Assembly (NCBI GenBank): GCA_900318775.1
Contig: ONLY01000006.1
Span: 1 to 64,000, forward strand
Source of the DNA: an uncultured Prevotellaceae bacterium
GTDB taxonomy: Bacteria > Bacteroidota > Bacteroidia > Bacteroidales > Bacteroidaceae
Direction of reading: 5' to 3'
DNA length: 64,000 nt
The stretch's first letter is position 1, and each line of letters begins with the position of its first letter. Below the pieces are notes generated by a model that made no database searches, was not told the DNA's origin, and saw nothing but the letters and a program-made list of their open reading frames with translations. The position numbers and the translations under genes were made by a program. This document shows, piece by piece, positions 1 through 64,000 of this stretch.

Positions 1-98
1 ATTGCAATACTTCAGAAAAAATCAAAGATCATCATGAGGTAAACGATGCCTAGACAACAATTAGGAATCGTGCCTTTCAACTAAATTGCAGAAGAACC

Positions 99-303
99 AT
101 TAATTCGAGTAAATAAGATAAGGTTTTGTCTTCCAGTGTCTGATTATTGATTGCACATCGCACTAAAAGTTCATTTATGGGTCAAAATTTACTCCGCAGA
201 TACTTGATATTTCTTCACTCATTATTTATTTCTTCAAGGTGTTCAGGCGAGACAAGTCTCGGAGTCCTTTCCGAGTAGAGTCGTCCACGACTCCAAAACA
301 ATA
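99..303. repeat. AT-rich repeat A followed by hairpin repeat B, upstream of the MNT/HEPN pair
   Basis: No gene is visible in 1-339. Positions 99-212 (unit A) recur at 1251-1364 and positions 211-303 (unit B) recur at 1109-1203, so the toxin-antitoxin-like pair lies between copies of the same DNA. Unit B contains two short hairpins: CTCGGA/TCCGAG and GAGTCGT/ACGACTC with a two-base loop. Copies match at most positions with a few substitutions and small indels. No transposase is visible. Either a duplication or a non-autonomous element could explain this. Confidence 0.75.
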
Positions 304-339
304 AGGAAAATACGTATAATAATCAATAAAACCTTTTCT

Positions 340-654
340 ATGCAAAGTGAAAAAATAATACAAGCAATTCGTCATAAGGTAAAAGAGATTCTTCCAGATG
401 ATTCAACGGCTATTCTCTATGGTTCTCAAGCTCGGGGGGATGCGCATGATGGTTCTGATTGGGATGTGCTGATTTTGCTTAGCAAAGATCGAGTGCAGTT
501 GGATGATTATGATGTGTATTCATACCCTTTGCGTGAAATGGGCTGGGAATTGGGGGAAGATATTAATCCAATTCTTTATACGAAGAAGAATTGGGAAAAA
601 GAAAGTTATACTCCTTTTTATAAAAATGTAACTGAAGAAGGAATTGTGTTATGA
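340..654 (+). CDS. MNT-type nucleotidyltransferase (putative antitoxin)
   Basis: Small 104-aa protein of the minimal nucleotidyltransferase (MNT) family. The family signature is seen near residues 28-45: GSQARG, then a D-x-D pair in SDWDVLIL, which would hold the metal ions for NMP transfer. The ATG at 340 is the first start in frame. The gene overlaps the next one by four bases (ATGA at 651-654), the usual sign of a translationally coupled pair. In the known MNT/HEPN (type VII) systems the MNT protein adds AMP to its HEPN partner and silences it; that role here is inferred from family and neighbour. It could also be a housekeeping nucleotidyltransferase of unknown substrate. Confidence 0.85.
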   Translation: MQSEKIIQAIRHKVKEILPDDSTAILYGSQARGDAHDGSDWDVLILLSKDRVQLDDYDVYSYPLREMGWELGEDINPILYTKKNWEKESYTPFYKNVTEEGIVL

Positions 655-1076
655 GTTTGAATTTGGAAGAACGTGAGGCCGTTGTAACATATAGGCTGGA
701 AAAAGCTCGAAAGACGATGGAACAGGCAAAATGTAACTTGCCGATGAAGTTTTGGGAATTGGTTGCGAATCGTATGTATTATGCAGCCTATTATGCTGTT
801 TCTGCATTGTTAATAGCTAATGGACATACAGCCAAAACACATGAAGCTATCGTTAGAATATTTGGACTATATTTTGTAAAGACAGGAATCTTTTCGGCAG
901 AGCAAGGTCATCTCTATAATAAACTTTTTTCTCTTCGACTAACTGGTGACTATAATGATCATTTTGATTTAGAAGAAGAAGATGTCTTGCCATTAGTTGA
1001 GCCTACAGAACAATTGATAGACGATGTGTCAAAGAAGGTTGTGGATAGCCTAAAAAATATAGACGAGTCGAGCTGA
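651..1076 (+). CDS. HEPN domain protein (UPF0332-like, putative toxin)
   Basis: 141-aa all-alpha HEPN-domain protein directly coupled to the MNT gene before it. The family hallmark is visible around residues 42-52 as NRMYYAAYYAV and later HEAIVRIFG and LRLTGDYND. The usual HEPN ribonuclease motif R-x4-6-H is not evident in the helix where it is expected: the R of NRMYY is followed by YYAAYYA with no histidine. The protein may therefore be a non-nucleolytic HEPN (nucleotide/substrate-binding type) or act through other residues. Pairing with MNT is strong from the ATGA overlap; toxicity is only inferred. Confidence 0.82.
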   Translation: MSLNLEEREAVVTYRLEKARKTMEQAKCNLPMKFWELVANRMYYAAYYAVSALLIANGHTAKTHEAIVRIFGLYFVKTGIFSAEQGHLYNKLFSLRLTGDYNDHFDLEEEDVLPLVEPTEQLIDDVSKKVVDSLKNIDESS

Positions 1077-1108
1077 GACTCGGAAATTTACTCGGCATTT
1101 ACTCCGTA

Positions 1109-1432
1109 TTTCTTTACTCATTATCTATTTCTTCAAGGTATTCAGGCGAGACAAGTCTCGGAGTCCTTTCCGAGTAGAGTCGTACACGACTCCAATAATA
1201 TAAAAATAGTTAAGGTTAGGGTTAACGTTAGGGTGAGAAATACGAAGTAAATTAATTCGAGTAAATATAATAGGGTTTTGTCTTCCCGCGTCAGATTATT
1301 GATTGCACATCGCACTAAAGTGCATTTATTTGTCAAAATTTACTCCGCATTTACATGATATTTACTTTCCGAGTAGAGTCGTCACGACTCCAATAATATA
1401 AAAATAGTTAAGGTTAGAGTTAGCGTTAAGGT
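1109..1432. repeat. Repeat block B-A-B downstream of the HEPN gene
   Basis: This non-coding stretch repeats the upstream block: B copy at about 1109-1234, A copy at 1251-1364, and a second partial B at 1367-1432. The two B copies share about 66 bases running from TTTCCGAGTAGAGTCGT through the AT-rich tail and a GGTTAG-containing end. The tail of the last copy ends about 10 bases before the ATG of the glycosyltransferase at 1442, so any promoter of that gene would have to lie inside the repeat. I see no TAnnTTTG box here. Confidence 0.75.
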
Positions 1433-1441
1433 CTTATCTCA

Positions 1442-2647
1442 ATGAAACCACGAATTATCATATTGATGCACTACATGGAGTTGGGCGGGGCGGAAAGCGC
1501 TCTGCTCGGACTCTTGCAGAGTGTTGACCCTGCAAGGGTGGATGTGGATGTGTTTATCTATGACCATCGTGGGGAATTGATGCGATATGTTCCGACGGAT
1601 AAGATTCATCTGTTGCCCGAAGTTACAGCTTATAAGATGATTGAACGCCCCTTCTTGGAGTGTGTGAAATCTGGACATATAGGTGTGGCCTTGGGACGCT
1701 GGCTAGCGAAGAAGACTGTGGATAAGAGTCCTGTACCTGCAGGGAAAGACAATATTCGCATCTATACACGAGTGGCTGATTGGGTGGAACACTTTGTTCC
1801 AAAGATACAGCTTGATGTCGAATATGATTTGGCAATCTCTTTCTTGATGCCGCATAACTATGTTGTTAAGAAAGTGCGGGCGAAAAAGAAGTTGGGATGG
1901 ATTCATACGGATTATTCGACAGTGCATGTGGATGTGAAGAGGGAGCTGCCTGTATGGAGCCAGCTGGATTATATAGCCAGCATTAGCGAAGAGGTGGGCA
2001 AGAAGTTTGTGGAGACCTTCCCGACGTTGAAGGATAAGATTATACCCATCGAGAATATCTTAAGTTCAACATTTATTCGTCAACGTGCAGAAGAAGAGAC
2101 TGTGTTTCTGGACGATAATCCATCAACAGTCAAATTGTTGACTATTGGTCGTTTTTCCCCCCAAAAAAAAATGGAGGAGATTCCTTTGATTTGTAGGAAG
2201 ATTGTGGACGCTGGAATAGACATTAAGTGGTTTATTATTGGATATGGCAGCGCGGAAATTGAGCAAGAGGTGCGTGACAACGCCCAGCGCGAAGGGGTGA
2301 CAGACCGGGTGATTCTGTTGGGCAAGAAAGAGAATCCTTATCCATACATCAAGGCTTGTGACATTTATGTGCAGCCCAGCCGCTATGAGGGGAAGTCTAT
2401 CACGGTGAGGGAGGCTCAGATTCTCTGCAAACCTGTGATTGTCACGAATTACCCAACGGCTTCTTCGCAGATTCAATCGGGCTTGGATGGAGTGATTGTG
2501 CCTTTGGAGGTAGATGCTTGTGCACACGAAATGGCTGACTTTATCTGTAATAAAGAGGGACAGGCTCGTGTGGTAGAGTATCTGGAAACCCATGATTATG
2601 GGAATGAGCAGGAAATAGAAAAGATATATCAGTTGGTGGGAGCATGA
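1442..2647 (+). CDS. Glycosyltransferase family 4 (GT-B fold)
   Basis: 401-aa retaining GT4-type glycosyltransferase, probably adding a sugar to the lipid-linked polysaccharide repeat on the cytoplasmic side. The N-terminal half has the GGAESALLGLL segment that marks the acceptor domain of this group; the C-terminal Glycos_transf_1 domain has LLTIGRFSPQKKMEEI, the GYGS turn, and the E-x7-E-like segment YEGKSITVREAQ that holds the nucleotide sugar. Sugar and linkage cannot be told from sequence. It overlaps the next gene by ATGA. Its codons for SPQKKM contain a C6A9 homopolymer run at 2157-2171, a possible slippage site. First visible gene of the cluster; the real start of the locus may lie outside the window. 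Confidence 0.88.
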   Translation: MKPRIIILMHYMELGGAESALLGLLQSVDPARVDVDVFIYDHRGELMRYVPTDKIHLLPEVTAYKMIERPFLECVKSGHIGVALGRWLAKKTVDKSPVPAGKDNIRIYTRVADWVEHFVPKIQLDVEYDLAISFLMPHNYVVKKVRAKKKLGWIHTDYSTVHVDVKRELPVWSQLDYIASISEEVGKKFVETFPTLKDKIIPIENILSSTFIRQRAEEETVFLDDNPSTVKLLTIGRFSPQKKMEEIPLICRKIVDAGIDIKWFIIGYGSAEIEQEVRDNAQREGVTDRVILLGKKENPYPYIKACDIYVQPSRYEGKSITVREAQILCKPVIVTNYPTASSQIQSGLDGVIVPLEVDACAHEMADFICNKEGQARVVEYLETHDYGNEQEIEKIYQLVGA

Positions 2648-3177
2648 TACGTACCGTCTTCCTTGTTATATATAATGTGTGTCGATTTGCTCTGAATAAA
2701 CTGGCAAATTGGAAACGCTTTGATGTGCATTGGCTGCAGCGTATCAGTCCTTTGTGCACATTGAAAGTGTTTCAACATGGTGTCATTCGGGTGGAAAGAA
2801 ATTGTGAGTTTGCTGCCTATTGTGATTTCGAGGCACATGGTGATGGGGTATTGGAGATAGGAGCAGGAACCTATTTCAATCGTTACTGTATGATTAGTGC
2901 GCATGAGTGTGTGACGATAGGTAAGCATTGCATGTTTGGCCCAGGTGTGAAAATCTTTGATAATAATCATGTGCACTCTCCAGAGAGCGGCGTGAGCGGA
3001 AAATTGACCACAGGAGCCATTTCTATTGGAGATAACAGCTGGATTGCTTCTGATTCTATCATCCTGAAGGGAACGCATATCGGTAAGAATTGTGTGATTG
3101 GTGCTGGATGTATCGTGAGGGGTGAGATACCGGATGGAAGTGTGGTGGTGAATAAGCAAGATGTGATGATTAGGTAG
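2644..3177 (+). CDS. Left-handed beta-helix acyltransferase (hexapeptide repeat)
   Basis: 177-aa O- or N-acetyltransferase of the hexapeptide-repeat (LbH, serine/maltose acetyltransferase) superfamily. The C-terminal two thirds show the [IV]-G-x4 ladder: VTIGKHCMFGPGVKI, then IGDNSWIASDSIIL, IGKNCVIGAGCIV, ending with the PDGSVVV turn typical of the family. The catalytic histidine candidate is in the NNHVH segment. It most likely acetylates a sugar of the surface polysaccharide. The start overlaps the stop of the preceding GT by four bases, so the two are co-translated. It could instead be the PglD-like enzyme of an amino-sugar route, but length and motifs fit the sugar O-acetyltransferases better. 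Confidence 0.82.
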   Translation: MIRTVFLVIYNVCRFALNKLANWKRFDVHWLQRISPLCTLKVFQHGVIRVERNCEFAAYCDFEAHGDGVLEIGAGTYFNRYCMISAHECVTIGKHCMFGPGVKIFDNNHVHSPESGVSGKLTTGAISIGDNSWIASDSIILKGTHIGKNCVIGAGCIVRGEIPDGSVVVNKQDVMIR

Positions 3178-3261
3178 ATGCTTGCATTGGCCTTAGTACG
3201 AACAAAGAAAAGGGAAAAAGAGGAATTGGCTTCATTCGATTGTACATTTTATGTTACACAT

Positions 3262-3292
3262 TTTGTGTAATCAAAAAGGTTCTGTATCTTTA
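3262..3292 (+). promoter_or_regulatory. Candidate promoter before the GT32 gene
   Basis: TTTG at 3262-3265, 19 bases, then TATCTTTA at 3285-3292, one mismatch from the Bacteroidetes -7 consensus TAnnTTTG. The -33 box lies in the short inverted repeat ACACA/TGTGT at 3255-3268. It would give a leader of roughly 50 bases before the ATG at 3351. An internal promoter within the cluster is plausible, since the gap from the preceding gene is 173 bases. Confidence 0.45.
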
Positions 3293-3350
3293 TGCGTTAT
3301 AGTTGATAACTCCTAAATTTGTGTTCATCTGTACAATCTGTGGGAGAAAT

Positions 3351-4043
3351 ATGATACCGAAAATTATACATTATTGTTGGTTTGGAGGGAAGCCTCTGCC
3401 CCAACTCGCGCAGAGGTGTAAGAAGAGTTGGGAGAAGTTCTTCCCTGAGTATGAGATAAAGGAGTGGAACGAAAGCAACTATGATGTGAATGCTGTGCCC
3501 TATACGAAGTATTGTTATGAGCATCGGTTGTGGGCATATCTGAGTGATTATGTGAGGCTTGATGTGGTTGAGAAAGAGGGCGGTTTGTACTTCGACACCG
3601 ATGTGGAGGTGGTGAGACGTGCTGATGACTTGTTGCAGTCATGTCATGCATACTTTGGGTGGGAAACGCTTGAATACCTTAATACAGGTTTGGGCTTTGC
3701 AGCAGAACCCCATCATCCTGCTGTGAAAGCCATGTTGAAGATGTATGAGAGTTTAGTGGCGAATGGCAATTATATGTATGAGAAGATGCAGGGATGTCCT
3801 CAACTGAATACACTTGCGTTGGTCTCTTTGGGCCTGAAACAAGATGGAACAAAGCAAAGTGTCTGTGATGCAATAATCCTGCCGAGTGATTACATGTGCC
3901 CGTTTCATGATGCTACAGGAAAGATGAACAAGACGGAGAACACTTTCTCCATCCATTGGTTTAGCAAATCTCCTCATGGCAAATGGGCTGCATGGAAAAT
4001 GTATTTTACAAGGCCTTTACATAGGTTGTTCTTGAAATTTTAA
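3351..4043 (+). CDS. Glycosyltransferase family 32 (DXD sugar-binding type)
   Basis: 230-aa GT32-like transferase. It begins MIPKIIHYCWFGG, the standard opening of this family, which with GGGAGAAAT just upstream decides the ATG at 3351 over an upstream in-frame ATG at 3303. The metal-binding D-x-D is seen in YFDTDVEVV near residue 83, and YVRLDVVEKEGGLYFDTD is the family core. Related enzymes use UDP- or GDP-sugars to modify glycans; the donor here is unknown. A second GT32 gene occurs at 12463 in the same cluster. The 144 bases after it up to 4188 are AT-rich and hold nothing I recognise. Confidence 0.88.
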   Translation: MIPKIIHYCWFGGKPLPQLAQRCKKSWEKFFPEYEIKEWNESNYDVNAVPYTKYCYEHRLWAYLSDYVRLDVVEKEGGLYFDTDVEVVRRADDLLQSCHAYFGWETLEYLNTGLGFAAEPHHPAVKAMLKMYESLVANGNYMYEKMQGCPQLNTLALVSLGLKQDGTKQSVCDAIILPSDYMCPFHDATGKMNKTENTFSIHWFSKSPHGKWAAWKMYFTRPLHRLFLKF

Positions 4044-4187
4044 GAAACACTAGTGATTAAATTTATGTTAAAAATTTTTTCAAGTGGACTCATTTCAAAT
4101 TTAGAAGAAAAAACAACGTGTTCTCATTCCTCTAAAAGAACATCATTATATATCTCCTTCTTTTGTGAATTTTAATAAAATTTTCGT

Positions 4188-5222
4188 ATGGTTAGTGTAG
4201 TAATACCAGTATATAATTCAGGTTCCTTGTTAGATAAATGCCTGAATTCTATAGTGACACAAACGTGGTCCGATTTAGAAATAATACTTGTTAATGATTG
4301 CTCAACAGATGCATGTACAGATACCATTCTTGAAAAATGGAAGAGTAAAGATAAAAGAATACAATTAATTAATAAGAAACAAAATGAAGGAATAGAATGC
4401 GCACGTTTTACGGGGATGGAATATGTGTCAGGTGAATATTTAATGTTTATGGATCATGATGATTGGCTAACTTCCAATGATGTTATAGAAACAATGATGG
4501 ATAATTTAATGACAACAGGGGCGGATGTTGTTATGGGTCGTAGTTACGAACAGAAATTTGTTTTTAAGAAGCGTATGTACGATTTGACCCCGCAGGGTAT
4601 TATTGAACAACCGGATTTGATGGATAAATATTATATATCTTTTTTTGGTGTGAATATTATCCCTGTTCTTGTATGGGCTAAGATATATAGAATGGATGTT
4701 ATTAGGGCAGCGGAACTAAGGCCCCGAGGTTTAAGGGATACCGATGACGTAAATTTTAACATGTGGGTATTTCCATATGTTCGGAAATTCTCAGTTATAG
4801 ACAAGTATGTATATGTCCATCGATGGGGAGGTTTTTCTTCGAAGCTGATCGATTTTATTCCAGAATATAAGAGACTATATAGAGAAAGGATGAATGCTAT
4901 CCAGAAATTCAAATATGAAAAGGCGATAAAATCAATAAATATTCAAATGAAAAATCTGTTGAGTTTTGATCTGTCTTTAAAAATTGAAAGAAAAGGCTTT
5001 ACAAAGAACGATATCGTTCGTTTCTTGAAGGAAGAATTGCAAGATGTTTTCTGGGATAGTGTTGTGATGCAGAATGATGAAAGTGATTTTACGTATGCAT
5101 TGAGAATAAGGGATTATGAGAAAATGTATCAAATTGTAAGGGAACCCTTATGTTCTCCTAAAAGAAGAATAGTGAATGTTTTGAAAAAGATAGGTCGTAG
5201 GGTTTTGAGATTCATAAAATGA
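4188..5222 (+). CDS. Glycosyltransferase family 2, copy 1 of a tandem pair
   Basis: 344-aa inverting GT2 enzyme (GT-A fold). Motifs in order: MVSVVIPVYNSG, LVNDCSTDACTD for UDP-sugar binding, and FMDHDDWL, the metal-binding acidic triplet. Its C-terminal half (YYISFFGVNIIPV, later PRGLRDTDDVNFNMW) is clearly similar to the next gene (YYLSFFGINILPV, PSGLGFGEDLAFNMK), so the two are diverged tandem copies. Both genes and their flanks are richer in A+T than the surrounding cluster, which suggests acquisition from another source. The 105 bases before the next gene contain no recognisable feature. Confidence 0.88.
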   Translation: MVSVVIPVYNSGSLLDKCLNSIVTQTWSDLEIILVNDCSTDACTDTILEKWKSKDKRIQLINKKQNEGIECARFTGMEYVSGEYLMFMDHDDWLTSNDVIETMMDNLMTTGADVVMGRSYEQKFVFKKRMYDLTPQGIIEQPDLMDKYYISFFGVNIIPVLVWAKIYRMDVIRAAELRPRGLRDTDDVNFNMWVFPYVRKFSVIDKYVYVHRWGGFSSKLIDFIPEYKRLYRERMNAIQKFKYEKAIKSINIQMKNLLSFDLSLKIERKGFTKNDIVRFLKEELQDVFWDSVVMQNDESDFTYALRIRDYEKMYQIVREPLCSPKRRIVNVLKKIGRRVLRFIK

Positions 5223-5327
5223 AATGAACTAATAAACAAACGTCATCAGATTATTGTCCTCCCCAATTAACAAACAGAGGCGATTCTCATGATTTATACC
5301 CAAAGAAAAATAAAAAATTGAAGGAAA

Positions 5328-6380
5328 ATGATTTCTGTAATAATACCTGTTTATAATGCTGAGAAGTATCTTCATAGATGTGTTCAATCTGTGCTATCTC
5401 AGACTTATACAGATATTGAGTGCATATTAGTCAATGACGGATCCAAAGATAAAAGCGTGCAGTTGTGTCAGTCATATGCAAAGAAAGATTCACGTATTAT
5501 CGTCGTGAATAAGGAGAATGAGGGAGTGGATAAAACTCGATTTGAGGGATTGAAACATGCGAGTGGGGAATTTGTGATGTTTTTGGATTCTGATGACTGG
5601 TTGGAAAAGGATGCTGTGGAGAATCTGATGAAGCCGATGTCACAATTTGAGGCTGATGTCGTTGTCGGTCAAATACGCAATGTCTATCATGTAGCTTTCT
5701 TGTATCTTAGGGATTGGAGACAGAAATCTTTAAAGAATACGAATAAACTGATTTCTCATGAGGAGATGATGGAAGACTATTATTTGTCTTTCTTTGGCAT
5801 CAATATATTGCCTGTATCCATGTGTGCGACATTATATAGGCGTTCTGTAATTAATCAAGCACAATTGCAACCAAGTGGGTTGGGTTTTGGTGAAGATTTG
5901 GCGTTTAATATGAAATTGATGCCCTACGTGCAGAGGTATTATATGATAGACAAAATAGTTTATAATTATAGGAAGGAAAGATGGGGGGCTTCTCCAAAAT
6001 ATTTGGATAATTGGCTCAAGAATGCAAGATTGCTGTTTGACTCTAAAATGCAGCAAATAAAGGAGCTGCATTACGACAAGGCCATTAAGTGGCAATTGAT
6101 AGAGTATGTAAACTATATGAAGACTTATGTGAGAAATAGTCTATTGTATGATGCGAAGCATATCGAGAAGCGAAAGAATATCTTGCGTGACGAATTTCTA
6201 TTGTATGGATATGCAGAGAAAGTCCAACTGCTATCAACAATGGAATATAAAGATCATGTTTTATTTAATGCCATACAAAACAAGGATGTGGATAAATTGT
6301 TTGAGATCATTCACCACCGCCTGATACAAACTAGTTTCATATATAAATGGAAAGTTAGGCTGGGTGTTAATTGGATTTAG
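5328..6380 (+). CDS. Glycosyltransferase family 2, copy 2 of a tandem pair
   Basis: 350-aa GT2 enzyme related to the gene before it. It begins MISVIIPVYNAEKYL, with LVNDGSKDKSVQLC and FLDSDDWLEKD as the nucleotide- and metal-binding segments. The C-terminal 200 residues are the part shared with the neighbour and may position the acceptor. The pair probably adds two related sugars, or one copy has changed specificity. Sugar identity cannot be read from the sequence. The ATG at 5328 is preceded by AAGGAAA. Confidence 0.88.
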   Translation: MISVIIPVYNAEKYLHRCVQSVLSQTYTDIECILVNDGSKDKSVQLCQSYAKKDSRIIVVNKENEGVDKTRFEGLKHASGEFVMFLDSDDWLEKDAVENLMKPMSQFEADVVVGQIRNVYHVAFLYLRDWRQKSLKNTNKLISHEEMMEDYYLSFFGINILPVSMCATLYRRSVINQAQLQPSGLGFGEDLAFNMKLMPYVQRYYMIDKIVYNYRKERWGASPKYLDNWLKNARLLFDSKMQQIKELHYDKAIKWQLIEYVNYMKTYVRNSLLYDAKHIEKRKNILRDEFLLYGYAEKVQLLSTMEYKDHVLFNAIQNKDVDKLFEIIHHRLIQTSFIYKWKVRLGVNWI

Positions 6381-6468
6381 ATCATGTGGTGCAATGGAAT
6401 GTGCTAAAAATGTGATATGAATAGATTCAATGTTTCTGTCGTTAGATTTGAAATAGAATACTGATAAC

Positions 6469-7665
6469 ATGATTTCTTTACCATTAGATCCTCGGTTATT
6501 TGGTGTTATTAACTTTTGGGGAATTTCATTTTTTTGCCTTATTCTTGGTCTGAAATATGTATCATCTGATACGTGTGAAAATCTATTACAAAAGAAAAGT
6601 CCTGCCATCGCATTCATCTTTTGTCTTATTTGGATAATATTTCTTGGGTTGAGACCGCCTCATGTTCTTTTTGGAGACACTATGACTTATGCTCGAACTT
6701 ATAGGCTGACTTCGCCAGAATATGGAGAGATCGATTTTCATAAGGAATGGTTGTTCGCTCTATTTCGGACTTTTTGTAAATCCATGGGATTTAGTGTCAA
6801 CACGTTTCTTTTTTTAATAGAAGCAGGCTATATCGGTTTTATGTTAATGGCATTTAAGAAATTCCTGTGGGAAGATACGATGTTTGCGGTACTATTTTTC
6901 TTTAGTGCTTTTTCTTTCTATGTATATGGCGTGAATGGAATTCGTAATGGTTTGGCTTGTTCGATCTGTTTGGCAGCTTTTGCACTCATAATTAAAGACA
7001 AGAATTATGTGGCGGGGTGTGCATTGTTGTTTGCTGCATTTGCAATACACAAAAGTACGCTACTACCTATTGCAGCTTTAGGGGCAGCATTGTTTGTGAT
7101 CAAAAAGCCCAAGTTAGCTTTGTTGTTCTGGGTTGCCAGTATTCCCGTGTCATTGGTTGCCGGTGGTCCCATCTCGAACTTTTTTATGAGTTTGGGGTTC
7201 GATGATAGAGCCGAAGCTTATTTGTCAGGTGATAATATGAAATATGGTAATTTCTCTAATACTGGTTTCCGATGGGATTTCTTGTTGTATAGCGCCATGC
7301 CAGTCTGGCTGATTTGGGAAGCACAGAAAAAGATAGAGAAAAGGAGAGCGGAAATGGGCGGACTTTGTTATGAAGAGGAAGAAAGTGGTGTATACGGTGC
7401 GGGCATTTTGGCAGATGCGGAAAGTATGCGGATTTTTAATGTGCTTTCAACCATTTACTTGCTGACTAATTCTTTCTGGGTGATGGTTGCGAAAGCCTCC
7501 TTCTCCAATCGTTTTGCCTACTTGAGTTGGTTTATGTACCCATTGATTATTGCTTATGCTGTTGTTCGCTTGCATTTATGGGAAGATCAAGATAAGAAGG
7601 CGGGCTGGATATTGATAGGCCATGCCGCATTTACAATGTTTATGTATTTATCAGGAAAAATGTAA
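6469..7665 (+). CDS. EpsG/Wzy-type polysaccharide polymerase
   Basis: 398-aa hydrophobic protein with about 10-12 membrane segments, of the EpsG family that polymerises lipid-linked repeat units outside the inner membrane. The diagnostic stretch is LRPPHVLFGDTMTYARTY near residues 62-79 (EpsG proteins have a conserved R...G.D...Y here), followed by FHKEWLFALF and YGVNGIRNGLACSI. It is the only polymerase candidate in the window and so probably joins the repeat units built by the surrounding glycosyltransferases. The ATG at 6469 starts 88 bases after the preceding gene. Confidence 0.82.
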   Translation: MISLPLDPRLFGVINFWGISFFCLILGLKYVSSDTCENLLQKKSPAIAFIFCLIWIIFLGLRPPHVLFGDTMTYARTYRLTSPEYGEIDFHKEWLFALFRTFCKSMGFSVNTFLFLIEAGYIGFMLMAFKKFLWEDTMFAVLFFFSAFSFYVYGVNGIRNGLACSICLAAFALIIKDKNYVAGCALLFAAFAIHKSTLLPIAALGAALFVIKKPKLALLFWVASIPVSLVAGGPISNFFMSLGFDDRAEAYLSGDNMKYGNFSNTGFRWDFLLYSAMPVWLIWEAQKKIEKRRAEMGGLCYEEEESGVYGAGILADAESMRIFNVLSTIYLLTNSFWVMVAKASFSNRFAYLSWFMYPLIIAYAVVRLHLWEDQDKKAGWILIGHAAFTMFMYLSGKM

Positions 7666-7669
7666 TGAT

Positions 7670-8638
7670 ATGAAGACGTTAACGGTTTTTACTCCTACAT
7701 ATAACAGGAAGCATACATTGCCTCGCACGTATGGATCTTTATGCCGTCAGAAAAAGAATGATTTCGAGTGGCTGGTGATTGATGATGGTAGCTCGGATGG
7801 CACACGCGAATGGGTGGAGAGTCTTGGCGAAATTGTCGAAAGTACAGGAAAGCGCTTTGATTGGATGGGACGCGAGTTGGATGGCGAGGATGGTAATCAC
7901 TTTAAGGTGAAAACAGAAAATTTCCTTATTGAGTACATCTATAAGCCCAATGGGGGACTTTATACAGGCTATAATGTTGCTTATGCCACGATTCAGACCG
8001 AATTGTGTGTGTGCATTGACAGCGATGACTATATGCCTGATGATGCAGTGGAGAAGATTGTGAAGAGATGGGCAGAGAGACCTCGTAATAAAGAGTATTG
8101 TGGAGTAGTGGGTTTGGATTTCAATGTGGTGGATAGCAAACCTATCGGAGGCTTTTTCCCAAGTGGACAATCTGAAGCATATCAAACGGAAGTGGAGCAT
8201 ATTGGAGATGTGAAGCAGGTGATGAGAACTGATTTGATGCGTTCTGTTGCTCCGCAAATCGGATTTGAGGGAGAAAGGGACTTTAATCCTTTTTATATGC
8301 TGATTCAGGTGTTGGATAAATACCCAATATTGATTTCTAATGACAACTTCTGTTGGGTGGAGTACCAGATTGGAGCTGACAGCATGAGCCAGGGAATCTG
8401 GAAACAATATGTTCGTTCTCCTCATAGTTATGCTAAATACAGAATCAATCAGATGACCCTGAAACATGGTAACCCATTGAAGAATCGTTTCCGTCTATGT
8501 GTACACTATATGGCTTCATGCATTTTGAGTGCGGATAAGGATTGGCTGCGAAATTCGCCTTTGAAAGGGTTGACTATCTTGGCTATTCCTTTTGGCTTGT
8601 TTTTGACATTATTGGTTCTTTGGAAAAATAGAAAATGA
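7670..8638 (+). CDS. Glycosyltransferase family 2 with C-terminal membrane segment
   Basis: 322-aa GT2 enzyme. The start ATG at 7670 gives MKTLTVFTPTYNRKHTL, the normal N-terminus of the family; an upstream in-frame ATG at 7622 would only add residues lying inside the polymerase gene. Motifs: WLVIDDGSSDGTREW and VCIDSDDYMPDDAVE. A hydrophobic stretch near the C-terminus (LTILAIPFGLFLTLLVLW) may anchor it in the membrane. The next gene overlaps by ATGA. Confidence 0.87.
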   Translation: MKTLTVFTPTYNRKHTLPRTYGSLCRQKKNDFEWLVIDDGSSDGTREWVESLGEIVESTGKRFDWMGRELDGEDGNHFKVKTENFLIEYIYKPNGGLYTGYNVAYATIQTELCVCIDSDDYMPDDAVEKIVKRWAERPRNKEYCGVVGLDFNVVDSKPIGGFFPSGQSEAYQTEVEHIGDVKQVMRTDLMRSVAPQIGFEGERDFNPFYMLIQVLDKYPILISNDNFCWVEYQIGADSMSQGIWKQYVRSPHSYAKYRINQMTLKHGNPLKNRFRLCVHYMASCILSADKDWLRNSPLKGLTILAIPFGLFLTLLVLWKNRK

Positions 8639-9753
8639 TACGAGTTCTCCATATTCTTCATTCGATGAATCGTGGTGGGGCAGAGGCAATGCTGATGAAC
8701 TACTACAGGAATATTGACCGTACAAAAATACAGTTTGATTTCTTATTGACTGAACAAAACAGATGTCAGTATGAAGAGGAAATTGAACAGATGGGCGGGA
8801 AGGTGTATCGTGTCCCGTTGTTGACATTCTGCAATCCTTTCCCATATATTAATGGAGTGAAGCAGTTCTTGAACGAACATCCTGAATACAGGGTTGTTCA
8901 TTCTCATACATCCAGTAAAAGTGCTGTTCCTTTGTGGGTGGCGAAAAGGTGTGGCGTTCCTGTGAGGGTCTGTCATGCACATAGCAGTAGCTCCGGACGT
9001 GGATTAGAAGGATTCGTGCGATGGGGACTTGGTATATGGCTGAAGCGTGTCGCAACGGATTTCATGTCATGTGGCGAAGGCGCTACGCTTTGCTGGTATG
9101 GCAAGGAGTATTTGAACAAGGCTCGTTTCGTGCCCAATGCGGTGGATATGGAGAAATATGGGTTTGATGCCTTGACGCGTCAAGCTAAGCGTGACGCTTT
9201 GGGACTTTCGGAGAACGATTGCGTGTTAGGTATGGTTTCCCGCTTCCATCCTGTGAAAAACCATCTCTTTGCCTTAGATGTATTGGCGGAGCTGAAACAG
9301 CGTCATTGCAAGGCCAAACTCTTGTTTGTTGGGGATGGAGAATTGCGTTCTTCCATTGAGGAGAAAATCAATTTGTTGAACTTGAAAAATGATGTGATTT
9401 TAGCAGGCCTGGTCAGTGATGTCCCCAACTATCTTCAGGCGATGGATGTGGTGCTGATGCCTTCGTTTCATGAGGGACTTCCTGTTTCATTGGTGGAGGC
9501 GCAAGCCAATGGATTGTCTGTTGTGGCTAGCACTGGTGTTCCTCATGAGGTGGATGTAACAGGCAATGTGGATTTCTGTCCTTTAGAAGTAGAGGCCTGG
9601 GTGAAAGTTTTGGCATCTAAAATGGAGAAGGGCGTAACTCGTGATGTGGAAGCTGTCAGCAAAGTCCAAGCGGCGGGTTATGATATCATCACTGCAGCTC
9701 AATGGTTACAGGATTGGTATATAGAGCAATATAATAGAACAAGGAATAAATAG
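8635..9753 (+). CDS. Glycosyltransferase family 4
   Basis: 372-aa GT4 enzyme of the group often found in capsule loci (EpsF-like). N-terminus IRVLHILHSMNRGGAEAMLM is the acceptor-domain signature; the C-terminal domain shows LGMVSRFHPVKNH, LLFVGDGELR and the E-x7-E segment HEGLPVSLVEAQ. It starts within the stop of the previous gene (ATGA overlap at 8635). Likely adds one residue to the growing repeat unit. Confidence 0.88.
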   Translation: MIRVLHILHSMNRGGAEAMLMNYYRNIDRTKIQFDFLLTEQNRCQYEEEIEQMGGKVYRVPLLTFCNPFPYINGVKQFLNEHPEYRVVHSHTSSKSAVPLWVAKRCGVPVRVCHAHSSSSGRGLEGFVRWGLGIWLKRVATDFMSCGEGATLCWYGKEYLNKARFVPNAVDMEKYGFDALTRQAKRDALGLSENDCVLGMVSRFHPVKNHLFALDVLAELKQRHCKAKLLFVGDGELRSSIEEKINLLNLKNDVILAGLVSDVPNYLQAMDVVLMPSFHEGLPVSLVEAQANGLSVVASTGVPHEVDVTGNVDFCPLEVEAWVKVLASKMEKGVTRDVEAVSKVQAAGYDIITAAQWLQDWYIEQYNRTRNK

Positions 9754-9761
9754 CAAGGCGC

Positions 9762-10478
9762 ATGAATATAGCATTATTGATAGCCGGAGGTTCTGGCAAC
9801 CGGATGGGACAGGATATTCCCAAACAGTTTTTGCATGTGGACGGTTGTCCTATAATCATTCATACAATGCAATGTTTTCAACGGCATCCTGATGTAGACG
9901 TGATAGCCGTTGTATGTCTGAAAGGCTGGGAGACCGTTCTTCAAGCTTATGCCAACCAGTTTAACATTACGAAACTGAAATGGATTTTTCCTGGTGGTTC
10001 CTCTGGCATGGAGTCTATTCATAATGGAATCTATGGACTCAAGGAGCAGGGGTGTGATGATCAAGATTTGGTGATGATTCATGATTCTGTCCGTCCATTG
10101 TTGAGTCAAGACATTATTAGCACCAATATAGCCATCTGTCAGGCATATGGCTATGCCATTACTGGCATCCAGTGTCGTGAGGCTATCTTGGAAAGTGAAG
10201 ATGGCTTTGTCTCCAAGACAAGTATTCCGCGCGATACACTGATTCGTACACAGACACCACAGACGTTCCGGTTGGGGAATATCATCGAAGTGCATGAAGA
10301 AGCAAAACGGAAAGGCATCGTGGATAGTGTGGCGTCCTGTACCTTGATTGCAGAGGTCGGGGGGCGTGAGATGCATATTGTACCAGGGTCGGAGAAGAAC
10401 ATCAAAGTGACAACCGTAGAAGATATCGAAATATTGAAGGCTTTGATGCACACTTCGAAAGAGGATTGGATGAAATAA
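9762..10478 (+). CDS. IspD/TarI-like cytidylyltransferase
   Basis: 238-aa CTP-dependent nucleotidyltransferase of the IspD family. The CTP-binding loop is LLIAGGSGNRMGQDIPKQF at residues 5-23; MIHDSVRPLLS and TPQTFRLGNI are the other family signatures. IspD makes CDP-methylerythritol for isoprenoids, whereas TarI/Bcs1 make CDP-ribitol for surface polymers; the two are hard to separate by eye. Its place directly before an SDR enzyme and a LicD protein in a polysaccharide cluster favours a role in making a CDP-activated alcohol for the polymer. Starts 8 bases after the preceding gene. Confidence 0.8.
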   Translation: MNIALLIAGGSGNRMGQDIPKQFLHVDGCPIIIHTMQCFQRHPDVDVIAVVCLKGWETVLQAYANQFNITKLKWIFPGGSSGMESIHNGIYGLKEQGCDDQDLVMIHDSVRPLLSQDIISTNIAICQAYGYAITGIQCREAILESEDGFVSKTSIPRDTLIRTQTPQTFRLGNIIEVHEEAKRKGIVDSVASCTLIAEVGGREMHIVPGSEKNIKVTTVEDIEILKALMHTSKEDWMK

Positions 10479-10502
10479 TGTCTAAAAGGCTGGAGAACTC
10501 GA

Positions 10503-11522
10503 ATGACATATCAGAATGACATATTGAAGGTTGCCTCACTCCCTTTGCCATGGGAAAAATTGAAAGGCTGTAATATTCTTGTCACTGGAGCTACAGGTTT
10601 AATTGGTTCTTGCTTGGTGGATGTGTTGATGATGCATCCGAACCGGGAATACCACGTCTATGCTGCAGGTCGTAATGAGGCGAGGGCAAGGAGCCTTTTT
10701 GCCCGTTATGTGGATGATGTGACATTCCATTTTGTTCAGTATGACGTGATGCAACCTATTCAAGCGGATGTTCCTTTTCATTACATGATTCATGCCGCCA
10801 GCAATGCGAGCCCGAACTTCTTTTCTAAACAGCCTGTTGAGGTGATGAAGGCAAATGTGTTGGGGGTATGTCATTTGATGGATTACGGACTTCAGCATGA
10901 CTTGCGCAGATTCCTCTATGTCTCTACAGGAGAGGTGTATGGTGAGGGTGATGGACGTGTGTTTTCGGAAGATTATAGTGGTTATGTGAATACTATGTCT
11001 TCCCGTTCCTGCTATCCTTCTTCAAAGCGTGCGGCAGAGACCTTGTGTGTGGCTTATGCAGAGGAATATGGTGTGGATGCTGTGGTCGCAAGGCTTTCGC
11101 ATGTGTATGGACCCCATTTTACGGAAAGTGACACAAGGGTGTATGCACAGTTTATCCGCAATGTGTTGCAGGGTGAAGATATTGTCATGAAAAGCACAGG
11201 AGAACAATTCCGTTCTTGGTGTTATGTGGTTGATGCTGTCAAGGGACTTTTGTATGTCTTGATGAAAGGAGAGAGCAGTAATGCATATAATGTAGCGGAT
11301 GCTTCTTCCTGTATTAGCATCCGGCAGTTAGCAGAGATGGTTGCAGGCATAGGAGGCCGCAAGGTTGTTGTTGATGTGCCTGCGGAGGATGAAAAGAGGG
11401 GGTATAATCCAGTGACAAAATCTGTTTTCTCTACAGAGAAATTGGAGGAGCTTGGTTGGGTGGTTACAGGCTCGATGCATGAAAAAATGGAAAGAACTAT
11501 TGGAGAGTGTAAAAAGAGATGA
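10503..11522 (+). CDS. NAD-dependent epimerase/dehydratase (extended SDR)
   Basis: 339-aa extended short-chain dehydrogenase/reductase. The Rossmann loop is GATGLIGS near residue 30; the active-site serine/threonine lies in YVSTGEVYGE and the Y-x3-K pair in CYPSSKRAAE. RLSHVYGPH and FRSWCYVVDAVKG are typical of nucleotide-sugar epimerases and decarboxylases. The substrate is not evident; the neighbours suggest it acts on the CDP- or other activated unit made by the preceding gene. It overlaps the LicD gene by ATGA. Confidence 0.82.
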   Translation: MTYQNDILKVASLPLPWEKLKGCNILVTGATGLIGSCLVDVLMMHPNREYHVYAAGRNEARARSLFARYVDDVTFHFVQYDVMQPIQADVPFHYMIHAASNASPNFFSKQPVEVMKANVLGVCHLMDYGLQHDLRRFLYVSTGEVYGEGDGRVFSEDYSGYVNTMSSRSCYPSSKRAAETLCVAYAEEYGVDAVVARLSHVYGPHFTESDTRVYAQFIRNVLQGEDIVMKSTGEQFRSWCYVVDAVKGLLYVLMKGESSNAYNVADASSCISIRQLAEMVAGIGGRKVVVDVPAEDEKRGYNPVTKSVFSTEKLEELGWVVTGSMHEKMERTIGECKKR

Positions 11523-12430
11523 AGTCATATAAGGAGTTATTGAATGAGAATGCTCGCCAAAGCGGGTTGCGCCAGTTGACGGAACAGGAATCTGATGAGA
11601 TGAAGAAGGCGCTGATGGGGATGTATAAAGATGTGGCCCGAGTATGTGCGGAGCATGGCTTGACACTGATGATGTGTGGTGGCAGTTGTTTAGGGGCAAT
11701 ACGCCACCAGGGCTTTATTCCCTGGGATGATGATTTGGACCTTTGTATGCCTCGGGGAGATTATGAAAAGTTCAAGAGTCTGCTCCAGGAAAATGTATTA
11801 GGTGATGGCTATGAATATCTGTTCCCCTCTGCAAGCAGAGACTCTCTCTGTATGTTTATGAAGATTTATAAGAGAGGGACTCTCTGTGTGGAAATGGGCT
11901 CGGAATATACTGATTTCCCCAAAGGATTGAGCTTGGATATTTTCCCATTGGAAGGTGTGAGCACGAATGGACTGAAACGGAAATGCATAGGTGTATGCGC
12001 TAATCTGTTGCGGCTGTGTGCAAATATGGTGTATGAAGCATCTTATCCAGTCAGTGAAACGACGCGCCAAATGACTACGATGAGTGGATGGGGAGGGGTT
12101 ATGGTTAAATTGCGCAGAGTATTAGGAACAGTGTTAAGTGTAGTCGGACATAGACATTGGGTGAATTGGTATGATAACTTGGTGAATAATCCAAAGATAG
12201 AGAAACTTGCTTCGATACCTACAGGTCGCAGATTGTATGAAGGGGAAACATTGCCTGCTGAAATCTTCTTGCCCACAAGAAAGGCAATGTTCGAAGGTGT
12301 AGAAGTCAATGTTCCAGGGCGTGCAGAAGAGTATCTGACGAATCTCTATGGGGGCAGTTACATGCAATTGCCTCCAGTTGAGAAGAGGGAGAGACATTTC
12401 ATTTTGGACTTTTGTTTAACTTTACAATAA
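11519..12430 (+). CDS. LicD family phosphotransferase
   Basis: 303-aa LicD/fukutin-related protein. The family core is complete: GGSCLGAIRHQGFIPWDDDL near residues 57-76, with the D-D-D-x-D acidic cluster, then RGDYEKF. LicD of pneumococcus transfers phosphocholine from CDP-choline; relatives transfer ribitol- or glycerol-phosphate. With the CTP-dependent enzyme two genes upstream, the likely role is to attach a phospho-alcohol from a CDP donor to the polysaccharide. Overlaps the preceding stop by ATGA. Confidence 0.86.
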   Translation: MKSYKELLNENARQSGLRQLTEQESDEMKKALMGMYKDVARVCAEHGLTLMMCGGSCLGAIRHQGFIPWDDDLDLCMPRGDYEKFKSLLQENVLGDGYEYLFPSASRDSLCMFMKIYKRGTLCVEMGSEYTDFPKGLSLDIFPLEGVSTNGLKRKCIGVCANLLRLCANMVYEASYPVSETTRQMTTMSGWGGVMVKLRRVLGTVLSVVGHRHWVNWYDNLVNNPKIEKLASIPTGRRLYEGETLPAEIFLPTRKAMFEGVEVNVPGRAEEYLTNLYGGSYMQLPPVEKRERHFILDFCLTLQ

Positions 12431-12462
12431 TCGACTTATGTTTAACATTAAAATAAAATACT

Positions 12463-13275
12463 ATGATTCCCAAAATTATTCATTATAGTTGGTTCTCGAA
12501 AGAACCAATGCCGGACGCTTTTATCCAGATTATGGAAGGATGGAAGCGCGTATTACCTGATTATGAGCTGAAACTGTGGGACGCTAAAGCGTTGGAAGAG
12601 GCAAATCTGACGTTTGCCAATGAAGCTTTGATAGCAAAAAAATGGGCTTTCGCGGCAGATGCCATTCGAGTGTATGCTGTATATCGTGATGGAGGTATAT
12701 GGTTGGATGGAGATGTTGTGGTGCATCAATCATTTGCCCCGTTCTTGAAGCATCGGATGTTTATCGGAAAAGAGCATTTGATGGAGTTTCAGCATGATGG
12801 TGTGAATCATAACATGAATGTACTTACTGCTCATTGTTTTGGAGCGGAGAAGGGACACCCTTTCTTGAAAGATTGTGTGGATTATTATAAAGATAGGCAC
12901 TTTATTCAGTCCGATTGTGAGAATCTTCCATTAGGATTGCGATATGACATGCGTTTAATGCCATCAATATTAAGTCTGTTGGCAACGAAGTATGGTTATC
13001 AGGGGCGTGTCCCGAATCTTGGAGAAGTGGAAGTGTTAGACCAGGATATTCATGTGTATCCTCCATACTATTTTGATGAGCCGCGTTATCACGGTATGAA
13101 GGATGTGGTATGCATACATTGCAAGGCTGGTTCTTGGCGTATGGCTAACACTTGGAATACGGATATTATGAGAAAGACGTATGTTCGCAAGAAGGGACTT
13201 TCTTATTACTTATATGGTTTTGCTAATAAACTTCTTATGAAGAAGGGCTATTGGCTGAAAGTTATCAGTGTATAA
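12463..13275 (+). CDS. Glycosyltransferase family 32
   Basis: 270-aa GT32-like transferase beginning MIPKIIHYSWFSKEPMP, with AADAIRVYAVYRDGGIWLDG and the D-x-D motif in LDGDVVV near residues 85-88. It is a diverged relative of the gene at 3351. TcdA/Och1-type enzymes of this class transfer from UDP- or GDP-sugars; the donor is unknown. It follows the LicD gene after 32 bases and the next gene starts 2 bases after its stop, so it is in the same transcript. Confidence 0.88.
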   Translation: MIPKIIHYSWFSKEPMPDAFIQIMEGWKRVLPDYELKLWDAKALEEANLTFANEALIAKKWAFAADAIRVYAVYRDGGIWLDGDVVVHQSFAPFLKHRMFIGKEHLMEFQHDGVNHNMNVLTAHCFGAEKGHPFLKDCVDYYKDRHFIQSDCENLPLGLRYDMRLMPSILSLLATKYGYQGRVPNLGEVEVLDQDIHVYPPYYFDEPRYHGMKDVVCIHCKAGSWRMANTWNTDIMRKTYVRKKGLSYYLYGFANKLLMKKGYWLKVISV

Positions 13276-13277
13276 TT

Positions 13278-13877
13278 ATGCTATATGGATTAGCTCATGT
13301 GGTACAGGCTCGCATGCCGTGGATATGGGATGTGGTGGAGTCAATCAATGCATTCGTATGTGGATGGAAAATAGGGAATAGAAATCATCTGCAAGAATGC
13401 ATGACGCATGGTGTCCGCATGGCGGACGTCAATGATGCGGGGCGTTTAGCAGACTTTTTTGTACGTCAGCCAGAAGAAAGTTTCCGATGGTTCCGTCCTC
13501 ATGCATTTGATGAGAAAACGCTGAGAAAGTTATTGGAACGGAAGTCTTACCTCATTTTTGTGTTGGAGGAAGAAGGTGAAATAGCAGGGTATGCTTTCTT
13601 GCGCTGTTTTGCAAATGGAAAGTCATTCTTGGGGAAGATGGTGGATGTGAATCATCAAGGGAAAGGCATTTGTACCAAGTTGTGTGCTGTCGGCATGAAT
13701 ATAGCTGTTAAAACAGGATTTCGGATGTTCGAGAGCATCAATAAAGAGAATGTCGGTTCAATGAAGGCGAGTCAGAAGGCTTGTGATGTGCTTGTGGTGG
13801 AGGAATTGGATAATGGTGATTTGTTGATAGAGGATAAGCCTCGTAAGAATGATTCTCCCACGAATTTGACGAATTGA
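13278..13877 (+). CDS. GNAT-family N-acyltransferase
   Basis: 199-aa protein with a GNAT core: acyl-CoA-binding loop in VDVNHQGKGICTKLC (Q/R-x-x-G-x-G-like) and FESINKENVGSMKASQKA near the C-terminus. I chose the ATG at 13278, two bases after the preceding stop; an ATG at 13251 would overlap that gene. It may acylate an amino sugar of the polymer. Oddity: the final codons (SPTNLTN) and the stop are supplied by the left arm of the first palindromic repeat at 13857-13883, so the native C-terminus has probably been replaced. Confidence 0.78.
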   Translation: MLYGLAHVVQARMPWIWDVVESINAFVCGWKIGNRNHLQECMTHGVRMADVNDAGRLADFFVRQPEESFRWFRPHAFDEKTLRKLLERKSYLIFVLEEEGEIAGYAFLRCFANGKSFLGKMVDVNHQGKGICTKLCAVGMNIAVKTGFRMFESINKENVGSMKASQKACDVLVVEELDNGDLLIEDKPRKNDSPTNLTN

Positions 13878-14139
13878 ACGAATAAGAGAAAATAAGTTGT
13901 AATTGCTATCAGATAGTGTCTGCATGGAAAAAATCGTATGATTCGTTCAATTCGTGGGTGATGCAAAAGAAGAAGTATGATTTCCCCACGAATTTGTCGA
14001 ATTGAACGAATAAGAGAAAAGAAGTTGTAATTGTTATCAGATAGTGTCTGCCTGGGAAAATTCGTATAATTCTTTCAATTCGTGGGCGATGCAAAAGAAG
14101 AAGTATGATTTTCCCACGAATCTGGTGAATTAAACGAAT
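13857..14139. repeat. Family III palindromic repeats, copies 1, 2 and a half copy 3
   Basis: Each unit has a left arm CCCACGAATTTGTCGAATTG followed by AACGAAT, a 50-65 base spacer, and a right arm ATTCGTTCAATTCGTGGG that is its inverted complement. Copy 1: arms 13857-13883 and 13933-13958. Copy 2: 13985-14011 and 14060-14086. Copy 3 has only a left arm, 14113-14139, and is followed by the GxxExxY gene. Units are separated by a conserved linker containing GATGCAAAAGAAGAAGTATG. Copies 1 and 2 share one spacer type (with ATCAGATAGTGTCTGC). Confidence 0.9.
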
Positions 14140-14154
14140 TGGAAAAATTGTGAT

Positions 14155-14556
14155 ATGGGATATAGTGTAGATAGACTAAAATACAAGGAAGAAAATGACT
14201 TGAGCTATACTATCATAGGTGCAATCTATGATGTGTATAATAGACTCGGACCAGGATTGTTGGAAAGTGTTTATGAGTCCGCCTTGACTTACGAGTTAAC
14301 GAAAAAAGGTTTGAAGGTTGATAGACAAGTTGAAGTGCCGATTTTATACGATGGAATTCAGATTGAAACGAACTTGCGATTGGATGTATTGGTTGAAGAT
14401 TTAGTGATAGTTGAATTGAAATCTGTTTTAGAAATGAAAGATGTCTTTTATCTACAGATTGATACATATCTGAAACTGACAGGAAAGCATCTCGGACTTC
14501 TGGTTAATTTTAATACTGATGATATTGTTCATTCAATCCATCGTCGTGTTAAATGA
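14155..14556 (+). CDS. GxxExxY protein (PD-(D/E)XK nuclease-like)
   Basis: 133-aa member of the GxxExxY family. The signature is seen as GLLESVY near residues 39-45. A PD-(D/E)XK-like core follows: LRLDVLV with the acidic residue and IVELKS with the E-x-K pair near residues 79-90. The family's function is not established to my knowledge; a nuclease fold is predicted from these residues. It sits between a half unit (14113-14139) and a full unit (from 14565) of the family III palindromes, 15 bases after one and 8 bases before the other, and has no relation to polysaccharide synthesis. It may be the gene that mobilises or processes these repeats. Confidence 0.85.
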   Translation: MGYSVDRLKYKEENDLSYTIIGAIYDVYNRLGPGLLESVYESALTYELTKKGLKVDRQVEVPILYDGIQIETNLRLDVLVEDLVIVELKSVLEMKDVFYLQIDTYLKLTGKHLGLLVNFNTDDIVHSIHRRVK

Positions 14557-14564
14557 GATATTCT

Positions 14565-14937
14565 CCCACGAATTTGTCGAATTGAACGAATCATAAAGAA
14601 ATTCGATGCGTATTCTGTTTGGTGTGATAAGCAGTCTGCAAAGATAAATTCGTATGATTCGTTCAATTCGTGGGTGATGCAAAAGAAGAAGAATGATTTT
14701 CCCACGAATTTGTCGAATTGAACGAATAAGAGATAAGAAGTTGTAATTGTTATCAGATAGTGTCTGCCTGGGAAAATTCGTATGATTCGTTCAATTCGTG
14801 GGCGATGTATAAGAAGAAGTATGATTTCCCCACGAATTTGTCGAATTGAACGAATCATAAAGAAATTCGATGCGTATTTTGTTTGGTGTGATAAGCAGTC
14901 TGCAAAGATAAATTCGTATGATTCGTTCAATTCGTGG
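14565..14937. repeat. Family III palindromic repeats, copies 4-6
   Basis: Copy 4: arms 14565-14591 and 14648-14674. Copy 5: 14701-14726 and 14776-14802. Copy 6: 14829-14855 and 14912-14937. Copies 4 and 6 share a second spacer type (with GATAAGCAGTCTGCAAAG), while copy 5 has the spacer seen in copies 1 and 2. Types therefore alternate b-a-b here. The array ends 33 bases before the ATG of the phosphosugar transferase, so it also forms that gene's upstream region. Confidence 0.9.
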
Positions 14938-14970
14938 AAGAAAAGAAAGCAATGTAAAGTGGGTATAACA

Positions 14971-15549
14971 ATGATGAAGTGGTTGTTTGACAGAGTGGTC
15001 TCGTTTGTGGGACTGTGCATTTTATGGCCAGTACTTTTGATTGTATGGGTGCTGATTCGGGTGAAGATGCCGGGTGGTCCTGCCATCTTCAAGCAGAAAA
15101 GAGTGGGGAAAGATGGAGAGTTGTTCACTATGTATAAGTTCAGAAGTATGACCGTAGGGCATGGTGGCAGTTCTGTGTCAGTGGCCGGTGAAAACCGTAT
15201 TACACCACTTGGAGCTAAGTTGCGTAAGTACAAGCTGGATGAATTGCCGGAATTGTGGAATGTGCTGATAGGTGACATGAGTTTTGTAGGGCCTCGTCCT
15301 GATGTTCCTGGGTATGCAGATCAGTTAGAGGGCGAGAATCGTCTTATCTTGAAGCTGAGACCAGGAATTACTGGACCTGCATCGCTGAAGTATAAGAATG
15401 AGGAAGAGCTTCTTGCACAGGTGGAAGACCCTCAAAAATATAACGATGAGGTTATCTATCCGGACAAGGTGAAAATAAACTTGGATTATTATTACCACCA
15501 TTCATTGGCTGGTGATATAGGACTAATAATAGAAACTGTTTGTGGGTAA
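14971..15549 (+). CDS. Initiating undecaprenyl-phosphate sugar-1-phosphate transferase (PglC/WcfS-like)
   Basis: 192-aa small polyprenol-phosphate phosphoglycosyltransferase. It has one N-terminal membrane hairpin (VVSFVGLCILWPVLLIVWVL), then FKQKRVGKDGELF, YKFRSMT, LDELPELWNVLIGDMSFVGP and PRPD, the full bacterial sugar transferase core. It transfers a sugar-1-phosphate to undecaprenyl phosphate and starts the repeat unit. The length matches PglC and B. fragilis WcfS rather than the larger WbaP types. Start at 14971 (ATGATGAAG); the frame is open further upstream only through the repeats. The next gene starts at a GTG overlapping its stop by 8 bases. Confidence 0.88.
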   Translation: MMKWLFDRVVSFVGLCILWPVLLIVWVLIRVKMPGGPAIFKQKRVGKDGELFTMYKFRSMTVGHGGSSVSVAGENRITPLGAKLRKYKLDELPELWNVLIGDMSFVGPRPDVPGYADQLEGENRLILKLRPGITGPASLKYKNEEELLAQVEDPQKYNDEVIYPDKVKINLDYYYHHSLAGDIGLIIETVCG

Positions 15550-16654
15550 GAAAATACTACGTGCGACGACGGTTGGCATGTCGTTGAACATCTTCTGCAA
15601 GGAACTGTTAAGTGAACTGAAGAAAGAGGGTTATGAGATTGTCGCATTGTCTAGTCCTGATTCTGATTTGAAAGAATTGGGTGAGCGTGAAGGTGTGCGT
15701 ACTATCGGGGTGCAAATGGAACGCCGTGTGAATCCTTGGAAAGATTTCATTTCATTGATGAAGCTGATAAGGGTTATGCGCAAGGAAAAGCCTGATATGG
15801 TGCATTCGATGACACCGAAGGCTGGCTTGTTGTGCATGATAGCGGCATGGCTGGTTGGAGTTCCGGTCCGGCTGCACACATTTACGGGCTTGGTTTGGCC
15901 TACGGCCTCAGGGCTTTCGCGTAGGATTCTAATTCTGACGGATAAAATCACGTGTGCATGCGCGACTCATATTATTCCTGAAGGAGATGGTGTGAAACGG
16001 GATTTACAACGTTGTATCACAAGTAAACCGATGGAGGTCTTAGGTTATGGGAATATACGAGGAGTGAATTTGAACTATTGGAGAAAGACTGCAAAGAGGC
16101 AAGAAGGGCCGCTTACGTTTATTTTTGTTGGTCGGATTGTACGAGAGAAAGGAATGAATGAGTTGGTTGAGGCTTTTGTGAAATTAAATCAAGAATATCC
16201 AGAGACCCGTCTGCTGCTTGTTGGACCCTATGAGAATGATTTGGACCCTGTGTCTTCTAAAACAAAGAACTTGATTGAGACATGCCCTTCTATTGAAGCG
16301 GTTGGAAGTCAGAAGGATGTTCGTCCATTCTATGAACAAAGTGATGTGCTGGTGTTCCCAAGTTATCGTGAAGGCTTCCCCAATGTGGTGATAGAAGCTG
16401 GAGCGATGGAGTTGCCAAGCATTGTAACAGACATCAATGGTTCAAGAGAAATCATTGCGCATGGGGAGAATGGGGTGATTGTGCCACCGCAAGACGAACA
16501 CGCTCTGTGGGAGGCTCTGAAATGGATGGTGGAGCACCCAATGGAGCGTAAGAGTATGGCGGAGAAAGCACGCCCTATGGTGGCGAATCGATATGAAGAA
16601 GGATTTGTTCGAAAATGTTTGAAAGACTATTATAGGAAGATTTTATCTTGCTAA
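15542..16654 (+). CDS. Glycosyltransferase family 4 (PglA-like)
   Basis: 370-aa GT4 enzyme. The frame opens with GTG at 15542, overlapping the transferase before it by eight bases; no better ATG is near the N-terminal ATTVGMSLNIF segment. It shows VHSMTPKAGLL in the acceptor domain, IFVGRIVREKGMNELVEAF, and the E-x7-E segment REGFPNVVIEAG. Closest in type to PglA/PglH-like enzymes that add the second sugar, which fits its place right after the initiating transferase. Confidence 0.86.
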   Translation: MGKKILRATTVGMSLNIFCKELLSELKKEGYEIVALSSPDSDLKELGEREGVRTIGVQMERRVNPWKDFISLMKLIRVMRKEKPDMVHSMTPKAGLLCMIAAWLVGVPVRLHTFTGLVWPTASGLSRRILILTDKITCACATHIIPEGDGVKRDLQRCITSKPMEVLGYGNIRGVNLNYWRKTAKRQEGPLTFIFVGRIVREKGMNELVEAFVKLNQEYPETRLLLVGPYENDLDPVSSKTKNLIETCPSIEAVGSQKDVRPFYEQSDVLVFPSYREGFPNVVIEAGAMELPSIVTDINGSREIIAHGENGVIVPPQDEHALWEALKWMVEHPMERKSMAEKARPMVANRYEEGFVRKCLKDYYRKILSC

Positions 16655-16705
16655 TCAAGTGTATTGTATAGGATTAATCATTTTAATTATTCAAAATAAG
16701 GTATA

Positions 16706-17860
16706 ATGGAAAGAATTTATTTGTGTCTTGCTCATATGAGCGGGAAGGAGCAGCAATATATTCAGGAAGCTTTTGATACCAATTGGGTGGTGCCACTTGG
16801 ACCTAATGTCAATGCTTTTGAGGAAGACTTGGCTGCTTTTGTGAATAAGAAAGATGGGACTCCATTAAACAAAGATGTAGTGGCGTTGAGCGCAGGTACT
16901 GCTGCTGTGCATTTGGCTTTGATTATGCTAGGTGTAGGAAAGGGGGACGAGGTGATTTGCCAGTCGTTTACTTTTGCTGCTAGTGCAAATCCTATCGTTT
17001 ATTTAGGAGCATCGCCTGTGTTTGTGGATAGTGAGCCGGATACATATAACATGGATCCGCAATTGCTGGAAGATGCGATTAAAGACAGAATCGCAAAGAC
17101 TGGTAAGAAGCCAAAGGCCATTATTCCAGTTTATTTGTATGGCATGCCTGCCAAGATAGATGAAATTATGGAGATAGCACGCCGCTATGAGATTCCTGTG
17201 CTTGAAGATGCAGCAGAAGGCTTTGGCTCTCGGTATAAAGGCCAAGTGTGCGGCACTTTTGGCACTTATGGCGTGATGTCATTTAATGGTAACAAGATGA
17301 TTACGACAAGTGGAGGTGGTGCTCTGATTTGTCCTGATGCGGAAGCCAAAAAGCGTGTGATGTTCTATGCAACTCAGGCGCGCGAACCATATCCATATTA
17401 TCAGCATGAGCGGATTGGCTACAATTACCGGATGTCTAATATTTGTGCAGGAATTGGCCGGGGACAAATGACGGTGGCAGATGAGCATATAAAACATCAT
17501 CAGTGGGTGCACGAGCAATATGTGCAGCGACTGGGTGATGTGGATGGATTGATTGTGCATTGTGCGCCAGAAGATGAGATGCAGTCGAATTACTGGCTTT
17601 CAACCATTCGCTTCGAAGATGGCAAGCATGTAATCTCCGATGACTTGCTGCCTTTTGCAGAGAGATTGAGTGAAGCAAATATTGAGACCCGTCCCTTGTG
17701 GAAACCGATGCATTTACAGCCCGTCTATAAAGATGCTCCGGCATACACTAATGGAGTGAGTGAACATTTGTTCAAGAGCGGGTTGTGTTTGCCTAGTGGC
17801 CCATGTGTGAGAGAAGCGGAACTGGACTATATTGTAAAGAAAATTAAAGAGAATCTGTAA
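16706..17860 (+). CDS. DegT/DnrJ/EryC1/StrS sugar aminotransferase (PglE/WcfR-like)
   Basis: 384-aa PLP-dependent aminotransferase of fold type I. LSAGTAAVHLAL binds the cofactor phosphate, VLEDAAEGFGSRYKG holds the ring-binding aspartate, and the Schiff-base lysine is K197 in SFNGNKMITTSGGG. These enzymes convert UDP-4-keto-6-deoxy-HexNAc to the 4-amino sugar. The PglF-type dehydratase at 19288 would make its substrate and the phosphosugar transferase at 14971 could use the product. Whether the product has gluco (bacillosamine-type) or galacto (AADGal-type) configuration cannot be told. Confidence 0.88.
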   Translation: MERIYLCLAHMSGKEQQYIQEAFDTNWVVPLGPNVNAFEEDLAAFVNKKDGTPLNKDVVALSAGTAAVHLALIMLGVGKGDEVICQSFTFAASANPIVYLGASPVFVDSEPDTYNMDPQLLEDAIKDRIAKTGKKPKAIIPVYLYGMPAKIDEIMEIARRYEIPVLEDAAEGFGSRYKGQVCGTFGTYGVMSFNGNKMITTSGGGALICPDAEAKKRVMFYATQAREPYPYYQHERIGYNYRMSNICAGIGRGQMTVADEHIKHHQWVHEQYVQRLGDVDGLIVHCAPEDEMQSNYWLSTIRFEDGKHVISDDLLPFAERLSEANIETRPLWKPMHLQPVYKDAPAYTNGVSEHLFKSGLCLPSGPCVREAELDYIVKKIKENL

Positions 17861-17885
17861 CGGTTCAAATGTGGTGAGACGGAAT

Positions 17886-19133
17886 ATGAAACGTTTATCC
17901 TTGCTATTGGCTCTGAGCATGTGTGTATTGTTGCTTGGAGCCCAGAAACCCTATAAGTGGAAAGCTCCAAAGCAACCCAAACGACCTAAATGGGAGGCTC
18001 CCAAACCGGAGCTGCCTGAAGTGATAGATGTGTGGAGACCATATGGACTGGCGGATAACTGGTTCATTGAATTGAGTGGTGGTGCTAGTATCTCAATGGC
18101 GGAAAATATGAGTGGACATGACTTTTTGAAAGTGTGTGCGCCCGCCTTTGATTTAGGTTTGGGCAAATCCTTTTCTCCGAAGTGGGCCACTCGATTGGCT
18201 GTGTCTTATAAAAAGCAAAAGGGGTGGGTGAGTTCACAAGTATTAGAGTCTATGGCGCCATTGGTCGGTGATGGTGATTATGATTTCAAAATGGTAAGTG
18301 CTGGTTTGGATGAAATGTTTAGTATCACAGATTGGTTATGCCCCTATAATGAAAAGCGTTTGTTCAACCTGCAATTATTTGTTGGTGGAGGTTTTAATTA
18401 TTCCTTCGGTTTTGACGATAAGGTGAAGCGGTGGTACCGTTATGGATATCCTGTGGATGATTCAGATCGGGTGAATGTATATGTGCGTGGCGGTGTCAAT
18501 ATGCAATATCGCTTGAGCGATGTCACAGATCTTTTTGTTCAGGGAGCATATTATTGGGTTGATGATAATTACAATGGTGTGCGTCATTCATCAAAGTCTG
18601 CTTTCGATTCCTTCGCGGATGTGATGTTGGGTGTCCGAATTCATTTGATGGATCATTATGGCGATTATCGTTATTATAAGGTGCGCCGTTGGGAAGCCTC
18701 CTCATTGCGTGGCTCGGAATCCAAAGTGTCTGATTACCTAAATAGCGAGCTGCAGGAAGAATATCAAGTCCTTGAAAATGTAGAGAAAGTTGCTTATGGG
18801 GAATTGATGAAAACAAGAATCTCGTTTTACGTGGACCGCTATTTTGTGAATGATTCTCAGATGGAGTTCTTGCGTATTGTAGCCGACTTCGTGAAAAAGC
18901 ATCCAGATGTGAATCTGATAGTTAAAGGTTATAGTGGCGCATCTGCAAAAAAGGAATCTCCGACGATGCACTTGGCTCAAAGACGTGCTGAGTCAGTGAA
19001 GAAAGCGCTGCTCCGATATTATGGCGTAGACCCTTCACGTATTGATATCGAATTTGATGAACAGGCTGTTGCCCCATTCCCGATGGTAGGTGAATGGATT
19101 GATGGTGTTGTTTTTCAGATGGTAGAGCCATAG
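17886..19133 (+). CDS. OmpA-family outer membrane protein, paralogue 1
   Basis: 415-aa protein with a signal peptide (LSLLLALSMCVLLLGAQ), a Lys/Pro-rich linker at about residues 20-45, a probable eight-stranded barrel, and a C-terminal OmpA-like domain from about residue 310. In that domain the arginine of the peptidoglycan site is kept (AQRRAESV) but the aspartate expected shortly after GY is replaced (KGYSGASAK), so peptidoglycan binding may be weakened. I chose the ATG at 17886; a GTG at 17871 is also in frame. Two paralogues follow the dehydratase gene. Role with the polysaccharide cluster is unknown; it may anchor or stabilise the envelope. Confidence 0.82.
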   Translation: MKRLSLLLALSMCVLLLGAQKPYKWKAPKQPKRPKWEAPKPELPEVIDVWRPYGLADNWFIELSGGASISMAENMSGHDFLKVCAPAFDLGLGKSFSPKWATRLAVSYKKQKGWVSSQVLESMAPLVGDGDYDFKMVSAGLDEMFSITDWLCPYNEKRLFNLQLFVGGGFNYSFGFDDKVKRWYRYGYPVDDSDRVNVYVRGGVNMQYRLSDVTDLFVQGAYYWVDDNYNGVRHSSKSAFDSFADVMLGVRIHLMDHYGDYRYYKVRRWEASSLRGSESKVSDYLNSELQEEYQVLENVEKVAYGELMKTRISFYVDRYFVNDSQMEFLRIVADFVKKHPDVNLIVKGYSGASAKKESPTMHLAQRRAESVKKALLRYYGVDPSRIDIEFDEQAVAPFPMVGEWIDGVVFQMVEP

Positions 19134-19244
19134 TCGGTATCCATTGACATTTACTATGGCTGTTTGGAATATGTTAAAGCAAGAAAATATACAAGAAGGA
19201 ATCTTTTTCACGCTGTTTTTTCTTTTTTTACAACACTTTTTTCG

Positions 19245-19252
19245 TAACTTTG
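19245..19252 (+). promoter_or_regulatory. Candidate -7 box before the dehydratase gene
   Basis: TAACTTTG matches the TAnnTTTG consensus perfectly and is followed by GCC as in many Bacteroidetes promoters. The region upstream is a T-rich run without a clear TTTG at the right distance. It would give a leader of about 29 bases before the ATG at 19288 and start a second transcript for the dehydratase, two OmpA paralogues and the LRR gene. Confidence 0.6.
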
Positions 19253-19287
19253 CCTCGTTTTTTTGATAGTAGAATATATAGCGGAAT

Positions 19288-20898
19288 ATGAAGAGAGGGC
19301 GTAGACAACATATCGTACAGAAATTTTCCAGCTGGTATTTTTCGCGAGAAGCGCTTCCATTTTGGGCTATAAGTGTGGTGGACATGATGCTAATATTCAT
19401 GTCTATGATTTTGACTTATTCCCTTGTCTATGGTCCTGCCAAGCTGGTTGGCAATGGCTCTCTTGTATTTTATACTCTGACGCTTGATCTGGTATTTTAC
19501 GTCATAGGTATGCGTTTATTCCATACTTATGCGGATGTATCCAAGATATTGGAGTCTAGAGATTTGGTCCGTACGGCATTGGCAACTTTAACGGGCTCGC
19601 TGATGTGTATGGCTTTGAGATGGAGTATTGATATGCTGCCATTCACGACATCTATTCCATATCGTGTATTTGTATTGACATTCCTGGCTTCTACGGCAGC
19701 ATTGTGGTTGTGGCGTATTGTCGCTCGTAATGTTGCTGATCTTGTTCGTGCTCATGTTCGCGAGGAAGTGGAACTCTTGCCTCGTCATGAGATTGAAGTG
19801 AACATGGAGAAAATCGGAGAACTTTTGTGTGGCAAACGCGTGTTGGTGACGGGAGCGGCTGGTAGTATTGGCAGTGAGCTGGTTCGTCAAATTGCGAATT
19901 ATGCTCCTGCTAAGCTTATTATGGTCGATCAGGCTGAAACACCTATGCATGACTTGATGTTGGAAGTTCGAGGGAAATGGGAGCATTTGGATGCTGTGTT
20001 TGTGGTTTCAACCATTACGAATCGGGAGCGTATGGAACGCATCTTCTGTGAGGATAAGCCCGATTACGTGTTCCATGCAGCAGCCTATAAACATGTACCA
20101 ATGATGGAGGACAATCCTGCAGTCAGCATCCAAAATAATGTCGTTGGCACACGTATCTTGGCTGATTTGGCTGTCAAATATCATGTCCGCAAATTTGTGA
20201 TGATATCAACGGACAAGGCAGTAAATCCAACCAATGTGATGGGATGCTCAAAGCGTTTGTGTGAGATTTATGTTCAGAGCTTAAATGCCCATTTAGTGCA
20301 GCAATCAACAGGAACTGGGAAAGTCAACACGCAGTTTGTTACGACCCGTTTTGGTAATGTGTTAGGGTCTAATGGCTCGGTGATTCCATTGTTCAAAAAG
20401 CAGATTGAAGCAGGCGGCCCCGTGACTGTCACTCATCCCGACATCATTCGTTATTTTATGTTGATTCCCGAGGCATGCGCATTGGTGCTTGAGGCCGGAA
20501 CCATGGGACATGGTGGAGAAGTCTTTGTTTTTGATATGGGACAGCCTGTAAAGATTGCGGATTTAGCCAAACGTCTGATTCAAAATAGTGGACGACGCGA
20601 TGTGAAGATTAAATATACAGGACTTCGTGACGGAGAAAAGCTTTATGAGGAAGTGCTTTTCAAAGGTGAAGAGGAAATACCGACAGTACATCCCAAAATA
20701 TGTGTGGCGAAGGTGCGTCAGTATGAGTATGGTGAAGTCTGTTGGCAGTTCGATGAATTGGAAAAGTTGTCCAAGACCTGTGATGATATGCAGATTGTTC
20801 GAAAAATGAAGATTATCGTACCTGAATTCAAGAGTAACAATTCAAAGTATGAAGCGATTGACGAAGAATTGAAGCGTTCTGGGATTAGAACGGCATAA
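19288..20898 (+). CDS. Membrane-bound UDP-HexNAc 4,6-dehydratase (PglF/CapD-like)
   Basis: 536-aa enzyme with about four N-terminal membrane segments (residues 20-145) and a cytoplasmic SDR domain. NAD loop: GAAGSIGSELVRQI. The catalytic set is the PglF type, with methionine in place of tyrosine: T308-D309, M318 and K322 in STDKAVNPTNVMGCSKR, at the spacing known for PglF. Other signatures: HAAAYKHVPMMEDNP and TRFGNVLGSNGSVIPLF. It converts UDP-GlcNAc to the 4-keto-6-deoxy sugar, feeding the aminotransferase at 16706. Somewhat shorter than the usual 600-650 residues, mainly in the N-terminal domain. Confidence 0.9.
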   Translation: MKRGRRQHIVQKFSSWYFSREALPFWAISVVDMMLIFMSMILTYSLVYGPAKLVGNGSLVFYTLTLDLVFYVIGMRLFHTYADVSKILESRDLVRTALATLTGSLMCMALRWSIDMLPFTTSIPYRVFVLTFLASTAALWLWRIVARNVADLVRAHVREEVELLPRHEIEVNMEKIGELLCGKRVLVTGAAGSIGSELVRQIANYAPAKLIMVDQAETPMHDLMLEVRGKWEHLDAVFVVSTITNRERMERIFCEDKPDYVFHAAAYKHVPMMEDNPAVSIQNNVVGTRILADLAVKYHVRKFVMISTDKAVNPTNVMGCSKRLCEIYVQSLNAHLVQQSTGTGKVNTQFVTTRFGNVLGSNGSVIPLFKKQIEAGGPVTVTHPDIIRYFMLIPEACALVLEAGTMGHGGEVFVFDMGQPVKIADLAKRLIQNSGRRDVKIKYTGLRDGEKLYEEVLFKGEEEIPTVHPKICVAKVRQYEYGEVCWQFDELEKLSKTCDDMQIVRKMKIIVPEFKSNNSKYEAIDEELKRSGIRTA

Positions 20899-20959
20899 AA
20901 TGGAACAATAATTATAATCGAGATATTAAGGTAAATAGTTTGAAGGAAAGTTAGTTATC

Positions 20960-22213
20960 ATGAATCAAATGATGAAGAAATGCTCTATCATGGTGTTGTC
21001 TCTCATCTCATTCAGTTGTGGGATGATTGCGCAGAATAATGCAGACACCACGATGACAGAAATTGAGGACTTGGAAGTTCCACTGGTGGAGAAAAAATTC
21101 GTAGCCAATTCGGTTTTCCAAGATAACTGGTATTTGAGCCTTTATGGCGGTGTCACGTCCAACTGGGGAAGTGATGGCTCTCATGCCGGCTTTTTTCAAG
21201 TAATGGGACCTGCTGCTGTCATAGCAGGTGGTAAGGAAATCACTCCGATGAGTTCGGTGCGTCTCCAGATTAACTACAATCGCAATACGGGCGTTACCAC
21301 TGATAAGTTTAACGGTTTTAGTGATTATGCTCATTTGACGCATAACCGTTTTAAGTGGAATTCATACGGAATTAGCGTGGACTATTTGCTGAATTTCACC
21401 AATTTGCTTTTGGGCTTCCGTGAGCACAGAAAGTTCCATCTCCAAGGCATTGTTGGTATTGGTGGCTCAGTTTCTCGTAATTATACAACGGGCGATTTTG
21501 TGAAAGCAATTGCTGATATTAAAGGCGATCCTAACTATAATGACCATGGACATCAGTTGGCAAATGAAGATATGTATGACAATCGTCAGCACTCACTGGT
21601 TTGTCTTCGTGCTGGTGTTGCAGGAACTTTCATGATTGCACGTAATTGGAGTCTGCATTTGGAAGCCATTGGCAATTTGCTGGATAACTCATATGACAGT
21701 AACCCTACTACTGGTAATACATGGGATGGACACGTTGATTACTTGGTTGGTATTAGTTACCGTTTCAATAACAAAGGTGGGCAGGCTCCGGGCTTTTACT
21801 ATCCCCGCCACGATATGAATGAGTATCGTAAGCGTATTACTGTGATTCAAGATTTGCGTAATCAAACCAAGCGCAGAAGGGCTGAACTGGAAGCTCTGAC
21901 TGATACTATCGATGTGGATGCGCAGGTGATGTATACGTTGATTGCATTTGACGAGGGCAGTACCACTGTTGACCGTCTGCAACAGACAAATATCTTCACA
22001 GCTGCTTATGCTTGGTCAAGATCACCTCGTAGCATCATTTATATAACCAATAGCACAGGCGTTGACGATAAGTTGTTCCGCAAGCGTGCAGAAGCGGTAA
22101 GAGATGTCTTGCTTGAGCGCTATGAGATACCTTATGTTAAGATCCGTGTGGTGGCAAGCGAAAAGGACATCAAACCGCAGGGTGACTATGTTGAATTGAT
22201 CATTAACGACTGA
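20960..22213 (+). CDS. OmpA-family outer membrane protein, paralogue 2
   Basis: 417-aa protein with signal peptide (CSIMVLSLISFSCGMIAQ; a cysteine near the end could make it a lipoprotein), a barrel-like region rich in aromatic alternation (DNWYLSLYGGVTSNWG), and a degenerate C-terminal OmpA-like domain. The domain keeps RKRAEAVRDVLL but lacks the GYxD segment, having YITNSTGVDD instead. It is weaker as a peptidoglycan binder than paralogue 3. Start ATG at 20960 preceded by GAAGGAAAG. Confidence 0.8.
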   Translation: MNQMMKKCSIMVLSLISFSCGMIAQNNADTTMTEIEDLEVPLVEKKFVANSVFQDNWYLSLYGGVTSNWGSDGSHAGFFQVMGPAAVIAGGKEITPMSSVRLQINYNRNTGVTTDKFNGFSDYAHLTHNRFKWNSYGISVDYLLNFTNLLLGFREHRKFHLQGIVGIGGSVSRNYTTGDFVKAIADIKGDPNYNDHGHQLANEDMYDNRQHSLVCLRAGVAGTFMIARNWSLHLEAIGNLLDNSYDSNPTTGNTWDGHVDYLVGISYRFNNKGGQAPGFYYPRHDMNEYRKRITVIQDLRNQTKRRRAELEALTDTIDVDAQVMYTLIAFDEGSTTVDRLQQTNIFTAAYAWSRSPRSIIYITNSTGVDDKLFRKRAEAVRDVLLERYEIPYVKIRVVASEKDIKPQGDYVELIIND

Positions 22214-22260
22214 TTAGTCTTTTAGATTAGTTCGTGCGTGAAGTACGAAAGGAAAGAAAC

Positions 22261-23607
22261 ATGATGAAGAGAATATACATATTAATTGTTGCATTTTTAG
22301 CAAGCTTCGTAGCGATTGCACAGAATACAGGAGTCGCTGACTCCCTCTTTAGCCGTTCGAAACTGGATCAAGACAGCCTTTATTATGACGAGTTTGCATA
22401 TTTGGATGATTACCATTTTGCGGATAACATCTTTTTGCTCGGACAGGTAGGCATGAGTCATTCGATGTCAGAGAACACTCGTTTTGGTAACTTCTTTGCC
22501 AATGAGCGGCCTAGTTTTAACATCGGTGTAGGCAAGTGGATTTATCCTGCATTTGGTGCCCGTTTTACACTCGGTTTGCATCCACAGGTGGGTCGTGCAG
22601 AGTGGGAGATTAGTGATACATGGCCAAATGTATTCGGAAACTACGGCTATAACATGTTTTCAGCCTATGTGGATGGCTTGGTCAATCTGACGAATATCAT
22701 ATTTAAGTATCGTGAGAACCGTGTTTTCAACCTCATTGGTATCATTGGTTTGGGTTACAACCATACGTTTGGATTTGACAGGGAAAAATGTGCCAGAATG
22801 AGTGCTGGCCTTGCGAAAGTAGATAATAAATACGTTCCACGCTATAACAATCCTGAGGCAAGCGCAAAGGCTCCTGTTATCCACTACGATGTAGGCACCA
22901 AGCCTGGCCATTATTTTGCCGCTCACGTGGGATTCCAAGGTCGATGGAAGGTAAGCCAGACCTGGGATATCACTGGCGAAGTCACTTTCAACGGAACAGA
23001 CGATAAGTATAATGGTCACACTTATGACCGTGTGTACGATACATACTTCGATTTCTTGTTGGGTGCTCAATTCCACTTTAAGGATTGCCATGGCCGTCGT
23101 CGTTTCCATTACGTCAAGTACCTCAATTCTGAACTGATTGAGCGTTTGGCCAAGATGCTTAGCGATGAAAACGAACGTTTGAGTGAAGCCAATATGGCAA
23201 TACCTGAAATCTTTGAAAAGATTAAGTTCAGTGAAGCCTTGCAAACGACGGTTTCTTTCTATGTGGACCGTTACTACATTACGGAAGCACAAAAAAAGAA
23301 CGTGAAGAGTGTGGCTACATTCCTCTTTACTCACCCCGATATCAATTTGGTCGTGACTGGATATGCTGATGTTGAAACAGCCTATCCTGCCTACAACCTC
23401 CGCCTTTCACAAAAGCGTGCTCAAGCAGTTTACGATATGTTGGTCAATGACTTCCATGTGCCTACGAATCGTCTTCGTATAGACTATAAGGGTGACACCG
23501 TGCAGCCATACTCAGCCGTAAATGAATGGAACCGTGCTGTTATCTTCTTCTTGGACCGCAATGGCGGAAAGAGTCAGGTGCTTGAGTCGGACACTCCTGT
23601 GGAATAA
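22261..23607 (+). CDS. OmpA-family outer membrane protein, paralogue 3
   Basis: 448-aa protein. The ATG at 22261 (MMKRIYILIVAFLASFVAIA, signal peptide) is preceded by AAAGGAAAG; a GTG at 22234 in frame is less likely. Barrel region to about residue 290, then a helical linker (NSELIERLAKMLSDENERL), then a C-terminal OmpA domain with both expected residues: VVTGYADVE (aspartate) and LSQKRAQAVYDML (arginine). It is thus the one member of the trio that looks competent to bind peptidoglycan. Same transcript as its neighbours (47-base gap). Confidence 0.84.
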   Translation: MMKRIYILIVAFLASFVAIAQNTGVADSLFSRSKLDQDSLYYDEFAYLDDYHFADNIFLLGQVGMSHSMSENTRFGNFFANERPSFNIGVGKWIYPAFGARFTLGLHPQVGRAEWEISDTWPNVFGNYGYNMFSAYVDGLVNLTNIIFKYRENRVFNLIGIIGLGYNHTFGFDREKCARMSAGLAKVDNKYVPRYNNPEASAKAPVIHYDVGTKPGHYFAAHVGFQGRWKVSQTWDITGEVTFNGTDDKYNGHTYDRVYDTYFDFLLGAQFHFKDCHGRRRFHYVKYLNSELIERLAKMLSDENERLSEANMAIPEIFEKIKFSEALQTTVSFYVDRYYITEAQKKNVKSVATFLFTHPDINLVVTGYADVETAYPAYNLRLSQKRAQAVYDMLVNDFHVPTNRLRIDYKGDTVQPYSAVNEWNRAVIFFLDRNGGKSQVLESDTPVE

Positions 23608-23647
23608 ATTTTGTAGATCCAATAGAAATATCATATTTTGAATCGTG

Positions 23648-24409
23648 ATGAAATATATTCTTTTTGCAATGACTATGTTTGTCTCCCTCTGTCTGTGTGC
23701 TCAGGAAGACGAAAGCGATGAGGCAATCCCTGCAGGAATGACCTCTATCCCCGATTCTGCATATTACAAAAATACAGAACTGACTTCGCTTACAATACCT
23801 GCATCAGTTGAGACATTGGGCGACCATCTTGTGGACCATTGTTTCAAGCTTGTGTATATCGGAGTGGATGCAGAAAACCCTTACTTCAAGTCTATTGGAG
23901 GTGTACTCTATTCTAAAGATGGACAGACCCTTATCCTTTGTCCTCCAGGCAAGACCGGGGAGTTTGTCATTCCCGAGCATGTGAAGCGCATTGCTCCTTA
24001 TGCCTTCAGAACCTGCAAGAAGCTATCTTCTATCGTTTTGCCGTCAGGACTTGAGGAGATTCCAGATGGGGCTTTCATGGGCTGCTGGGGCTTGGAGAAA
24101 GTAAATCTTCCCAATGGCCTTAAGCGCATCGGAAAGCATGCTTTCGATGGTACTATCGTACAAAAGATGAATATGCCCACGACTATGGAGTTTATTGATG
24201 ACGAGGCCTTTGTCAATACTAGTCTTGTCGAGGTGAACCTTCGTGTCACAAAGCCTTTTGCTTTGGGTGAGAATGTGTTTAGCGAGATTCATGTTACTCG
24301 TTTGAATGTGCCTACTGCAGGTCTTCAAAACTTCAAGAAAGATCCTAAGTGGGGTAAGTTCGGACGTATCACACCTACTCATAGTTATTGGACGGTGAAA
24401 CTCCCATAA
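23648..24409 (+). CDS. BspA-type leucine-rich repeat surface protein
   Basis: 253-aa secreted protein with signal peptide ending near CLCAQ, followed by five or six LRR_5 (BspA/TpLRR) repeats of about 23 residues, for example LTSLTIPASVETLGDHLV, RIAPYAFRTCKKLSSIVLPS and GLKRIGKHAFDG. Such proteins in Prevotella and Tannerella are surface or secreted and bind host or bacterial partners; the ligand here is unknown. No T9SS C-terminal domain is visible. An in-frame GTG lies immediately before the ATG at 23648. It is the last gene of the plus-strand cluster and is followed by a terminator. Confidence 0.82.
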   Translation: MKYILFAMTMFVSLCLCAQEDESDEAIPAGMTSIPDSAYYKNTELTSLTIPASVETLGDHLVDHCFKLVYIGVDAENPYFKSIGGVLYSKDGQTLILCPPGKTGEFVIPEHVKRIAPYAFRTCKKLSSIVLPSGLEEIPDGAFMGCWGLEKVNLPNGLKRIGKHAFDGTIVQKMNMPTTMEFIDDEAFVNTSLVEVNLRVTKPFALGENVFSEIHVTRLNVPTAGLQNFKKDPKWGKFGRITPTHSYWTVKLP

Positions 24410-24434
24410 AAAGACAGTCAATGTTACCCTATAC

Positions 24435-24473
24435 GAAGAGGGCGGCCAACGATAACGTTTGGTCGCCCTCTTC
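24435..24473. terminator. Bidirectional terminator-like hairpin
   Basis: Stem GAAGAGGGCG / CGCCCTCTTC extended by CCAA/TTGG, with an 8-base loop, followed by TTTGATAT. It ends the plus-strand polysaccharide cluster and, read the other way, could serve the convergent UpxY gene. Confidence 0.8.
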
Positions 24474-24587
24474 TTTGATATAACGTCTCCGAAGTTCCCT
24501 TTTCCCTTCACTTGCCATACCGAGTGTCTCCCCATGTCGTCAGACAGAAAACTGACAACCCCAATCAGCGAACTACACTATTCTCTG

Positions 24588-24664
24588 CCTAAGCTCCTCC
24601 TAAGCTCTTCCTAAGCTCTTCCTAAGCTCCTCCTAGGCTCCTTCTAGGCTCCTTCTAGGCTTAC
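24588..24664. repeat. 11-nt tandem repeat array 1 (7 copies)
   Basis: Seven tandem copies of an 11-base unit, first four CCTAAGCTCCT or CCTAAGCTCTT, last three CCTAGGCTCCT-like. The array lies between two convergent genes. Period 11 is close to one DNA turn. The 4-base spacer to array 2 suggests a common origin. Confidence 0.9.
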
Positions 24665-24668
24665 TCAT

Positions 24669-24745
24669 GAGTATGGCTAGAGTATGGCTAGAGTATGGCT
24701 AGAGTATGGCTAGAGTAAGCTTGGAGTATGGCTAGAGTATGTCAA
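24669..24745. repeat. 11-nt tandem repeat array 2 (7 copies)
   Basis: Seven tandem copies of GAGTATGGCTA, of which copy 5 is altered (GAGTAAGCTTG) and copy 7 ends GAGTATGTCAA. The array ends one base before the last base of the UpxY stop codon at 24747. Same period and same copy number as array 1 but a different unit. Confidence 0.9.
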
Positions 24746-24746
24746 G

Positions 24747-25316
24747 TCATTTGATGACTCGAATGTATTGTGGCTCAATATGTGTGCCAATAGCACCGAG
24801 CATTTCAAAGTTGATGAGGAACATGCGTTTGGCACGTCCCTTTGCTTTTAGAAGTGTTCCTTCGTAGCCGTCAAAGAGACCACCCACAATCTTTACCTTG
24901 TCTCCTTGTTTGAGTTCCACTTCTTCGGGGTGGAAGTAGGTGATGTCCTCTTTCATCTTGGTGGATGAGTCAATGAATAGCTTCATTTCTCGTGTGGGAA
25001 CTTGTAGTATCTTATATTTTCCTCCAATCTTTTTGTAGCAGTACGTGATGAACGGGTGCTGGTTCTTCAAAGAATTAATCAGTTGGAAGGGGGCATAGAC
25101 GAAAAGCGTATTGGGAATAAGAGGACGTTCCACAATCACCTTTTTCCCTTGGATTGTTGTGTCCGTTTTTGTCAATGGGCAATAAGTTCGCAGACCAGCA
25201 GCCTCCAGCAAAGAAGTCGCCAACGATTCTTTTCTGCTTACTTTTAAGACAAACCATTGTGGGGCATTCCCTTGCTGTGATAGTGCCGTTGTATGGCATT
25301 CTTTCAAGTTGTTCAT
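24747..25316 (-). CDS. UpxY/NusG-like transcription antiterminator
   Basis: 189-aa NusG-family protein: NGN domain with QWFVLKVSRKESLATSLLE at the start and a C-terminal KOW motif (GDKVKIVGGLFDGYEGTLL). UpxY proteins of Bacteroides are encoded first in capsule operons and stop premature termination there. Here the gene is downstream of and convergent to the polysaccharide cluster, so it may act in trans or on another locus. I place the start at the ATG 25316: a perfect TATCTTTG box at 25348-25341 would begin transcription downstream of the alternative ATG at 25343. Confidence 0.84.
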   Translation of the reverse strand: MNNLKECHTTALSQQGNAPQWFVLKVSRKESLATSLLEAAGLRTYCPLTKTDTTIQGKKVIVERPLIPNTLFVYAPFQLINSLKNQHPFITYCYKKIGGKYKILQVPTREMKLFIDSSTKMKEDITYFHPEEVELKQGDKVKIVGGLFDGYEGTLLKAKGRAKRMFLINFEMLGAIGTHIEPQYIRVIK

Positions 25317-25340
25317 CAACAGAATTTCGTAAAAACGCGG

Positions 25341-25348
25341 CAAAGATA
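25341..25348 (-). promoter_or_regulatory. -7 box for the UpxY-like gene
   Basis: Minus-strand TATCTTTG, a perfect TAnnTTTG match followed by GCCGCG. No clear TTTG is seen 20 bases upstream. Predicted transcription start near 25334, about 18 bases before the ATG at 25316. It lies back to back with the promoter of the GH106-type gene. Confidence 0.65.
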
Positions 25349-25368
25349 AGGAAAATATATCGTAATAA

Positions 25369-25399
25369 TTGCCTGTGCCGTGAAATAGTTGTACTTTCG
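25369..25399 (+). promoter_or_regulatory. Promoter for the GH106-type gene
   Basis: TTG at 25369-25371 followed, after 20 bases, by TACTTTCG at 25392-25399, one mismatch from TAnnTTTG. The predicted leader to the ATG at 25430 is about 24 bases. Divergent from the UpxY promoter. Confidence 0.55.
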
Positions 25400-25429
25400 C
25401 ACCACAAACAGAACATCTATCTTGACGAA

Positions 25430-28042
25430 ATGATGAAATTAACCTATTGCTTCCTCTCTGCTTTGCTGGCGGGTTTCTGTTTCATGTTGGCTCCCGTGAG
25501 AATTTGTGCACAAAGCTGGAGTGGGTCACCTCAGTTGAATATTCCGGTTTCGCAGCAGGCAAAGCCCTACACCCGTTGGTGGTGGTTAGGTAGTGCCGTT
25601 GATTCGGCTGGACTTGATTATAACTTGACAGCCTATGCCAAAGCGGGGATAGGTGGTGTGGAAATCACACCCATTTATGGCGTCCAAGGCAACGACATGA
25701 ACGACATTCCCTATCTTTCTCCCCGTTGGATGCGTATGCTTGGCTATGTAGAGAACCGGGGTGCCGAATTAGGCATTGAGACCAATATGTCAACCGGCAC
25801 AGGGTGGCCATTTGGCGGGCCTTTGGTCTCCAAAGAGAGTGCTGCAAAGAAGGTGGAGTTCAATGAGCGTCAGGAAGCCACGATGGGCTACACTGGACAA
25901 AAGGTGAAGCGGGCTGCTCCTGGTGGTGAAGGATATGTGATAGACCACTTCGACCATGATGCTGTGGCAAGCTATCTGGAGCGTTTTGATACGGCTTTCG
26001 CTCATCAGAATGTGCCTTTTCCCCACACCCTGTTCAATGATTCCTATGAAGTGTATGGTGCCGATTGGACCCCTCGCCTTTATGACGAGTTCCAGACTCG
26101 TCGTGGTTATGACCTTCGTCCATTCATACAGGTGCTGAACAAGAAGGATTCCCTCCGTACCGATGCAGACCGCCGCATTGTCAGCGACTACCGCGAGACC
26201 TTGGGAGACCTGCTCTTGGCGAACTTTACTTCCCAGTGGACCGATTGGGCACATCGTCATGGCAGCATTACGCGCAATCAGGCGCATGGCAGTCCAGCCA
26301 ATCTGCTGGATGTCTATGCAGCAGTCGATATACCAGAGTGCGAGGGCTTTGGACTCAGTGATTTTGGCATTCGTGGTCTCCGTCGTGACGAGGGTTTCAC
26401 AAAGAAGAACGATTCCGATATCTCCATGCTGAAGTATGCCTCTTCTGCGGCACACATCTCAGGCAAGAGATACACATCCAGCGAGACTTTTACATGGCTC
26501 ACCGAGCATTTCCGTACCTCCCTCTCTCAGTGTAAGCCCGACCTCGACCTCATGTTCCTGTCGGGCGTCAACCATGTATTCTTCCATGGTTCCTGCTATT
26601 CACCCAAAGATGAACCTTGGCCAGGTTGGAGGTTCTACGCCTCTGTGGACATGACACCATACAATCCACAATGGAACGCCATGCCTGCCTTCTGTCAGTA
26701 TATCAGTCGTTGCCAGTCATTCTTGCAGTGGGGAGAGCCAGATAATGATGTGTTGGTCTATCTTCCCTACTACGACATGCTCTACGACCAGCCAGGAACT
26801 GTAGCCCTCTTCGACATCCATTCGATGGAGAAACGAGCTCCCAAGTTCATTGAGACGGTGCAGACCATTATCAAGGCTGGCTACGATGTGGACTATGTGT
26901 CCGACCGCTTCCTGATGCAGGACAGTGTGACACGCCGTTATGCCACCATCATCGTGCCCGATGTGCGCTTCATGCCCTTAGCCACCTTGCAGCGCCTTGT
27001 GCAGATTGCTGAGCAGGGTGGGCAGATTATGTTTGTCAAGTCCTTCCCTCAGTCCGTGCCGGGCTATGGCAAGGCCAAGGAGCAAAAGGCTTTTGTAGCG
27101 TTGCTGAAACAATTGCAGAAGAAAGTCTCTTTCCATCCTGAACAAGCCATGTACACTACATGGGGGCAGGGTGGCATTGTTACCTCGCCTACCTATAGTG
27201 ATGGGCTGCAGTTCAGCAAGGCGCGTATGGAACCCATGCGCGTGCAGCAGGGATTGAGCTGCATCCGTCGCAGCAATCCTGATGGCTACCACTATTTTGT
27301 ATCCAATCTTCAAGGCAAAGACATTAATACCTTTGTGGAGCTTGGTGTGAAAGCTCGTGCAGTCCTCTTCTACAATCCCATGACCGGTGTCATAGACCAG
27401 GCTCAGCTCGACGATATGGGACGGGTAAAGATGCAGTTGAAGAGCGGTGAAAGCATCATCCTGCGCACTTACACCCAGCCTTTGGCAGAACAAGTGCCTC
27501 CTCATAAATACTATAATGCACTTGAATACCGAGCCACATCCCTCAAGGGGTGGACACTCTCTTTCAAGGAATCTGCGCCTGTCCGCATAGAGAAGACCTG
27601 TACATTCGAGGGTTCGCCCCAGTCCTGGACTTCGCTTGGCGATACTCTCCTCAACGCCACCATGGCGACAGGAGTTTATCAGACCTCTTTCACGATGCCC
27701 AAGATGCCGTCCAATGCAGCTTACATTCTTGACCTTGGCGATGTGCGCGAATCAGCTCATGTCCTTGTCAATGGAAAAGATGCAGGCCTCCTTTTTGCGG
27801 TGCCCTTCCGAGTGGATGTAACCCCTTATCTGCATGAAGGCGCCAACACCCTCACCATTGAAGTGACCAACCTGCCAGCCAACCGCATTGCCGAGATGGA
27901 CCGGAAAGGCATCGAGTGGCGCAAGTTCAAAGAAATCAATGTGGTCGACCTTAATTATAAGACCAACCGTTATGGTGCGTGGAAACCGGTGCCATCAGGC
28001 TTGAATAGCGACGTGAAACTGATTCCATGCACGGTGGAGTGA
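25430..28042 (+). CDS. GH106-type glycoside hydrolase (alpha-L-rhamnosidase-like)
   Basis: 870-aa secreted enzyme, signal peptide MMKLTYCFLSALLAGFCFML to about residue 28. The N-terminal region has KPYTRWWWLGSAVD, GIGGVEITPIYGV and NMSTGTGWPFGGPLV, which mark the GH106/glycosyl hydrolase family 106 barrel; a candidate catalytic glutamate is E352 in SSETFTW, close to GVNHVFFHGSCYSP. The C-terminal 150 residues form a galactose-binding-like jelly roll (ESAHVLVNGKDAGLL). It is shorter than many GH106 enzymes of about 1,100 residues. Likely removes rhamnose from plant or bacterial glycans in the periplasm or on the surface. The frame extends upstream to 25154 but that part overlaps the divergent UpxY gene and its promoter. 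Confidence 0.82.
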   Translation: MMKLTYCFLSALLAGFCFMLAPVRICAQSWSGSPQLNIPVSQQAKPYTRWWWLGSAVDSAGLDYNLTAYAKAGIGGVEITPIYGVQGNDMNDIPYLSPRWMRMLGYVENRGAELGIETNMSTGTGWPFGGPLVSKESAAKKVEFNERQEATMGYTGQKVKRAAPGGEGYVIDHFDHDAVASYLERFDTAFAHQNVPFPHTLFNDSYEVYGADWTPRLYDEFQTRRGYDLRPFIQVLNKKDSLRTDADRRIVSDYRETLGDLLLANFTSQWTDWAHRHGSITRNQAHGSPANLLDVYAAVDIPECEGFGLSDFGIRGLRRDEGFTKKNDSDISMLKYASSAAHISGKRYTSSETFTWLTEHFRTSLSQCKPDLDLMFLSGVNHVFFHGSCYSPKDEPWPGWRFYASVDMTPYNPQWNAMPAFCQYISRCQSFLQWGEPDNDVLVYLPYYDMLYDQPGTVALFDIHSMEKRAPKFIETVQTIIKAGYDVDYVSDRFLMQDSVTRRYATIIVPDVRFMPLATLQRLVQIAEQGGQIMFVKSFPQSVPGYGKAKEQKAFVALLKQLQKKVSFHPEQAMYTTWGQGGIVTSPTYSDGLQFSKARMEPMRVQQGLSCIRRSNPDGYHYFVSNLQGKDINTFVELGVKARAVLFYNPMTGVIDQAQLDDMGRVKMQLKSGESIILRTYTQPLAEQVPPHKYYNALEYRATSLKGWTLSFKESAPVRIEKTCTFEGSPQSWTSLGDTLLNATMATGVYQTSFTMPKMPSNAAYILDLGDVRESAHVLVNGKDAGLLFAVPFRVDVTPYLHEGANTLTIEVTNLPANRIAEMDRKGIEWRKFKEINVVDLNYKTNRYGAWKPVPSGLNSDVKLIPCTVE

Positions 28043-28077
28043 TTCCACACTAGATTGATCCGTTTAACACAGACACG

Positions 28078-29001
28078 ATGTATAAAGGAGAATTGATATC
28101 ACTATTGGTGACCCTCCTCTGGACGGTCACGGCTATGGCTGCGGAAGTGGCAAGCAAGCGCCTGTCACCTTTGGGACTGAACGTCATCCGTATGCTCTTA
28201 TCATTAATATTGCTGGGAATCCTTATGTGGGTGGTGTGCGGTCAGCCGCTGCCGCAAGATGCTGATGCCGAGACCTGGCTCTGGCTTTCGCTCTCAGGCT
28301 TTGTGGGCTATGTGCTGGGCGATTACTGCCTCTTCAACTCCTACCTGCTCATAGGCAGCCGTTTCGGACAGCTCTTCATGACGCTGGCCCCCGCATCAGC
28401 AGCCCTGTTTGGCTTCATCCTGCTGGGTGAACACATGTCTTTGCTTGCCATTCTGGGCATGCTCATCACCATGTTTGGCATTGGTATGAGTGTGCTTTCA
28501 AAAGGAGGAGAACAGCATAAGTTGGGCCTTAAACTGCCTCTCAAAGGAGTCCTCTTCGGTATTGGCGCAGGGCTTGGGCAAGGCATTGGATTAGTGCTTA
28601 GCAAGGTGGGCATGACTCACTATGAAACGCTCATCACCACACCAGAGGCGCTTGACATCATGCCCTTCTCCAGCACCTTCATCCGTGCCGTGACGGGATT
28701 CGTTGGCTTTTCCCTCGTCATGTTCTTCACTGGAAAAGCCCGTAAGGTTTATGCTGTTACCCACGATCGTCGAGGCATGACCTTCGCTCTCATCGCCACC
28801 CTTACAGGACCCTTCCTGGGTGTCAGCCTCTCGCTCATGGCCACGCTCTACACCTCCACTGGTATTGCTCAGACCATCATGGCCATGACCCCCATCTTTA
28901 TTCTGCTGCCATCTTGGTATTTCTTCAAGCAGAAAGTCACGCCGCTTGAAATCCTTGGTGCCATTATTAGTGTGGGAGGAGTCGCTCTGTTCTTTGTGTA
29001 G
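28078..29001 (+). CDS. EamA-family (DMT) transporter
   Basis: 307-aa inner-membrane protein with ten hydrophobic segments in two EamA halves (residues about 4-142 and 156-306). The signatures LSGFVGYVLGDYCLFNSYLLIG and the C-terminal ILGAIISVGGVALFFV are typical of drug/metabolite transporters. Substrate unknown. It starts 36 bases after the glycosidase and may be co-transcribed with it. Confidence 0.85.
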   Translation: MYKGELISLLVTLLWTVTAMAAEVASKRLSPLGLNVIRMLLSLILLGILMWVVCGQPLPQDADAETWLWLSLSGFVGYVLGDYCLFNSYLLIGSRFGQLFMTLAPASAALFGFILLGEHMSLLAILGMLITMFGIGMSVLSKGGEQHKLGLKLPLKGVLFGIGAGLGQGIGLVLSKVGMTHYETLITTPEALDIMPFSSTFIRAVTGFVGFSLVMFFTGKARKVYAVTHDRRGMTFALIATLTGPFLGVSLSLMATLYTSTGIAQTIMAMTPIFILLPSWYFFKQKVTPLEILGAIISVGGVALFFV

Positions 29002-29068
29002 GTAATAGGGGAAGCGTAAAAGCGAAAAGCCTCCCAATCCTTTTGCTTCAGGGAAACAAGCTGCTGAG

Positions 29069-29986
29069 TTATAGCAGCCAAGTGACCAGCAACGGGATGG
29101 ATAGCATGGACAGCAGGGTCGTGATGAACGTCACTTCGGTGATGAGCGTCGTGTCCTTGCCGTGACGCAAGCAAAGAATTGTGCCGTAAGTGGCCACAGG
29201 CATGGCAATGACCACCGTGTTGATGCCCACCACAAAAGAAGAAAACCATCCTGTTACATGAAAGAGAAAATGAATGAAGATGGGCAGCACCGCCAATCGT
29301 AAGAGCGCGGTGACATACACCGTACCATTGCCCAGCAGCGAACGCAGAGGCAGGTTCGACATTGATGAACCAATGATGAGCAAGGCCGCAGGTACCGTGA
29401 TATTGCCAATCATCGTCAGCGGTTGGCTAATCCATGCGGGGATATCTTTGATTTCCAAGGCTACGATGAGCATGGTCAGATATGCAGAAAGCATCGGAGT
29501 GCTGTAGAGCACCTTCTTCTTGAATTTGGGACCCTGCACCTCGTTCTTGCCCGTGATGAGCATGGTGCCTACGGTGAAGACCGTAAAGGTGTTCACCACA
29601 TTCAGTACAGCCGCATAAAACACCGCTTCATGCCCAAAGATTGAAGCCACGATGGGGTATCCCATGAACCCCACGTTGCCAAACATCAAGGCGAAGCCCA
29701 CCGCGCCCTCGTCATCCCTCTTCTTGGTCAGAAAGCGTGGCAGCAGGAGTGCTGCAGCTGTCAGCAGCACATACGTAAGGGCACTGATGCCCAGTAAAGG
29801 TAAGATATAGTGCCGGTCGGGCAGTTCGCCCGTCATGGCAGAGGAGAGAATCAAAGCAGGGCAAGTGATGTCAATCACAATCTTCGACAGTTTCTTGTCG
29901 AACGTCCCGCCCATATATCCCAGTTTGCCCGCGATGTATCCCACCACAACAATGGCAAACAGCATCAGCATGACCTGTCCAATCAT
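29069..29986 (-). CDS. AEC-family permease (auxin efflux carrier type)
   Basis: 305-aa membrane protein with about ten segments, of the AEC family: MIGQVMLMLFAIVVVGYIAGKLG at the N-terminus, a central charged loop, and C-terminal MPVATYGTILCLRHGKD followed by TLLSMLSIPLL. Bacterial members export or import small organic acids. No substrate clue in the neighbours; convergent with the EamA gene across 67 bases. Confidence 0.85.
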   Translation of the reverse strand: MIGQVMLMLFAIVVVGYIAGKLGYMGGTFDKKLSKIVIDITCPALILSSAMTGELPDRHYILPLLGISALTYVLLTAAALLLPRFLTKKRDDEGAVGFALMFGNVGFMGYPIVASIFGHEAVFYAAVLNVVNTFTVFTVGTMLITGKNEVQGPKFKKKVLYSTPMLSAYLTMLIVALEIKDIPAWISQPLTMIGNITVPAALLIIGSSMSNLPLRSLLGNGTVYVTALLRLAVLPIFIHFLFHVTGWFSSFVVGINTVVIAMPVATYGTILCLRHGKDTTLITEVTFITTLLSMLSIPLLVTWLL

Positions 29987-30053
29987 ATGTTTCCTCCAAT
30001 ATAACTCTGTCTTTGGAGCACGTTGGTGTTCACTCTGTTTCTCAAAACGAAAG

Positions 30054-30257
30054 TCATTGAATAATACCTCTCCTAATCAGTTCGGGGATAATCGAACGAG
30101 CCTCACGGTCTGTGTGACGAGCTCCATGCGCGATTCTGTATGCTCTGTCTGGCGTACAGCCGCAGATCTCGGCAATCTCCTCATACACACGGCTCTTATG
30201 GGAACGCTTGTATGGATGGACCCACAATAGAAAGCGTTGCTGTAAGTTCTTTTTCAT
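30054..30257 (-). CDS. Small conserved-looking protein, helix-turn-helix-like
   Basis: 67-aa basic protein that I do not recognise by name. It reads like a coding gene: good codon use, ATG at 30257, a perfect -7 box (TAACTTTG, minus, 30342-30335) about 75 bases upstream. The middle, VYEEIAEICGCTPDRAYRIAHG, resembles a short helix-turn-helix, so DNA or RNA binding is possible. It stands alone between the permease (67 bases downstream) and an AT-rich gap of 250 bases. Confidence 0.6.
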   Translation of the reverse strand: MKKNLQQRFLLWVHPYKRSHKSRVYEEIAEICGCTPDRAYRIAHGARHTDREARSIIPELIRRGIIQ

Positions 30258-30334
30258 GAGTGTAGTTAGAAATAGTTTGTGTTTGTAATGCCTTCTAATA
30301 AAACCAACTCACATTCTTCCCTTCAGAATCGCTG

Positions 30335-30342
30335 CAAAGTTA
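30335..30342 (-). promoter_or_regulatory. -7 box for the small gene at 30054-30257
   Basis: Minus-strand TAACTTTG followed by GCAGCG, a perfect TAnnTTTG match. No clear -33 TTTG at the right spacing. The rest of the gap 30258-30507 is AT-rich and shows nothing else I can name. Confidence 0.55.
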
Positions 30343-30507
30343 CATATTATTTTTAAGTTCATAATCTTTTGTAAGAATATTATTTTTGAGGGATGCTATT
30401 TTTCTATCGCAAACGACGTTATTATTCGTATAATGGTAAGTACGTATGTGAAACGTAAACGTTGAGTGTAGGAGACCAGCCTTCACCTCAATAGCACCTC
30501 TCACCTT

Positions 30508-31674
30508 TCACTTGCCTTGGGTTTTGGCCAACCGTTCATATCGGTGGCAGAAGATGACGTAGCAGATGATGCCGCCAGCAGCCATCAGGAAGCCAGGCAA
30601 AGCCGTGTAATTGTACGTCTGTCCCGCTGTCAAGGGGATGCCGCCAAGGTAGGCGCCAATGGCATTGCCAAGGTTGAATGCCAGTTGCACCATGCATCCC
30701 GCCAGCAAGTCTCCGCCTTTGCTGAAGCGGAGCAGCAGCAGTTGCTGTGGAGCGCTCACGCCAAATAGGCAGAAAGTGGTGATGAACATGAGTGCCACGC
30801 TAATCCACGCGATATGGCTGAGGAAGAAGATGCCGAGAAGACTGCAGAACATGATGATTTCCAAAAGCTTTCCCGTATGGCCTGGTCCCATCTTGTCGCT
30901 CAGTGTGCCACCAGTCATGTTGCCCACCACCATGCCTGCACCTGCAATGACCGACATGGCAGGCAGAAGTGCCGCTGCGATGCCCGAGTAGTCGGTGAGC
31001 AGTGGTGCATAATAGCTGAAGTAGCAGAACACGCCGCCGTTTCCCAGCAGGGTGGCCCCAATCATGAGCCAGGGTGCCAGCGATTTCAGGAAACGGAACT
31101 GTCCCTTGATGCCAATGTCGGGGATGGCCTCCATCGTGGGGATGAAGCGGCAGATGAATAGCAGGGTGACTAATCCCCAAATGGAACTGAAACCGAAGAT
31201 ATAGCGCCACGATGCCACTTGGCAGATGAACGTGCCGAACGGGATGCCGATGAGGTTTGCCACCGTCATGCCCGAGCACATGATGGCCACCGCCGTTGCT
31301 GCCTTCCGCCCTCCTGCCAGCCGGTCTGCTATGATGCTGCCCACACCGAAATAAGCGCCATGAGGCAGACCCGCTACGAATCGCATGGCAAGCATTGAAT
31401 AATACTCTGGGCAGAATGTCATGGCCACCGATGCAGCGATGTACACGCACATCAGGGTGATGGCAATCCGTTTTAGCGGCCATGTGCGCATAAACGCCAC
31501 CATCATGGGTGCGCCTACGCATACGCCCAGCGCATAACTGGAAATCAAGTGTCCGGCTTCCGAGATGCTCACTCCGAAGTCGGCAGCCATAAAGGGCAGG
31601 ATGCCCATCATTACATATTCTGTGACCCCCAGCCCAAACGTGCCGAAGGCGAGTGTCATTAATGCTTTCTTCAT
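30508..31674 (-). CDS. MFS transporter (AraJ/sugar or drug efflux type)
   Basis: 388-aa major facilitator protein with twelve membrane segments. It opens MKKALMTLAFGTFGLGVTEY, characteristic of the DHA1/AraJ group; the segment FVAGLPHGAYFGVGSIIADR and the loop DKMGPGHTGK fit. Substrate unknown. The sequence after its stop (AAGGTGAGAGGTG ... GAGGTGAAGG) resembles a simple repeat. The 179 bases upstream hold a family II repeat at 31830-31852 next to the LytTR gene. Confidence 0.85.
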   Translation of the reverse strand: MKKALMTLAFGTFGLGVTEYVMMGILPFMAADFGVSISEAGHLISSYALGVCVGAPMMVAFMRTWPLKRIAITLMCVYIAASVAMTFCPEYYSMLAMRFVAGLPHGAYFGVGSIIADRLAGGRKAATAVAIMCSGMTVANLIGIPFGTFICQVASWRYIFGFSSIWGLVTLLFICRFIPTMEAIPDIGIKGQFRFLKSLAPWLMIGATLLGNGGVFCYFSYYAPLLTDYSGIAAALLPAMSVIAGAGMVVGNMTGGTLSDKMGPGHTGKLLEIIMFCSLLGIFFLSHIAWISVALMFITTFCLFGVSAPQQLLLLRFSKGGDLLAGCMVQLAFNLGNAIGAYLGGIPLTAGQTYNYTALPGFLMAAGGIICYVIFCHRYERLAKTQGK

Positions 31675-31829
31675 ACTGTTTCTTTGGTTGAAAGTTTGCT
31701 TTGCTGAAGTTTGGACACGACCTTTTCCAATTGAAAAATGAGAATTAGAGCTTGACTCCGCCCTCGCTGCTACAAATGTTGACAGTTAGGCTCATGCAAT
31801 GCGTGCTAATTGACAAACCATCCGTCTGG

Positions 31830-31852
31830 CCAATTATCAATTGTCAATTATC
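31830..31852. repeat. Family II AATTG repeat at the LytTR stop codon
   Basis: CAATTATCAATTGTCAATTA lies one base past the stop of the LytTR gene; read on the gene strand it is TAATTGACAATTGATAATTG. Related copies: 57717-57756, 61823-61845 and, in frame, 62186-62222. Confidence 0.8.
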
Positions 31853-31853
31853 C

Positions 31854-32624
31854 TCAAGAGTCCAACCACTTCTTCACGGCAGCCACCTTGTCGCGGCTGA
31901 TGATGATATCGGTGTGAGGGTAGTCTTTCAGGTGGATACGCATCTTGCCGAGGAAGAAGGTGGAGAGTTTCTCGATGGCAGAGGCATTGACGATAAACTG
32001 GCGGTTGGCGCGGATGAAACGCGCCGGATCTAGCTGGTTTTCCAGCTCGTCGAGGGTGGTGTTGAGCGTATGGGTCTTGCCCGTTGTGGTGTATAGATGC
32101 ACCACGCCATCTTTGATGCCAATGTGGCTCACCTCGTTGGTCGGCACCACCATGAACGTGTCCCGGTAGCTAATCAGGAAGCGCTCGCGGTAGCGAATGC
32201 TCTGGCTCTTCACCGATGCCAGCAGTTGCGCGATGGCATCAGTGGAAGATGGCAGGCGACCGTTGATTGTTGACCGTTGCCCTTCAACCTTCACCAGCGC
32301 AGCTTTCAGCTCCTCTGCATCGATGGGTTTCAGCAGATAGTCGATGCTGTTGAACTTGAAAGCTTGAATGGCGTACTCGTCGTAGGCGGTTGTGAAGATG
32401 ATAGGGAGGGAAGAGGGAACCGTTCTCAGACTCTCGAAACTCAATCCGTCGCCCAGTTGGATGTCCGACAGAATCAGGTCCACATCGCCTTTGGACTGTT
32501 CCGTGAAGAACGCCCTCACCTCGGCATTGCTGGTGGCAATGCCTGCCAGTTCATGCTCGCCCTCAATCATTCGCTTCAGGCGGTCCGCACTGCTTTGTTC
32601 GTCTTCAATAATCAGAATCTTCAT
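31854..32624 (-). CDS. LytTR-family response regulator
   Basis: 256-aa two-component regulator. Receiver domain residues 1-120: IIEDEQ, phospho-acceptor D54 in LILSDIQLGDG, K in YLLKPIDAEEL. C-terminal LytTR DNA-binding domain from about residue 150 (RERFLISYRDTFMVVP to RFIRANRQFIVNASAI). The linker (EGQRSTINGRLPSS) is encoded by DNA resembling a family II-like repeat. It overlaps the sensor kinase gene by ATGA, so the pair is co-translated. Targets probably include the neighbouring barrel gene, by position only. Confidence 0.9.
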   Translation of the reverse strand: MKILIIEDEQSSADRLKRMIEGEHELAGIATSNAEVRAFFTEQSKGDVDLILSDIQLGDGLSFESLRTVPSSLPIIFTTAYDEYAIQAFKFNSIDYLLKPIDAEELKAALVKVEGQRSTINGRLPSSTDAIAQLLASVKSQSIRYRERFLISYRDTFMVVPTNEVSHIGIKDGVVHLYTTTGKTHTLNTTLDELENQLDPARFIRANRQFIVNASAIEKLSTFFLGKMRIHLKDYPHTDIIISRDKVAAVKKWLDS

Positions 32625-33418
32625 CGGTTCGTAGAAATGAGTGGAATGGTGACGCTGTAGTTCTCTGGAGTGTTACTGATGACCACCTTCTTTCGGGTCA
32701 GCAACCGGTAGCGCTCCACGATGTTGTGGTGTCCCATGTGGGTAGAGTCCGTCGAAGCCACCAGCTGTTTGTGGTTGCTGACGGTGATGCGTTTCTTGTC
32801 CGTTGTGATGCTGATAATGAGCGGATGGCTCTGCGTGTGCTCATTATGCTTAATGGCATTCTCTATCAGCATCTGCAGGGCGGCAGGCGGCAGTCCTCCC
32901 TTCCGTTGGGTCACATCGGGCGCAATCCGCACCTGCACGCTCTCACCGAATCGTTGCTGCAGCAAGGCGAGATACTTGTCGAGAAACGCCAATTCCTCTT
33001 GAAGCGTCACCGTCTCGTGGTCGAGGTGCGACAGCGTGTATCGGTACACTTTCGAGAGGTTCATCAGATATGCCGATGCACGTTTGGAGTCCACCTCAAT
33101 CAAGTCGGCAAGGATGCTGAAGTTGTTGAACACAAAGTGTGGGCTCAACTGGTTCTCCAGCGCTTGCAGGCGGAAGCGGTCTCGTTCCCTCTCTGTCTTT
33201 CCGCGTGAGTGCCAGTAGTAGAGTGTCACCACCGCTGAGAACAGACAGCAAGCAGAGTAGTCCACCAGCACCATCCACGAGTTCCAGGGCCAGCCATATT
33301 TCCATGCTTCCCTGAAACCTTCGTCCGTCAGCAGCCACATGGCGTAGTAGAACAGCAGGCCTATTACCGCTGTTCCCATCACCAGGAGTACTCCGTGTAT
33401 GATTCGTTTCGCTTTCAT
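32621..33418 (-). CDS. LytS-like sensor histidine kinase
   Basis: 265-aa kinase with two membrane segments (residues 8-31 and 47-68), no separate sensing domain, a His_kinase domain with phospho-accepting H94 in LSPHFVFNNFS, and an HATPase domain (ALQMLIENAIKHNEH). A short coiled linker (KTERERDRFRLQALENQ) precedes H94. Such kinases pair with LytTR regulators, here the overlapping next gene. A -7 box at 33434-33427 lies so near the ATG that the transcript would have almost no leader. Confidence 0.9.
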   Translation of the reverse strand: MKAKRIIHGVLLVMGTAVIGLLFYYAMWLLTDEGFREAWKYGWPWNSWMVLVDYSACCLFSAVVTLYYWHSRGKTERERDRFRLQALENQLSPHFVFNNFSILADLIEVDSKRASAYLMNLSKVYRYTLSHLDHETVTLQEELAFLDKYLALLQQRFGESVQVRIAPDVTQRKGGLPPAALQMLIENAIKHNEHTQSHPLIISITTDKKRITVSNHKQLVASTDSTHMGHHNIVERYRLLTRKKVVISNTPENYSVTIPLISTNR

Positions 33419-33426
33419 CTTGGGTG

Positions 33427-33434
33427 CAAAGATA
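33427..33434 (-). promoter_or_regulatory. -7 box of the kinase/regulator operon
   Basis: Minus-strand TATCTTTG followed by GCACCC. The predicted start of transcription falls within a few bases of the ATG at 33418, suggesting a leaderless or nearly leaderless mRNA. No good -33 TTTG at 19-21 bases; a TTTTTTG run lies slightly further upstream. Confidence 0.55.
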
Positions 33435-33576
33435 CAAACTATTGTTTAAAGTACCTTGCAAAAAAGCGTGTGAAACGGAATAAATGAAGGTTCAACTGAC
33501 ACTCCCTTTCATTCGTTCGGCCAGACAGAGAACTGCCTGGCCGCCGCTGATGAGGTTCGTTGCTGAATTATAAAGA

Positions 33577-33615
33577 ATCCCTCGCTCTCCCAGTTGAGGG
33601 TGGCGAGGGAATGGG
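33577..33615 (-). terminator. Terminator of the barrel gene
   Basis: On the minus strand, ATTCCCTCGC pairs with GCGAGGGAT around an 18-base loop, followed by TCTTTATAATT. It lies 24 bases after the barrel stop codon. Confidence 0.6.
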
Positions 33616-33638
33616 GATGTGAAAGGTGGAAGGTGATT

Positions 33639-36596
33639 TTACCAGCCGCCCCACTCGCCAAAGCCTCCGCCCCAGCTCTCGTGGTGCTGCTTGTCGGTGC
33701 CCATTGCGTTCTTGCCTCCCAGGATGTTGAATCGGTAGATGGCGCGGAGCATGCCGTACTGGTAGATAGCATTGTGGCGTGAGTCTGTGCGCATGAGGGC
33801 TGAGATGTCTCTGCTGATATTAGTCTGCTGTCCCAGGATGTCGTTGACCTCAAGCATGATGGTGAGGGCACGTCCTTTGAGAAACGAGTGCGACACCTGT
33901 GCGTTCCACAGCAGTTCGTTGGTGTTCATTTCCTTTGCGGAATAGCCCCTTCGACTGCTCATGCCAATGTCGGTGTTCAGGGATGTTCCCCAAGGGGTGG
34001 TCCATTCCAGTTCTGCGCCGTAGGAGAAGTCGTAGGTCTTGATGTTTCCCATCTCGTTCATGTTGTTCTTGGAGCGCACGTGGTTGAGTCGTCCGTTGAT
34101 TGAGGCGCTGAACTTCTCTGTGCGGTAGGAGAATTCGAGTCCTGTGTCGAGGTCGATGCTGCGGGTGATGGATTTGGTGCCTGCTGCATCGTCGTCGCCC
34201 GTTGCGTTGGTGTAGAAGCCCACATGGCGTGAGTAGTCGCCTCCCAAGTCGATGTCCAGATTGAAGGCCTTGTCCTTGCCCAGTCCCGTGTTGAACCCAA
34301 TTCCGCCTCCGCTGTTCCAGTTGCCGTTGATGTTCATCGGCATGGTGGTGCGCACACCGGTCTGGTTGTCGTAGGTGGTTTTGTTGTCGATGCTGTTGCG
34401 TGTGGCATTGAGCCAGAACCAGGAGTAGATGCCCCGTTGCTGTTCAGCGTTGTAGGTGTTGAAGTTGGCAAATACGTTGTGTGAGAATGAGGGCTTCAGC
34501 TCAGGATTGCCCTTGGTGATGACAAGCGGGTTGGAGTCGTCCTTGATGTCGAGCAGGTTGGTCATGCTGGGCTGTCGGGGGCGTCCGTTGTAGCGCACGT
34601 AAAGGTTGGTCTGCTTGTCGAAGTTCCAGCGCAGGTTGACGCGTGGCGCGATGTTGAACACGTTGCGTGTGATTTCTGGGTATGTGTGGCCCATGTACTG
34701 ATAGTTGAGGGTGGTGCGCTGCGGGATGAAGTCGAGTCCCATGCTGAAGTTGTAAGCCTGTCGCACCTTGCGGAAGCTGAGGTTGATGGTCTGGGTGTAG
34801 TTGCGGTACTCTGAGAATTGGCTGAGGCGCTTGGCGGTGGGGTCAGTTCCGTCCAGCACAAATTTCATCTCGTCCATGAATTGCAGCACCGCGTGGATGT
34901 TATACCGGTTGTTGGCCATGCTTTGCGCAAGGGTCTGGTAGGCGTCCGACTCGTAGATGTAGGCACGGCGGTCGTTCTTGCTGTAGCTGTAGTCGTACGT
35001 GTAGCTGAGCTGCAGGTAGGTGCGGTTGGCCACAGGCTCGCTATAGGTGAACTGTCCTTGTATGCCGTAGTTCTTGGTGGGCGTGTCGTAGTAGCGGTTG
35101 TTCCGCTGGTCTGTGCCCTGGGTGTTGTAGGTGATTTGAGCGGCAGAGAGTTGCTTGCTCTTGCCGTCGCTGTAGTTTCCGCTTACGCGCAGGGTGAGGT
35201 TGCGGCCATTGCTGCTCAGTCTGCGGTTGGCCTGCAGCTCTCCGTTCATGCTGGTGTTGGTGTTTTCGTTCATGTTGCGGCTATTGTTGGTGTTGACCAC
35301 GATGTCCACCAAGCGGTAGAGGATGGTGTCGTTGGGGTCTTCACGATAGGAGCCCGATGAGGCGTGTCCCCTTCCTCGGTTGTGTGAATAGGTGAAGTTG
35401 GGGCGGAAGATGATGTTCGTCATGGTGTCGGGCTTCCATTCGAGACGGAAGTTGCCCGTAACACGCTGGTTGGAGGTGAAGTTCTTGCTACGGTCTTCGT
35501 TGAACTTGGCCAGCGTGGCGTTGAAGTATTCTGTGGAGGAGGCGTTCTCGTTGTCGCTGCCGTCATAGCGGTAGCGCACGCTGCCACCTGTCTCCAGCTT
35601 GGGCTTGGCTGTGGCGAAGTTGCCTCCTGCTTCCTTGCTACTGCGCAGTCCTTGGTTGCCCCAGCCCCAGCGTCCGCCTCCACCTCCGAAGCCCATGTCG
35701 GCTACGTTGTTGGCGCTTCCCAGCAGGGTGGCCTGAAAGTCTTCCTTGAAGTGGTTCACGTTGAAGCGCTCAGCATATCGGTTCTTGGTGCCGGCTCCCA
35801 GGTTCACATTGCCGTACCAGCCGTTCTTCATGCCTTTCTTTACGGTCAGGTCCAGCACCGTCTCTTCTTCGCCATCGTCGATGCCGGTCACGCGGGCCAG
35901 GTCGCTCTTCCGCTCATAGGTCTTCAGTTGGTCTATCATCTCGGTGGGGATGTTCTTCATCGCCACTTCCTTGTCGTTGAGGAAGAACTCCTTGCCATCG
36001 ACCAGAATCTTGCTGACCTTCTTGCCGTTGATGGTGATGTTGCCGTCCTTGTCCACCTTAGCGCCAGGCAACTGCTTGACCAGCGCCTCGAGGGTGGACC
36101 CTTCGGGCACACGGTAAGCGGCGGTGTTGTACACCAGCGAGTCGCCCGATACAGCCACTTTGGCCACATGGGCCGTCACCTCTGCCGACTTCAGCAGGAT
36201 GGCATCTGCCGACATGGTGATGTAGCCAAGTTGCACATCGCCTTTCCTCTGCGTGTTCAGGTTGACATCGACGTTTTTCGTGGTGAAGCCCACGAATGAT
36301 ATCTTCAGCGTATATTCTCCCTTCTGCACATCCTTGAAGGTGAACTCGCCCATGGAGCCTGTTGTCTTGCCCTCCACGAAAGTGCTGTCGGGAAGGGACA
36401 ACAGCTGTATGGTGGCTGCCACGACGGCCTCGCCCGTTTCCTTCTCAATCACACTGCCACTGATGTTGAACGAGTTCCGTTCTGCGGTTTCAGGGGTCTC
36501 TTCGGTCTCCACAATTGCCGGAGCCAGTTGCTTCTGCCCATACATGCTGGCGGCTGCCAGCAGGGCTCCAATCATCCACGTAAATAGTCTTTTCAT
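33639..36596 (-). CDS. TonB-dependent-receptor-type outer membrane beta-barrel protein
   Basis: 985-aa outer membrane protein. Signal peptide MKRLFTWMIGALLAAASMYG; CarboxypepD_reg-like domain at about residues 43-115 (ISGSVIEKETGEAVVAATIQ); a plug-like domain (YRVPEGSTLEALVKQLPGAK ... ILVDGKEFFLNDKEVAMKNI); then a large barrel of the OMP_b-brl_3 type to the aromatic C-terminus WGGW. No SusD gene accompanies it, so it is not a standard polysaccharide utilisation pair; it probably imports or binds a small ligand. The LytS/LytTR genes lie just downstream on the same strand. Confidence 0.85.
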   Translation of the reverse strand: MKRLFTWMIGALLAAASMYGQKQLAPAIVETEETPETAERNSFNISGSVIEKETGEAVVAATIQLLSLPDSTFVEGKTTGSMGEFTFKDVQKGEYTLKISFVGFTTKNVDVNLNTQRKGDVQLGYITMSADAILLKSAEVTAHVAKVAVSGDSLVYNTAAYRVPEGSTLEALVKQLPGAKVDKDGNITINGKKVSKILVDGKEFFLNDKEVAMKNIPTEMIDQLKTYERKSDLARVTGIDDGEEETVLDLTVKKGMKNGWYGNVNLGAGTKNRYAERFNVNHFKEDFQATLLGSANNVADMGFGGGGGRWGWGNQGLRSSKEAGGNFATAKPKLETGGSVRYRYDGSDNENASSTEYFNATLAKFNEDRSKNFTSNQRVTGNFRLEWKPDTMTNIIFRPNFTYSHNRGRGHASSGSYREDPNDTILYRLVDIVVNTNNSRNMNENTNTSMNGELQANRRLSSNGRNLTLRVSGNYSDGKSKQLSAAQITYNTQGTDQRNNRYYDTPTKNYGIQGQFTYSEPVANRTYLQLSYTYDYSYSKNDRRAYIYESDAYQTLAQSMANNRYNIHAVLQFMDEMKFVLDGTDPTAKRLSQFSEYRNYTQTINLSFRKVRQAYNFSMGLDFIPQRTTLNYQYMGHTYPEITRNVFNIAPRVNLRWNFDKQTNLYVRYNGRPRQPSMTNLLDIKDDSNPLVITKGNPELKPSFSHNVFANFNTYNAEQQRGIYSWFWLNATRNSIDNKTTYDNQTGVRTTMPMNINGNWNSGGGIGFNTGLGKDKAFNLDIDLGGDYSRHVGFYTNATGDDDAAGTKSITRSIDLDTGLEFSYRTEKFSASINGRLNHVRSKNNMNEMGNIKTYDFSYGAELEWTTPWGTSLNTDIGMSSRRGYSAKEMNTNELLWNAQVSHSFLKGRALTIMLEVNDILGQQTNISRDISALMRTDSRHNAIYQYGMLRAIYRFNILGGKNAMGTDKQHHESWGGGFGEWGGW

Positions 36597-36877
36597 TGAG
36601 TTTATGTTGTTGGTTCCCTCCCAACCTTCCTCAAGAGGGGAAGGCGTGGCGAGGGGAGAATAGTAAGGATGGGGGAGTGAAAGGGAAGTGGACTATCAAA
36701 TGAATGGGGAAGTTAAAATGACGATACCTTTTACATTGTCGATGAGTACGCTTACTGCATCTTTGACATTTTTCACCTCCGTATGAATCATTCGTGATGA
36801 CCAAAGCTACCATTTCCATTTCTCATTTCACTTCTTCTTTCATCCCCCTTTTCCTGTAGTTAATTTGCTTTCGAGTG

Positions 36878-36885
36878 CAAAGTTA
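36878..36885 (-). promoter_or_regulatory. -7 box upstream of the barrel gene
   Basis: Minus-strand TAACTTTG followed by GCACTC. It would give a leader of about 270 bases before the ATG at 36596. Within that leader, 36612-36690 contains purine- and pyrimidine-rich runs (TCCCTCCCAACCTTCCTC) loosely like family I repeats. Nothing else is recognised in 36597-37028. Confidence 0.5.
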
Positions 36886-37028
36886 TATGATACGCGCGTG
36901 GGCAGATGAGGAAAAGTCGGTGAAACGGGAAAAATGCGGGATGAAACGGAGTGTTCGCTTCCTCGCTGGCAGCGTCGACCTTTGCCCGTCAGTGGAGTGC
37001 TCGCTTGCCCACTCGGGCAGTTGTTCAT

Positions 37029-37133
37029 AAGTTTGGAATTATTTTTTCTAAGTTTAGAATTATTTTTTCTAAGTTTAGAAAAATATTTTGCAAGTTTAGA
37101 AAAATTATTCGTAAGTTAAGAATAAGTGTACAG
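37029..37133. repeat. 21-bp iteron array (5 copies) upstream of the GH95 promoter
   Basis: Five head-to-tail units of exactly 21 bases start at 37029, 37050, 37071, 37092 and 37113, each opening AAGTTTAGAA (first AAGTTTGGAA, last AAGTTAAGAA) and then T/A-rich. Neighbouring units create TTCTAAGTTTAGAA, an imperfect palindrome. The array ends five bases before the -33 box. The spacing of two DNA turns puts every unit on the same face of the helix, as expected for an activator or repressor array. Confidence 0.88.
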
Positions 37134-37137
37134 ATTG

Positions 37138-37169
37138 TTTGGAGGTGTGTGGGGAATGGCATAACTTTG
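37138..37169 (+). promoter_or_regulatory. Promoter of the GH95-DUF3237-C10 operon
   Basis: TTTG at 37138-37141, 20 bases, TAACTTTG at 37162-37169: a perfect Bacteroidetes promoter. Transcription should begin near 37176, about 11 bases before the ATG at 37187, which also excludes the in-frame ATG at 37139. Confidence 0.85.
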
Positions 37170-37186
37170 TGGGAAAATATAGTGTT

Positions 37187-39667
37187 ATGGAATACTTTGT
37201 GAAAAAGAATCTATGGCTAGCTTTGTGCCTGTTACCGATAGGGATGATGACGGCGCAGACGCTGCGCTATAACCGTCCTGCTGCCTACTTTGAGGAGGCG
37301 TTGCCCATTGGCAACGGAACGATGGGCGGCATGGTGTATGGCGGTGCGGAGTGTGACCGCATTTCGCTGAACGACATCACCCTTTGGACGGGTGAGCCCT
37401 GCAACATGAAGGTCTATTCGCCTGATGCGCACAAGACAATTCCTGCCATCCGCGAGGCGCTCCGCAAGGGCGACTATCGCGAGGCAGACCGTTTGCAGCG
37501 CGAGGTGCAGGGACATTTCTCACAGAACTATCAGCCACTGGGACAACTCACCATCGAGCAGCTGGACACTACCGAGGCAGTAAGCCAGTACCGCAGGTGG
37601 CTCGACATCGGGAACGCAACGGCGCACACGGTGTATCATCGTGGCCAGTATCAGTATGCCACCGAGTATTTCGTCTCGCATCCCGATTCGGGACTTGTTA
37701 TCCGGCTGACGACCGACAACCCGCGCGGCATCCATGTGCGATTGTCGATGGACTGCCAGTTGCGCCATGTGAAGTCAGCCTCAGAGGGAGGTGTGATGGT
37801 GGTGGATGGCTATGCAGGCTATGCGTCGCTGCCCAGCTATTACGACGCCAAGGAGAAGTTTGCCTACGACCCGAACCGCGGCATCCATTTCCGCACGAAG
37901 ATGCAAGTGGCTGCCACGAACATGAGGAAGGAGGGCAACTGTGTGGTGGTGGACGGAAGTCGTGAGGTGACACTCTATGTGGTGAACGCCACTTCGTTCA
38001 ATGGCTACGATAAGGACCCCATGCGGGAGGGACGGCATTACAAGCAACTGGCTGATGCACGTCTGCGCCGTCTTGTGGCGGTGCCTTATCAGCAGCTGCT
38101 GAACCGACACATGAATGACTATAAGGCTATCTATGACCGTGTGAAGCTGACGCTGGGAACGGCACAGGAGGATGAACGTCCGACGGACGAGGTGCTGAAA
38201 GAATATGTGGACGAAGGTGTGTTCAACCCTGCTCTGGAGGCACTCTACTTCCAGTATGGACGGTATCTGCTCATCTCCTGCTCGCGCACTCCGAATGTGC
38301 CTGCCAACCTGCAGGGCTTGTGGAACGAGAGCATCCTGCCACCGTGGTCGTGCAACTACACGAGCAACATCAACTTAGAGGAGAACTACTGGGCGGCAGA
38401 GACGGCGAATCTCCCAGAGATGCACCAGTCGCTGTTTACCTACATGAAGGAACTGCAAGGTTCTGGCGAACTGACGGCCAAGGCGTATTACGGTGTGGAC
38501 AGAGGTTGGTGTCTGGCCCACAATACCGACATCTGGGCCATGACTTGTCCGGTGGGATTGCATACGGGCGACCCCATGTGGGCCAACTGGAACATGGGCG
38601 GCGCATGGGTGAGCACCCACATTTGGGAACACTACACGTTCTCGCTCGACAAGGATTTCCTGAAAGAATATTACCCCGTGCTGAAGGGAGCGGCTGAGTT
38701 CTGTCTCGGTTGGCTCGTGAATGCGGATGACTTGCAGCCTGCCACCTATGGAAATGCTTCAGCTGGCCAACTGATAACGGCTCCCTCGACCTCGCCCGAG
38801 AATGTGTTCGTGACGGACAAAGGCTATCATGGACGCACGTGTTATGGCGGATTTGCCGACCTGGCCATGATTCGTGAATGTCTGACGGATGCCCGGAATG
38901 CCGCTCTCGTCTTGCAGGAAGACCCTGAGTTTGTGGCGGAGGCTGAAGAGGCCCTTGCACGGCTACAACCTTATAAGATAGGAAAGAAGGGCAATCTGCA
39001 AGAGTGGTTCTACGACTGGGAGGATGAGGACCCGCACCACCGGCACCAGAGCCATCTCTTCGGCATCTATCCCGGACACAACATCGATGACGGCGTGAAT
39101 ACGAAGGAGGCCATTCACCATGCTGCCTCGAAGACGCTTGAACTGAAAGGTGATAAGACGACGGGATGGAGCACGGGTTGGCGCGTGAACCTCTATGCCC
39201 GGCTGCATGATGCCAAGAACGCATATCATATCTACCGCAAGCTGCTGTCGTACGTGAGCCCTGACGGATACAAGGGAAAGGATGCGCGGCGTGGCGGCGG
39301 CACGTACCCGAACCTGCTGGATGCGCACTCTCCCTTCCAAATTGACGGCAACTTTGGCGGCTGCGCTGGCGTGGTGGAGATGTTGATGCAGAGTGAATTT
39401 GTGCTGGACAAGAAGGGAACTGCCGCTGTGGAGGTGGAACTGTTGCCAGCCCTGCCTGACAACTGGAAGGAGGGCGCTGTCAGCGGTATCCGTGCCCGTG
39501 GTGGCATTACCGTGGACATGACATGGCAAGGCGGGCGTGTCACCGCGCTTACCTTGACAGCTCAAAAGGCGTGCCGGGTACAACTGCTGATGAACGGAGT
39601 GAAGAAGAGCGTCAAGCTAAAGAAGGGAACGAATGAGATGATACAACCTAATCAAAAACCGATATGA
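37187..39667 (+). CDS. GH95 alpha-L-fucosidase/galactosidase
   Basis: 826-aa secreted glycosidase. Signal peptide NLWLALCLLPIGMMTAQ; N-terminal beta domain starting LRYNRPAAYFEEALPIGNG, the normal GH95 opening. The catalytic residues of the family are all present: N394-I-N396 in YTSNINLEENYW, general acid E538 in STSPENVF, and D675 in LYARLHDAKNAY. The enzyme inverts at alpha-1,2-fucosyl (or alpha-L-galactosyl) ends, as on host mucins or plant xyloglucan. It begins a tight operon: the DUF3237 gene overlaps its stop by ATGA. Confidence 0.92.
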   Translation: MEYFVKKNLWLALCLLPIGMMTAQTLRYNRPAAYFEEALPIGNGTMGGMVYGGAECDRISLNDITLWTGEPCNMKVYSPDAHKTIPAIREALRKGDYREADRLQREVQGHFSQNYQPLGQLTIEQLDTTEAVSQYRRWLDIGNATAHTVYHRGQYQYATEYFVSHPDSGLVIRLTTDNPRGIHVRLSMDCQLRHVKSASEGGVMVVDGYAGYASLPSYYDAKEKFAYDPNRGIHFRTKMQVAATNMRKEGNCVVVDGSREVTLYVVNATSFNGYDKDPMREGRHYKQLADARLRRLVAVPYQQLLNRHMNDYKAIYDRVKLTLGTAQEDERPTDEVLKEYVDEGVFNPALEALYFQYGRYLLISCSRTPNVPANLQGLWNESILPPWSCNYTSNINLEENYWAAETANLPEMHQSLFTYMKELQGSGELTAKAYYGVDRGWCLAHNTDIWAMTCPVGLHTGDPMWANWNMGGAWVSTHIWEHYTFSLDKDFLKEYYPVLKGAAEFCLGWLVNADDLQPATYGNASAGQLITAPSTSPENVFVTDKGYHGRTCYGGFADLAMIRECLTDARNAALVLQEDPEFVAEAEEALARLQPYKIGKKGNLQEWFYDWEDEDPHHRHQSHLFGIYPGHNIDDGVNTKEAIHHAASKTLELKGDKTTGWSTGWRVNLYARLHDAKNAYHIYRKLLSYVSPDGYKGKDARRGGGTYPNLLDAHSPFQIDGNFGGCAGVVEMLMQSEFVLDKKGTAAVEVELLPALPDNWKEGAVSGIRARGGITVDMTWQGGRVTALTLTAQKACRVQLLMNGVKKSVKLKKGTNEMIQPNQKPI

Positions 39668-40176
39668 AAAAGCAACTATTGTTGACTGTGATTCTGGCAG
39701 TCGTTGCATTGGGCGTTCGTGCACAGGCGTATCCTCCGAAGAACGCACCTGAACTGGAATTTGCCATGCAGCTGAAAGTGACTCTTGGCGAGACATTTGG
39801 CATCGACAACACGCAGCATGGACGGCGCACGGTGATTCCCATTACTGGAGGCACCTTTGAGGGGCCTGGGCTGAAGGGCACCATTATCAATGGGGGGGCC
39901 GACTATCAGTTGAACGCTGAGAACCGTACGGAACTGGAGGCCATCTACTGCATCAAGACAGACGATGGCGTGTACATCCATGTGCGCAACCGTGGCATCA
40001 TCGCAAACGGAAAGGATGCAGAGGGCAGACCTTCGTTCTACTTCCGTGCTGCTCCTCAGTTTGAAGCTCCTGCCGACAGCCCTTACGGATGGCTGAACAA
40101 CTCGCTCTTTGTCTGCGCACCAGAGTTCTCGCAAGGCTTCCAAGGCATTGTGCTGAACGTGTGGAGGGTGAAGTGA
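39664..40176 (+). CDS. DUF3237 protein, secreted
   Basis: 170-aa protein with a signal peptide (LLLTVILAVVALGVRAQA) followed by one DUF3237 domain: ELEFAMQLKVTLGET, a GxRRTVIPITGGTFEGPGLKG-like stretch, ADYQLNAENRTELEA, and the ending SPYGWLNNSLFVC. Known members form small beta barrels of unknown function. It is coupled to the GH95 gene (ATGA) and 2 bases before the protease gene. A G7 run at 39892-39898 could be a slippage site. Confidence 0.85.
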   Translation: MKKQLLLTVILAVVALGVRAQAYPPKNAPELEFAMQLKVTLGETFGIDNTQHGRRTVIPITGGTFEGPGLKGTIINGGADYQLNAENRTELEAIYCIKTDDGVYIHVRNRGIIANGKDAEGRPSFYFRAAPQFEAPADSPYGWLNNSLFVCAPEFSQGFQGIVLNVWRVK

Positions 40177-40178
40177 AC

Positions 40179-41573
40179 ATGAACAAATGGTTTTCCTGCC
40201 TGAAGGCAATCACCCTATGGGTGCTGTTGCTGATGCCGCTTACAGCGTGGTGTCAGAGAGGCTATGTGTTCAGCGAGAACATCAAGCCACTCATCAAGAC
40301 CCAATGGGGGCAGGGCTTCCCATACAATATCTTGTGCCCGAAGTCGGAGAAGGATGGGCAAACCGTCTATCAACTGGCAGGATGTGGCGCATTGGCGATG
40401 GCGCAAATGGTGAACTATCACCGTTATCCCGCCATGAGCCCGGATGGAGTGTATGCCTATGATTGGGAGCAGATGTATTGGACTTACCTGCCAGGCATTT
40501 CGAAGGAACGTGTGGTGGGTGTGGCGAAACTGATTAGCGATTGTGGTGTGTCCTCCTTCACGCAGTACTCCGAAGTTTCAAGCAGCACAAATCTCTCCAC
40601 GATGATGGGTGCCATGAAGCGCCTTTTCCGTTATAGTGACGAAATGAGCATCTATCAGCGTGCCGACTTTGCCACGCCAGAACGTGACAGCCTGTTCCGT
40701 CTGCTGATTTTCACGGAACTGAAAGCTGGTCGCCCTGTCTTCTACCGTGGCTACAACGAGACCAAGAAAGAGGGACACCTGTTCCTCATTGATGGATGCA
40801 AAGGGAGCAAGGTGCATGTGAACATGGGTTGGGCAGGAGAAGGTGATGGCTATTATGATTTGGATGATTTGAAAGGCTATAGCACCAAACAATGGATGCT
40901 GATGGATGTGGCAGATTCCACCTATCATCCGGATTATACCGACATCCGACTGGATGAGGCGGGCACATTGGGAGCCGTGCTGACACCAGCCCAGCAGTTG
41001 CGGACACGTCACTTGAAACTTGCTGGCCACATGAATGGCGATGACTTTGCCGTGCTGAGAAAGATGCTCAAGACGGGTTTGCTCCGCACCATCGATATGG
41101 AAGATGTGGAGCTGAAAACATTGCCAGATTCTGCTTTCTTCGAATGTACCTATCTGTCACACCTGAAAGCGCCCAAGACGCTGAAGCACACGGGGCATGT
41201 GACTTTCTACCGATGCCGTAATCTGAATAGGGCTATTTTCGCAGAAGGCTTGGAAAGTGTGGGTGGTCAGGCTTTTAGTGGCTGTGTCAATCTGCTGGAA
41301 GTGAAACTTCCATCCACGGTCACCCGAATTTATGGCAATGCCTTCACCTCTTGTGAAGCCCTGCTCAATGTGGTGCTGCCTGATCGGGTGGAATATCTGG
41401 GCAACTATGCCTTTTCGTGGTGCAAACACCTCAATTCGCTGCATCTTCCCAAGGGCATGAAAAGCATGGGTAAGGAAATCACGAAAGAGTGTCCTCGCCT
41501 GAAACGCCTTACCCTCGACAGCGGCAATCCCTATTATCGTGTGGTGGATGGTGAGATTCAAAAGATTCAATAA
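40179..41573 (+). CDS. C10-family cysteine protease with C-terminal LRR domain
   Basis: 464-aa secreted protein. After the signal peptide (AITLWVLLLMPLTAWC) comes a streptopain/interpain-type C10 domain with catalytic C69 (LAGCGALAMAQMVNYHRYP) and H200 (KEGHLFLIDG), then NMGWAGEGDGYY for the oxyanion/Trp region. From about residue 300 four LRR_5 repeats follow (HVTFYRCRNLNRAIF, VTRIYGNAFTSC). The long inhibitory propeptide usual for C10 enzymes is missing: only about 40 residues separate the signal from C69. Start at ATG 40179. It may process proteins or glycoproteins together with the fucosidase of the same operon. Confidence 0.85.
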   Translation: MNKWFSCLKAITLWVLLLMPLTAWCQRGYVFSENIKPLIKTQWGQGFPYNILCPKSEKDGQTVYQLAGCGALAMAQMVNYHRYPAMSPDGVYAYDWEQMYWTYLPGISKERVVGVAKLISDCGVSSFTQYSEVSSSTNLSTMMGAMKRLFRYSDEMSIYQRADFATPERDSLFRLLIFTELKAGRPVFYRGYNETKKEGHLFLIDGCKGSKVHVNMGWAGEGDGYYDLDDLKGYSTKQWMLMDVADSTYHPDYTDIRLDEAGTLGAVLTPAQQLRTRHLKLAGHMNGDDFAVLRKMLKTGLLRTIDMEDVELKTLPDSAFFECTYLSHLKAPKTLKHTGHVTFYRCRNLNRAIFAEGLESVGGQAFSGCVNLLEVKLPSTVTRIYGNAFTSCEALLNVVLPDRVEYLGNYAFSWCKHLNSLHLPKGMKSMGKEITKECPRLKRLTLDSGNPYYRVVDGEIQKIQ

Positions 41574-41574
41574 G

Positions 41575-41619
41575 AAAAGTCCCCTTGGCCGCATTCCGAA
41601 CGGCTAAGGGGACTTTCTT
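41575..41619. terminator. Bidirectional terminator between protease gene and argD
   Basis: AAAGTCCCCTT pairs with AAGGGGACTTT, extended by GCCG/CGGC, with a 9-base loop; A-run on one side and TTTCTT on the other. It begins directly after the protease stop and serves both convergent genes. Confidence 0.9.
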
Positions 41620-41645
41620 GTGTGGTTGAAGTGATGCAGAAGTGC

Positions 41646-42788
41646 TTATTTGAGCACTTTCTTGAATTTCTCAATGAATTGCTTGGCTTCTTCCATTGAC
41701 AGGCAAAGTGGTGGCAAGAGACGAATGACGTTAGTGCCGGAACAGCCTGTAAAACAATGCTCTTCCTTGATGAGGCGTAAGCGTGGACCTTTATAAGGAA
41801 TGTCAAGCTCAATACCAATCATCAAGCCTTCACCGCGCACATCCACCACGTGAGGCAGATTGCCAGCGGCTTGCTCAGCCTTGAGTGTGTTAATGAGATA
41901 CGTGCCGACTTGAGCGGCATTCTCTACGAGGTGTTCTTCTTCCATCACGTCAAGTACAGCAATGGCTCCTGCACAGCCGAGGTGGTTGCCGCCGAACGTG
42001 GTGCCCAACTGGCCATAAACGGGGGTGAACTTAGGCGAGATGAGCACGCCGCCCATCGGGAAACCATTGCAGATGCCTTTGGCTACTGTAATCATGTCGG
42101 GCTTCACGTCGAGGTGCTGGTGGGCGAAGAATTTTCCGCTTCGTCCGTAGCCGCATTGAATCTCGTCGCAGATGAGCACGGTGTTGTGCTGGTCACAGAG
42201 GGTGCGCAACTGCTGCATGAACTCCTGAGTGACCATGCGAATGCCGCCTACGCCCTGGATGCACTCGATGATAACGGCACAGACATCGCCCTTCTCCAAC
42301 TCGGTCTTCCAAGGCTGGATGTCGTTGATGGGCAGGTAAGTGACGTGTCCATTGGCATTGATGGGCGCGATAATCTTAGGATTGTTAGTGGCTTCTACGG
42401 CGAGGGAGGTGCGTCCGTGGAATGCTTTCTCCAGAGAGAGCACACGGGTGCGGCCATTGTAGAACGAAGACAGCTTCAGCGCGTTCTCGTTGGCTTCAGC
42501 ACCTGAGTTGATGAGGAACAGCTGATAGTCCTCATAGCCAGAAGCTTTGCCGAGACGTGCTGCCAACTCTTTCTGTAGCGGATTCTGCACGGAGTTGCTG
42601 TAAAAGCCCAACTTGTTGAGCTGCTTTGTCATGGCCTCGACGTAGTGAGGGTGGCAGTGGCCGATGCTGATGACTGCATGGCCGCCGTAGAGGTCAAGAT
42701 ACTCCTGACCCTTATCGTCCCACACATGGCAACCTTTGCCATGGTCGATGGCGATGTCGAATAGTGGATATACGTCAAATAAGTTCAT
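41646..42788 (-). CDS. argD: ArgD, N-acyl-ornithine aminotransferase
   Basis: 380-aa class III PLP aminotransferase. LYGGHAVISIGHCHPHYVEA, NSGAEANENALKLS for cofactor phosphate, IIECIQGVGG, CDEIQCGYGRSG and the Schiff-base lysine in MITVAKGICNGFPMG are all visible. It converts N-acyl-glutamate semialdehyde to N-acyl-ornithine; in Bacteroidetes the arginine route is known to use N-succinyl rather than N-acetyl intermediates. I take the ATG at 42788 (MNLFDVYPLFDIA). An in-frame start at 42833 lies in a family I repeat whose edge ends five bases before this ATG. Last gene of the arg operon. Confidence 0.93.
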   Translation of the reverse strand: MNLFDVYPLFDIAIDHGKGCHVWDDKGQEYLDLYGGHAVISIGHCHPHYVEAMTKQLNKLGFYSNSVQNPLQKELAARLGKASGYEDYQLFLINSGAEANENALKLSSFYNGRTRVLSLEKAFHGRTSLAVEATNNPKIIAPINANGHVTYLPINDIQPWKTELEKGDVCAVIIECIQGVGGIRMVTQEFMQQLRTLCDQHNTVLICDEIQCGYGRSGKFFAHQHLDVKPDMITVAKGICNGFPMGGVLISPKFTPVYGQLGTTFGGNHLGCAGAIAVLDVMEEEHLVENAAQVGTYLINTLKAEQAAGNLPHVVDVRGEGLMIGIELDIPYKGPRLRLIKEEHCFTGCSGTNVIRLLPPLCLSMEEAKQFIEKFKKVLK

Positions 42789-42792
42789 GATG

Positions 42793-42850
42793 TAGCCCCC
42801 TCCTAACCTCCCCCAAAAGGGGAGGGACGCCATACGGGGTGTTGGGCGTT
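42793..42850 (-). repeat. Family I short element upstream of argD (R1)
   Basis: Short-form element on the argD strand: CCCAACACCCCG at the far end, a CCCCTTTTGGGG-type hairpin in the middle, and TTAGGAGGGGGCT at the near end, four bases before the ATG at 42788. It fills almost all of the 69 bases between argC and argD. AGGAGG is 10 bases from the start codon. Confidence 0.9.
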
Positions 42851-42857
42851 AGGTCTG

Positions 42858-44012
42858 TTAAAAGGCTGATGCCTTGAGGTTAAGTCCGGCCTTTTCGTCC
42901 AAGCCGAACATGATGTTCATATTTTGTACTGCTTGACCAACAGCACCTTTGAGCAGGTTGTCAATCATGGAGGTGATTACCACCTTTTTGCCGAAAACTT
43001 CTACATGTACAAGGGCCTTGTTGGTGTTCACCACCTGCTTCAAGTCTAATGCCTTGTCGCTGTAATGCGTGAAGGCGGAATCCTTGTAGAAGTCCTTGTA
43101 TAGAGCAACGATGTCGAGCCCCTTCCCGTCTTCTCCCAAAGGGAAAGTATTGCCATCCGGATGGGTCTTCCCCCCTTGGGGGGATAAGAGGGGGGCTTGG
43201 CTTAACGTTACAACCTCGGTGCAGAAGATGCCTCTTGCGAAGTCACCACGGTAAGGGATGAAGTCCACGGTAATGCCTTCTGCCTCGTAGCCTTCGTCGA
43301 GGGTGTCCACTACGTGTGGTGCACCTTCGGGCTTCAGCTCGTTCAGCGTCTGGCAAATCTCGTGCAGGTGCTGGTGTGTGAACAGCTTATAGACTGAAAA
43401 GTTGTTGTTTCTCCAAGAGAAATGCGTTGTAGCTCCAGGCTTTTGGCCAGCACCGGTTGAACCTGTGATGGCGTTTACGGCGATGTCTTTCGTCAGCAGC
43501 CCTGCTTGAGCCAAAGGCAGCAGGCCCAGTTGGATGCAGGTGGCGAAACATCCGGGGTTTGCTAAATGCTGGCACTTCGCAATATCTTCGTGATGTATCT
43601 CTGGCAAGCCATACACATAGTCGTGGTTGCCTTTGATGCGGAAATCTTGAGCAAGGTCGATAATCTTCACGCTCGCAGGAATCGAGTGCTCCTTCAGGAA
43701 TGCCTCGCTCTTTCCGTGTCCAAAGCAGAAGAACACCACATCTACCTTGTCGAAAGGCATCTCCGCAGTGAAGCATTGCTCGGTTTCCCCAAGCAGACCT
43801 TCATGCACATCGCTGAAGAGATTTCCGGCATTCGACTCGCTGTTGGCAAACACAATCTCCACTTCTGGATGGTTCAGCAGCAGACGAATCAACTCACCGC
43901 CCGTATAACCAGCCGCACCTAATATACCTACTTTAAGCCCCCCTCGTGTCCCCCCAAGGGGGGAAGAACCATTCGGGGTGTTGGTCGTTTGTGCATTATG
44001 AATGTTTGTCAT
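42858..44012 (-). CDS. argC: ArgC, N-acyl-gamma-glutamyl-phosphate reductase, with two repeat-derived insertions
   Basis: 384-aa enzyme that reduces N-acyl-glutamyl phosphate to the semialdehyde. Core motifs: VGILGAAGYTGGELIRLLL (NADPH loop), ANPGCFATCIQLGLLPL with catalytic cysteine, GSTGAGQKPG and HRH-like THQHLHEI. Two parts are foreign. Residues about 8-26 (NTPNGSSPLGGTRGG) are read from repeat R3, which sits where the usual start MKVGILGAAG should be. Residues about 272-299 (LLSPQGGKTHPDG...FPLGEDGKGL) are read from repeat R2 inside the domain. Without them the length is about 330, normal for the family. The start at 44012 overlaps the DUF559 stop by ATGA. Confidence 0.92.
   Translation of the reverse strand: MTNIHNAQTTNTPNGSSPLGGTRGGLKVGILGAAGYTGGELIRLLLNHPEVEIVFANSESNAGNLFSDVHEGLLGETEQCFTAEMPFDKVDVVFFCFGHGKSEAFLKEHSIPASVKIIDLAQDFRIKGNHDYVYGLPEIHHEDIAKCQHLANPGCFATCIQLGLLPLAQAGLLTKDIAVNAITGSTGAGQKPGATTHFSWRNNNFSVYKLFTHQHLHEICQTLNELKPEGAPHVVDTLDEGYEAEGITVDFIPYRGDFARGIFCTEVVTLSQAPLLSPQGGKTHPDGNTFPLGEDGKGLDIVALYKDFYKDSAFTHYSDKALDLKQVVNTNKALVHVEVFGKKVVITSMIDNLLKGAVGQAVQNMNIMFGLDEKAGLNLKASAF
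43117..43198 (-). repeat. Family I long element inside argC (R2)
   Basis: Complete long-form element within the coding sequence, reading frame preserved on both sides. Ends AAGCCCCCC / GGGGCT, central CCATCCGGATGG, and two C5-6TTG5-6-type hairpins. It encodes about 27 residues between a beta strand (GIFCTEVVTL) and a helix (VALYKDFY), a surface-loop position. Confidence 0.9.
43935..43990 (-). repeat. Family I short element at the argC N-terminus (R3)
   Basis: Short-form element read in frame as the N-terminal extension of ArgC. It ends with GGGGGGCTT directly joined to AAAGTAGGTATA, where ArgC relatives would have ATGAAA. The ancestral ATG has apparently been lost to the element. Confidence 0.88.
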
Positions 44013-44383
44013 AAATGTTCTTTAATTGTTTGTAATACTGATTCAATATTAGCAATCACTTTTTCGTTGGTGAAGCGAATCACATTAAATCCTTGTTCGT
44101 TGAGCCATTTTGTACGTACCTCATCATTAACTTCTTGTTGTGGAAGCTGATGATACCCTCCATCAATCTCAATGACAAGCCGTGCTGGTAGGCATACAAA
44201 ATCTGCGATATAATTCCCTATGATATGTTGCCTTCGAAAAGGTGCCCCAACACCGCTCCTTTTGAGATAATCCCAAAGTATGGATTCTGCCTCCGTAGGA
44301 TGTTTCCTGTTGTTACTGGCAAACTCTTTCAGCAAATCATAATTGAGTATATCTGCCGTACAATACTCATAGTCCTTTTCCAT
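44009..44383 (-). CDS. DUF559 endonuclease-like protein
   Basis: 124-aa DUF559 protein (Vsr/PD-(D/E)XK-like fold). Seen: AESILWDYLKRSGVGAPFRRQ, IGNYIADFVCLPARLVIEID (the D and E of the core), GGYHQLPQQ and GFNVIRFTNEKV. Function in the family is unproven. I choose the ATG at 44383; another ATG at 44416 lies at the edge of the repeats. The frame stays open through three tandem family I units upstream, but those are unlikely to be translated. It sits between argG and argC, where Bacteroidales arg operons as I remember them have no gene, and its stop overlaps the argC start by ATGA. It is a good candidate for a mobile partner of the repeats. Confidence 0.83.
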   Translation of the reverse strand: MEKDYEYCTADILNYDLLKEFASNNRKHPTEAESILWDYLKRSGVGAPFRRQHIIGNYIADFVCLPARLVIEIDGGYHQLPQQEVNDEVRTKWLNEQGFNVIRFTNEKVIANIESVLQTIKEHL

Positions 44384-44412
44384 TTCTTCGGATTCTAATA
44401 AGCAAACATCCC

Positions 44413-44640
44413 GCATGGCGGCCCCCCCTCTAGGGGATGAACAATCCGCATGGCAGCCCCTCCCCCTTGGGGGAGGTTGGGAGGGGGCTTCCTCGTGTCC
44501 CCCCTCTAGGGATGAACAATCCGCATGGCGGCCCCTCCCCCTTGGGGGAGGCTGGGAGGGGGCTTCCTCGTGTCCCCCCTCTAGGGAAGAACAATCCGCA
44601 TGGCGGCCCCTCCCCCTTGGGGGAGGCTGGGAGGGGGCTT
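44413..44640 (-). repeat. Family I long elements, three tandem units (R4)
   Basis: Three nearly identical units of about 79 bases fill the space between argG and the DUF559 gene. Each has GCCCCTCCCCCTTGGGGGAG, then GGGAGGGGGCTTC, and a CTAGGG-containing joint with AACAATCCGCATGG. The array begins immediately after the argG stop codon (TAG followed by AAGCCCCC on the minus strand). Confidence 0.93.
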
Positions 44641-45843
44641 CTATCTTTCTTCGTTTGGATGTGCCAGATAGTATGCGCGGAGTGGAGTGGACGTCACCTT
44701 GATGAAGCCCTTGGCATCTTCGGATGACCATGCCTTGGCTGTCTCACCGTACTCGCCTAGCTTGTTCTTCACGAGGTCGTTAGGTGAATCTACACCAACG
44801 GTCTGGAAACAGAGAGGACGGAGCTCGAGGGTCACTTCACCCGTTACGTTACGCTGTGAAGATGTCAGCATGGCCTCGATATCTGGCATGACGGGCTCTA
44901 AGTACTGGCTCTCGTGCAGGAACATGCCGTACCAGTTGCTTACTTGGTCCTTCCAGTACTGCTGCCACTTCGACAGGGTGTACTTCTCCAAGAAACGGTG
45001 TGCACCTATGATGAGCATGGGGGCAGCGGCTTCGAAACCTACACGGCCCTTGATGCCAATGATTGTGTCGCCCACATGGCAGTCGCGACCGATGCCATAA
45101 GCAGCACCAATCTCTTCCACGGCCTGGATGGCAGCAATCTTGTCGTCGTAGTACTTACCGTTTACGGAGCAGAGCTCGCCCTTCTCAAAGCCCAACTTCA
45201 AGAGTTCAGGACCTTCCTTTGTGGGGTGCTTTAGGTAAGCTGATTCGGGCAGACCCTGTGTGGAGTCGAGAATCTCGCCACCGCAAATGGAGGTGCCCCA
45301 AATGCCTACGTTGTATGAATATTTCAGTTTGGTGAAGTCGGCCGCAAAGCCGTTCTTGTTCAAATAGTCAATCTCTTCTTGGCGGCTCAGATTGCCATCG
45401 CGGGTCAATGTGATGATTTCCACACCAGGAGCCATCACAAGGAAGGTCATGTCGAAACGAATCTGGTCGTTGCCGGCACCTGTAGAACCGTGAGCAATGG
45501 CGCTGGCACCGATTTCCTTGGCATAGCGCGCAATGGCCAGTGCTTGGAAAATACGTTCAGATGACACAGAAATGGGGTAGCAGTTGTTGCGGAGCACATT
45601 GCCAAATACCATGTACTTGAGAGACTTGGCGTAATATTCCTGTGTCACATCGAGTGTCACATACTTTGTTGCGCCCAACTTGTATGCATTCTCCTCATTT
45701 GTTTTGAGCTGTTCTGCTGAGAAGCCACCTGTGTTGGCGCATGCTGCATACACTTCATAACCTTTTTCCTTTGCCAGATACATCACCGTGTAACTGGTGT
45801 CCAATCCGCCGCTGAAGGCAACGACAACCTTTTTCTTTTCCAT
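44641..45843 (-). CDS. argG: ArgG, argininosuccinate synthase
   Basis: 400-aa ATP-dependent ligase joining citrulline and aspartate. VVVAFSGGLDTSYTVMYLA is the PP-motif ATP site; AHGSTGAGNDQIRFD and GIWGTSICGGEI are the substrate-binding signatures. Length is normal. The start ATG at 45843 is two bases from a short family I element, and a triple long element begins at its stop codon. In the operon after the GNAT gene. Confidence 0.95.
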   Translation of the reverse strand: MEKKKVVVAFSGGLDTSYTVMYLAKEKGYEVYAACANTGGFSAEQLKTNEENAYKLGATKYVTLDVTQEYYAKSLKYMVFGNVLRNNCYPISVSSERIFQALAIARYAKEIGASAIAHGSTGAGNDQIRFDMTFLVMAPGVEIITLTRDGNLSRQEEIDYLNKNGFAADFTKLKYSYNVGIWGTSICGGEILDSTQGLPESAYLKHPTKEGPELLKLGFEKGELCSVNGKYYDDKIAAIQAVEEIGAAYGIGRDCHVGDTIIGIKGRVGFEAAAPMLIIGAHRFLEKYTLSKWQQYWKDQVSNWYGMFLHESQYLEPVMPDIEAMLTSSQRNVTGEVTLELRPLCFQTVGVDSPNDLVKNKLGEYGETAKAWSSEDAKGFIKVTSTPLRAYYLAHPNEER

Positions 45844-45845
45844 AT

Positions 45846-45905
45846 AGAAGCCCCCTCCTAACCTCCCCCAGTGGGGAGGAACGCCATTCGGGGTGTTGGG
45901 CGTAT
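45846..45905 (-). repeat. Family I short element upstream of argG (R5)
   Basis: On the argG strand the element runs from CGCCCAACACCCCGAATGGC through CCCCACTGGGG to TTAGGAGGGGGCTTCTAT and the ATG at 45843. AGGAGG is 10 bases from the ATG. Beyond it a T-rich stretch (45906-45943) separates it from R6. Confidence 0.92.
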
Positions 45906-45943
45906 ATTTCTTTTTTATTTTCTTATCTACTTAGATGTTAAGG

Positions 45944-45994
45944 AACAACCCGTAGGGCTACTCCTCCCCTTTGGGGAAGGTTGGGAGGGGGTTC
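45944..45994 (-). repeat. Family I 3'-type element at the end of the GNAT gene (R6)
   Basis: Partial long-form element whose first part supplies the last dozen codons (ENPLPTFPKGEE) and the stop of the GNAT gene. Hairpin CCCCTTTGGGG visible. Confidence 0.85.
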
Positions 45995-46620
45995 TCCCTC
46001 TTCACCATCTCTTTCATAATCTCCTGAAAGATTTCCACAGGGGTCGGCTCGCCCTTGTGTTGTGCGGGGTCATAGAGCATGCCTGTGCAAATGCAGAATT
46101 TTCTGTTCTTCATCTCCAGAATAGGATGGTTTACGCATCCTCTGCAGCCACGCCAGAAGGCGTCATCATCCGTCAGCTGATTGAAACTTACAGGCACATA
46201 GCCTAATGCGGTGTTCATCTTCATGACGGCATCGCCTGACGTGAGGGAAAATATCTTGGCATGGGGCCAGCGTACGCGTGCTAACGTGAACGTGTGGTCC
46301 TTGATGCGTTTGGCAATGTTGCGGCCCTGATAGTCGGGGTGGACAATCAGTCCAGATGTGGTCACATACGATTTGTTGCCCCACGTCTCAATGTAGCTGA
46401 AGCCTACAAACTTGTCGCCAAGCTCTGTCTGTTGGCTTGGGTCGAGCGCCAGCACCGCTTTTCCTTCCTTCATCTTCGTTGCCACATACTCATGAGTGCG
46501 TTCAGCAATACCAGTGCCGCGCTTCTTTGCTGCCTCACGGATGGTGTCGAGTATCAAATCCACATATTTCTCGTGACTGGCATCTGCCACAATCACCTTG
46601 ATTCCGTCTTCGTAAATCAC
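45958..46620 (-). CDS. GNAT acyltransferase of the arginine operon (probable N-acylglutamate synthase)
   Basis: 220-aa GNAT protein. Acyl-CoA site in VHPDYQGRNIAKRIKD; conserved TSGLIV before it; C-terminal cysteine-containing FWRGCRGCVNHPIL. It starts with GTG at 46620, six bases after a short family I element. Its operon place between argR and argG makes it the best candidate for the first step, acylating glutamate; since Bacteroidetes use N-succinyl intermediates, succinyl-CoA is the likely donor. I recall that a homologous gene next to argG in B. thetaiotaomicron was assigned this role by genetics, but cannot check it here. The last 12 residues derive from a repeat. Confidence 0.82.
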   Translation of the reverse strand: MIYEDGIKVIVADASHEKYVDLILDTIREAAKKRGTGIAERTHEYVATKMKEGKAVLALDPSQQTELGDKFVGFSYIETWGNKSYVTTSGLIVHPDYQGRNIAKRIKDHTFTLARVRWPHAKIFSLTSGDAVMKMNTALGYVPVSFNQLTDDDAFWRGCRGCVNHPILEMKNRKFCICTGMLYDPAQHKGEPTPVEIFQEIMKEMVKRENPLPTFPKGEE

Positions 46621-46625
46621 AACTA

Positions 46626-46684
46626 AAGCCCCTTCCTAACCTCCCCCAAAGGGGAGGAACGCCATTCGGGGTGTTGGGCGTATA
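46626..46684 (-). repeat. Family I short element upstream of the GNAT gene (R7)
   Basis: Same layout as R1, R5 and R9: CGCCCAACACCCCGAATGGC far end, CCCCTTTGGGG hairpin, then TTAGGAAGGGGCTTTAGTT and the GTG start at 46620. The 49 bases between it and R8 are very T/A-rich. Confidence 0.92.
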
Positions 46685-46733
46685 TATTTTTTTGTTTTTA
46701 CTTATATTATATATGGAGCAATATCCATTCTCA

Positions 46734-46802
46734 TTTCCCCCTATGGGGATGAACAATCCGGATGGCAGCCCCTCCCCCTTGGGGGAGGTTGGGAGGGGGC
46801 TC
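46734..46802 (-). repeat. Family I long element after argR (R8)
   Basis: Long-form element beginning five bases after the argR stop codon: AGCCCCCTCCCAACCTCCCC, then the GGGGGAGGGG half, CCATCCGGATTG and CCCCATAGGGG. Confidence 0.9.
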
Positions 46803-46807
46803 GCTCC

Positions 46808-47290
46808 CTATTGGCTTCCCGGATAGACCGGTACGATTGTTCTTAAGTTTGCTTCGAGTGTTTCCTTGTTGAACCCTTCTTCCAGCGCCAGGAAGATGGT
46901 GTCGTCTCCTGCAATGGTGCCAATGACTTCATGGAAGTGGGCGTTGTCTATGTCACTGGCCAATCCGCTGGCATACCCAGGGCGGCATTTGATGACTGCC
47001 AACTGTCCGGAGAACTTTACCGACATGAAACCATTTTGGATTGCTGTGCCCACTTGGCGGTGTTCCCTCACCCTCCGGTAGTAGGGGTTTTCTGGCAGCA
47101 TGTAGATGGAGCGTCCCTTGGGTGAGAAGCCTTTCACAACTTTCAATAACTTTAAGTCACGCGACAAAGTGGCCTGCGTCATGTTCACTCCTTCTTTCGA
47201 GAGTGCCTGAGCCAATTCGTCTTGGCTACCTATCTCTTGAGTCTGGATAATGGCCTTGATGATGTCGAGTCTTGATTGTCTTGCTGTCAT
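46808..47290 (-). CDS. argR: ArgR, arginine repressor
   Basis: 160-aa ArgR. N-terminal winged helix (TARQSRLDIIKAIIQ, SQDELAQALSKEGVNMTQAT, SRDLKLLKVVK) and C-terminal arginine-binding oligomerisation domain with TIAGDDTIFLAL (GTIAGDD is the core). I choose the ATG at 47290; the frame also opens from a TTG at 47317 within the operator palindrome, which is less likely. First gene of the arg operon, and probably self-regulated through the palindromes at 47310-47409. Confidence 0.93.
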   Translation of the reverse strand: MTARQSRLDIIKAIIQTQEIGSQDELAQALSKEGVNMTQATLSRDLKLLKVVKGFSPKGRSIYMLPENPYYRRVREHRQVGTAIQNGFMSVKFSGQLAVIKCRPGYASGLASDIDNAHFHEVIGTIAGDDTIFLALEEGFNKETLEANLRTIVPVYPGSQ

Positions 47291-47309
47291 TGTTGGGCTG
47301 TTTGTTGGG

Positions 47310-47335
47310 TTATGCAACGTTTGCTTGTTGCATAA
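47310..47335. promoter_or_regulatory. Candidate ARG-box palindrome 1
   Basis: TTATGCAAC (47310-47318) and GTTGCATAA (47327-47335) form a perfect 9-bp inverted repeat with an 8-base spacer, lying between the predicted transcription start and the argR ATG. The half site TTATGCA recurs in palindrome 2. Confidence 0.7.
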
Positions 47336-47353
47336 TTATGCACAAATCGACTG

Positions 47354-47384
47354 CAAAGTTACGATTATTCTTGCATACAACAAG
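47354..47384 (-). promoter_or_regulatory. Promoter of the arg operon
   Basis: On the minus strand CTTG (47384-47381), 19 bases, TAACTTTG (47361-47354): perfect -7 box with a near-consensus -33 box. Flanked by the two TTATGCA/TGCATAA palindromes. Confidence 0.75.
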
Positions 47385-47388
47385 TGAT

Positions 47389-47409
47389 TTATGCAGATTT
47401 TTTGCATAA
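47389..47409. promoter_or_regulatory. Candidate ARG-box palindrome 2
   Basis: TTATGCA (47389-47395) and TGCATAA (47403-47409), 7-base spacer, just upstream of the -33 box. A further ATGCATAA lies at 47411-47418. With palindrome 1 it brackets the promoter, as expected for ArgR binding. Confidence 0.7.
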
Positions 47410-47443
47410 AATGCATAAAGATGTTGCTTGCTTCAAGAAGGAC

Positions 47444-48412
47444 TTAAACAAGGACTTTCTTCTTGCCAAAGAAAAGGGGTGATATGTGTGTGGCATCCAT
47501 GGCCCAACCCATGGCGAAAGAGCCGAGAAGGCAGAGGGGTAGGGCTGCTAACATGAAGAGGATACCGGATGGGTCGATGGAGACAAGGGGCAGGAGGTGC
47601 TTGCTGAGCAATGTGAAGATAGGGGAAAAGAGGAAAACGGGCAAGGTGTTCCTGCCAATGAAAAGGAAAAGTGTCCGTGTTTTTCCCTGTAGGTGTTTGG
47701 TCAGCAGCATACCTGTGCAGATGACCGAATAGACGATAAAGATGCCTCCTGCATATGTGGAGGAAAGGTTGGCTGGGAAAAGAATCAGCAATGCCAGGAC
47801 GGGTAATGCCGCGGGGGATGCTTGGAACAATTTGTTGAAGGGGGTATGGCTTTGTTGCAGTATGGCTCCAATAAGGAAATAGAGTCCAGACGATAGGGAG
47901 ATGACGTGGAGCCATTGTGCATAGACACAGAATGCTCCGCCCAAAAGAAGGAATCGGGAGTGGAGCGATAGCTTGGGAATACGAAAGATGGCAAAGTAGG
48001 TGAGTCCACAAAGAATAAGAGTCTGCAGATACCAATAGGGACCTAAAGGGTGCAGCAAAAGTCGATCGAGAAAAACGGCAGGTGTGAGCTGGTCAATGTG
48101 CTCGCGGATAGGCAGAACGGCTGCCATGAGGATGTAGCCGCCTTCCATGACGAGGTAGGGAATGGCGTACCATAAGAGTGTTTTGGCAAAAGCTGCCCAT
48201 GATTTATAAATGTTCATCAGGTAGCCAGAAAAGAGCAAGAACCCTGTCATGTGAAAAGTGTACACAATCTTCTTGGCATAGGGGTAGGAGTCGCCGATAT
48301 AAACGAGATGAAAGATCACCATCAAGACGATGAAGATGCATTTCATGATGTCTATGTCGGCAATCCGTTCCCTTGAGCTGGATTGCGGAGTCTTGCTGCT
48401 TGCTTGTTCCAT
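47444..48412 (-). CDS. Membrane acyltransferase 3 family protein
   Basis: 322-aa integral membrane protein with about ten segments, of the acyltransferase 3/OafA-like family. The N-terminal core ADIDIMKCIFIVLMVIFHLV contains the conserved D-x-x-K and histidine; FHMTGFLLFSGYL follows. It may O-acetylate a surface glycan. ATG at 48412 chosen, ten bases after the lpxH stop; an upstream in-frame start would overlap lpxH. Confidence 0.82.
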   Translation of the reverse strand: MEQASSKTPQSSSRERIADIDIMKCIFIVLMVIFHLVYIGDSYPYAKKIVYTFHMTGFLLFSGYLMNIYKSWAAFAKTLLWYAIPYLVMEGGYILMAAVLPIREHIDQLTPAVFLDRLLLHPLGPYWYLQTLILCGLTYFAIFRIPKLSLHSRFLLLGGAFCVYAQWLHVISLSSGLYFLIGAILQQSHTPFNKLFQASPAALPVLALLILFPANLSSTYAGGIFIVYSVICTGMLLTKHLQGKTRTLFLFIGRNTLPVFLFSPIFTLLSKHLLPLVSIDPSGILFMLAALPLCLLGSFAMGWAMDATHISPLFFGKKKVLV

Positions 48413-48422
48413 TCTTGAGAAT

Positions 48423-49286
48423 CTATAGTTCTGTCTCTCCCTCAATGAAATTGTCCATGAACAGATGCTCTCCGTCCCATACCGCATAGGTGAAGAGGGT
48501 TATCCATTCACCAAGTATGAGGAGGCGTGCCTCTTTGCTTAGCATCAAGTCCAATTCGATGTGCCGATGGCCAAAGATGAAGTAGTTGACTTCAGGATGT
48601 GTCTTGAGATAGTCTTTGGCATAGAGCACCAGCCCTTCTTTGTCTTCACCCTGATAGGGCTCTTCTCCATTGCTAGGAGCGCTTTCGTATCCTACAAGAC
48701 GGGTGTCGTTGTGGAATCCGTCTTTGGTTAACACGCGTCCTTCTGCATCGGGCAGCAAAGTGCCTGTAGTGCGTTTCATGCGCGAGTGTTTTGCCCAATT
48801 AAGACCGAAGTTCATGAACCAATGAGGGTGAATCCATCGTGCCATCTTCTCCAATGTCTTGTTACGGAAACACCAAAACATCAGGCGCGTTTGCCATGCC
48901 TTGTCACGGTAGTCGAGTCTGTCTCCATGTGCGAGATAGAAGATTTTGCCAAACAAGTCCATTGTGCAGGGTTGGCGATGAAGAATCACGCCGCATTCCT
49001 TTTCCAAGTAGTCACTCATCCACATGTCATGGTTGCCCGTGAAGTAGTGCACTTCTACCCCCAGGTCTGTAAGTTCGCTGATCTTTCCAAGGAAGCGTGT
49101 GTAGCCTTTGGGCACCACCTCTTTGTACTCGAACCAGAAGTCGAACATGTCGCCCAGCATATAGATGGCTTCAGCCTTATCCTTGATTTTATCGAGAAAG
49201 TTGACAAGACGGCGCTCTTGCGTGCGCCGGTGCTCAATGGCACGGCTTCCCAGATGGGCATCGCTGATGAAATAAATATTCTTCAT
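48423..49286 (-). CDS. lpxH: LpxH-like UDP-2,3-diacylglucosamine diphosphatase
   Basis: 287-aa calcineurin-like phosphoesterase of lipid A synthesis. All metal motifs are present: ISDAHLGS, LGDMFDFWFE, TGNHD, LAHGDRLD and FGHRHIE. It hydrolyses UDP-2,3-diacylglucosamine to lipid X. The ATG at 49286 (MKNIYFISDAHLG) is two bases from a short family I element; the frame is open further upstream through that element and R10 but those residues are not part of the enzyme. A short stretch near residue 215 (APSNGEEPYQGEDKEGL) resembles the translated repeat in ArgC and may be an old, decayed insertion. Confidence 0.88.
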   Translation of the reverse strand: MKNIYFISDAHLGSRAIEHRRTQERRLVNFLDKIKDKAEAIYMLGDMFDFWFEYKEVVPKGYTRFLGKISELTDLGVEVHYFTGNHDMWMSDYLEKECGVILHRQPCTMDLFGKIFYLAHGDRLDYRDKAWQTRLMFWCFRNKTLEKMARWIHPHWFMNFGLNWAKHSRMKRTTGTLLPDAEGRVLTKDGFHNDTRLVGYESAPSNGEEPYQGEDKEGLVLYAKDYLKTHPEVNYFIFGHRHIELDLMLSKEARLLILGEWITLFTYAVWDGEHLFMDNFIEGETEL

Positions 49287-49288
49287 AT

Positions 49289-49347
49289 TTAGCCCCCTTC
49301 TAACCTCCCCCATAGGGGAGGAACGCCATTCGGGGTGTTGGGCATTA
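49289..49347 (-). repeat. Family I short element upstream of lpxH (R9)
   Basis: Same layout as R1, R5 and R7; near end TTAGAAGGGGGCTAAAT then the ATG at 49286. Twenty-five T/A-rich bases separate it from R10. Confidence 0.92.
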
Positions 49348-49372
49348 TATTTTGTAATTAGACCTCGAAGCC

Positions 49373-49452
49373 AAGCCCCCTCCGCCTCCCCCAAGGGGGA
49401 GGGGTTGCCATCCGGACGGTTCATCCCCCCTTGGGGGGAACGAGGGGGGCTT
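49373..49452 (-). repeat. Family I long element after the DUF59 gene (R10)
   Basis: Complete 80-base long form with terminal inverted repeats AAGCCCCC/GGGGGCTT, two C5TTG5-type hairpins and central CCGTCCGGATGG. It overlaps the DUF59 stop codon (TAAGCCCC). Confidence 0.93.
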
Positions 49453-49852
49453 ACATGAATCCCAAGTCGAGCTTGGCCTCTTCGCTCATCATGTCTTTGT
49501 TCCATTCGGGCTCGAAAACAACATTCACATTCACCGTCTTCACGGCAGAAATGCCTTCCAATTTCTGCTGGATGTCTTCGAGAATGAAGTCCGCAGCAGG
49601 GCAGTTGGGGGCTGTGAACGTCATGTCGATGTCGATGTCAAAGCCCTCAAGCCCCTTCCCATCCTCCCCCAAGGGGGAGGTGTTGCCATCCGGACGGTTT
49701 CCCTCCCCCTTGGGGGAGTCGGAGGGGGCTATGTGGGGGGTCACATCTATTTTGTATATCATGCCGAGGTCCCATACGTTGACAGGGATTTCGGGGTCGA
49801 ACACCGTCTTTAGGTATTCAACGGTCTTTTCTTCTACTTCGTATTTTGTCAT
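49451..49852 (-). CDS. DUF59/MIP18-family Fe-S assembly protein with in-frame repeat insertion
   Basis: 133-aa protein of the MIP18 (SufT/PaaD-like) family that helps load iron-sulfur clusters. Core: KTVFDPEIPVNVWDLGMIY and TFTAPNCPAADFI with the conserved cysteine. The family is normally about 100-105 residues. The extra 28 residues, about 41-68 (SDSPKGEGNRPDG ... SPLGEDGKGL), are read from a family I element and lie exactly in the loop between two beta strands (YKIDV and DIDIDMTFT), so the fold can tolerate them. Confidence 0.9.
   Translation of the reverse strand: MTKYEVEEKTVEYLKTVFDPEIPVNVWDLGMIYKIDVTPHIAPSDSPKGEGNRPDGNTSPLGEDGKGLEGFDIDIDMTFTAPNCPAADFILEDIQQKLEGISAVKTVNVNVVFEPEWNKDMMSEEAKLDLGFM
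49649..49732 (-). repeat. Family I long element inside the DUF59 gene (R11)
   Basis: 84-base long form, a multiple of three, in the same orientation and reading frame as R2 in argC; both produce DG-NT-PLGEDGKGL-type peptides. Confidence 0.93.
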
Positions 49853-49998
49853 AATCGTATTTGTTCTTCTTTTCTGGGTTGGGAAAGATTGTCTGTGGTC
49901 TGTGAGGCTTCCCCAAGATGCTCTCTCCCGTATCTGAAGTGTGCGCTGTTTCGTTCTTTTCTATTCAGCTATTCTGAAAGCACGGATATTTTTCGAGG

Positions 49999-50700
49999 TT
50001 AGATTTTCCCGTTTTCGGAAAAGCTGTAGTAATCTCCTTCGGTCACAATCACGTGGTCTATCATCCGCAGGTTCAAGGCTTGTGCCGCTCGGTTCACACG
50101 CAGGGTCAGTTCTTCGTCGTGCCGGCTGGGGCGAATGTTGCCACTTGGATGGTTGTGCACAAGAATGAAGCTGGTGGCATCGTGTAACAGCGCTTCTTTC
50201 AGCAGCATGCGCACATCTACAGTCGTTTCAGCCAGTCCTCCTTTGCTGAGGTGGGAGAGGTGTAGCAGGCGCGCATTGTTGTTGAGCAGTAGCGCCCAGC
50301 TCTCTTCGTGGTTGAGGTCCTGGATGATGGGTGTCATGTATTTCAGAACATCAGCGCTGGAGCGGAACTGTTGTATCTCTCGGCTATCCTCCATGATTCG
50401 ACGTTTGCCAATCTCTGCTGCTGCGATGATGGTGAGCGCTTTGGCCTCGCCAATGCCGTTGAAGCGCATGAGGTCTTGCAGGGTCATGTGGTTGAGTCCT
50501 CGTAGCGTGTCGCCGCAATCGTGCAGCACTTCCTGCATCAACTCCACTGCTGATTTCTTCGTGGTGCCTCCTCCTATGAGGATGGCAAGCAATTCCGCAT
50601 TGGTCAGCGCTTCTGCGCCTTTCGCCATCAATTTCTCGCGTGGACGGTCTTCTTCAGCCCAATGCTTGATGGAGGTGTATGTGTTGTTGCTGTTAATCAT
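49999..50700 (-). CDS. radC: RadC/JAB-domain protein
   Basis: 233-aa RadC family protein. N-terminal helix-hairpin-helix region (LMRFNGIGEAKALTIIAAAE) and C-terminal JAB1/MPN metalloprotease-like domain with H-x-H...D in LVHNHPSGNIRPSRHD. The biochemical role is unsettled despite the name. ATG at 50700 overlaps the preceding glycosyltransferase stop by eight bases. The 146 bases downstream before the DUF59 gene show no feature. Confidence 0.88.
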   Translation of the reverse strand: MINSNNTYTSIKHWAEEDRPREKLMAKGAEALTNAELLAILIGGGTTKKSAVELMQEVLHDCGDTLRGLNHMTLQDLMRFNGIGEAKALTIIAAAEIGKRRIMEDSREIQQFRSSADVLKYMTPIIQDLNHEESWALLLNNNARLLHLSHLSKGGLAETTVDVRMLLKEALLHDATSFILVHNHPSGNIRPSRHDEELTLRVNRAAQALNLRMIDHVIVTEGDYYSFSENGKI

Positions 50701-51760
50701 AGAAGTTCTTCTCAAATGCGGTGAATTCGTCTTTCCCCTGTACACAGCGCAACCACCAGGCTTTAAGGAATCCGAATCCATATCCCATCAGTTGCACAAA
50801 TGCAGCTTCTACGCTGAGGAATCCTATCACCATGTTCTTGCTCTTGATACTGGCATCAGTAAAGATGAGCAGCATATAGAGCGCTATGGGTAAGAGGCAA
50901 AGGCCATATAAGGGGATGAAACCACCATTAGATAGCATGATGCCTGTGGCGGTATCTCGGTAGTAGTCCCACATGCGGAAGAACACTGCTGCAGCAATGA
51001 GCAGCAGCACACCGACAGTGAATACCATTGGCAGCAAGTGTACCAGCTTTAGCGTGCCGGGGTGGCGTTTGGTGAGGTTGATGCGGGCAATTCCCGAATT
51101 GAAAACCTGCTTGAAGAACTTGTCCATATCAGTCCTTCTCTTGTGCCAGACCCATGCCTCGGGGAAGAGACGTGATGTGTAGCCTGCCTCTACAATGCGG
51201 TAACTGAAGTCGATGTCTTCTCCAAATCGCATCTTGCTGAATCCATGCAGTTTGAGATATACATCCCGGCGTATGCCCATATTGAAAGAGCGTGGATAGA
51301 ACTTGTCCATGGCTCCTCTCTTCTTGCCACCTCGGATGCCTCCAGTCGTGAAGAACGAGGTCATGCTGTAGGAGATGGCTTTCTGGATGTTTGTGAACGA
51401 TTCGTGTGCCGCATCTGGTCCTCCGAAAGCATCGCAAGGGTTCTCCGTCAATTCCTTCTCTATGGCAGCCAGATATCCTTCGGGCAGAACACAGTCGCTA
51501 TCAAGAATGAGTGCGTACTCGCCTTTCGAATGCTCCACTCCATAGTTGCGTGCAGGGCCGGGACCGCCATTCTTCTTCGTGAGATATTGGATGCTAAGTT
51601 GGCTCGTGTACTTCTCTACGGCCTCTTGGCAAGGTATGGTAGAGCCGTCCTCCACCACCACCACTTCAAAGTCTTTGATAGTCTGGCGTGTCAGGCTTTC
51701 AAGCAGTTCGTCCACCTCTTCGGGGCGGTTATACACGGGTATGATGATAGAGTATTTCAT
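50693..51760 (-). CDS. Glycosyltransferase family 2 with C-terminal membrane segments
   Basis: 355-aa enzyme. GT2 domain: IIIPVYNRPEEVDELL, VVEDGST, and LILDSDCVLPEG; acceptor-site FGEDIDFSYRIVEAG. Three or four hydrophobic segments follow from about residue 235. It lies between a porT-like gene (2-base gap) and radC and may build an envelope glycan outside the main cluster. Confidence 0.87.
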   Translation of the reverse strand: MKYSIIIPVYNRPEEVDELLESLTRQTIKDFEVVVVEDGSTIPCQEAVEKYTSQLSIQYLTKKNGGPGPARNYGVEHSKGEYALILDSDCVLPEGYLAAIEKELTENPCDAFGGPDAAHESFTNIQKAISYSMTSFFTTGGIRGGKKRGAMDKFYPRSFNMGIRRDVYLKLHGFSKMRFGEDIDFSYRIVEAGYTSRLFPEAWVWHKRRTDMDKFFKQVFNSGIARINLTKRHPGTLKLVHLLPMVFTVGVLLLIAAAVFFRMWDYYRDTATGIMLSNGGFIPLYGLCLLPIALYMLLIFTDASIKSKNMVIGFLSVEAAFVQLMGYGFGFLKAWWLRCVQGKDEFTAFEKNFYD

Positions 51761-51762
51761 GC

Positions 51763-52485
51763 TTATTCAAAATAGAATGTAAAGACAATCATTTTGCTGC
51801 GCGCGCTGTTGACCGATTGTGTGAAGATAAGTTGAGACTCGTCAGTGAGGTCGGAGCGGTTTTTGTTGATGACGTTGGAAAGACCATACATAAACTTCAC
51901 CTCAGGGATAAACTTGAAGAACGGCAAGTAAAAGTCGCATCCCATTCCCAACTCAAGATAACAGTCTGCATTCTTCAACAGGTATTGCTTCTGCTTTTTC
52001 ACGGTGAGGTCAAAAGCCGGAGTGACACCAGCCATGATGTAAGGGCGGTAATTGTTGAAGCGCTCAGCAGCGAATTTCACATCAACGGGCACAGTGATGT
52101 ACGTTGATTTAATCGTCTGAAACAGGCGCTTGTTATCCTGCTCGTTGCGGAAATTCACGTTCTTCGTGCCGAAGTGCATCGTGGGGATGATGCGTAGGGC
52201 CAAGTTTTGGGTAAGGTAAAACTCTCCCAAGATGCCTACTGAGAACCCCGGTTCGTAGTTCGGTGTCTCTGCCCACCATTGGTTGCCATTTCCATCGGTA
52301 TATCCGTTTTGTTCCAGCTCAATATCTTGCAGGTGTAAACCCGCCAAGAAGCCGTAGTGGAACTTGCGCTGGTCAATGTATGGCCTGTTCATCACTTTCC
52401 GCTGTTGCGCATGCACCATGACGGGCGGTGAGAGCACCAGAAGAACCCACAGATATGCTATTATATAATAATGTGTAGATTTCAT
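51763..52485 (-). CDS. PorT-like outer membrane beta-barrel protein
   Basis: 240-aa secreted barrel protein with a signal peptide (YYIIAYLWVLLVLSPPVMVHA) and alternating aromatic strands (FHYGFLAGLHLQDIELE, PYIMAGVTPAFDLTVK) ending in the aromatic FTFYFE. It resembles PorT, a component needed for type IX secretion in Porphyromonas. That identity is likely but rests on overall similarity. ATG at 52485; a GTG immediately before it is less likely. Confidence 0.75.
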   Translation of the reverse strand: MKSTHYYIIAYLWVLLVLSPPVMVHAQQRKVMNRPYIDQRKFHYGFLAGLHLQDIELEQNGYTDGNGNQWWAETPNYEPGFSVGILGEFYLTQNLALRIIPTMHFGTKNVNFRNEQDNKRLFQTIKSTYITVPVDVKFAAERFNNYRPYIMAGVTPAFDLTVKKQKQYLLKNADCYLELGMGCDFYLPFFKFIPEVKFMYGLSNVINKNRSDLTDESQLIFTQSVNSARSKMIVFTFYFE

Positions 52486-52589
52486 CACCTATTAAAACGA
52501 GGAAATCGGCCTTTTATTTTGCCGGATAATGGGAATGCCGTAACTTTCACGACGTGTAAGTTGCTTTGGCTAGGAAAAACTCAAATAAA

Positions 52590-52621
52590 TTTGGCTGTTC
52601 CCTCACTTAATCGTAACTTTG
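52590..52621 (+). promoter_or_regulatory. proC promoter
   Basis: TTTG (52590-52593), 20 bases, TAACTTTG (52614-52621): perfect match. Predicted leader of about 32 bases. Confidence 0.85.
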
Positions 52622-52660
52622 CGACAAAGTTACAACTAATAATTCAAAGCAACAAAAAAA

Positions 52661-53440
52661 ATGAAACTTACTGTAATTGGCGCTGGCAATATGGGTGGCG
52701 CGCTCATTAAGGGATGGGCAAAAAGTGGAAAAGTGGGCAATATCACCATTGCGGACAAGAATGAGGCTCTGTTGGCTCAGTTCAAGCAGGAATTCCCTGC
52801 TCTTCAGACCACAACCGATAATGTAGAAGCGGTGAAAGACGCTGATGTTATTGTACTTGTGGTCAAGCCTTGGCTGATGAAGCTCGTTCTGGCAGAAGTG
52901 AAGCATGTGCTGAACCTTGAAAAGCAGATTGTCGTTTCCGATGCTGCCAACTTTACCACCTCAATGCTAGAGGAAGAGCTGGGCGCTGCTGGGCAGTACT
53001 TCTATGTGATTCCTAATATCGCTGCTGAATTTGGCGCCAGCATGAGTTTCATTGCAAGAGGAGCTGCAGCTTCCGACGAGAGCCTCAAGGTTGTTGAAGA
53101 CCTCTATGCCATTGACGGTGACACCCTTGTGGTGGGTGAGAATCTTGTAGGTCCAGGCATGATGATGGCATCGTGTGGCATTGCTTACGTGATGCGCTAC
53201 ATCCGTGCCCAGATGGAAGGCGGTTGTGAGATGGGCTTCTATCCTCAGCAGGCCAAGCAGATTGCTCTTCAGACCATGCAGGGAGCCGTGTCACTGCTCA
53301 AAGCCACGGGTTGGCATCCTGAAGAGGCGATAGATAAAGTGACGACACCTGGTGGCGTCACTATTAAGGGACTCAACGAGCTTGACCATGCTGGCTTCAA
53401 CTCTGCGGTTATCCGTTCGCTCAAGGCTGGATTAAAGTAA
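52661..53440 (+). CDS. proC: ProC, pyrroline-5-carboxylate reductase
   Basis: 259-aa NAD(P)H-dependent enzyme for the last step of proline synthesis. Rossmann loop VIGAGNMGGALIKGW; VVKPWLM; C-terminal dimerisation domain with DKVTTPGGVTIKGL, the ProC signature. Own promoter and terminator, so a single-gene unit. In Bacteroides I remember proC next to argD; here it is about 10 kb away. Confidence 0.93.
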   Translation: MKLTVIGAGNMGGALIKGWAKSGKVGNITIADKNEALLAQFKQEFPALQTTTDNVEAVKDADVIVLVVKPWLMKLVLAEVKHVLNLEKQIVVSDAANFTTSMLEEELGAAGQYFYVIPNIAAEFGASMSFIARGAAASDESLKVVEDLYAIDGDTLVVGENLVGPGMMMASCGIAYVMRYIRAQMEGGCEMGFYPQQAKQIALQTMQGAVSLLKATGWHPEEAIDKVTTPGGVTIKGLNELDHAGFNSAVIRSLKAGLK

Positions 53441-53465
53441 AAAAGGAGCAAGTAATAGAGTGTGG

Positions 53466-53521
53466 GTTGTTACCGCATAGGCCTTCAACAGCTGTTGAAG
53501 GCCCGCGGTAGCAACTTTTTT
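53466..53521 (+). terminator. proC terminator
   Basis: Nested stems GTTGTTACCGC/GCGGTAGCAAC and GGCCTTCAAC/GTTGAAGGCC followed by TTTTTT. Confidence 0.88.
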
Positions 53522-53553
53522 GCTTTCCCCTTTTTACTTTTCTGCCAAAAACT

Positions 53554-53584
53554 TTTGTCGAATCAGATTTTTGCCCTACCTTTG
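53554..53584 (+). promoter_or_regulatory. tRNA-Leu promoter
   Basis: TTTG (53554-53557), 19 bases, TACCTTTG (53577-53584), about 20 bases before the tRNA. Confidence 0.82.
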
Positions 53585-53603
53585 CACCGCATTTAGGAAC
53601 AAT

Positions 53604-53685
53604 GCCCAGATGGCGGAATTGGTAGACGCGTTGGTCTCAAACACCAATGGAGCAATCCGTGCCGGTTCGATCCCGGCTCTGGGTA
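53604..53685 (+). tRNA. tRNA-Leu (anticodon CAA)
   Basis: Acceptor GCCCAGA pairs with TCTGGGT; D-arm region GGAATTGGTAGACGCG; anticodon stem TTGGT/ACCAA with loop CTCAAAC, anticodon CAA at 53638-53640; variable arm TGGAGCAATCC typical of class II tRNAs; T-loop GTTCGATCC. It decodes UUG. CCA is not encoded. Own promoter and terminator. Confidence 0.95.
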
Positions 53686-53690
53686 CTACG

Positions 53691-53730
53691 AAAGGACTTC
53701 TGTGAAAGATAATTTGCAGAAGTCCTTTTT
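53691..53730 (+). terminator. tRNA-Leu terminator
   Basis: AAAGGACTTCTG pairs with CAGAAGTCCTTT, 14-base loop, followed by TT. Confidence 0.88.
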
Positions 53731-53745
53731 CTGCTTAATATAGTA

Positions 53746-54372
53746 ATGGCGATGAGAAAAGGACTGATACTTGGATTGGCACTGATATGGTCCGTCCTTA
53801 GTGTACAAGCGCAGGAAAATGCGAACACTCGTCAGGCACGCAAGATGTTTGATGAGGTGTATGAGAAAGTGTTTGGTCAGCAGGGGGCATCACTGCACTA
53901 CAAGGTGAATGTGGCAAACCTGTTCAAGACCGAAGGCACCATCTGGTATAAGGGAAAGAAGAGCAAGTACCAGTCCAAGTCCAGTAAGTCTTGGAACGAT
54001 GGGGTTACCGCCTATGTGGTGAAAGATGATAAGCAGCGTGTGGAGATCTACAAAGGAGACGACCCTAAACAGAGCCGTTTTGGCGATGATTTCAAGTTCG
54101 AGCCAGACAATTACACTTACCATATTGCCTCAGACCCTAAAGGTTATCTGCTTACCCTTAATGTGAAAAAAGGCATGAAAGGTATGAAGGAAATCAAAGC
54201 ATTGCTTGACAAGAAAACCCGTGACCCGCTTCAGCTTCGTATCAAGGTTGCCTTCATTTGGGCAAATGTTGATATCTCCAATTTCAAGTCTGGCGGTATT
54301 ACTGATGCCATGTTTACCTTTCCGCGGACTCAGTACAAAGACTATAAATTCGTTGATAAGCGTGGTGAATAA
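53746..54372 (+). CDS. LolA-like outer membrane lipoprotein carrier family protein
   Basis: 208-aa periplasmic protein with signal peptide (GLILGLALIWSVLSVQAQ) and a LolA/LolB-like fold: strands with GTIWYKGKKSKYQSKS and AYVVKDDKQRVEIY. In this family the protein ferries lipoproteins to the outer membrane; the sequence is divergent from proteobacterial LolA. The start ATG at 53746 is followed by a second ATG two codons on. Single gene with its own terminator. Confidence 0.72.
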   Translation: MAMRKGLILGLALIWSVLSVQAQENANTRQARKMFDEVYEKVFGQQGASLHYKVNVANLFKTEGTIWYKGKKSKYQSKSSKSWNDGVTAYVVKDDKQRVEIYKGDDPKQSRFGDDFKFEPDNYTYHIASDPKGYLLTLNVKKGMKGMKEIKALLDKKTRDPLQLRIKVAFIWANVDISNFKSGGITDAMFTFPRTQYKDYKFVDKRGE

Positions 54373-54374
54373 CC

Positions 54375-54411
54375 AAAGCGCATTGCAGAACTCATTGCAA
54401 TGCGCTTTTTT
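54375..54411 (+). terminator. Terminator of the LolA-like gene
   Basis: AAAGCGCATTGCA pairs with TTGCAATGCGCTTT, 7-base loop, ending in a T run. Confidence 0.9.
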
Positions 54412-54437
54412 AGTTGCTGCTTGCGGGCCTGTTCAAC

Positions 54438-54480
54438 GAAGAATGCCCATCAAGACGGATTGTCTCAATAGGCATTCTTC
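54438..54480. other. Hairpin of unknown role in the gap before korC-like gene
   Basis: GAAGAATGCC (54438-54447) pairs with GGCATTCTTC (54471-54480), with an inner GAC/GTC pair. No T-run follows on the plus strand. The 20-base segment TTCATTTTCTGAAT occurs near 54524 and again at the 3' end of the next gene (near 54632), a small direct duplication. No gene is visible in 54413-54626. Confidence 0.5.
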
Positions 54481-54626
54481 TCTATGTGAGTTGTGCGTAG
54501 TCAGTTCAGTAGATTTATCAGTTCATTTTCTGAATAATCCCTCGATGTCCGTTCGCATTCCGCTTCATCTTCGTTCCTTGATTTGCAGAATGCTACTTCC
54601 ATCCCAACTCATTCAAAAATGTATTA

Positions 54627-55172
54627 TCAATTCATTTTCTGAATGAGTTCCATGCCTCTGCGGATGGCTTCCTCATTCATGGGAATGAGCTTATGGTGGC
54701 GTTCGGGCAGTGCTTTGTGGAGACCTTTCACCACGTCTTCCACAGTAGCGATGGGGCACACTTTCAGGTAGCCGCCAAGCACCAGCATGTTGAATACCTT
54801 TGAGTTGCCGGTACGAGCAGCTTCTTCCATGGCATCGATGCGATAAACGTTGATGTCGTCACGCTTCGGTGGCTGTATGATGGAGTGCCCGTCGTAGATG
54901 ATAGTTCCGCCAGGTTTTACCAAAGGCTCAAACTTTTCCAATGAAGGTTGGTTCAGCACGATGGCAGTGTCATAAGCGCTCACGATAGGGGAGGACACCG
55001 TTTCGTCGCTGACGATGACGGTCACATTGGCGGTTCCGCCTCGTTGCTCTGGACCATAGGCGGGCATCCAGCTCACTTCTTTGCCTTCCATGATACCGGC
55101 GTAAGCAAGAATCTTTCCCATTGAGAGGACTCCTTGTCCTCCAAAACCTGATATGATGATTTCTTCAGTCAT
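54627..55172 (-). CDS. 2-oxoacid:ferredoxin oxidoreductase, gamma subunit
   Basis: 181-aa gamma subunit (POR/KOR/VOR family): EIIISGFGGQGVLSMGKILA at the N-terminus and MPAYGPEQRGGTANVTV, both diagnostic. With the alpha, beta and ferredoxin-like subunits upstream it forms an oxygen-sensitive enzyme that oxidises a 2-oxoacid to an acyl-CoA, or runs in reverse, using ferredoxin. Which oxoacid is used (2-oxoglutarate, branched-chain or aromatic) cannot be read from sequence. Last gene of the operon. Confidence 0.9.
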   Translation of the reverse strand: MTEEIIISGFGGQGVLSMGKILAYAGIMEGKEVSWMPAYGPEQRGGTANVTVIVSDETVSSPIVSAYDTAIVLNQPSLEKFEPLVKPGGTIIYDGHSIIQPPKRDDINVYRIDAMEEAARTGNSKVFNMLVLGGYLKVCPIATVEDVVKGLHKALPERHHKLIPMNEEAIRRGMELIQKMN

Positions 55173-55176
55173 AGTC

Positions 55177-55953
55177 TTATTCCTTTACTACAGTATTCTT
55201 TAAGTCTCCCAGTGGGTAATAGGGGAACATATTCTCCTCCATCCATTGGTTGGCCTGTTCCGGTGTCTTCTTCCAGCCTGATGCGCAAGTGGAAACGATT
55301 TCAACAAGGGACGTTCCTTTCTTGTTCAGTGAGTTCTCGAAAGCCTGTCGGATGGCCTTCTTTGCCTTGCGGATGTTGGCCACCGTGTTGACAGCCTGGC
55401 GGGTAACATAGCAGGTTCCTTCGAGGTTCGCGGCCAAGTCGGTGATGTGGAGGGGATATCCGTGCAAGTCTGCTTGGCGGCCATAAGGACAAGTGGCAGT
55501 CTTCATACCCATCAGTGTGGTGGGTGCCATCTGTCCGCCTGTCATGCCGTAGATGGCGTTGTTGATGAATATCATAGCGATGTTCTCGCCACGGTTCAAG
55601 GCATGGATTGACTCGCCCGTGCCGATGCAAGCCATGTCACCGTCGCCTTGGTAGGTGAAGACGAGCTTGTTAGGCCAAAGGCGCTTGATGGCCGATGCGC
55701 ATGCAGGAGCACGTCCGTGGCTGGCCTCAATCCAGTCCACATCCAAATAACGGTAAGCGAACACGGCGCAACCTACGGGGCAAATGGCGATGGTGTCTTC
55801 CTCCATGCCCATCTCTTCGATGACTTCCGCCACAAGCTTGTGAACCACACCATGACTGCATCCAGGACAGTAATGCATTGGCGTGTCGTTCATCAGCGTT
55901 GGCTTGCCGTAGATTCTATTTTCAGGAATTATGAGTTGTTCTTTTGTCAGCAT
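55177..55953 (-). CDS. 2-oxoacid:ferredoxin oxidoreductase, beta (TPP) subunit
   Basis: 258-aa thiamine-diphosphate subunit. HYCPGCSHGVVHKLV starts the domain; the TPP/Mg motif is GDGDMACIGTGESIHALNRG followed by INNAIYGMTGGQ. The gene is four bases from the gamma-subunit gene. Confidence 0.92.
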   Translation of the reverse strand: MLTKEQLIIPENRIYGKPTLMNDTPMHYCPGCSHGVVHKLVAEVIEEMGMEEDTIAICPVGCAVFAYRYLDVDWIEASHGRAPACASAIKRLWPNKLVFTYQGDGDMACIGTGESIHALNRGENIAMIFINNAIYGMTGGQMAPTTLMGMKTATCPYGRQADLHGYPLHITDLAANLEGTCYVTRQAVNTVANIRKAKKAIRQAFENSLNKKGTSLVEIVSTCASGWKKTPEQANQWMEENMFPYYPLGDLKNTVVKE

Positions 55954-56013
55954 AATACTTTCATTTTTGTTGCCTTAGGTGGACGATGAAAAATCGCCCA
56001 GCGCGTGGGCTGG

Positions 56014-57150
56014 TTATTTCATCCAGTAGCCTTTAGGCCAGTTGTTGCTCATTCTTTCGCGTGCCATGCTCTTGAAGTCCTCCACGATGTCCATTGGAGA
56101 AGAAACCATGCCGCCAGAACGTCCAGAGTGGAACACGGTAGCCTGTCCTTCCGTGGCAAGGCGCACGTCTTTAATCATCTGGCCCTCACACTGCTCCACG
56201 CAGAGGATGCTCTTGATGCGCTCCGAGAGTTCGCTGATAATCTTATTAGGGAAAGGCCAAAGAGTCTTTGGACGCAGCATGCCCACCTTTATGCCTGCCT
56301 CTTGCAGCAGGTCGATAGCCTTCATGCTAATGCGTGATGAGATGCCGTAAGCCACGATAAGGTATTCGGTGTCATCACCCACCTTATACAGTTCATAATC
56401 CACTTCTTCAGCCTCCACTTGGCGATACTTGGCCGCCATCTTCTGGTTGCGGTCCTCCATCACTTGAGGGTCAAGCTCTAGAGTGGACATGAAGTTGTAC
56501 TTTCTGTTTTTCAGGCCGATACCGTTTGTTGCCCAAGGACATTGCTTGGCAATCTCCTCGTCTGTGCGGCGAGGACGGAAAGGAGGCAGCTCCACTTTCT
56601 CCATCATCTGGCCCAGCACACCGTCTGAGAGGATGATGACAGGCATTCTCCATTTGAACGTCAGTTCAGCAGCCTTGCCCATACAGTCACACATCTCCTG
56701 CACGCTGTTGGGTGCCAGCACGATGGTGTTGTAGTCGCCATTGCCGCCGCCATACACAGCCTGATAGTAGTCAGCCTGTCCAGGCTGGATGGTGCCGAGA
56801 CCTGGACCGCCGCGGCCTACGCTGACAATCACGCCAGGCAGCTCGTTGCCAGCCATGTAGCTGATACCTTCCTGCATCAGTGCGATGCCAGGTGACGAGC
56901 TGGAGGTGAACGCCAGCTTGCCTGTACAGCCAGCGCCATACAGCATATTGATAGAAGCCAGCTCGCTCTCTGCCTGAAGCACCACCATGCCAGTGGTCTC
57001 CCAGGGCTTGTCAACAGCCAGCGTTTCCAACACTTCACTTTGTGGGGTGATAGGGTAGCCAAAGAAACCGTCATATCCATAGCGGATAGCGGCTTTAGCA
57101 ATCACTTCGTTGCCTTTCAGCAACACAATGTCTTTTTGCTCGTTGTCCAT
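56014..57150 (-). CDS. 2-oxoacid:ferredoxin oxidoreductase, alpha subunit
   Basis: 378-aa alpha subunit. YGYDGFFGYPITPQSEVLE and GGPGLGTIQPGQADYYQAVYG are the family core; the C-terminal part has VAYGISSRISMKAIDLL and RPKTLWPFP. The ATG at 57150 is two bases after the ferredoxin stop; the frame is open upstream only through that gene. Confidence 0.92.
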   Translation of the reverse strand: MDNEQKDIVLLKGNEVIAKAAIRYGYDGFFGYPITPQSEVLETLAVDKPWETTGMVVLQAESELASINMLYGAGCTGKLAFTSSSSPGIALMQEGISYMAGNELPGVIVSVGRGGPGLGTIQPGQADYYQAVYGGGNGDYNTIVLAPNSVQEMCDCMGKAAELTFKWRMPVIILSDGVLGQMMEKVELPPFRPRRTDEEIAKQCPWATNGIGLKNRKYNFMSTLELDPQVMEDRNQKMAAKYRQVEAEEVDYELYKVGDDTEYLIVAYGISSRISMKAIDLLQEAGIKVGMLRPKTLWPFPNKIISELSERIKSILCVEQCEGQMIKDVRLATEGQATVFHSGRSGGMVSSPMDIVEDFKSMARERMSNNWPKGYWMK

Positions 57151-57152
57151 CT

Positions 57153-57380
57153 TTACTCCTCCTTCTTTCTGTAAACCGTGATGCATCCGTCGGGGCATAC
57201 AATGGCGCAACTCGTACAGCCGTTGCACTTTTCCCAATCGGTCTGTTCTGCATAGTTGTAACCTTTGTGGTTGACGGTACTGCTCAGTGTGACAAGATGT
57301 AACGGGCAAGCTATCGTGCAGAGGTTGCAGCCCTTGCAACGCTCGATGTCAACAACGATAGCGCCTCTCATTTTTGCCAT
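57153..57380 (-). CDS. 4Fe-4S ferredoxin-like delta subunit
   Basis: 75-aa protein with two classical clusters: CKGCNLCTIACP and CNGCTSCAIVCP. As the delta subunit it passes electrons from the TPP site to ferredoxin. Between the TPR gene and the alpha-subunit gene. Confidence 0.92.
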   Translation of the reverse strand: MAKMRGAIVVDIERCKGCNLCTIACPLHLVTLSSTVNHKGYNYAEQTDWEKCNGCTSCAIVCPDGCITVYRKKEE

Positions 57381-57454
57381 ATAATTAGTTTTTTGATGTT
57401 ATCGCTTCTCGGAAATAGCCAAAGAGATTTATTCGCTTCTTCCCTTTTCTATCT

Positions 57455-57634
57455 TTATGGGTTGTATTGGTCTTTATTGTAGAACTCCACAATGTTCATT
57501 GTCATCTTTCTCAGTTCCACGGCTTCAGATGTGGGGTTCAGTTTGATGGCTTCGGCATAGGAATCAAGGCACGCCTTCCAGTCCATGCGGGCATACGCCT
57601 CCTTGCCTTTTGCTATCCAGTCCGCTTCGGTCAT
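57455..57634 (-). CDS. Small TPR-like protein of the oxidoreductase operon
   Basis: 59-aa protein beginning MTEADWIAKGKEAYARMDWK and continuing CLDSYAEAIKLNPTSEAVEL, one full tetratricopeptide repeat, then MTMNIVEFYNKDQYNP. Its codon use, the ATG at 57634, and its place between the acyl-CoA synthetase and the ferredoxin gene support a real gene. It may be an assembly or docking factor for the complex; no function is proven. Confidence 0.75.
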   Translation of the reverse strand: MTEADWIAKGKEAYARMDWKACLDSYAEAIKLNPTSEAVELRKMTMNIVEFYNKDQYNP

Positions 57635-57683
57635 TCGTTCGTTTCTTTAGGTTAGTTCTTTCCCTTCTTTAGAGTTCTCCATT

Positions 57684-57756
57684 TCCTCCCCAGGGGAGGT
57701 CAGGAGGGGCTCCCAATTGTCAATTGTCAATTATCAATTGCCAACTGTCAACTCTT
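57684..57756 (-). repeat. Family I fragment joined to a family II repeat
   Basis: 57684-57713 holds CTCCCCTGGGGAG plus AGCCCCTCC on the minus strand, a fragment of family I. 57717-57756 is family II: on the minus strand it begins at the stop codon of the acyl-CoA synthetase (AGTTGACAG) and continues as TTGGCAATTGATAATTGACA and more AATTG units. The two families are thus directly adjacent here. Confidence 0.85.
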
Positions 57757-59430
57757 CTTCGCGTCGTTCTCTCGAATCTCCACACGGCGAATCTTTCCCG
57801 AATGCGTCTTGGGCAGTTCGTCCACAAACTCGATGATGCGTGGGTATTTGTAAGGAGCGGTTGTTCTCTTCACGTGGTCTTGCAACTCCTTCACCAAATC
57901 CTCGTTCGCCCGGTCTTTCCATTCCTTGCCCAGCACGATGGTAGCCTTCACCACCATGCCGCGGATGTCGTCAGGCACACCGGTGATGGCACATTCCACC
58001 ACAGATGGGTGAGTCATCAGCGCACTTTCCACCTCGAACGGGCCGATGCGGTAGCCGCTTGACTTGATGACGTCATCAGCTCTGCCCACAAACCAGAAGT
58101 AACCGTCCTCGTCCTTGTAGGCCAAGTCGCCTGTGAAGTAGAAGCCATCATGCCAGCTCTTCTTCGTCTCTTCATCGTTGTGGTAGTATTCACAGCACAG
58201 GCCGATAGGCTTCTTCTGGTCGGTGCGGATGGCAATCTGTCCTTCCTCGCCCACCTTCGCCTCGCTTCCGTCGGCTTTCAGCAAGTGGATGTCATATTGT
58301 GGCATCGGCTTGCCCATCGAACCTGGCTTCGTCTTCATCCATGGTGTTGTGGCAATCAGACACGTCGTTTCGCTCTGTCCAAAGCCCTCTCTTATCTCCA
58401 ATCCTGTGATTTCAAGGAACTTGTCATATACAGCAGAGTTCAGCGCCTCGCCAGCCGTAGTCACATTCTCCAGCGAGCTGAGGTCGAAACGGCTCAAATC
58501 CTCGCGAATCATGAAGCGGTAGATAGTAGGAGGTGCGCAGAAGCTGGTGATGCGGTACTGTCCCACCTTCTCCAAAATGTCGGCAGCGTGGAATTTCTCG
58601 TGGTCGTACACAAACAACGTAGCGCCGGCAATCCATTGTCCGTACATCTTGCCCCATGTGGCCTTGGCCCATCCCGTGTCGGCCACCGTCAGGTGCAGGC
58701 TGCCCATGTGCAAGTCGTGCCAAAAAGCAGCTGTGCCGATATGTCCCAGTGGGTAGGTGTGGTCGTGGATGGCCATCTTAGGCTCTCCGTTCGTGCCCGA
58801 AGTGAAGTACATGAGGAGGAAGTCGTTGGAGTTTGTCACGCGCTTTCCCTTGTATTCGGGAGCGTTCTTCACGCCAGCCTTGAAGTCATCCCATCCCTCT
58901 GGCACGATAGGGCCAATGCTGATGCGGTGCTTCAGCGTGGGCCTTTCAGTGTATGCCTCGTTGATATGCTCCAGTATCTCTTCGTCGCCCGTGGCAACAA
59001 TTGCCTTCACGTCCGCGCACTTCATGCGGTACACAAGGTCTTTCTTCGTCAGCAGGAAAGAGGCGGGAATAGCCACTGCGCCAATCTTGTGCAGCGCCAG
59101 CATGGTGAGCCAGAACTGATACCGGCGCTTCATGATGAGCATCACGAAATCGCCCTTGCCAATGCCCAGTGAGAGCAGGTAGCTCGCCACCTTGTTCGAT
59201 TCGCGGCGGATGTCGGCAAAGGTGAATCGGCGTTCGATGCCCTTGTCGTTGCACCATAACAGCGCCAGGCGGTCAGGTGTCTCTTCTGCCCAGACGTCCA
59301 TTACGTCATAGGCGAAATTGAAGTTCTCGGGAATGACAAACTCAAAGTTCTTCTCGAAATCTTCTTGTGAAGTGAAGCTAGATTGCTTGAGAAATCTATC
59401 AAGCATGGTATTGGTCTTGTTCTTACTCAT
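57748..59430 (-). CDS. AMP-forming acyl-CoA synthetase
   Basis: 560-aa adenylate-forming ligase. P-loop-like YFTSGTNGEPKMA, GFGQSET, DLAYKDEDGYFWFVGRADDV, SSGYRIGPFEVES, and the catalytic lysine in HSGKIRRVEIR. It resembles medium-chain or branched-chain acyl-CoA ligases. In the operon with a 2-oxoacid:ferredoxin oxidoreductase it may activate a short or branched acid that is then reductively carboxylated to an oxoacid. A perfect promoter at 59504-59473 supports the ATG at 59430. Confidence 0.9.
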   Translation of the reverse strand: MSKNKTNTMLDRFLKQSSFTSQEDFEKNFEFVIPENFNFAYDVMDVWAEETPDRLALLWCNDKGIERRFTFADIRRESNKVASYLLSLGIGKGDFVMLIMKRRYQFWLTMLALHKIGAVAIPASFLLTKKDLVYRMKCADVKAIVATGDEEILEHINEAYTERPTLKHRISIGPIVPEGWDDFKAGVKNAPEYKGKRVTNSNDFLLMYFTSGTNGEPKMAIHDHTYPLGHIGTAAFWHDLHMGSLHLTVADTGWAKATWGKMYGQWIAGATLFVYDHEKFHAADILEKVGQYRITSFCAPPTIYRFMIREDLSRFDLSSLENVTTAGEALNSAVYDKFLEITGLEIREGFGQSETTCLIATTPWMKTKPGSMGKPMPQYDIHLLKADGSEAKVGEEGQIAIRTDQKKPIGLCCEYYHNDEETKKSWHDGFYFTGDLAYKDEDGYFWFVGRADDVIKSSGYRIGPFEVESALMTHPSVVECAITGVPDDIRGMVVKATIVLGKEWKDRANEDLVKELQDHVKRTTAPYKYPRIIEFVDELPKTHSGKIRRVEIRENDAKKS

Positions 59431-59472
59431 ATAAAAATGCACACATGCGCACAATGCGCCTCTTTTCGGATT

Positions 59473-59504
59473 CAAAATTACCAACAAATAGTGTTTCGGG
59501 CAAA
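59473..59504 (-). promoter_or_regulatory. Promoter of the acyl-CoA synthetase/oxidoreductase operon
   Basis: Minus-strand TTTG (59504-59501), 20 bases, TAATTTTG (59480-59473). Predicted leader of about 37 bases. Confidence 0.83.
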
Positions 59505-59560
59505 TAAAAAAGGCGTAATTATGAGCGTTTTACACATACTTTTACATTCTGTGTAAAAAT

Positions 59561-59597
59561 GAAAGAAAAAAAATGCACACCCTAAAAAATGGTGTGC
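59561..59597 (-). terminator. Terminator of the histidine kinase gene
   Basis: On the minus strand GCACACC pairs with GGTGTGC, 9-base loop, followed by ATTTTTTTTCTTTC. Confidence 0.8.
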
Positions 59598-59641
59598 AAA
59601 ACGTGTGCTTGCGAGTGGTGTATTGGAACAATTTGTCGTGC

Positions 59642-60817
59642 TTATAGGACAGAAAGGGGTGTTCCGTGCGTGAACTCACGTTGTGTGCGGTTTTGGTAGA
59701 ACGATGCATGCAGCGGAATGGTGAACGTGATTGAGGTGCCCACATGCTGTTCGCTGTCCACCTTGATGGTGCCGTTCCATAGCGTCACCAGGCCTTTCAC
59801 CACGCTCATGCCAAGGCCTGTGCCGGGCACAAAGCTGTCGCCCTTGTAGAAGCGGTCGAATATATGGCGCACGCTGTCCTGGCTCATGCCGGCTCCGGTG
59901 TCCTTCACCGTGATGACAGCGTGCTCGCTGCTCTTGTGGCAATACACATCTATGTGTCCATGTTCGGTGTACTTGCAGGAATTGTCGAGAATCTGTTTCA
60001 GCACCAGCGATATCTTCTGTTCGTCGCCGTGCAGGATGATGTTGGCTTCGGTGTTGTGGTAAGCCATCTCCACATCAGGCTTTCTCATCGGCTTGGCCTC
60101 TTCCACCACCTTTTTCAGCAGTTCGTTGATGTCAAGCAGGTTGCGATGGAGCTCCACTTCGTTGGACTCCAGCTTTGACAGTTCGATTACATCGTCGATG
60201 ATTTGCAGCAGCAGTTTTCCGCTTGTTTGCACCGCGCCGAGGCACTGCATGCGTTCTTCTATGGTTTCGCTGTGTGCCATGATGGTGGAGAAGCCCAGAA
60301 TGGAGTTCAGCGGTGTGCGGAACTCGTGCGTCATGTTCGCTAGGAAGTTTGTCTTGATTAAGTTGGCTTGCTCAGCCTTCCGGCGCGCCTCTATCATGGC
60401 TGTTTCAGCAGCTTTTCTTTCTTGGATGATGGTGGTGGCGCCCACTACGATAGTTGCCTCGCCTTTTCTGTTGTGTTTCTTGGCTATCAGGTTCGTCTCG
60501 GTCCACAGCGCCTCATGGTACTCGTTGATGTGCACTGGCATCTGGAAACTGGCTCGGTTGGCCATGCCGTTCCTGATTTTGCGGTAAATCTCCAGCACCT
60601 CTTCGCGGAAAGAGGGCACGATGCTTTGGGTGAGCTCCTCAAAGCTTTGTTTGTGCAGGAGAGTTCCGTTGGTGTATTTGGGGTCAATAAAAGAAAGGTT
60701 GGTTGTGAGGACATTCTTCTGCATGTCCAGTTTCCACGGAATCGTGTTGAGCGAGTGCAACACTTCTGACATGTAACTCTCGTCTAGGAAATCTTTCAGC
60801 TCTTGTATCTCATTCAT
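59642..60817 (-). CDS. Soluble PAS-type sensor histidine kinase
   Basis: 391-aa kinase without membrane segments. A PAS-like domain occupies about residues 15-135 (WTETNLIAKKHNRKGEATIV), then a helical linker, HisKA with H164 (FLANMTHEFRTPLNSILGF), and HATPase_c with DNSCKYTEHG, VKDTGAGM and GTGLGMSVVKG. No response regulator lies next to it. ATG at 60817 (MNEIQELKDF). A -7 box lies about 140 bases upstream. Confidence 0.88.
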   Translation of the reverse strand: MNEIQELKDFLDESYMSEVLHSLNTIPWKLDMQKNVLTTNLSFIDPKYTNGTLLHKQSFEELTQSIVPSFREEVLEIYRKIRNGMANRASFQMPVHINEYHEALWTETNLIAKKHNRKGEATIVVGATTIIQERKAAETAMIEARRKAEQANLIKTNFLANMTHEFRTPLNSILGFSTIMAHSETIEERMQCLGAVQTSGKLLLQIIDDVIELSKLESNEVELHRNLLDINELLKKVVEEAKPMRKPDVEMAYHNTEANIILHGDEQKISLVLKQILDNSCKYTEHGHIDVYCHKSSEHAVITVKDTGAGMSQDSVRHIFDRFYKGDSFVPGTGLGMSVVKGLVTLWNGTIKVDSEQHVGTSITFTIPLHASFYQNRTQREFTHGTPLSVL

Positions 60818-60956
60818 AAGTGTGTATATGCTCTGTTCTGCCAACTTGTCCCGTTGGGAGCTGCCACATGGCACTCCCGGCACGAGAGAAACTGCAGATA
60901 GCGTCTTTGGGCAATTTGATAACGGTCTTAGTTCGTAAATAATGATAAAATTGTGG

Positions 60957-60964
60957 CAAAGGTA
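60957..60964 (-). promoter_or_regulatory. -7 box for the histidine kinase gene
   Basis: Minus-strand TACCTTTG followed by GCC. Gives a leader of about 130 bases. Divergent from the channel promoter with only 21 bases between the two -7 boxes. No other feature is seen in 60818-60956. Confidence 0.55.
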
Positions 60965-60985
60965 CTTCTTTTCATTTTATTTTCC

Positions 60986-60993
60986 TAATTTTG
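60986..60993 (+). promoter_or_regulatory. -7 box for the ion channel gene
   Basis: TAATTTTG matches TAnnTTTG. The transcription start would fall on or next to the ATG at 60998, so the mRNA may be leaderless or translation may begin at the ATG at 61031. Confidence 0.55.
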
Positions 60994-60997
60994 TGGC

Positions 60998-61825
60998 ATG
61001 AAAAAGTTCAATATATTTCCGAAAGATAAAATGCGGCTCAACAATATCGTGGGTAACTCGGATTCACGTGCAGGTCGGGTGTTTGACATCGTGGTGATGG
61101 TGGCTATCATCATCAGTTTGCTTGTCGCTTTTGTGGAGACACAGCCAGCGGTGGTAGGTCGGTTCAAGGACGTGCTTACGGTGCTGGAATATGTGCTCAC
61201 CATCTTCTTCACCCTTGAGTACATCCTGCGCATCTATTGCTCGTCTAAGCCTCGGAACTATATTTTCAGTTTTTTTGGCATCATAGACCTTCTGGCCACG
61301 CTGCCTCTCTACCTTTCTTTTATTCCTTGCCTTTCCAGCGCACGCTATCTGTTTATTCTCCGTGTGTTCCGTCTCACCCGCATCTTCCGCGTGCTCAAGC
61401 TCTTCGCTTTTATCAATGAGGGCTACCTGCTCATGCAGAGCATACGCCTCAGCCTGCGGAAGATACTGGTGTACTTTCTCTTTGTCATCATCCTCGTGAT
61501 TATACTGGGCACGCTGATGTTTATGGTGGAAGGTGGGCAGCCAGGCACGCAGTTCACCGACCTCGGCGCCAGCATCTACTGGGCCATTGTCACGCTCACC
61601 ACGGTGGGCTATGGCGACATAACTCCCGTTACTCTCGTCGGACGTTTCCTTTCAGGCATTGTCATGATATTGGGCTACACCATCATCGCTGTGCCTACAG
61701 GCATCGTGTCTGCCACCATGATTGACGAGACCAAGCGTCGGGGCAGGGACGGGCGTTGTCCCCGTTGCAACGAGAAGACGGACCTCAAGGCAAACTATTG
61801 CCAGCATTGCGGGGAAAGGCTGTGA
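60998..61825 (+). CDS. Six-transmembrane voltage-gated-type potassium channel
   Basis: 275-aa channel. Segments S1-S4 at about residues 28-135, with an arginine-spaced S4-like stretch (RVFRLTRIFRVLKL); pore helix and selectivity filter T202-V-G-Y-G-D207 (TVGYGDITPVT); S6 after it. The C-terminus carries a zinc-ribbon-like CPRCNEKTDLKANYCQHCG. Probably passes K+ across the inner membrane. A family II repeat begins at its stop codon. Confidence 0.9.
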   Translation: MKKFNIFPKDKMRLNNIVGNSDSRAGRVFDIVVMVAIIISLLVAFVETQPAVVGRFKDVLTVLEYVLTIFFTLEYILRIYCSSKPRNYIFSFFGIIDLLATLPLYLSFIPCLSSARYLFILRVFRLTRIFRVLKLFAFINEGYLLMQSIRLSLRKILVYFLFVIILVIILGTLMFMVEGGQPGTQFTDLGASIYWAIVTLTTVGYGDITPVTLVGRFLSGIVMILGYTIIAVPTGIVSATMIDETKRRGRDGRCPRCNEKTDLKANYCQHCGERL

Positions 61826-61845
61826 TAGTTGATAGTTGACAGTTT
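61823..61845 (+). repeat. Family II repeat at the channel stop codon
   Basis: TGATAGTTGATAGTTGACAG starts with the stop codon itself. AGTTGA replaces AATTGA as in the variant at 57747. Confidence 0.75.
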
Positions 61846-61925
61846 GTACTCATTGCTCAACTATCGTCCTGCGCGTAGCGCTTAACTTCCCCTTTAACTC
61901 CCATTTTAACTCCCCATTATTAATA

Positions 61926-62585
61926 ATGTGTTATCGGTTATTCATAAAAGACGACCTCGATGCCATCACGCCAGAAGAGCTGGAGGAGGCCATTGACGCT
62001 CTTCCTGAATGGCGGCGGGAGAAGGCCTTGCGCTTCAAGCATGAGCAGGGGCGCAAGGAATGTGCCTATTCCTATCTCCTCCTGTGTCAAGCCTTAAGGG
62101 AAGTCTATGGCATCACCGAGCAGCCCCAGTTCTCCATTGGAGAGCACGGAAAACCCTCCCTTGTCTTTGATGCCTCTCCGTATGGCAATTCTCAGTTGTC
62201 AATTGCCCATTGTCAATTCAATGACCCTCCCGTCTCCGGCATTCACTTCAACCTTTCTCATTGCAAATCGGCCATTGCCTGTGTGGTGGCTCCCTTTGCT
62301 GTGGGTGTGGACATTGAGCGCATTGGCCGTTATGATGAGGCTCTTGCCCGTCATGTGCTCAACGATCAAGAGTTTTCCACCGTGCAGCAAGCGTCCGACC
62401 CGCAGTTGGCTTTCACCCGCTACTGGACACAGAAGGAGGCCATCGTCAAGCTCACGGGACGTGGCATTGACGATGACCTCAAAAACATTCTCCTTAAATA
62501 TAAAGATGTGGCACTCCGTACGGAGGAATACCCCGATGAGGGTTACGTCTTGACCGTGGCTTCCTACACCTCAAAAACGGTGTGA
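61926..62585 (+). CDS. 4'-phosphopantetheinyl transferase (Sfp/AcpT type)
   Basis: 219-aa enzyme that attaches phosphopantetheine to carrier proteins. Core: FNLSHCKSAIACVV, AVGVDIERIGRYDEAL (G-x-D-x-E for Mg) and RYWTQKEAIVKLTGRGI (W-x-x-K-E-x-x-x-K). The ATG at 61926 (MCYRLFIKDD) is chosen; the frame also opens from 61836. Residues about 87-100 (NSQLSIAHCQFND) are encoded by a family II repeat inserted between the N-terminal part and the FNLSH strand. The 3' end runs into a 24-base tandem repeat. Confidence 0.88.
   Translation: MCYRLFIKDDLDAITPEELEEAIDALPEWRREKALRFKHEQGRKECAYSYLLLCQALREVYGITEQPQFSIGEHGKPSLVFDASPYGNSQLSIAHCQFNDPPVSGIHFNLSHCKSAIACVVAPFAVGVDIERIGRYDEALARHVLNDQEFSTVQQASDPQLAFTRYWTQKEAIVKLTGRGIDDDLKNILLKYKDVALRTEEYPDEGYVLTVASYTSKTV
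62186..62222 (+). repeat. Family II repeat in frame in the phosphopantetheinyl transferase
   Basis: AATTCTCAGTTGTCAATTGC followed by CCATTGTCAATTCAAT, the same repeat type as at 31830 and 57717, here translated. Confidence 0.8.
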
Positions 62586-62649
62586 CTCACACCGGGGTAG
62601 GCGGTCTGAGTCACACCGGCACCCTCGGTCTGAGTCACACCGCCAAAGT
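62578..62649. repeat. 24-bp tandem repeat (3 copies) over a stop codon
   Basis: Three units of 24 bases starting at 62578, 62602 and 62626: CGGTGTGACTCACACCGGGG and two CGGTCTGAGTCACACCG units. The first contains the perfect palindrome GGTGTGACTCACACC, which includes the TGA stop of the transferase gene. Confidence 0.88.
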
Positions 62650-62664
62650 GGTGCACAAAGGGCC

Positions 62665-62708
62665 TAAAAAAAGCGAGGGAGCATCCATGAACGGATGCTC
62701 CCTCGCTT
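62665..62708 (-). terminator. Terminator of fhs
   Basis: AAGCGAGGGAGCATCC (62671-62686) pairs perfectly with GGATGCTCCCTCGCTT (62693-62708), 6-base loop; a T-run follows on the minus strand (A-run 62665-62670). About 70 bases beyond the fhs stop; also able to end plus-strand transcription. Confidence 0.88.
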
Positions 62709-62778
62709 GTGTATGTCAAGTGCTTGTTGACGCTCGGTTGTGCGTGTTCCTATGCAGCGGGCCGGAAGGTGCGTTCCC

Positions 62779-64000
62779 TTATGAGAGACCTTCTATTTCG
62801 CCGTTTACGATGTCGATGCGCTCTGCCTGTGGCGACTTTGACAGTCCTGGCATGCGCATGATGTCGCCTGCAATGGCTACAATCATCTCGGAACCAGAGT
62901 TGATGACCAGGTCACGGATGTGGACATTGAAGCCCGTGGGGCATCCGTAAAGGTTCTTGTCGGCAGAGAAGGAGTACTGCGTCTTGGCAATGCAGACAGG
63001 GTAGTGCTCCAGACCAATCTTCTGGATGCGCAGGAGCTGCTTCTCGGCAGCAGTGCTGTAGGTGACAGTGGCGGCTCCATAGATTTTCTTAGCGACTTTC
63101 TCAATCTTGGTCTTGATGTCATCGGTGTCGTCGTAGGTGAGGGTGAGAGGCTTCGAAGGCTTCTTCTCGATGGTGTCCACCACGACTTGCGCCAACTCGG
63201 TAGCGCCGGTTCCGCCTTCGAGGAAGGCATTGTTGATGGCGAAGCCCACACCAATGTGCTCGCAGTGGCGGCGCACGAGAGCCAGCTCCTCGTCGGTATC
63301 AGTGGCGTAGCGGTTGAAAGCTACAACCACGCTCTGTCCGAAACTCTGCATGTTGCGGATGTGGCGGTCGAGGTTCTCGCAACCTTTCACAAGGCCCTCC
63401 ATGTCGGGCTCCTTGATGCGCTCAACGGGTACACCGCCGTGCATCTTCAGTCCCTGTGTGGTGGCAACGATGACAGTAAGCTTGGGCTGCAGACCGCTCT
63501 TGCGGCATTTGATGTTGAAGAACTTCTCGGCACCCAGGTCAGCACCGAAGCCGGCTTCTGTCACTACATAGTCACCGTAGGTCATGGCCATGCGTGTGGC
63601 GATGACGGTGTTGCAGCCATGGGCTATGTTGGCGAACGGGCCACCATGCACGAAGGCTGGGGTCTGCTCGGTAGTTTGCACCAGGTTTGGCTTGATGGCG
63701 TCCAGAAGGAGCACAGTGATAGCTCCGTCCACACCCATGTCCTTCACACGGAAAGGCGTGTCGTCCATCTTGATGCCCAGAATGATGTTGCCAATGCGGC
63801 GGCGCAGGTCGTCAATGTCCTTGGCAAGGCAGAGGATAGCCATGATTTCAGAGGCGGGGGTGATGTCGAATCCCGTCTCGGCGATGAGTCCGTCTGACTT
63901 GGCTCCCAAGCCTGTGACCACGAAGCGGAGGTTGCGGTCGTTGATGTCGAGCACACGTTTCCAAAGCACTTCCTTGAGGGCGAAGCCTTCTTCGCGGTGC
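62779..64000 (-). CDS. fhs: Formate-tetrahydrofolate ligase, C-terminal part
   Basis: The frame runs off the right edge of the window; about 407 C-terminal residues of the usual 555 are present. It makes 10-formyl-tetrahydrofolate from formate, THF and ATP. Family segments: [59 protein letters not shown] and the C-terminal [16 protein letters not shown]. An internal GTG at 63969 is not the start, since conserved sequence continues beyond it. Terminator at 62665-62708. Confidence 0.95.

Follow-up and report, generated by a model that had tools for sequence, protein, structure and literature searches.

REPINs are thought to use RAYTs in trans. In the REP/RAYT systems called 'REPtrons', a single enzyme gene lies between small palindromes of inverted orientation, and every copy of the gene is matched by a repeat class of its own; gene-less doublets are dispersed, and tandem clusters adjoin the gene (PMC3116915). 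The palindromes are GTAG-tagged hairpins, and the enzyme, RAYT (TnpA-REP), is a Y1 HUH transposase. A comparable layout is that of the 23S rRNA intervening sequence, where a small S23p ORF stands between inverted arms; S23p elements classically lie inside rRNA and are removed by RNase III. In the intervening sequence of Coxiella, heptameric repeats precede the S23p ORF (PMC4990558). Genes of the GxxExxY family are found in a layout that recalls both, and they encode a protein unrelated to either.

The DNA analysed here (the window) is a stretch of 64,000 nucleotides from an uncultured Prevotellaceae bacterium (GenBank assembly GCA_900318775.1, contig ONLY01000006.1, positions 1 to 64,000). A sequence-only reading of it had described five full units and one half unit of an inverted repeat around a single GxxExxY gene, and direct reading together with a repeat search located all of them at 13857-14937, on the plus strand like the gene. 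Full units are approximately 100-110 bp long and contain no gene. Unit 1 (13857-13958; left arm 13857-13883, right arm about 13934-13958) and unit 2 (13985-14086; arms 13985-14011 and 14060-14086) both have a spacer of type A. They are followed by the half unit, a left arm only (14113-14140) with the degenerate iterons CCCACGAATCTGGTGAATTAAACGAATT, which stands immediately 5' of the 133-aa gene (14155-14556), as had been claimed. The 8-base gap reported after the gene is also there: the stop codon ends at 14556, and unit 3 (14565-14674; spacer type B, arms 14565-14591 and 14648-14674) begins at 14565. Unit 4 (14701-14802; type A, arms 14701-14727 and 14776-14802) and unit 5 (14829-14937; type B, arms 14829-14855 and 14912-14937) complete the array, the latter forming its right border. 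Two spacer types therefore exist, as the reading had noted, but they do not alternate throughout, the order being A, A, half unit, gene, B, A, B. The arms are CCCACGAATTTGTCGAATTGAACGAAT and ATTCGTATGATTCGTTCAATTCGTGGG, each with three CGAAT iterons spaced about 9 nt apart, and a 222-nt block recurs in the array with 93% identity, far above chance expectation. The array's first arm reaches into the final codons of an upstream GNAT ORF. The neighbouring genes, which encode glycosyltransferases, an NTP transferase, an epimerase, LicD, GNAT, a sugar transferase and a DegT aminotransferase, are those of a surface-polysaccharide cluster, in agreement with the capsule setting first proposed.

Two further PF13366 genes of the same genome, L002 and L003, are flanked on both sides by repeats of other types, AATCCG at L002 and CATTAATT at L003. 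Their difference from the window's repeats gave the first hint that every gene is paired with a cognate repeat. The same genome also contains a dispersed one-sided repeat, GAGGCTCCCATTCGTGCCATTCGTNCCATTCGTGGGCGTTCC, with common flanks at L283, L284, L286, L014, L016 and L017, of which a single arm is evident.

Cassettes and units have been gained or lost between congeners. The site that the array occupies in the window is plain intergenic DNA of 40-100 bp in ten congeners. In the close relative G034 a single gene-less unit is present there and the gene is missing, and in G027 the order is three units, a half unit, the gene and one unit. G034 also lacks precisely the 654 bp that make up the L002 cassette and its two flanking units. 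Between the window's genome (G000) and G027 the units differ by a few percent, spacers included, at pS values of 0.68-0.75 for the flanking genes and 0.50 for the GxxExxY gene; such near-identity means either recent spread or homogenisation of the units, or strong constraint on them. When G000 is compared with G034 (L227), pS shifts sharply across the array, from 0.58 in the left flank to 0.16 in the right, which suggests that the repeats mark a recombination breakpoint. L003-type units number about 12 in G034, where no gene was detected, although its assembly breaks at that locus. In a further genome, G010 (L228), the window's intergenic position holds a palindrome with another iteron, AGTAAAT, as found at the GxxExxY gene L076.

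The window protein matches PF13366 (PDDEXK_3; 134 bits, E=3e-39, curated cut-off 22) and TIGR04256 (136 bits, E=6e-40, curated cut-off 35) above both cut-offs. TIGR04256 is its sole TIGR match, so that the gene does not encode S23p (TIGR02436). The nuclease fold that the sequence-only reading had assigned to it is borne out by prediction: the AlphaFold model (pLDDT 94) has Cas4 SSO0001 as its top fold match (Z 9.2), followed by assorted PD-(D/E)XK nucleases, among them Hjc, the Cas4-like R354 and MGME1, and the predicted fold is thus Cas4/RecB-like. A search by sequence found no solved structure. The D, ExK and QxxxY motifs typical of Cas4/RecB-family nucleases are kept, and E37, Y40, D77, E87, K89, Q101 and Y105, like the G, E and Y of the motif that names the family, are invariant or nearly so in alignments of 21 and 40 sequences. 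In contrast to Cas4, the 133-aa protein contains no cysteines for an Fe-S cluster, its identity to Cas4 is about 18%, and its neighbours are capsule genes with no cas genes nearby. Between species dN/dS is 0.03-0.17, which indicates strong purifying selection. A nuclease fold encoded in a variable capsule region could point to anti-phage defence, but we consider this very improbable, as PADLOC returns only sub-threshold similarity to Cas4 (E 0.01-0.05) and the loci of the family are scattered, single-gene and placed inside housekeeping operons.

It is in the enzyme that the analogy with REP/RAYT, drawn by the earlier reading, does not hold. No Y1 (HUH) transposase (PF01797) was found in the window's own genome, and the window gene itself belongs to PF13366. 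Furthermore, the arms consist of tandem 9-nt iterons starting with CCACGAAT, CCACAGA and similar sequences, GTAG/CGTC-tagged REP hairpins are absent from the arms that were read directly, and the copy numbers seen for GxxExxY repeats are far below those of REP or REPIN sequences. The analogy stands for architecture and for co-evolution of protein and repeat: GxxExxY genes have the inverted cognate palindromes that define a REPtron, a repeat class of their own and gene-less copies of it.

The arrangement is not peculiar to the window. About 110 PF13366 genes are spread over 35 of 45 genomes of the genus, and the family occurs in 120 of 247 genomes of a phylum sample; presence is patchy, with 0 to 7-10 copies per genome, and relatives exist in Chloroflexi, Acidobacteria, Phycisphaerae, Hydrogenedentes, Treponema and others. 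Carriage by phages or plasmids was considered and rejected: no occurrence was found in viral contigs or phages, and the eight plasmid records were all typed as non-mobilizable. When 450-bp upstream and downstream flanks were compared with each other for 67 genes of the genus and for 245 control ORFs from the same loci, the median inverted-repeat score was 28.5 for the genes and 12.5 for the controls (p=5e-16; direct repeats, p=8e-6), and for 73 Bacteroidales genes it was 23 against 11.5 (p=2e-23). Outside Bacteroidota significance was modest among the nine genes tested (direct p=0.01, inverted p=0.06), and examples from Chloroflexi, Hydrogenedentes and Treponema have clear arms such as ATCCACAGATGAACACAGATGAACACAG. 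In a larger set of 174 genes, picked on the protein alone, a hexamer occurring at least twice upstream and at least twice reverse-complemented downstream, within 130 bp, was found at 93 genes; the control ORFs gave 11 such cases in 482 and the shuffles 1 in 910. The family therefore does not usually lack nearby repeats, an outcome that would have told against the sequence-only reading. By local alignment, repeats matching between the two sides of the gene, whether inverted or direct, are significant at 60% of 172 genes, as against 4% of controls; set against 173 controls with intergenic DNA on both sides (other repeats included), the figures were 27% and 6%. About 40% of the genes are repeat-free by these tests.

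Printed alignments show arms in which two to five iterons of 9-10 nt follow one another in tandem, with opposite orientation on the two sides of the gene, and autocorrelation of the flanks exceeds that of controls at lags of 9, 10 and 18 nt. The core of the iteron varies by lineage (CGATAATT, CAATAATT, ACGGATT, ACAGATT, ACGAATT, ACAGAAA, CACGGAG, AAATCT). Its polarity is fixed: the CRRAK strand reads towards the gene 49 times and the opposite way 5 times. The earlier reading had also expected arms and genes to occur together, and a generic three-iteron pattern is indeed commoner where the gene is present (45 of 120 genomes) than where it is absent (19 of 127; Fisher p=4e-5), a comparison confounded by phylogeny because one family dominates the gene-negative genomes. 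The sites of this pattern numbered 156 in gene-positive and 33 in gene-negative genomes (28 and 13 for the reversed pattern), and at least three sites were present in 15 and 1 genomes, respectively. In Marinilabilia salmonicolor (L179, L180) several near-identical GxxExxY genes lie inside about 10 kb, apparently through local duplication of the cassette.

Many GxxExxY genes of rumen Prevotella sit between korA and korB, a position where cassettes can be compared across genomes. The junction is unbroken over ~20 bp in most matching genomes of the genus and is split by an insert in 12; two of these inserts are not GxxExxY, that of G036 being an S23 gene and that of G019 gene-less. Across 39 cassettes at this site the arms have cores CGAATT, CGGATT, CAGATT, AAGATT or CAAATT. 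With arm types labelled by six hexamers, which were picked after inspection, left and right arms match within a cassette in 87% of cases, compared with 37% after permutation. Arm type changes 6 times on the protein tree, fewer than in any of 2000 shuffles (mean 13.3), and 12 times on the kor tree (shuffled mean 13.3, p=0.15). Distances between the proteins do not correlate with those between the kor genes (r=-0.01), and the association between arm and protein given kor is significant by a partial Mantel test (p=0.0008). As arm type follows the protein tree and the protein does not follow kor, gene and arms have been replaced jointly, independently of the flanking host genes, in a turnover of whole cassettes at a fixed site. 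Arm similarity also tracks protein identity among non-syntenic genes (rho 0.35, p=0.001). This co-evolution strongly supports the idea that the nuclease recognises the iteron arms of its own cassette, presumably by binding them.

Within the protein, residue 17 (window 14203-14205) is Thr in 19 of 21 cases with iteron type C.GAT and Ser, Ala or Val in 28 of 30 with C.AAT, in several lineages. Joint changes of residue and iteron type make up about 3.6 of 5 independent pairs, with hardly any in the opposite direction (p=0.125); the residue was picked out of many columns and is not significant after correction, so that as a candidate specificity residue it offers a lead only.

The turnover at korA-korB bears on two other explanations. 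One holds that the system is resident and non-selfish, the arms being operators or processing sites of a conserved nuclease that serves autoregulation, replication or repair, or chromosome structure. Strong purifying selection, the many orthologues at fixed operon sites such as korA-korB, and the near absence of the family from plasmids and its absence from phages would all agree with a host function. We nevertheless think it unlikely, given the patchy presence of the family, the empty sites in most congeners, the lack of correlation between protein and host trees at the kor site, and the different arm types carried at orthologous positions. The other is a homing-like gene conversion, where the nuclease would cut alleles at a preferred chromosomal site and repair would copy the cassette from the homologue. 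Free-standing homing endonucleases are likewise single nuclease genes with precise presence or absence at a fixed site, which is what repeated turnover at the exact korA-korB junction and its precise empty sites look like. However, the conserved repeats, which are the recognition candidates, belong to the cassette, and the empty site has no matching sequence, so that a homing enzyme of this kind would cut itself. The co-conversion gradient is also weak: the correlation of flanking kor windows with the protein is 0.14 (p=0.018) in the adjacent 150 bp and then stays near 0.05. Homing is accordingly quite improbable.

The insert of G036 at the korA-korB site (L277:615-984) carries its S23 gene (PF05635/TIGR02436) between inverted (AATTAAG)n arms, and it is not an isolated case. 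In the genus, the flanks of 30 S23 genes (L297-L326) show autocorrelation peaks at lags of 7, 14 and 21 nt, and at 20 of these genes inverted hexamers are common to both sides. These 7-nt arms fit the heptameric repeats of Coxiella. Dozens of dispersed 7-nt tandem repeats (TCAACTGTCAACTG, ATGTCTAATGTC) were also noticed in the window's genome and its close relative, on the L245/L002 and G034 contigs; they are probably S23-type arms or their remnants. S23/TIGR02436 is a four-helix-bundle protein, not a nuclease and unrelated to GxxExxY. A nuclease is thus dispensable for the inverted-iteron architecture, since a non-nuclease family has the same layout. No other observation weighs as heavily against a model driven by the nuclease alone, and a common machinery might move both kinds of cassette. 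Host recombination or some other enzyme acting in trans could in that case move the repeats, with GxxExxY as a passenger or accessory that binds the arms and does not cause their movement; the occurrence of both families at korA-korB (S23 in one genome) and of gene-less units where the gene is undetected would be accommodated. We regard such an origin as unlikely. Arm type goes with the protein rather than with the host, and the protein therefore has a say in which arms persist; moreover, the catalytic residues are invariant and dN/dS is low.

The S23 parallel, known from rRNA intervening sequences (PMC4990558), also brings in an element acting at the RNA level, whose arms would pair in the transcript and be processed, with the ORF in the loop. 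Although GxxExxY cassettes lie inside operons in the transcribed direction, they differ from S23p elements in occupying intergenic regions between protein genes, and Rfam gave no rRNA match in the window region or at 20 other loci, by which a position in rRNA genes was discarded. Mismatches between arms have no G-U-compatible bias (168 versus 182, p=0.49), a result that gives no support to selection for an RNA hairpin. We give this explanation hardly any credence.

Together, the inverted, matching repeats that change along with the protein make the GxxExxY elements look like a widespread, undescribed selfish class. We propose, with a probability of roughly 0.6, that the window locus is a member of such a class of minimal selfish cassettes, in which a nuclease specific for its own arms works in the manner of REP/RAYT with an unrelated enzyme. 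The cassette consists of left arm, GxxExxY gene and right arm, and its gene-less derivatives, which would accumulate next to the gene and elsewhere, of left arm, spacer and right arm. The small Cas4/RecB-like nuclease may bind its own arms as several molecules, each protomer occupying one iteron, and join left and right arms as a hairpin or synapse. The enzyme may then cut or trim at the paired arms, and in this way drive the movement of the repeats: host repair or replication would copy the unit locally, giving arrays, or re-insert it at other intergenic sites. Gene-less units would be served in trans.

Several observations weigh against the selfish cassette. Close relatives of the protein mostly keep the same site, as under vertical inheritance and unlike an active transposon, and no movement was observed. 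Terminal inverted repeats and gene-less derivatives are shared with MITEs and small insertion sequences, but GxxExxY cassettes have no known transposase, no integrase or transposase partner was seen with them, and comparison of filled and empty sites at the kor, L002 and window loci, with flanks too diverged for the purpose, gave no clear target-site duplication. The S23 layout, the repeat-free genes and the G034 units with no detected gene count against it as well. A wider version of the selfish cassette can be put forward tentatively, in which GxxExxY proteins would be the mobility nucleases of an undescribed, phylum-spanning group of minimal mobile elements that end in 9-nt iterons and are moved by a lone Cas4/RecB-like nuclease, with no known transposase. 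The 7-nt cassettes of S23/TIGR02436 would form a parallel class built on the same principle, and many common environmental repeats (ATCTGTG..., CTCTGTG..., ATTCGTG...) would be non-autonomous copies of such elements.

The earlier reading knew of no established function for GxxExxY, and we found none in the open-access literature, where two papers name the family; the one examined mentions it only in passing, in connection with another subject. For this large and common family, cognate iteron arms that co-evolve with the protein provide a first lead to its role and a testable substrate. They also offer an explanation for short repeats that are very common in environmental genomes, and they bring an unexpected kind of nuclease into the small group of enzymes linked to repeats. 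The parallel with S23 is relevant to a long-standing question, the means by which rRNA intervening sequences spread.
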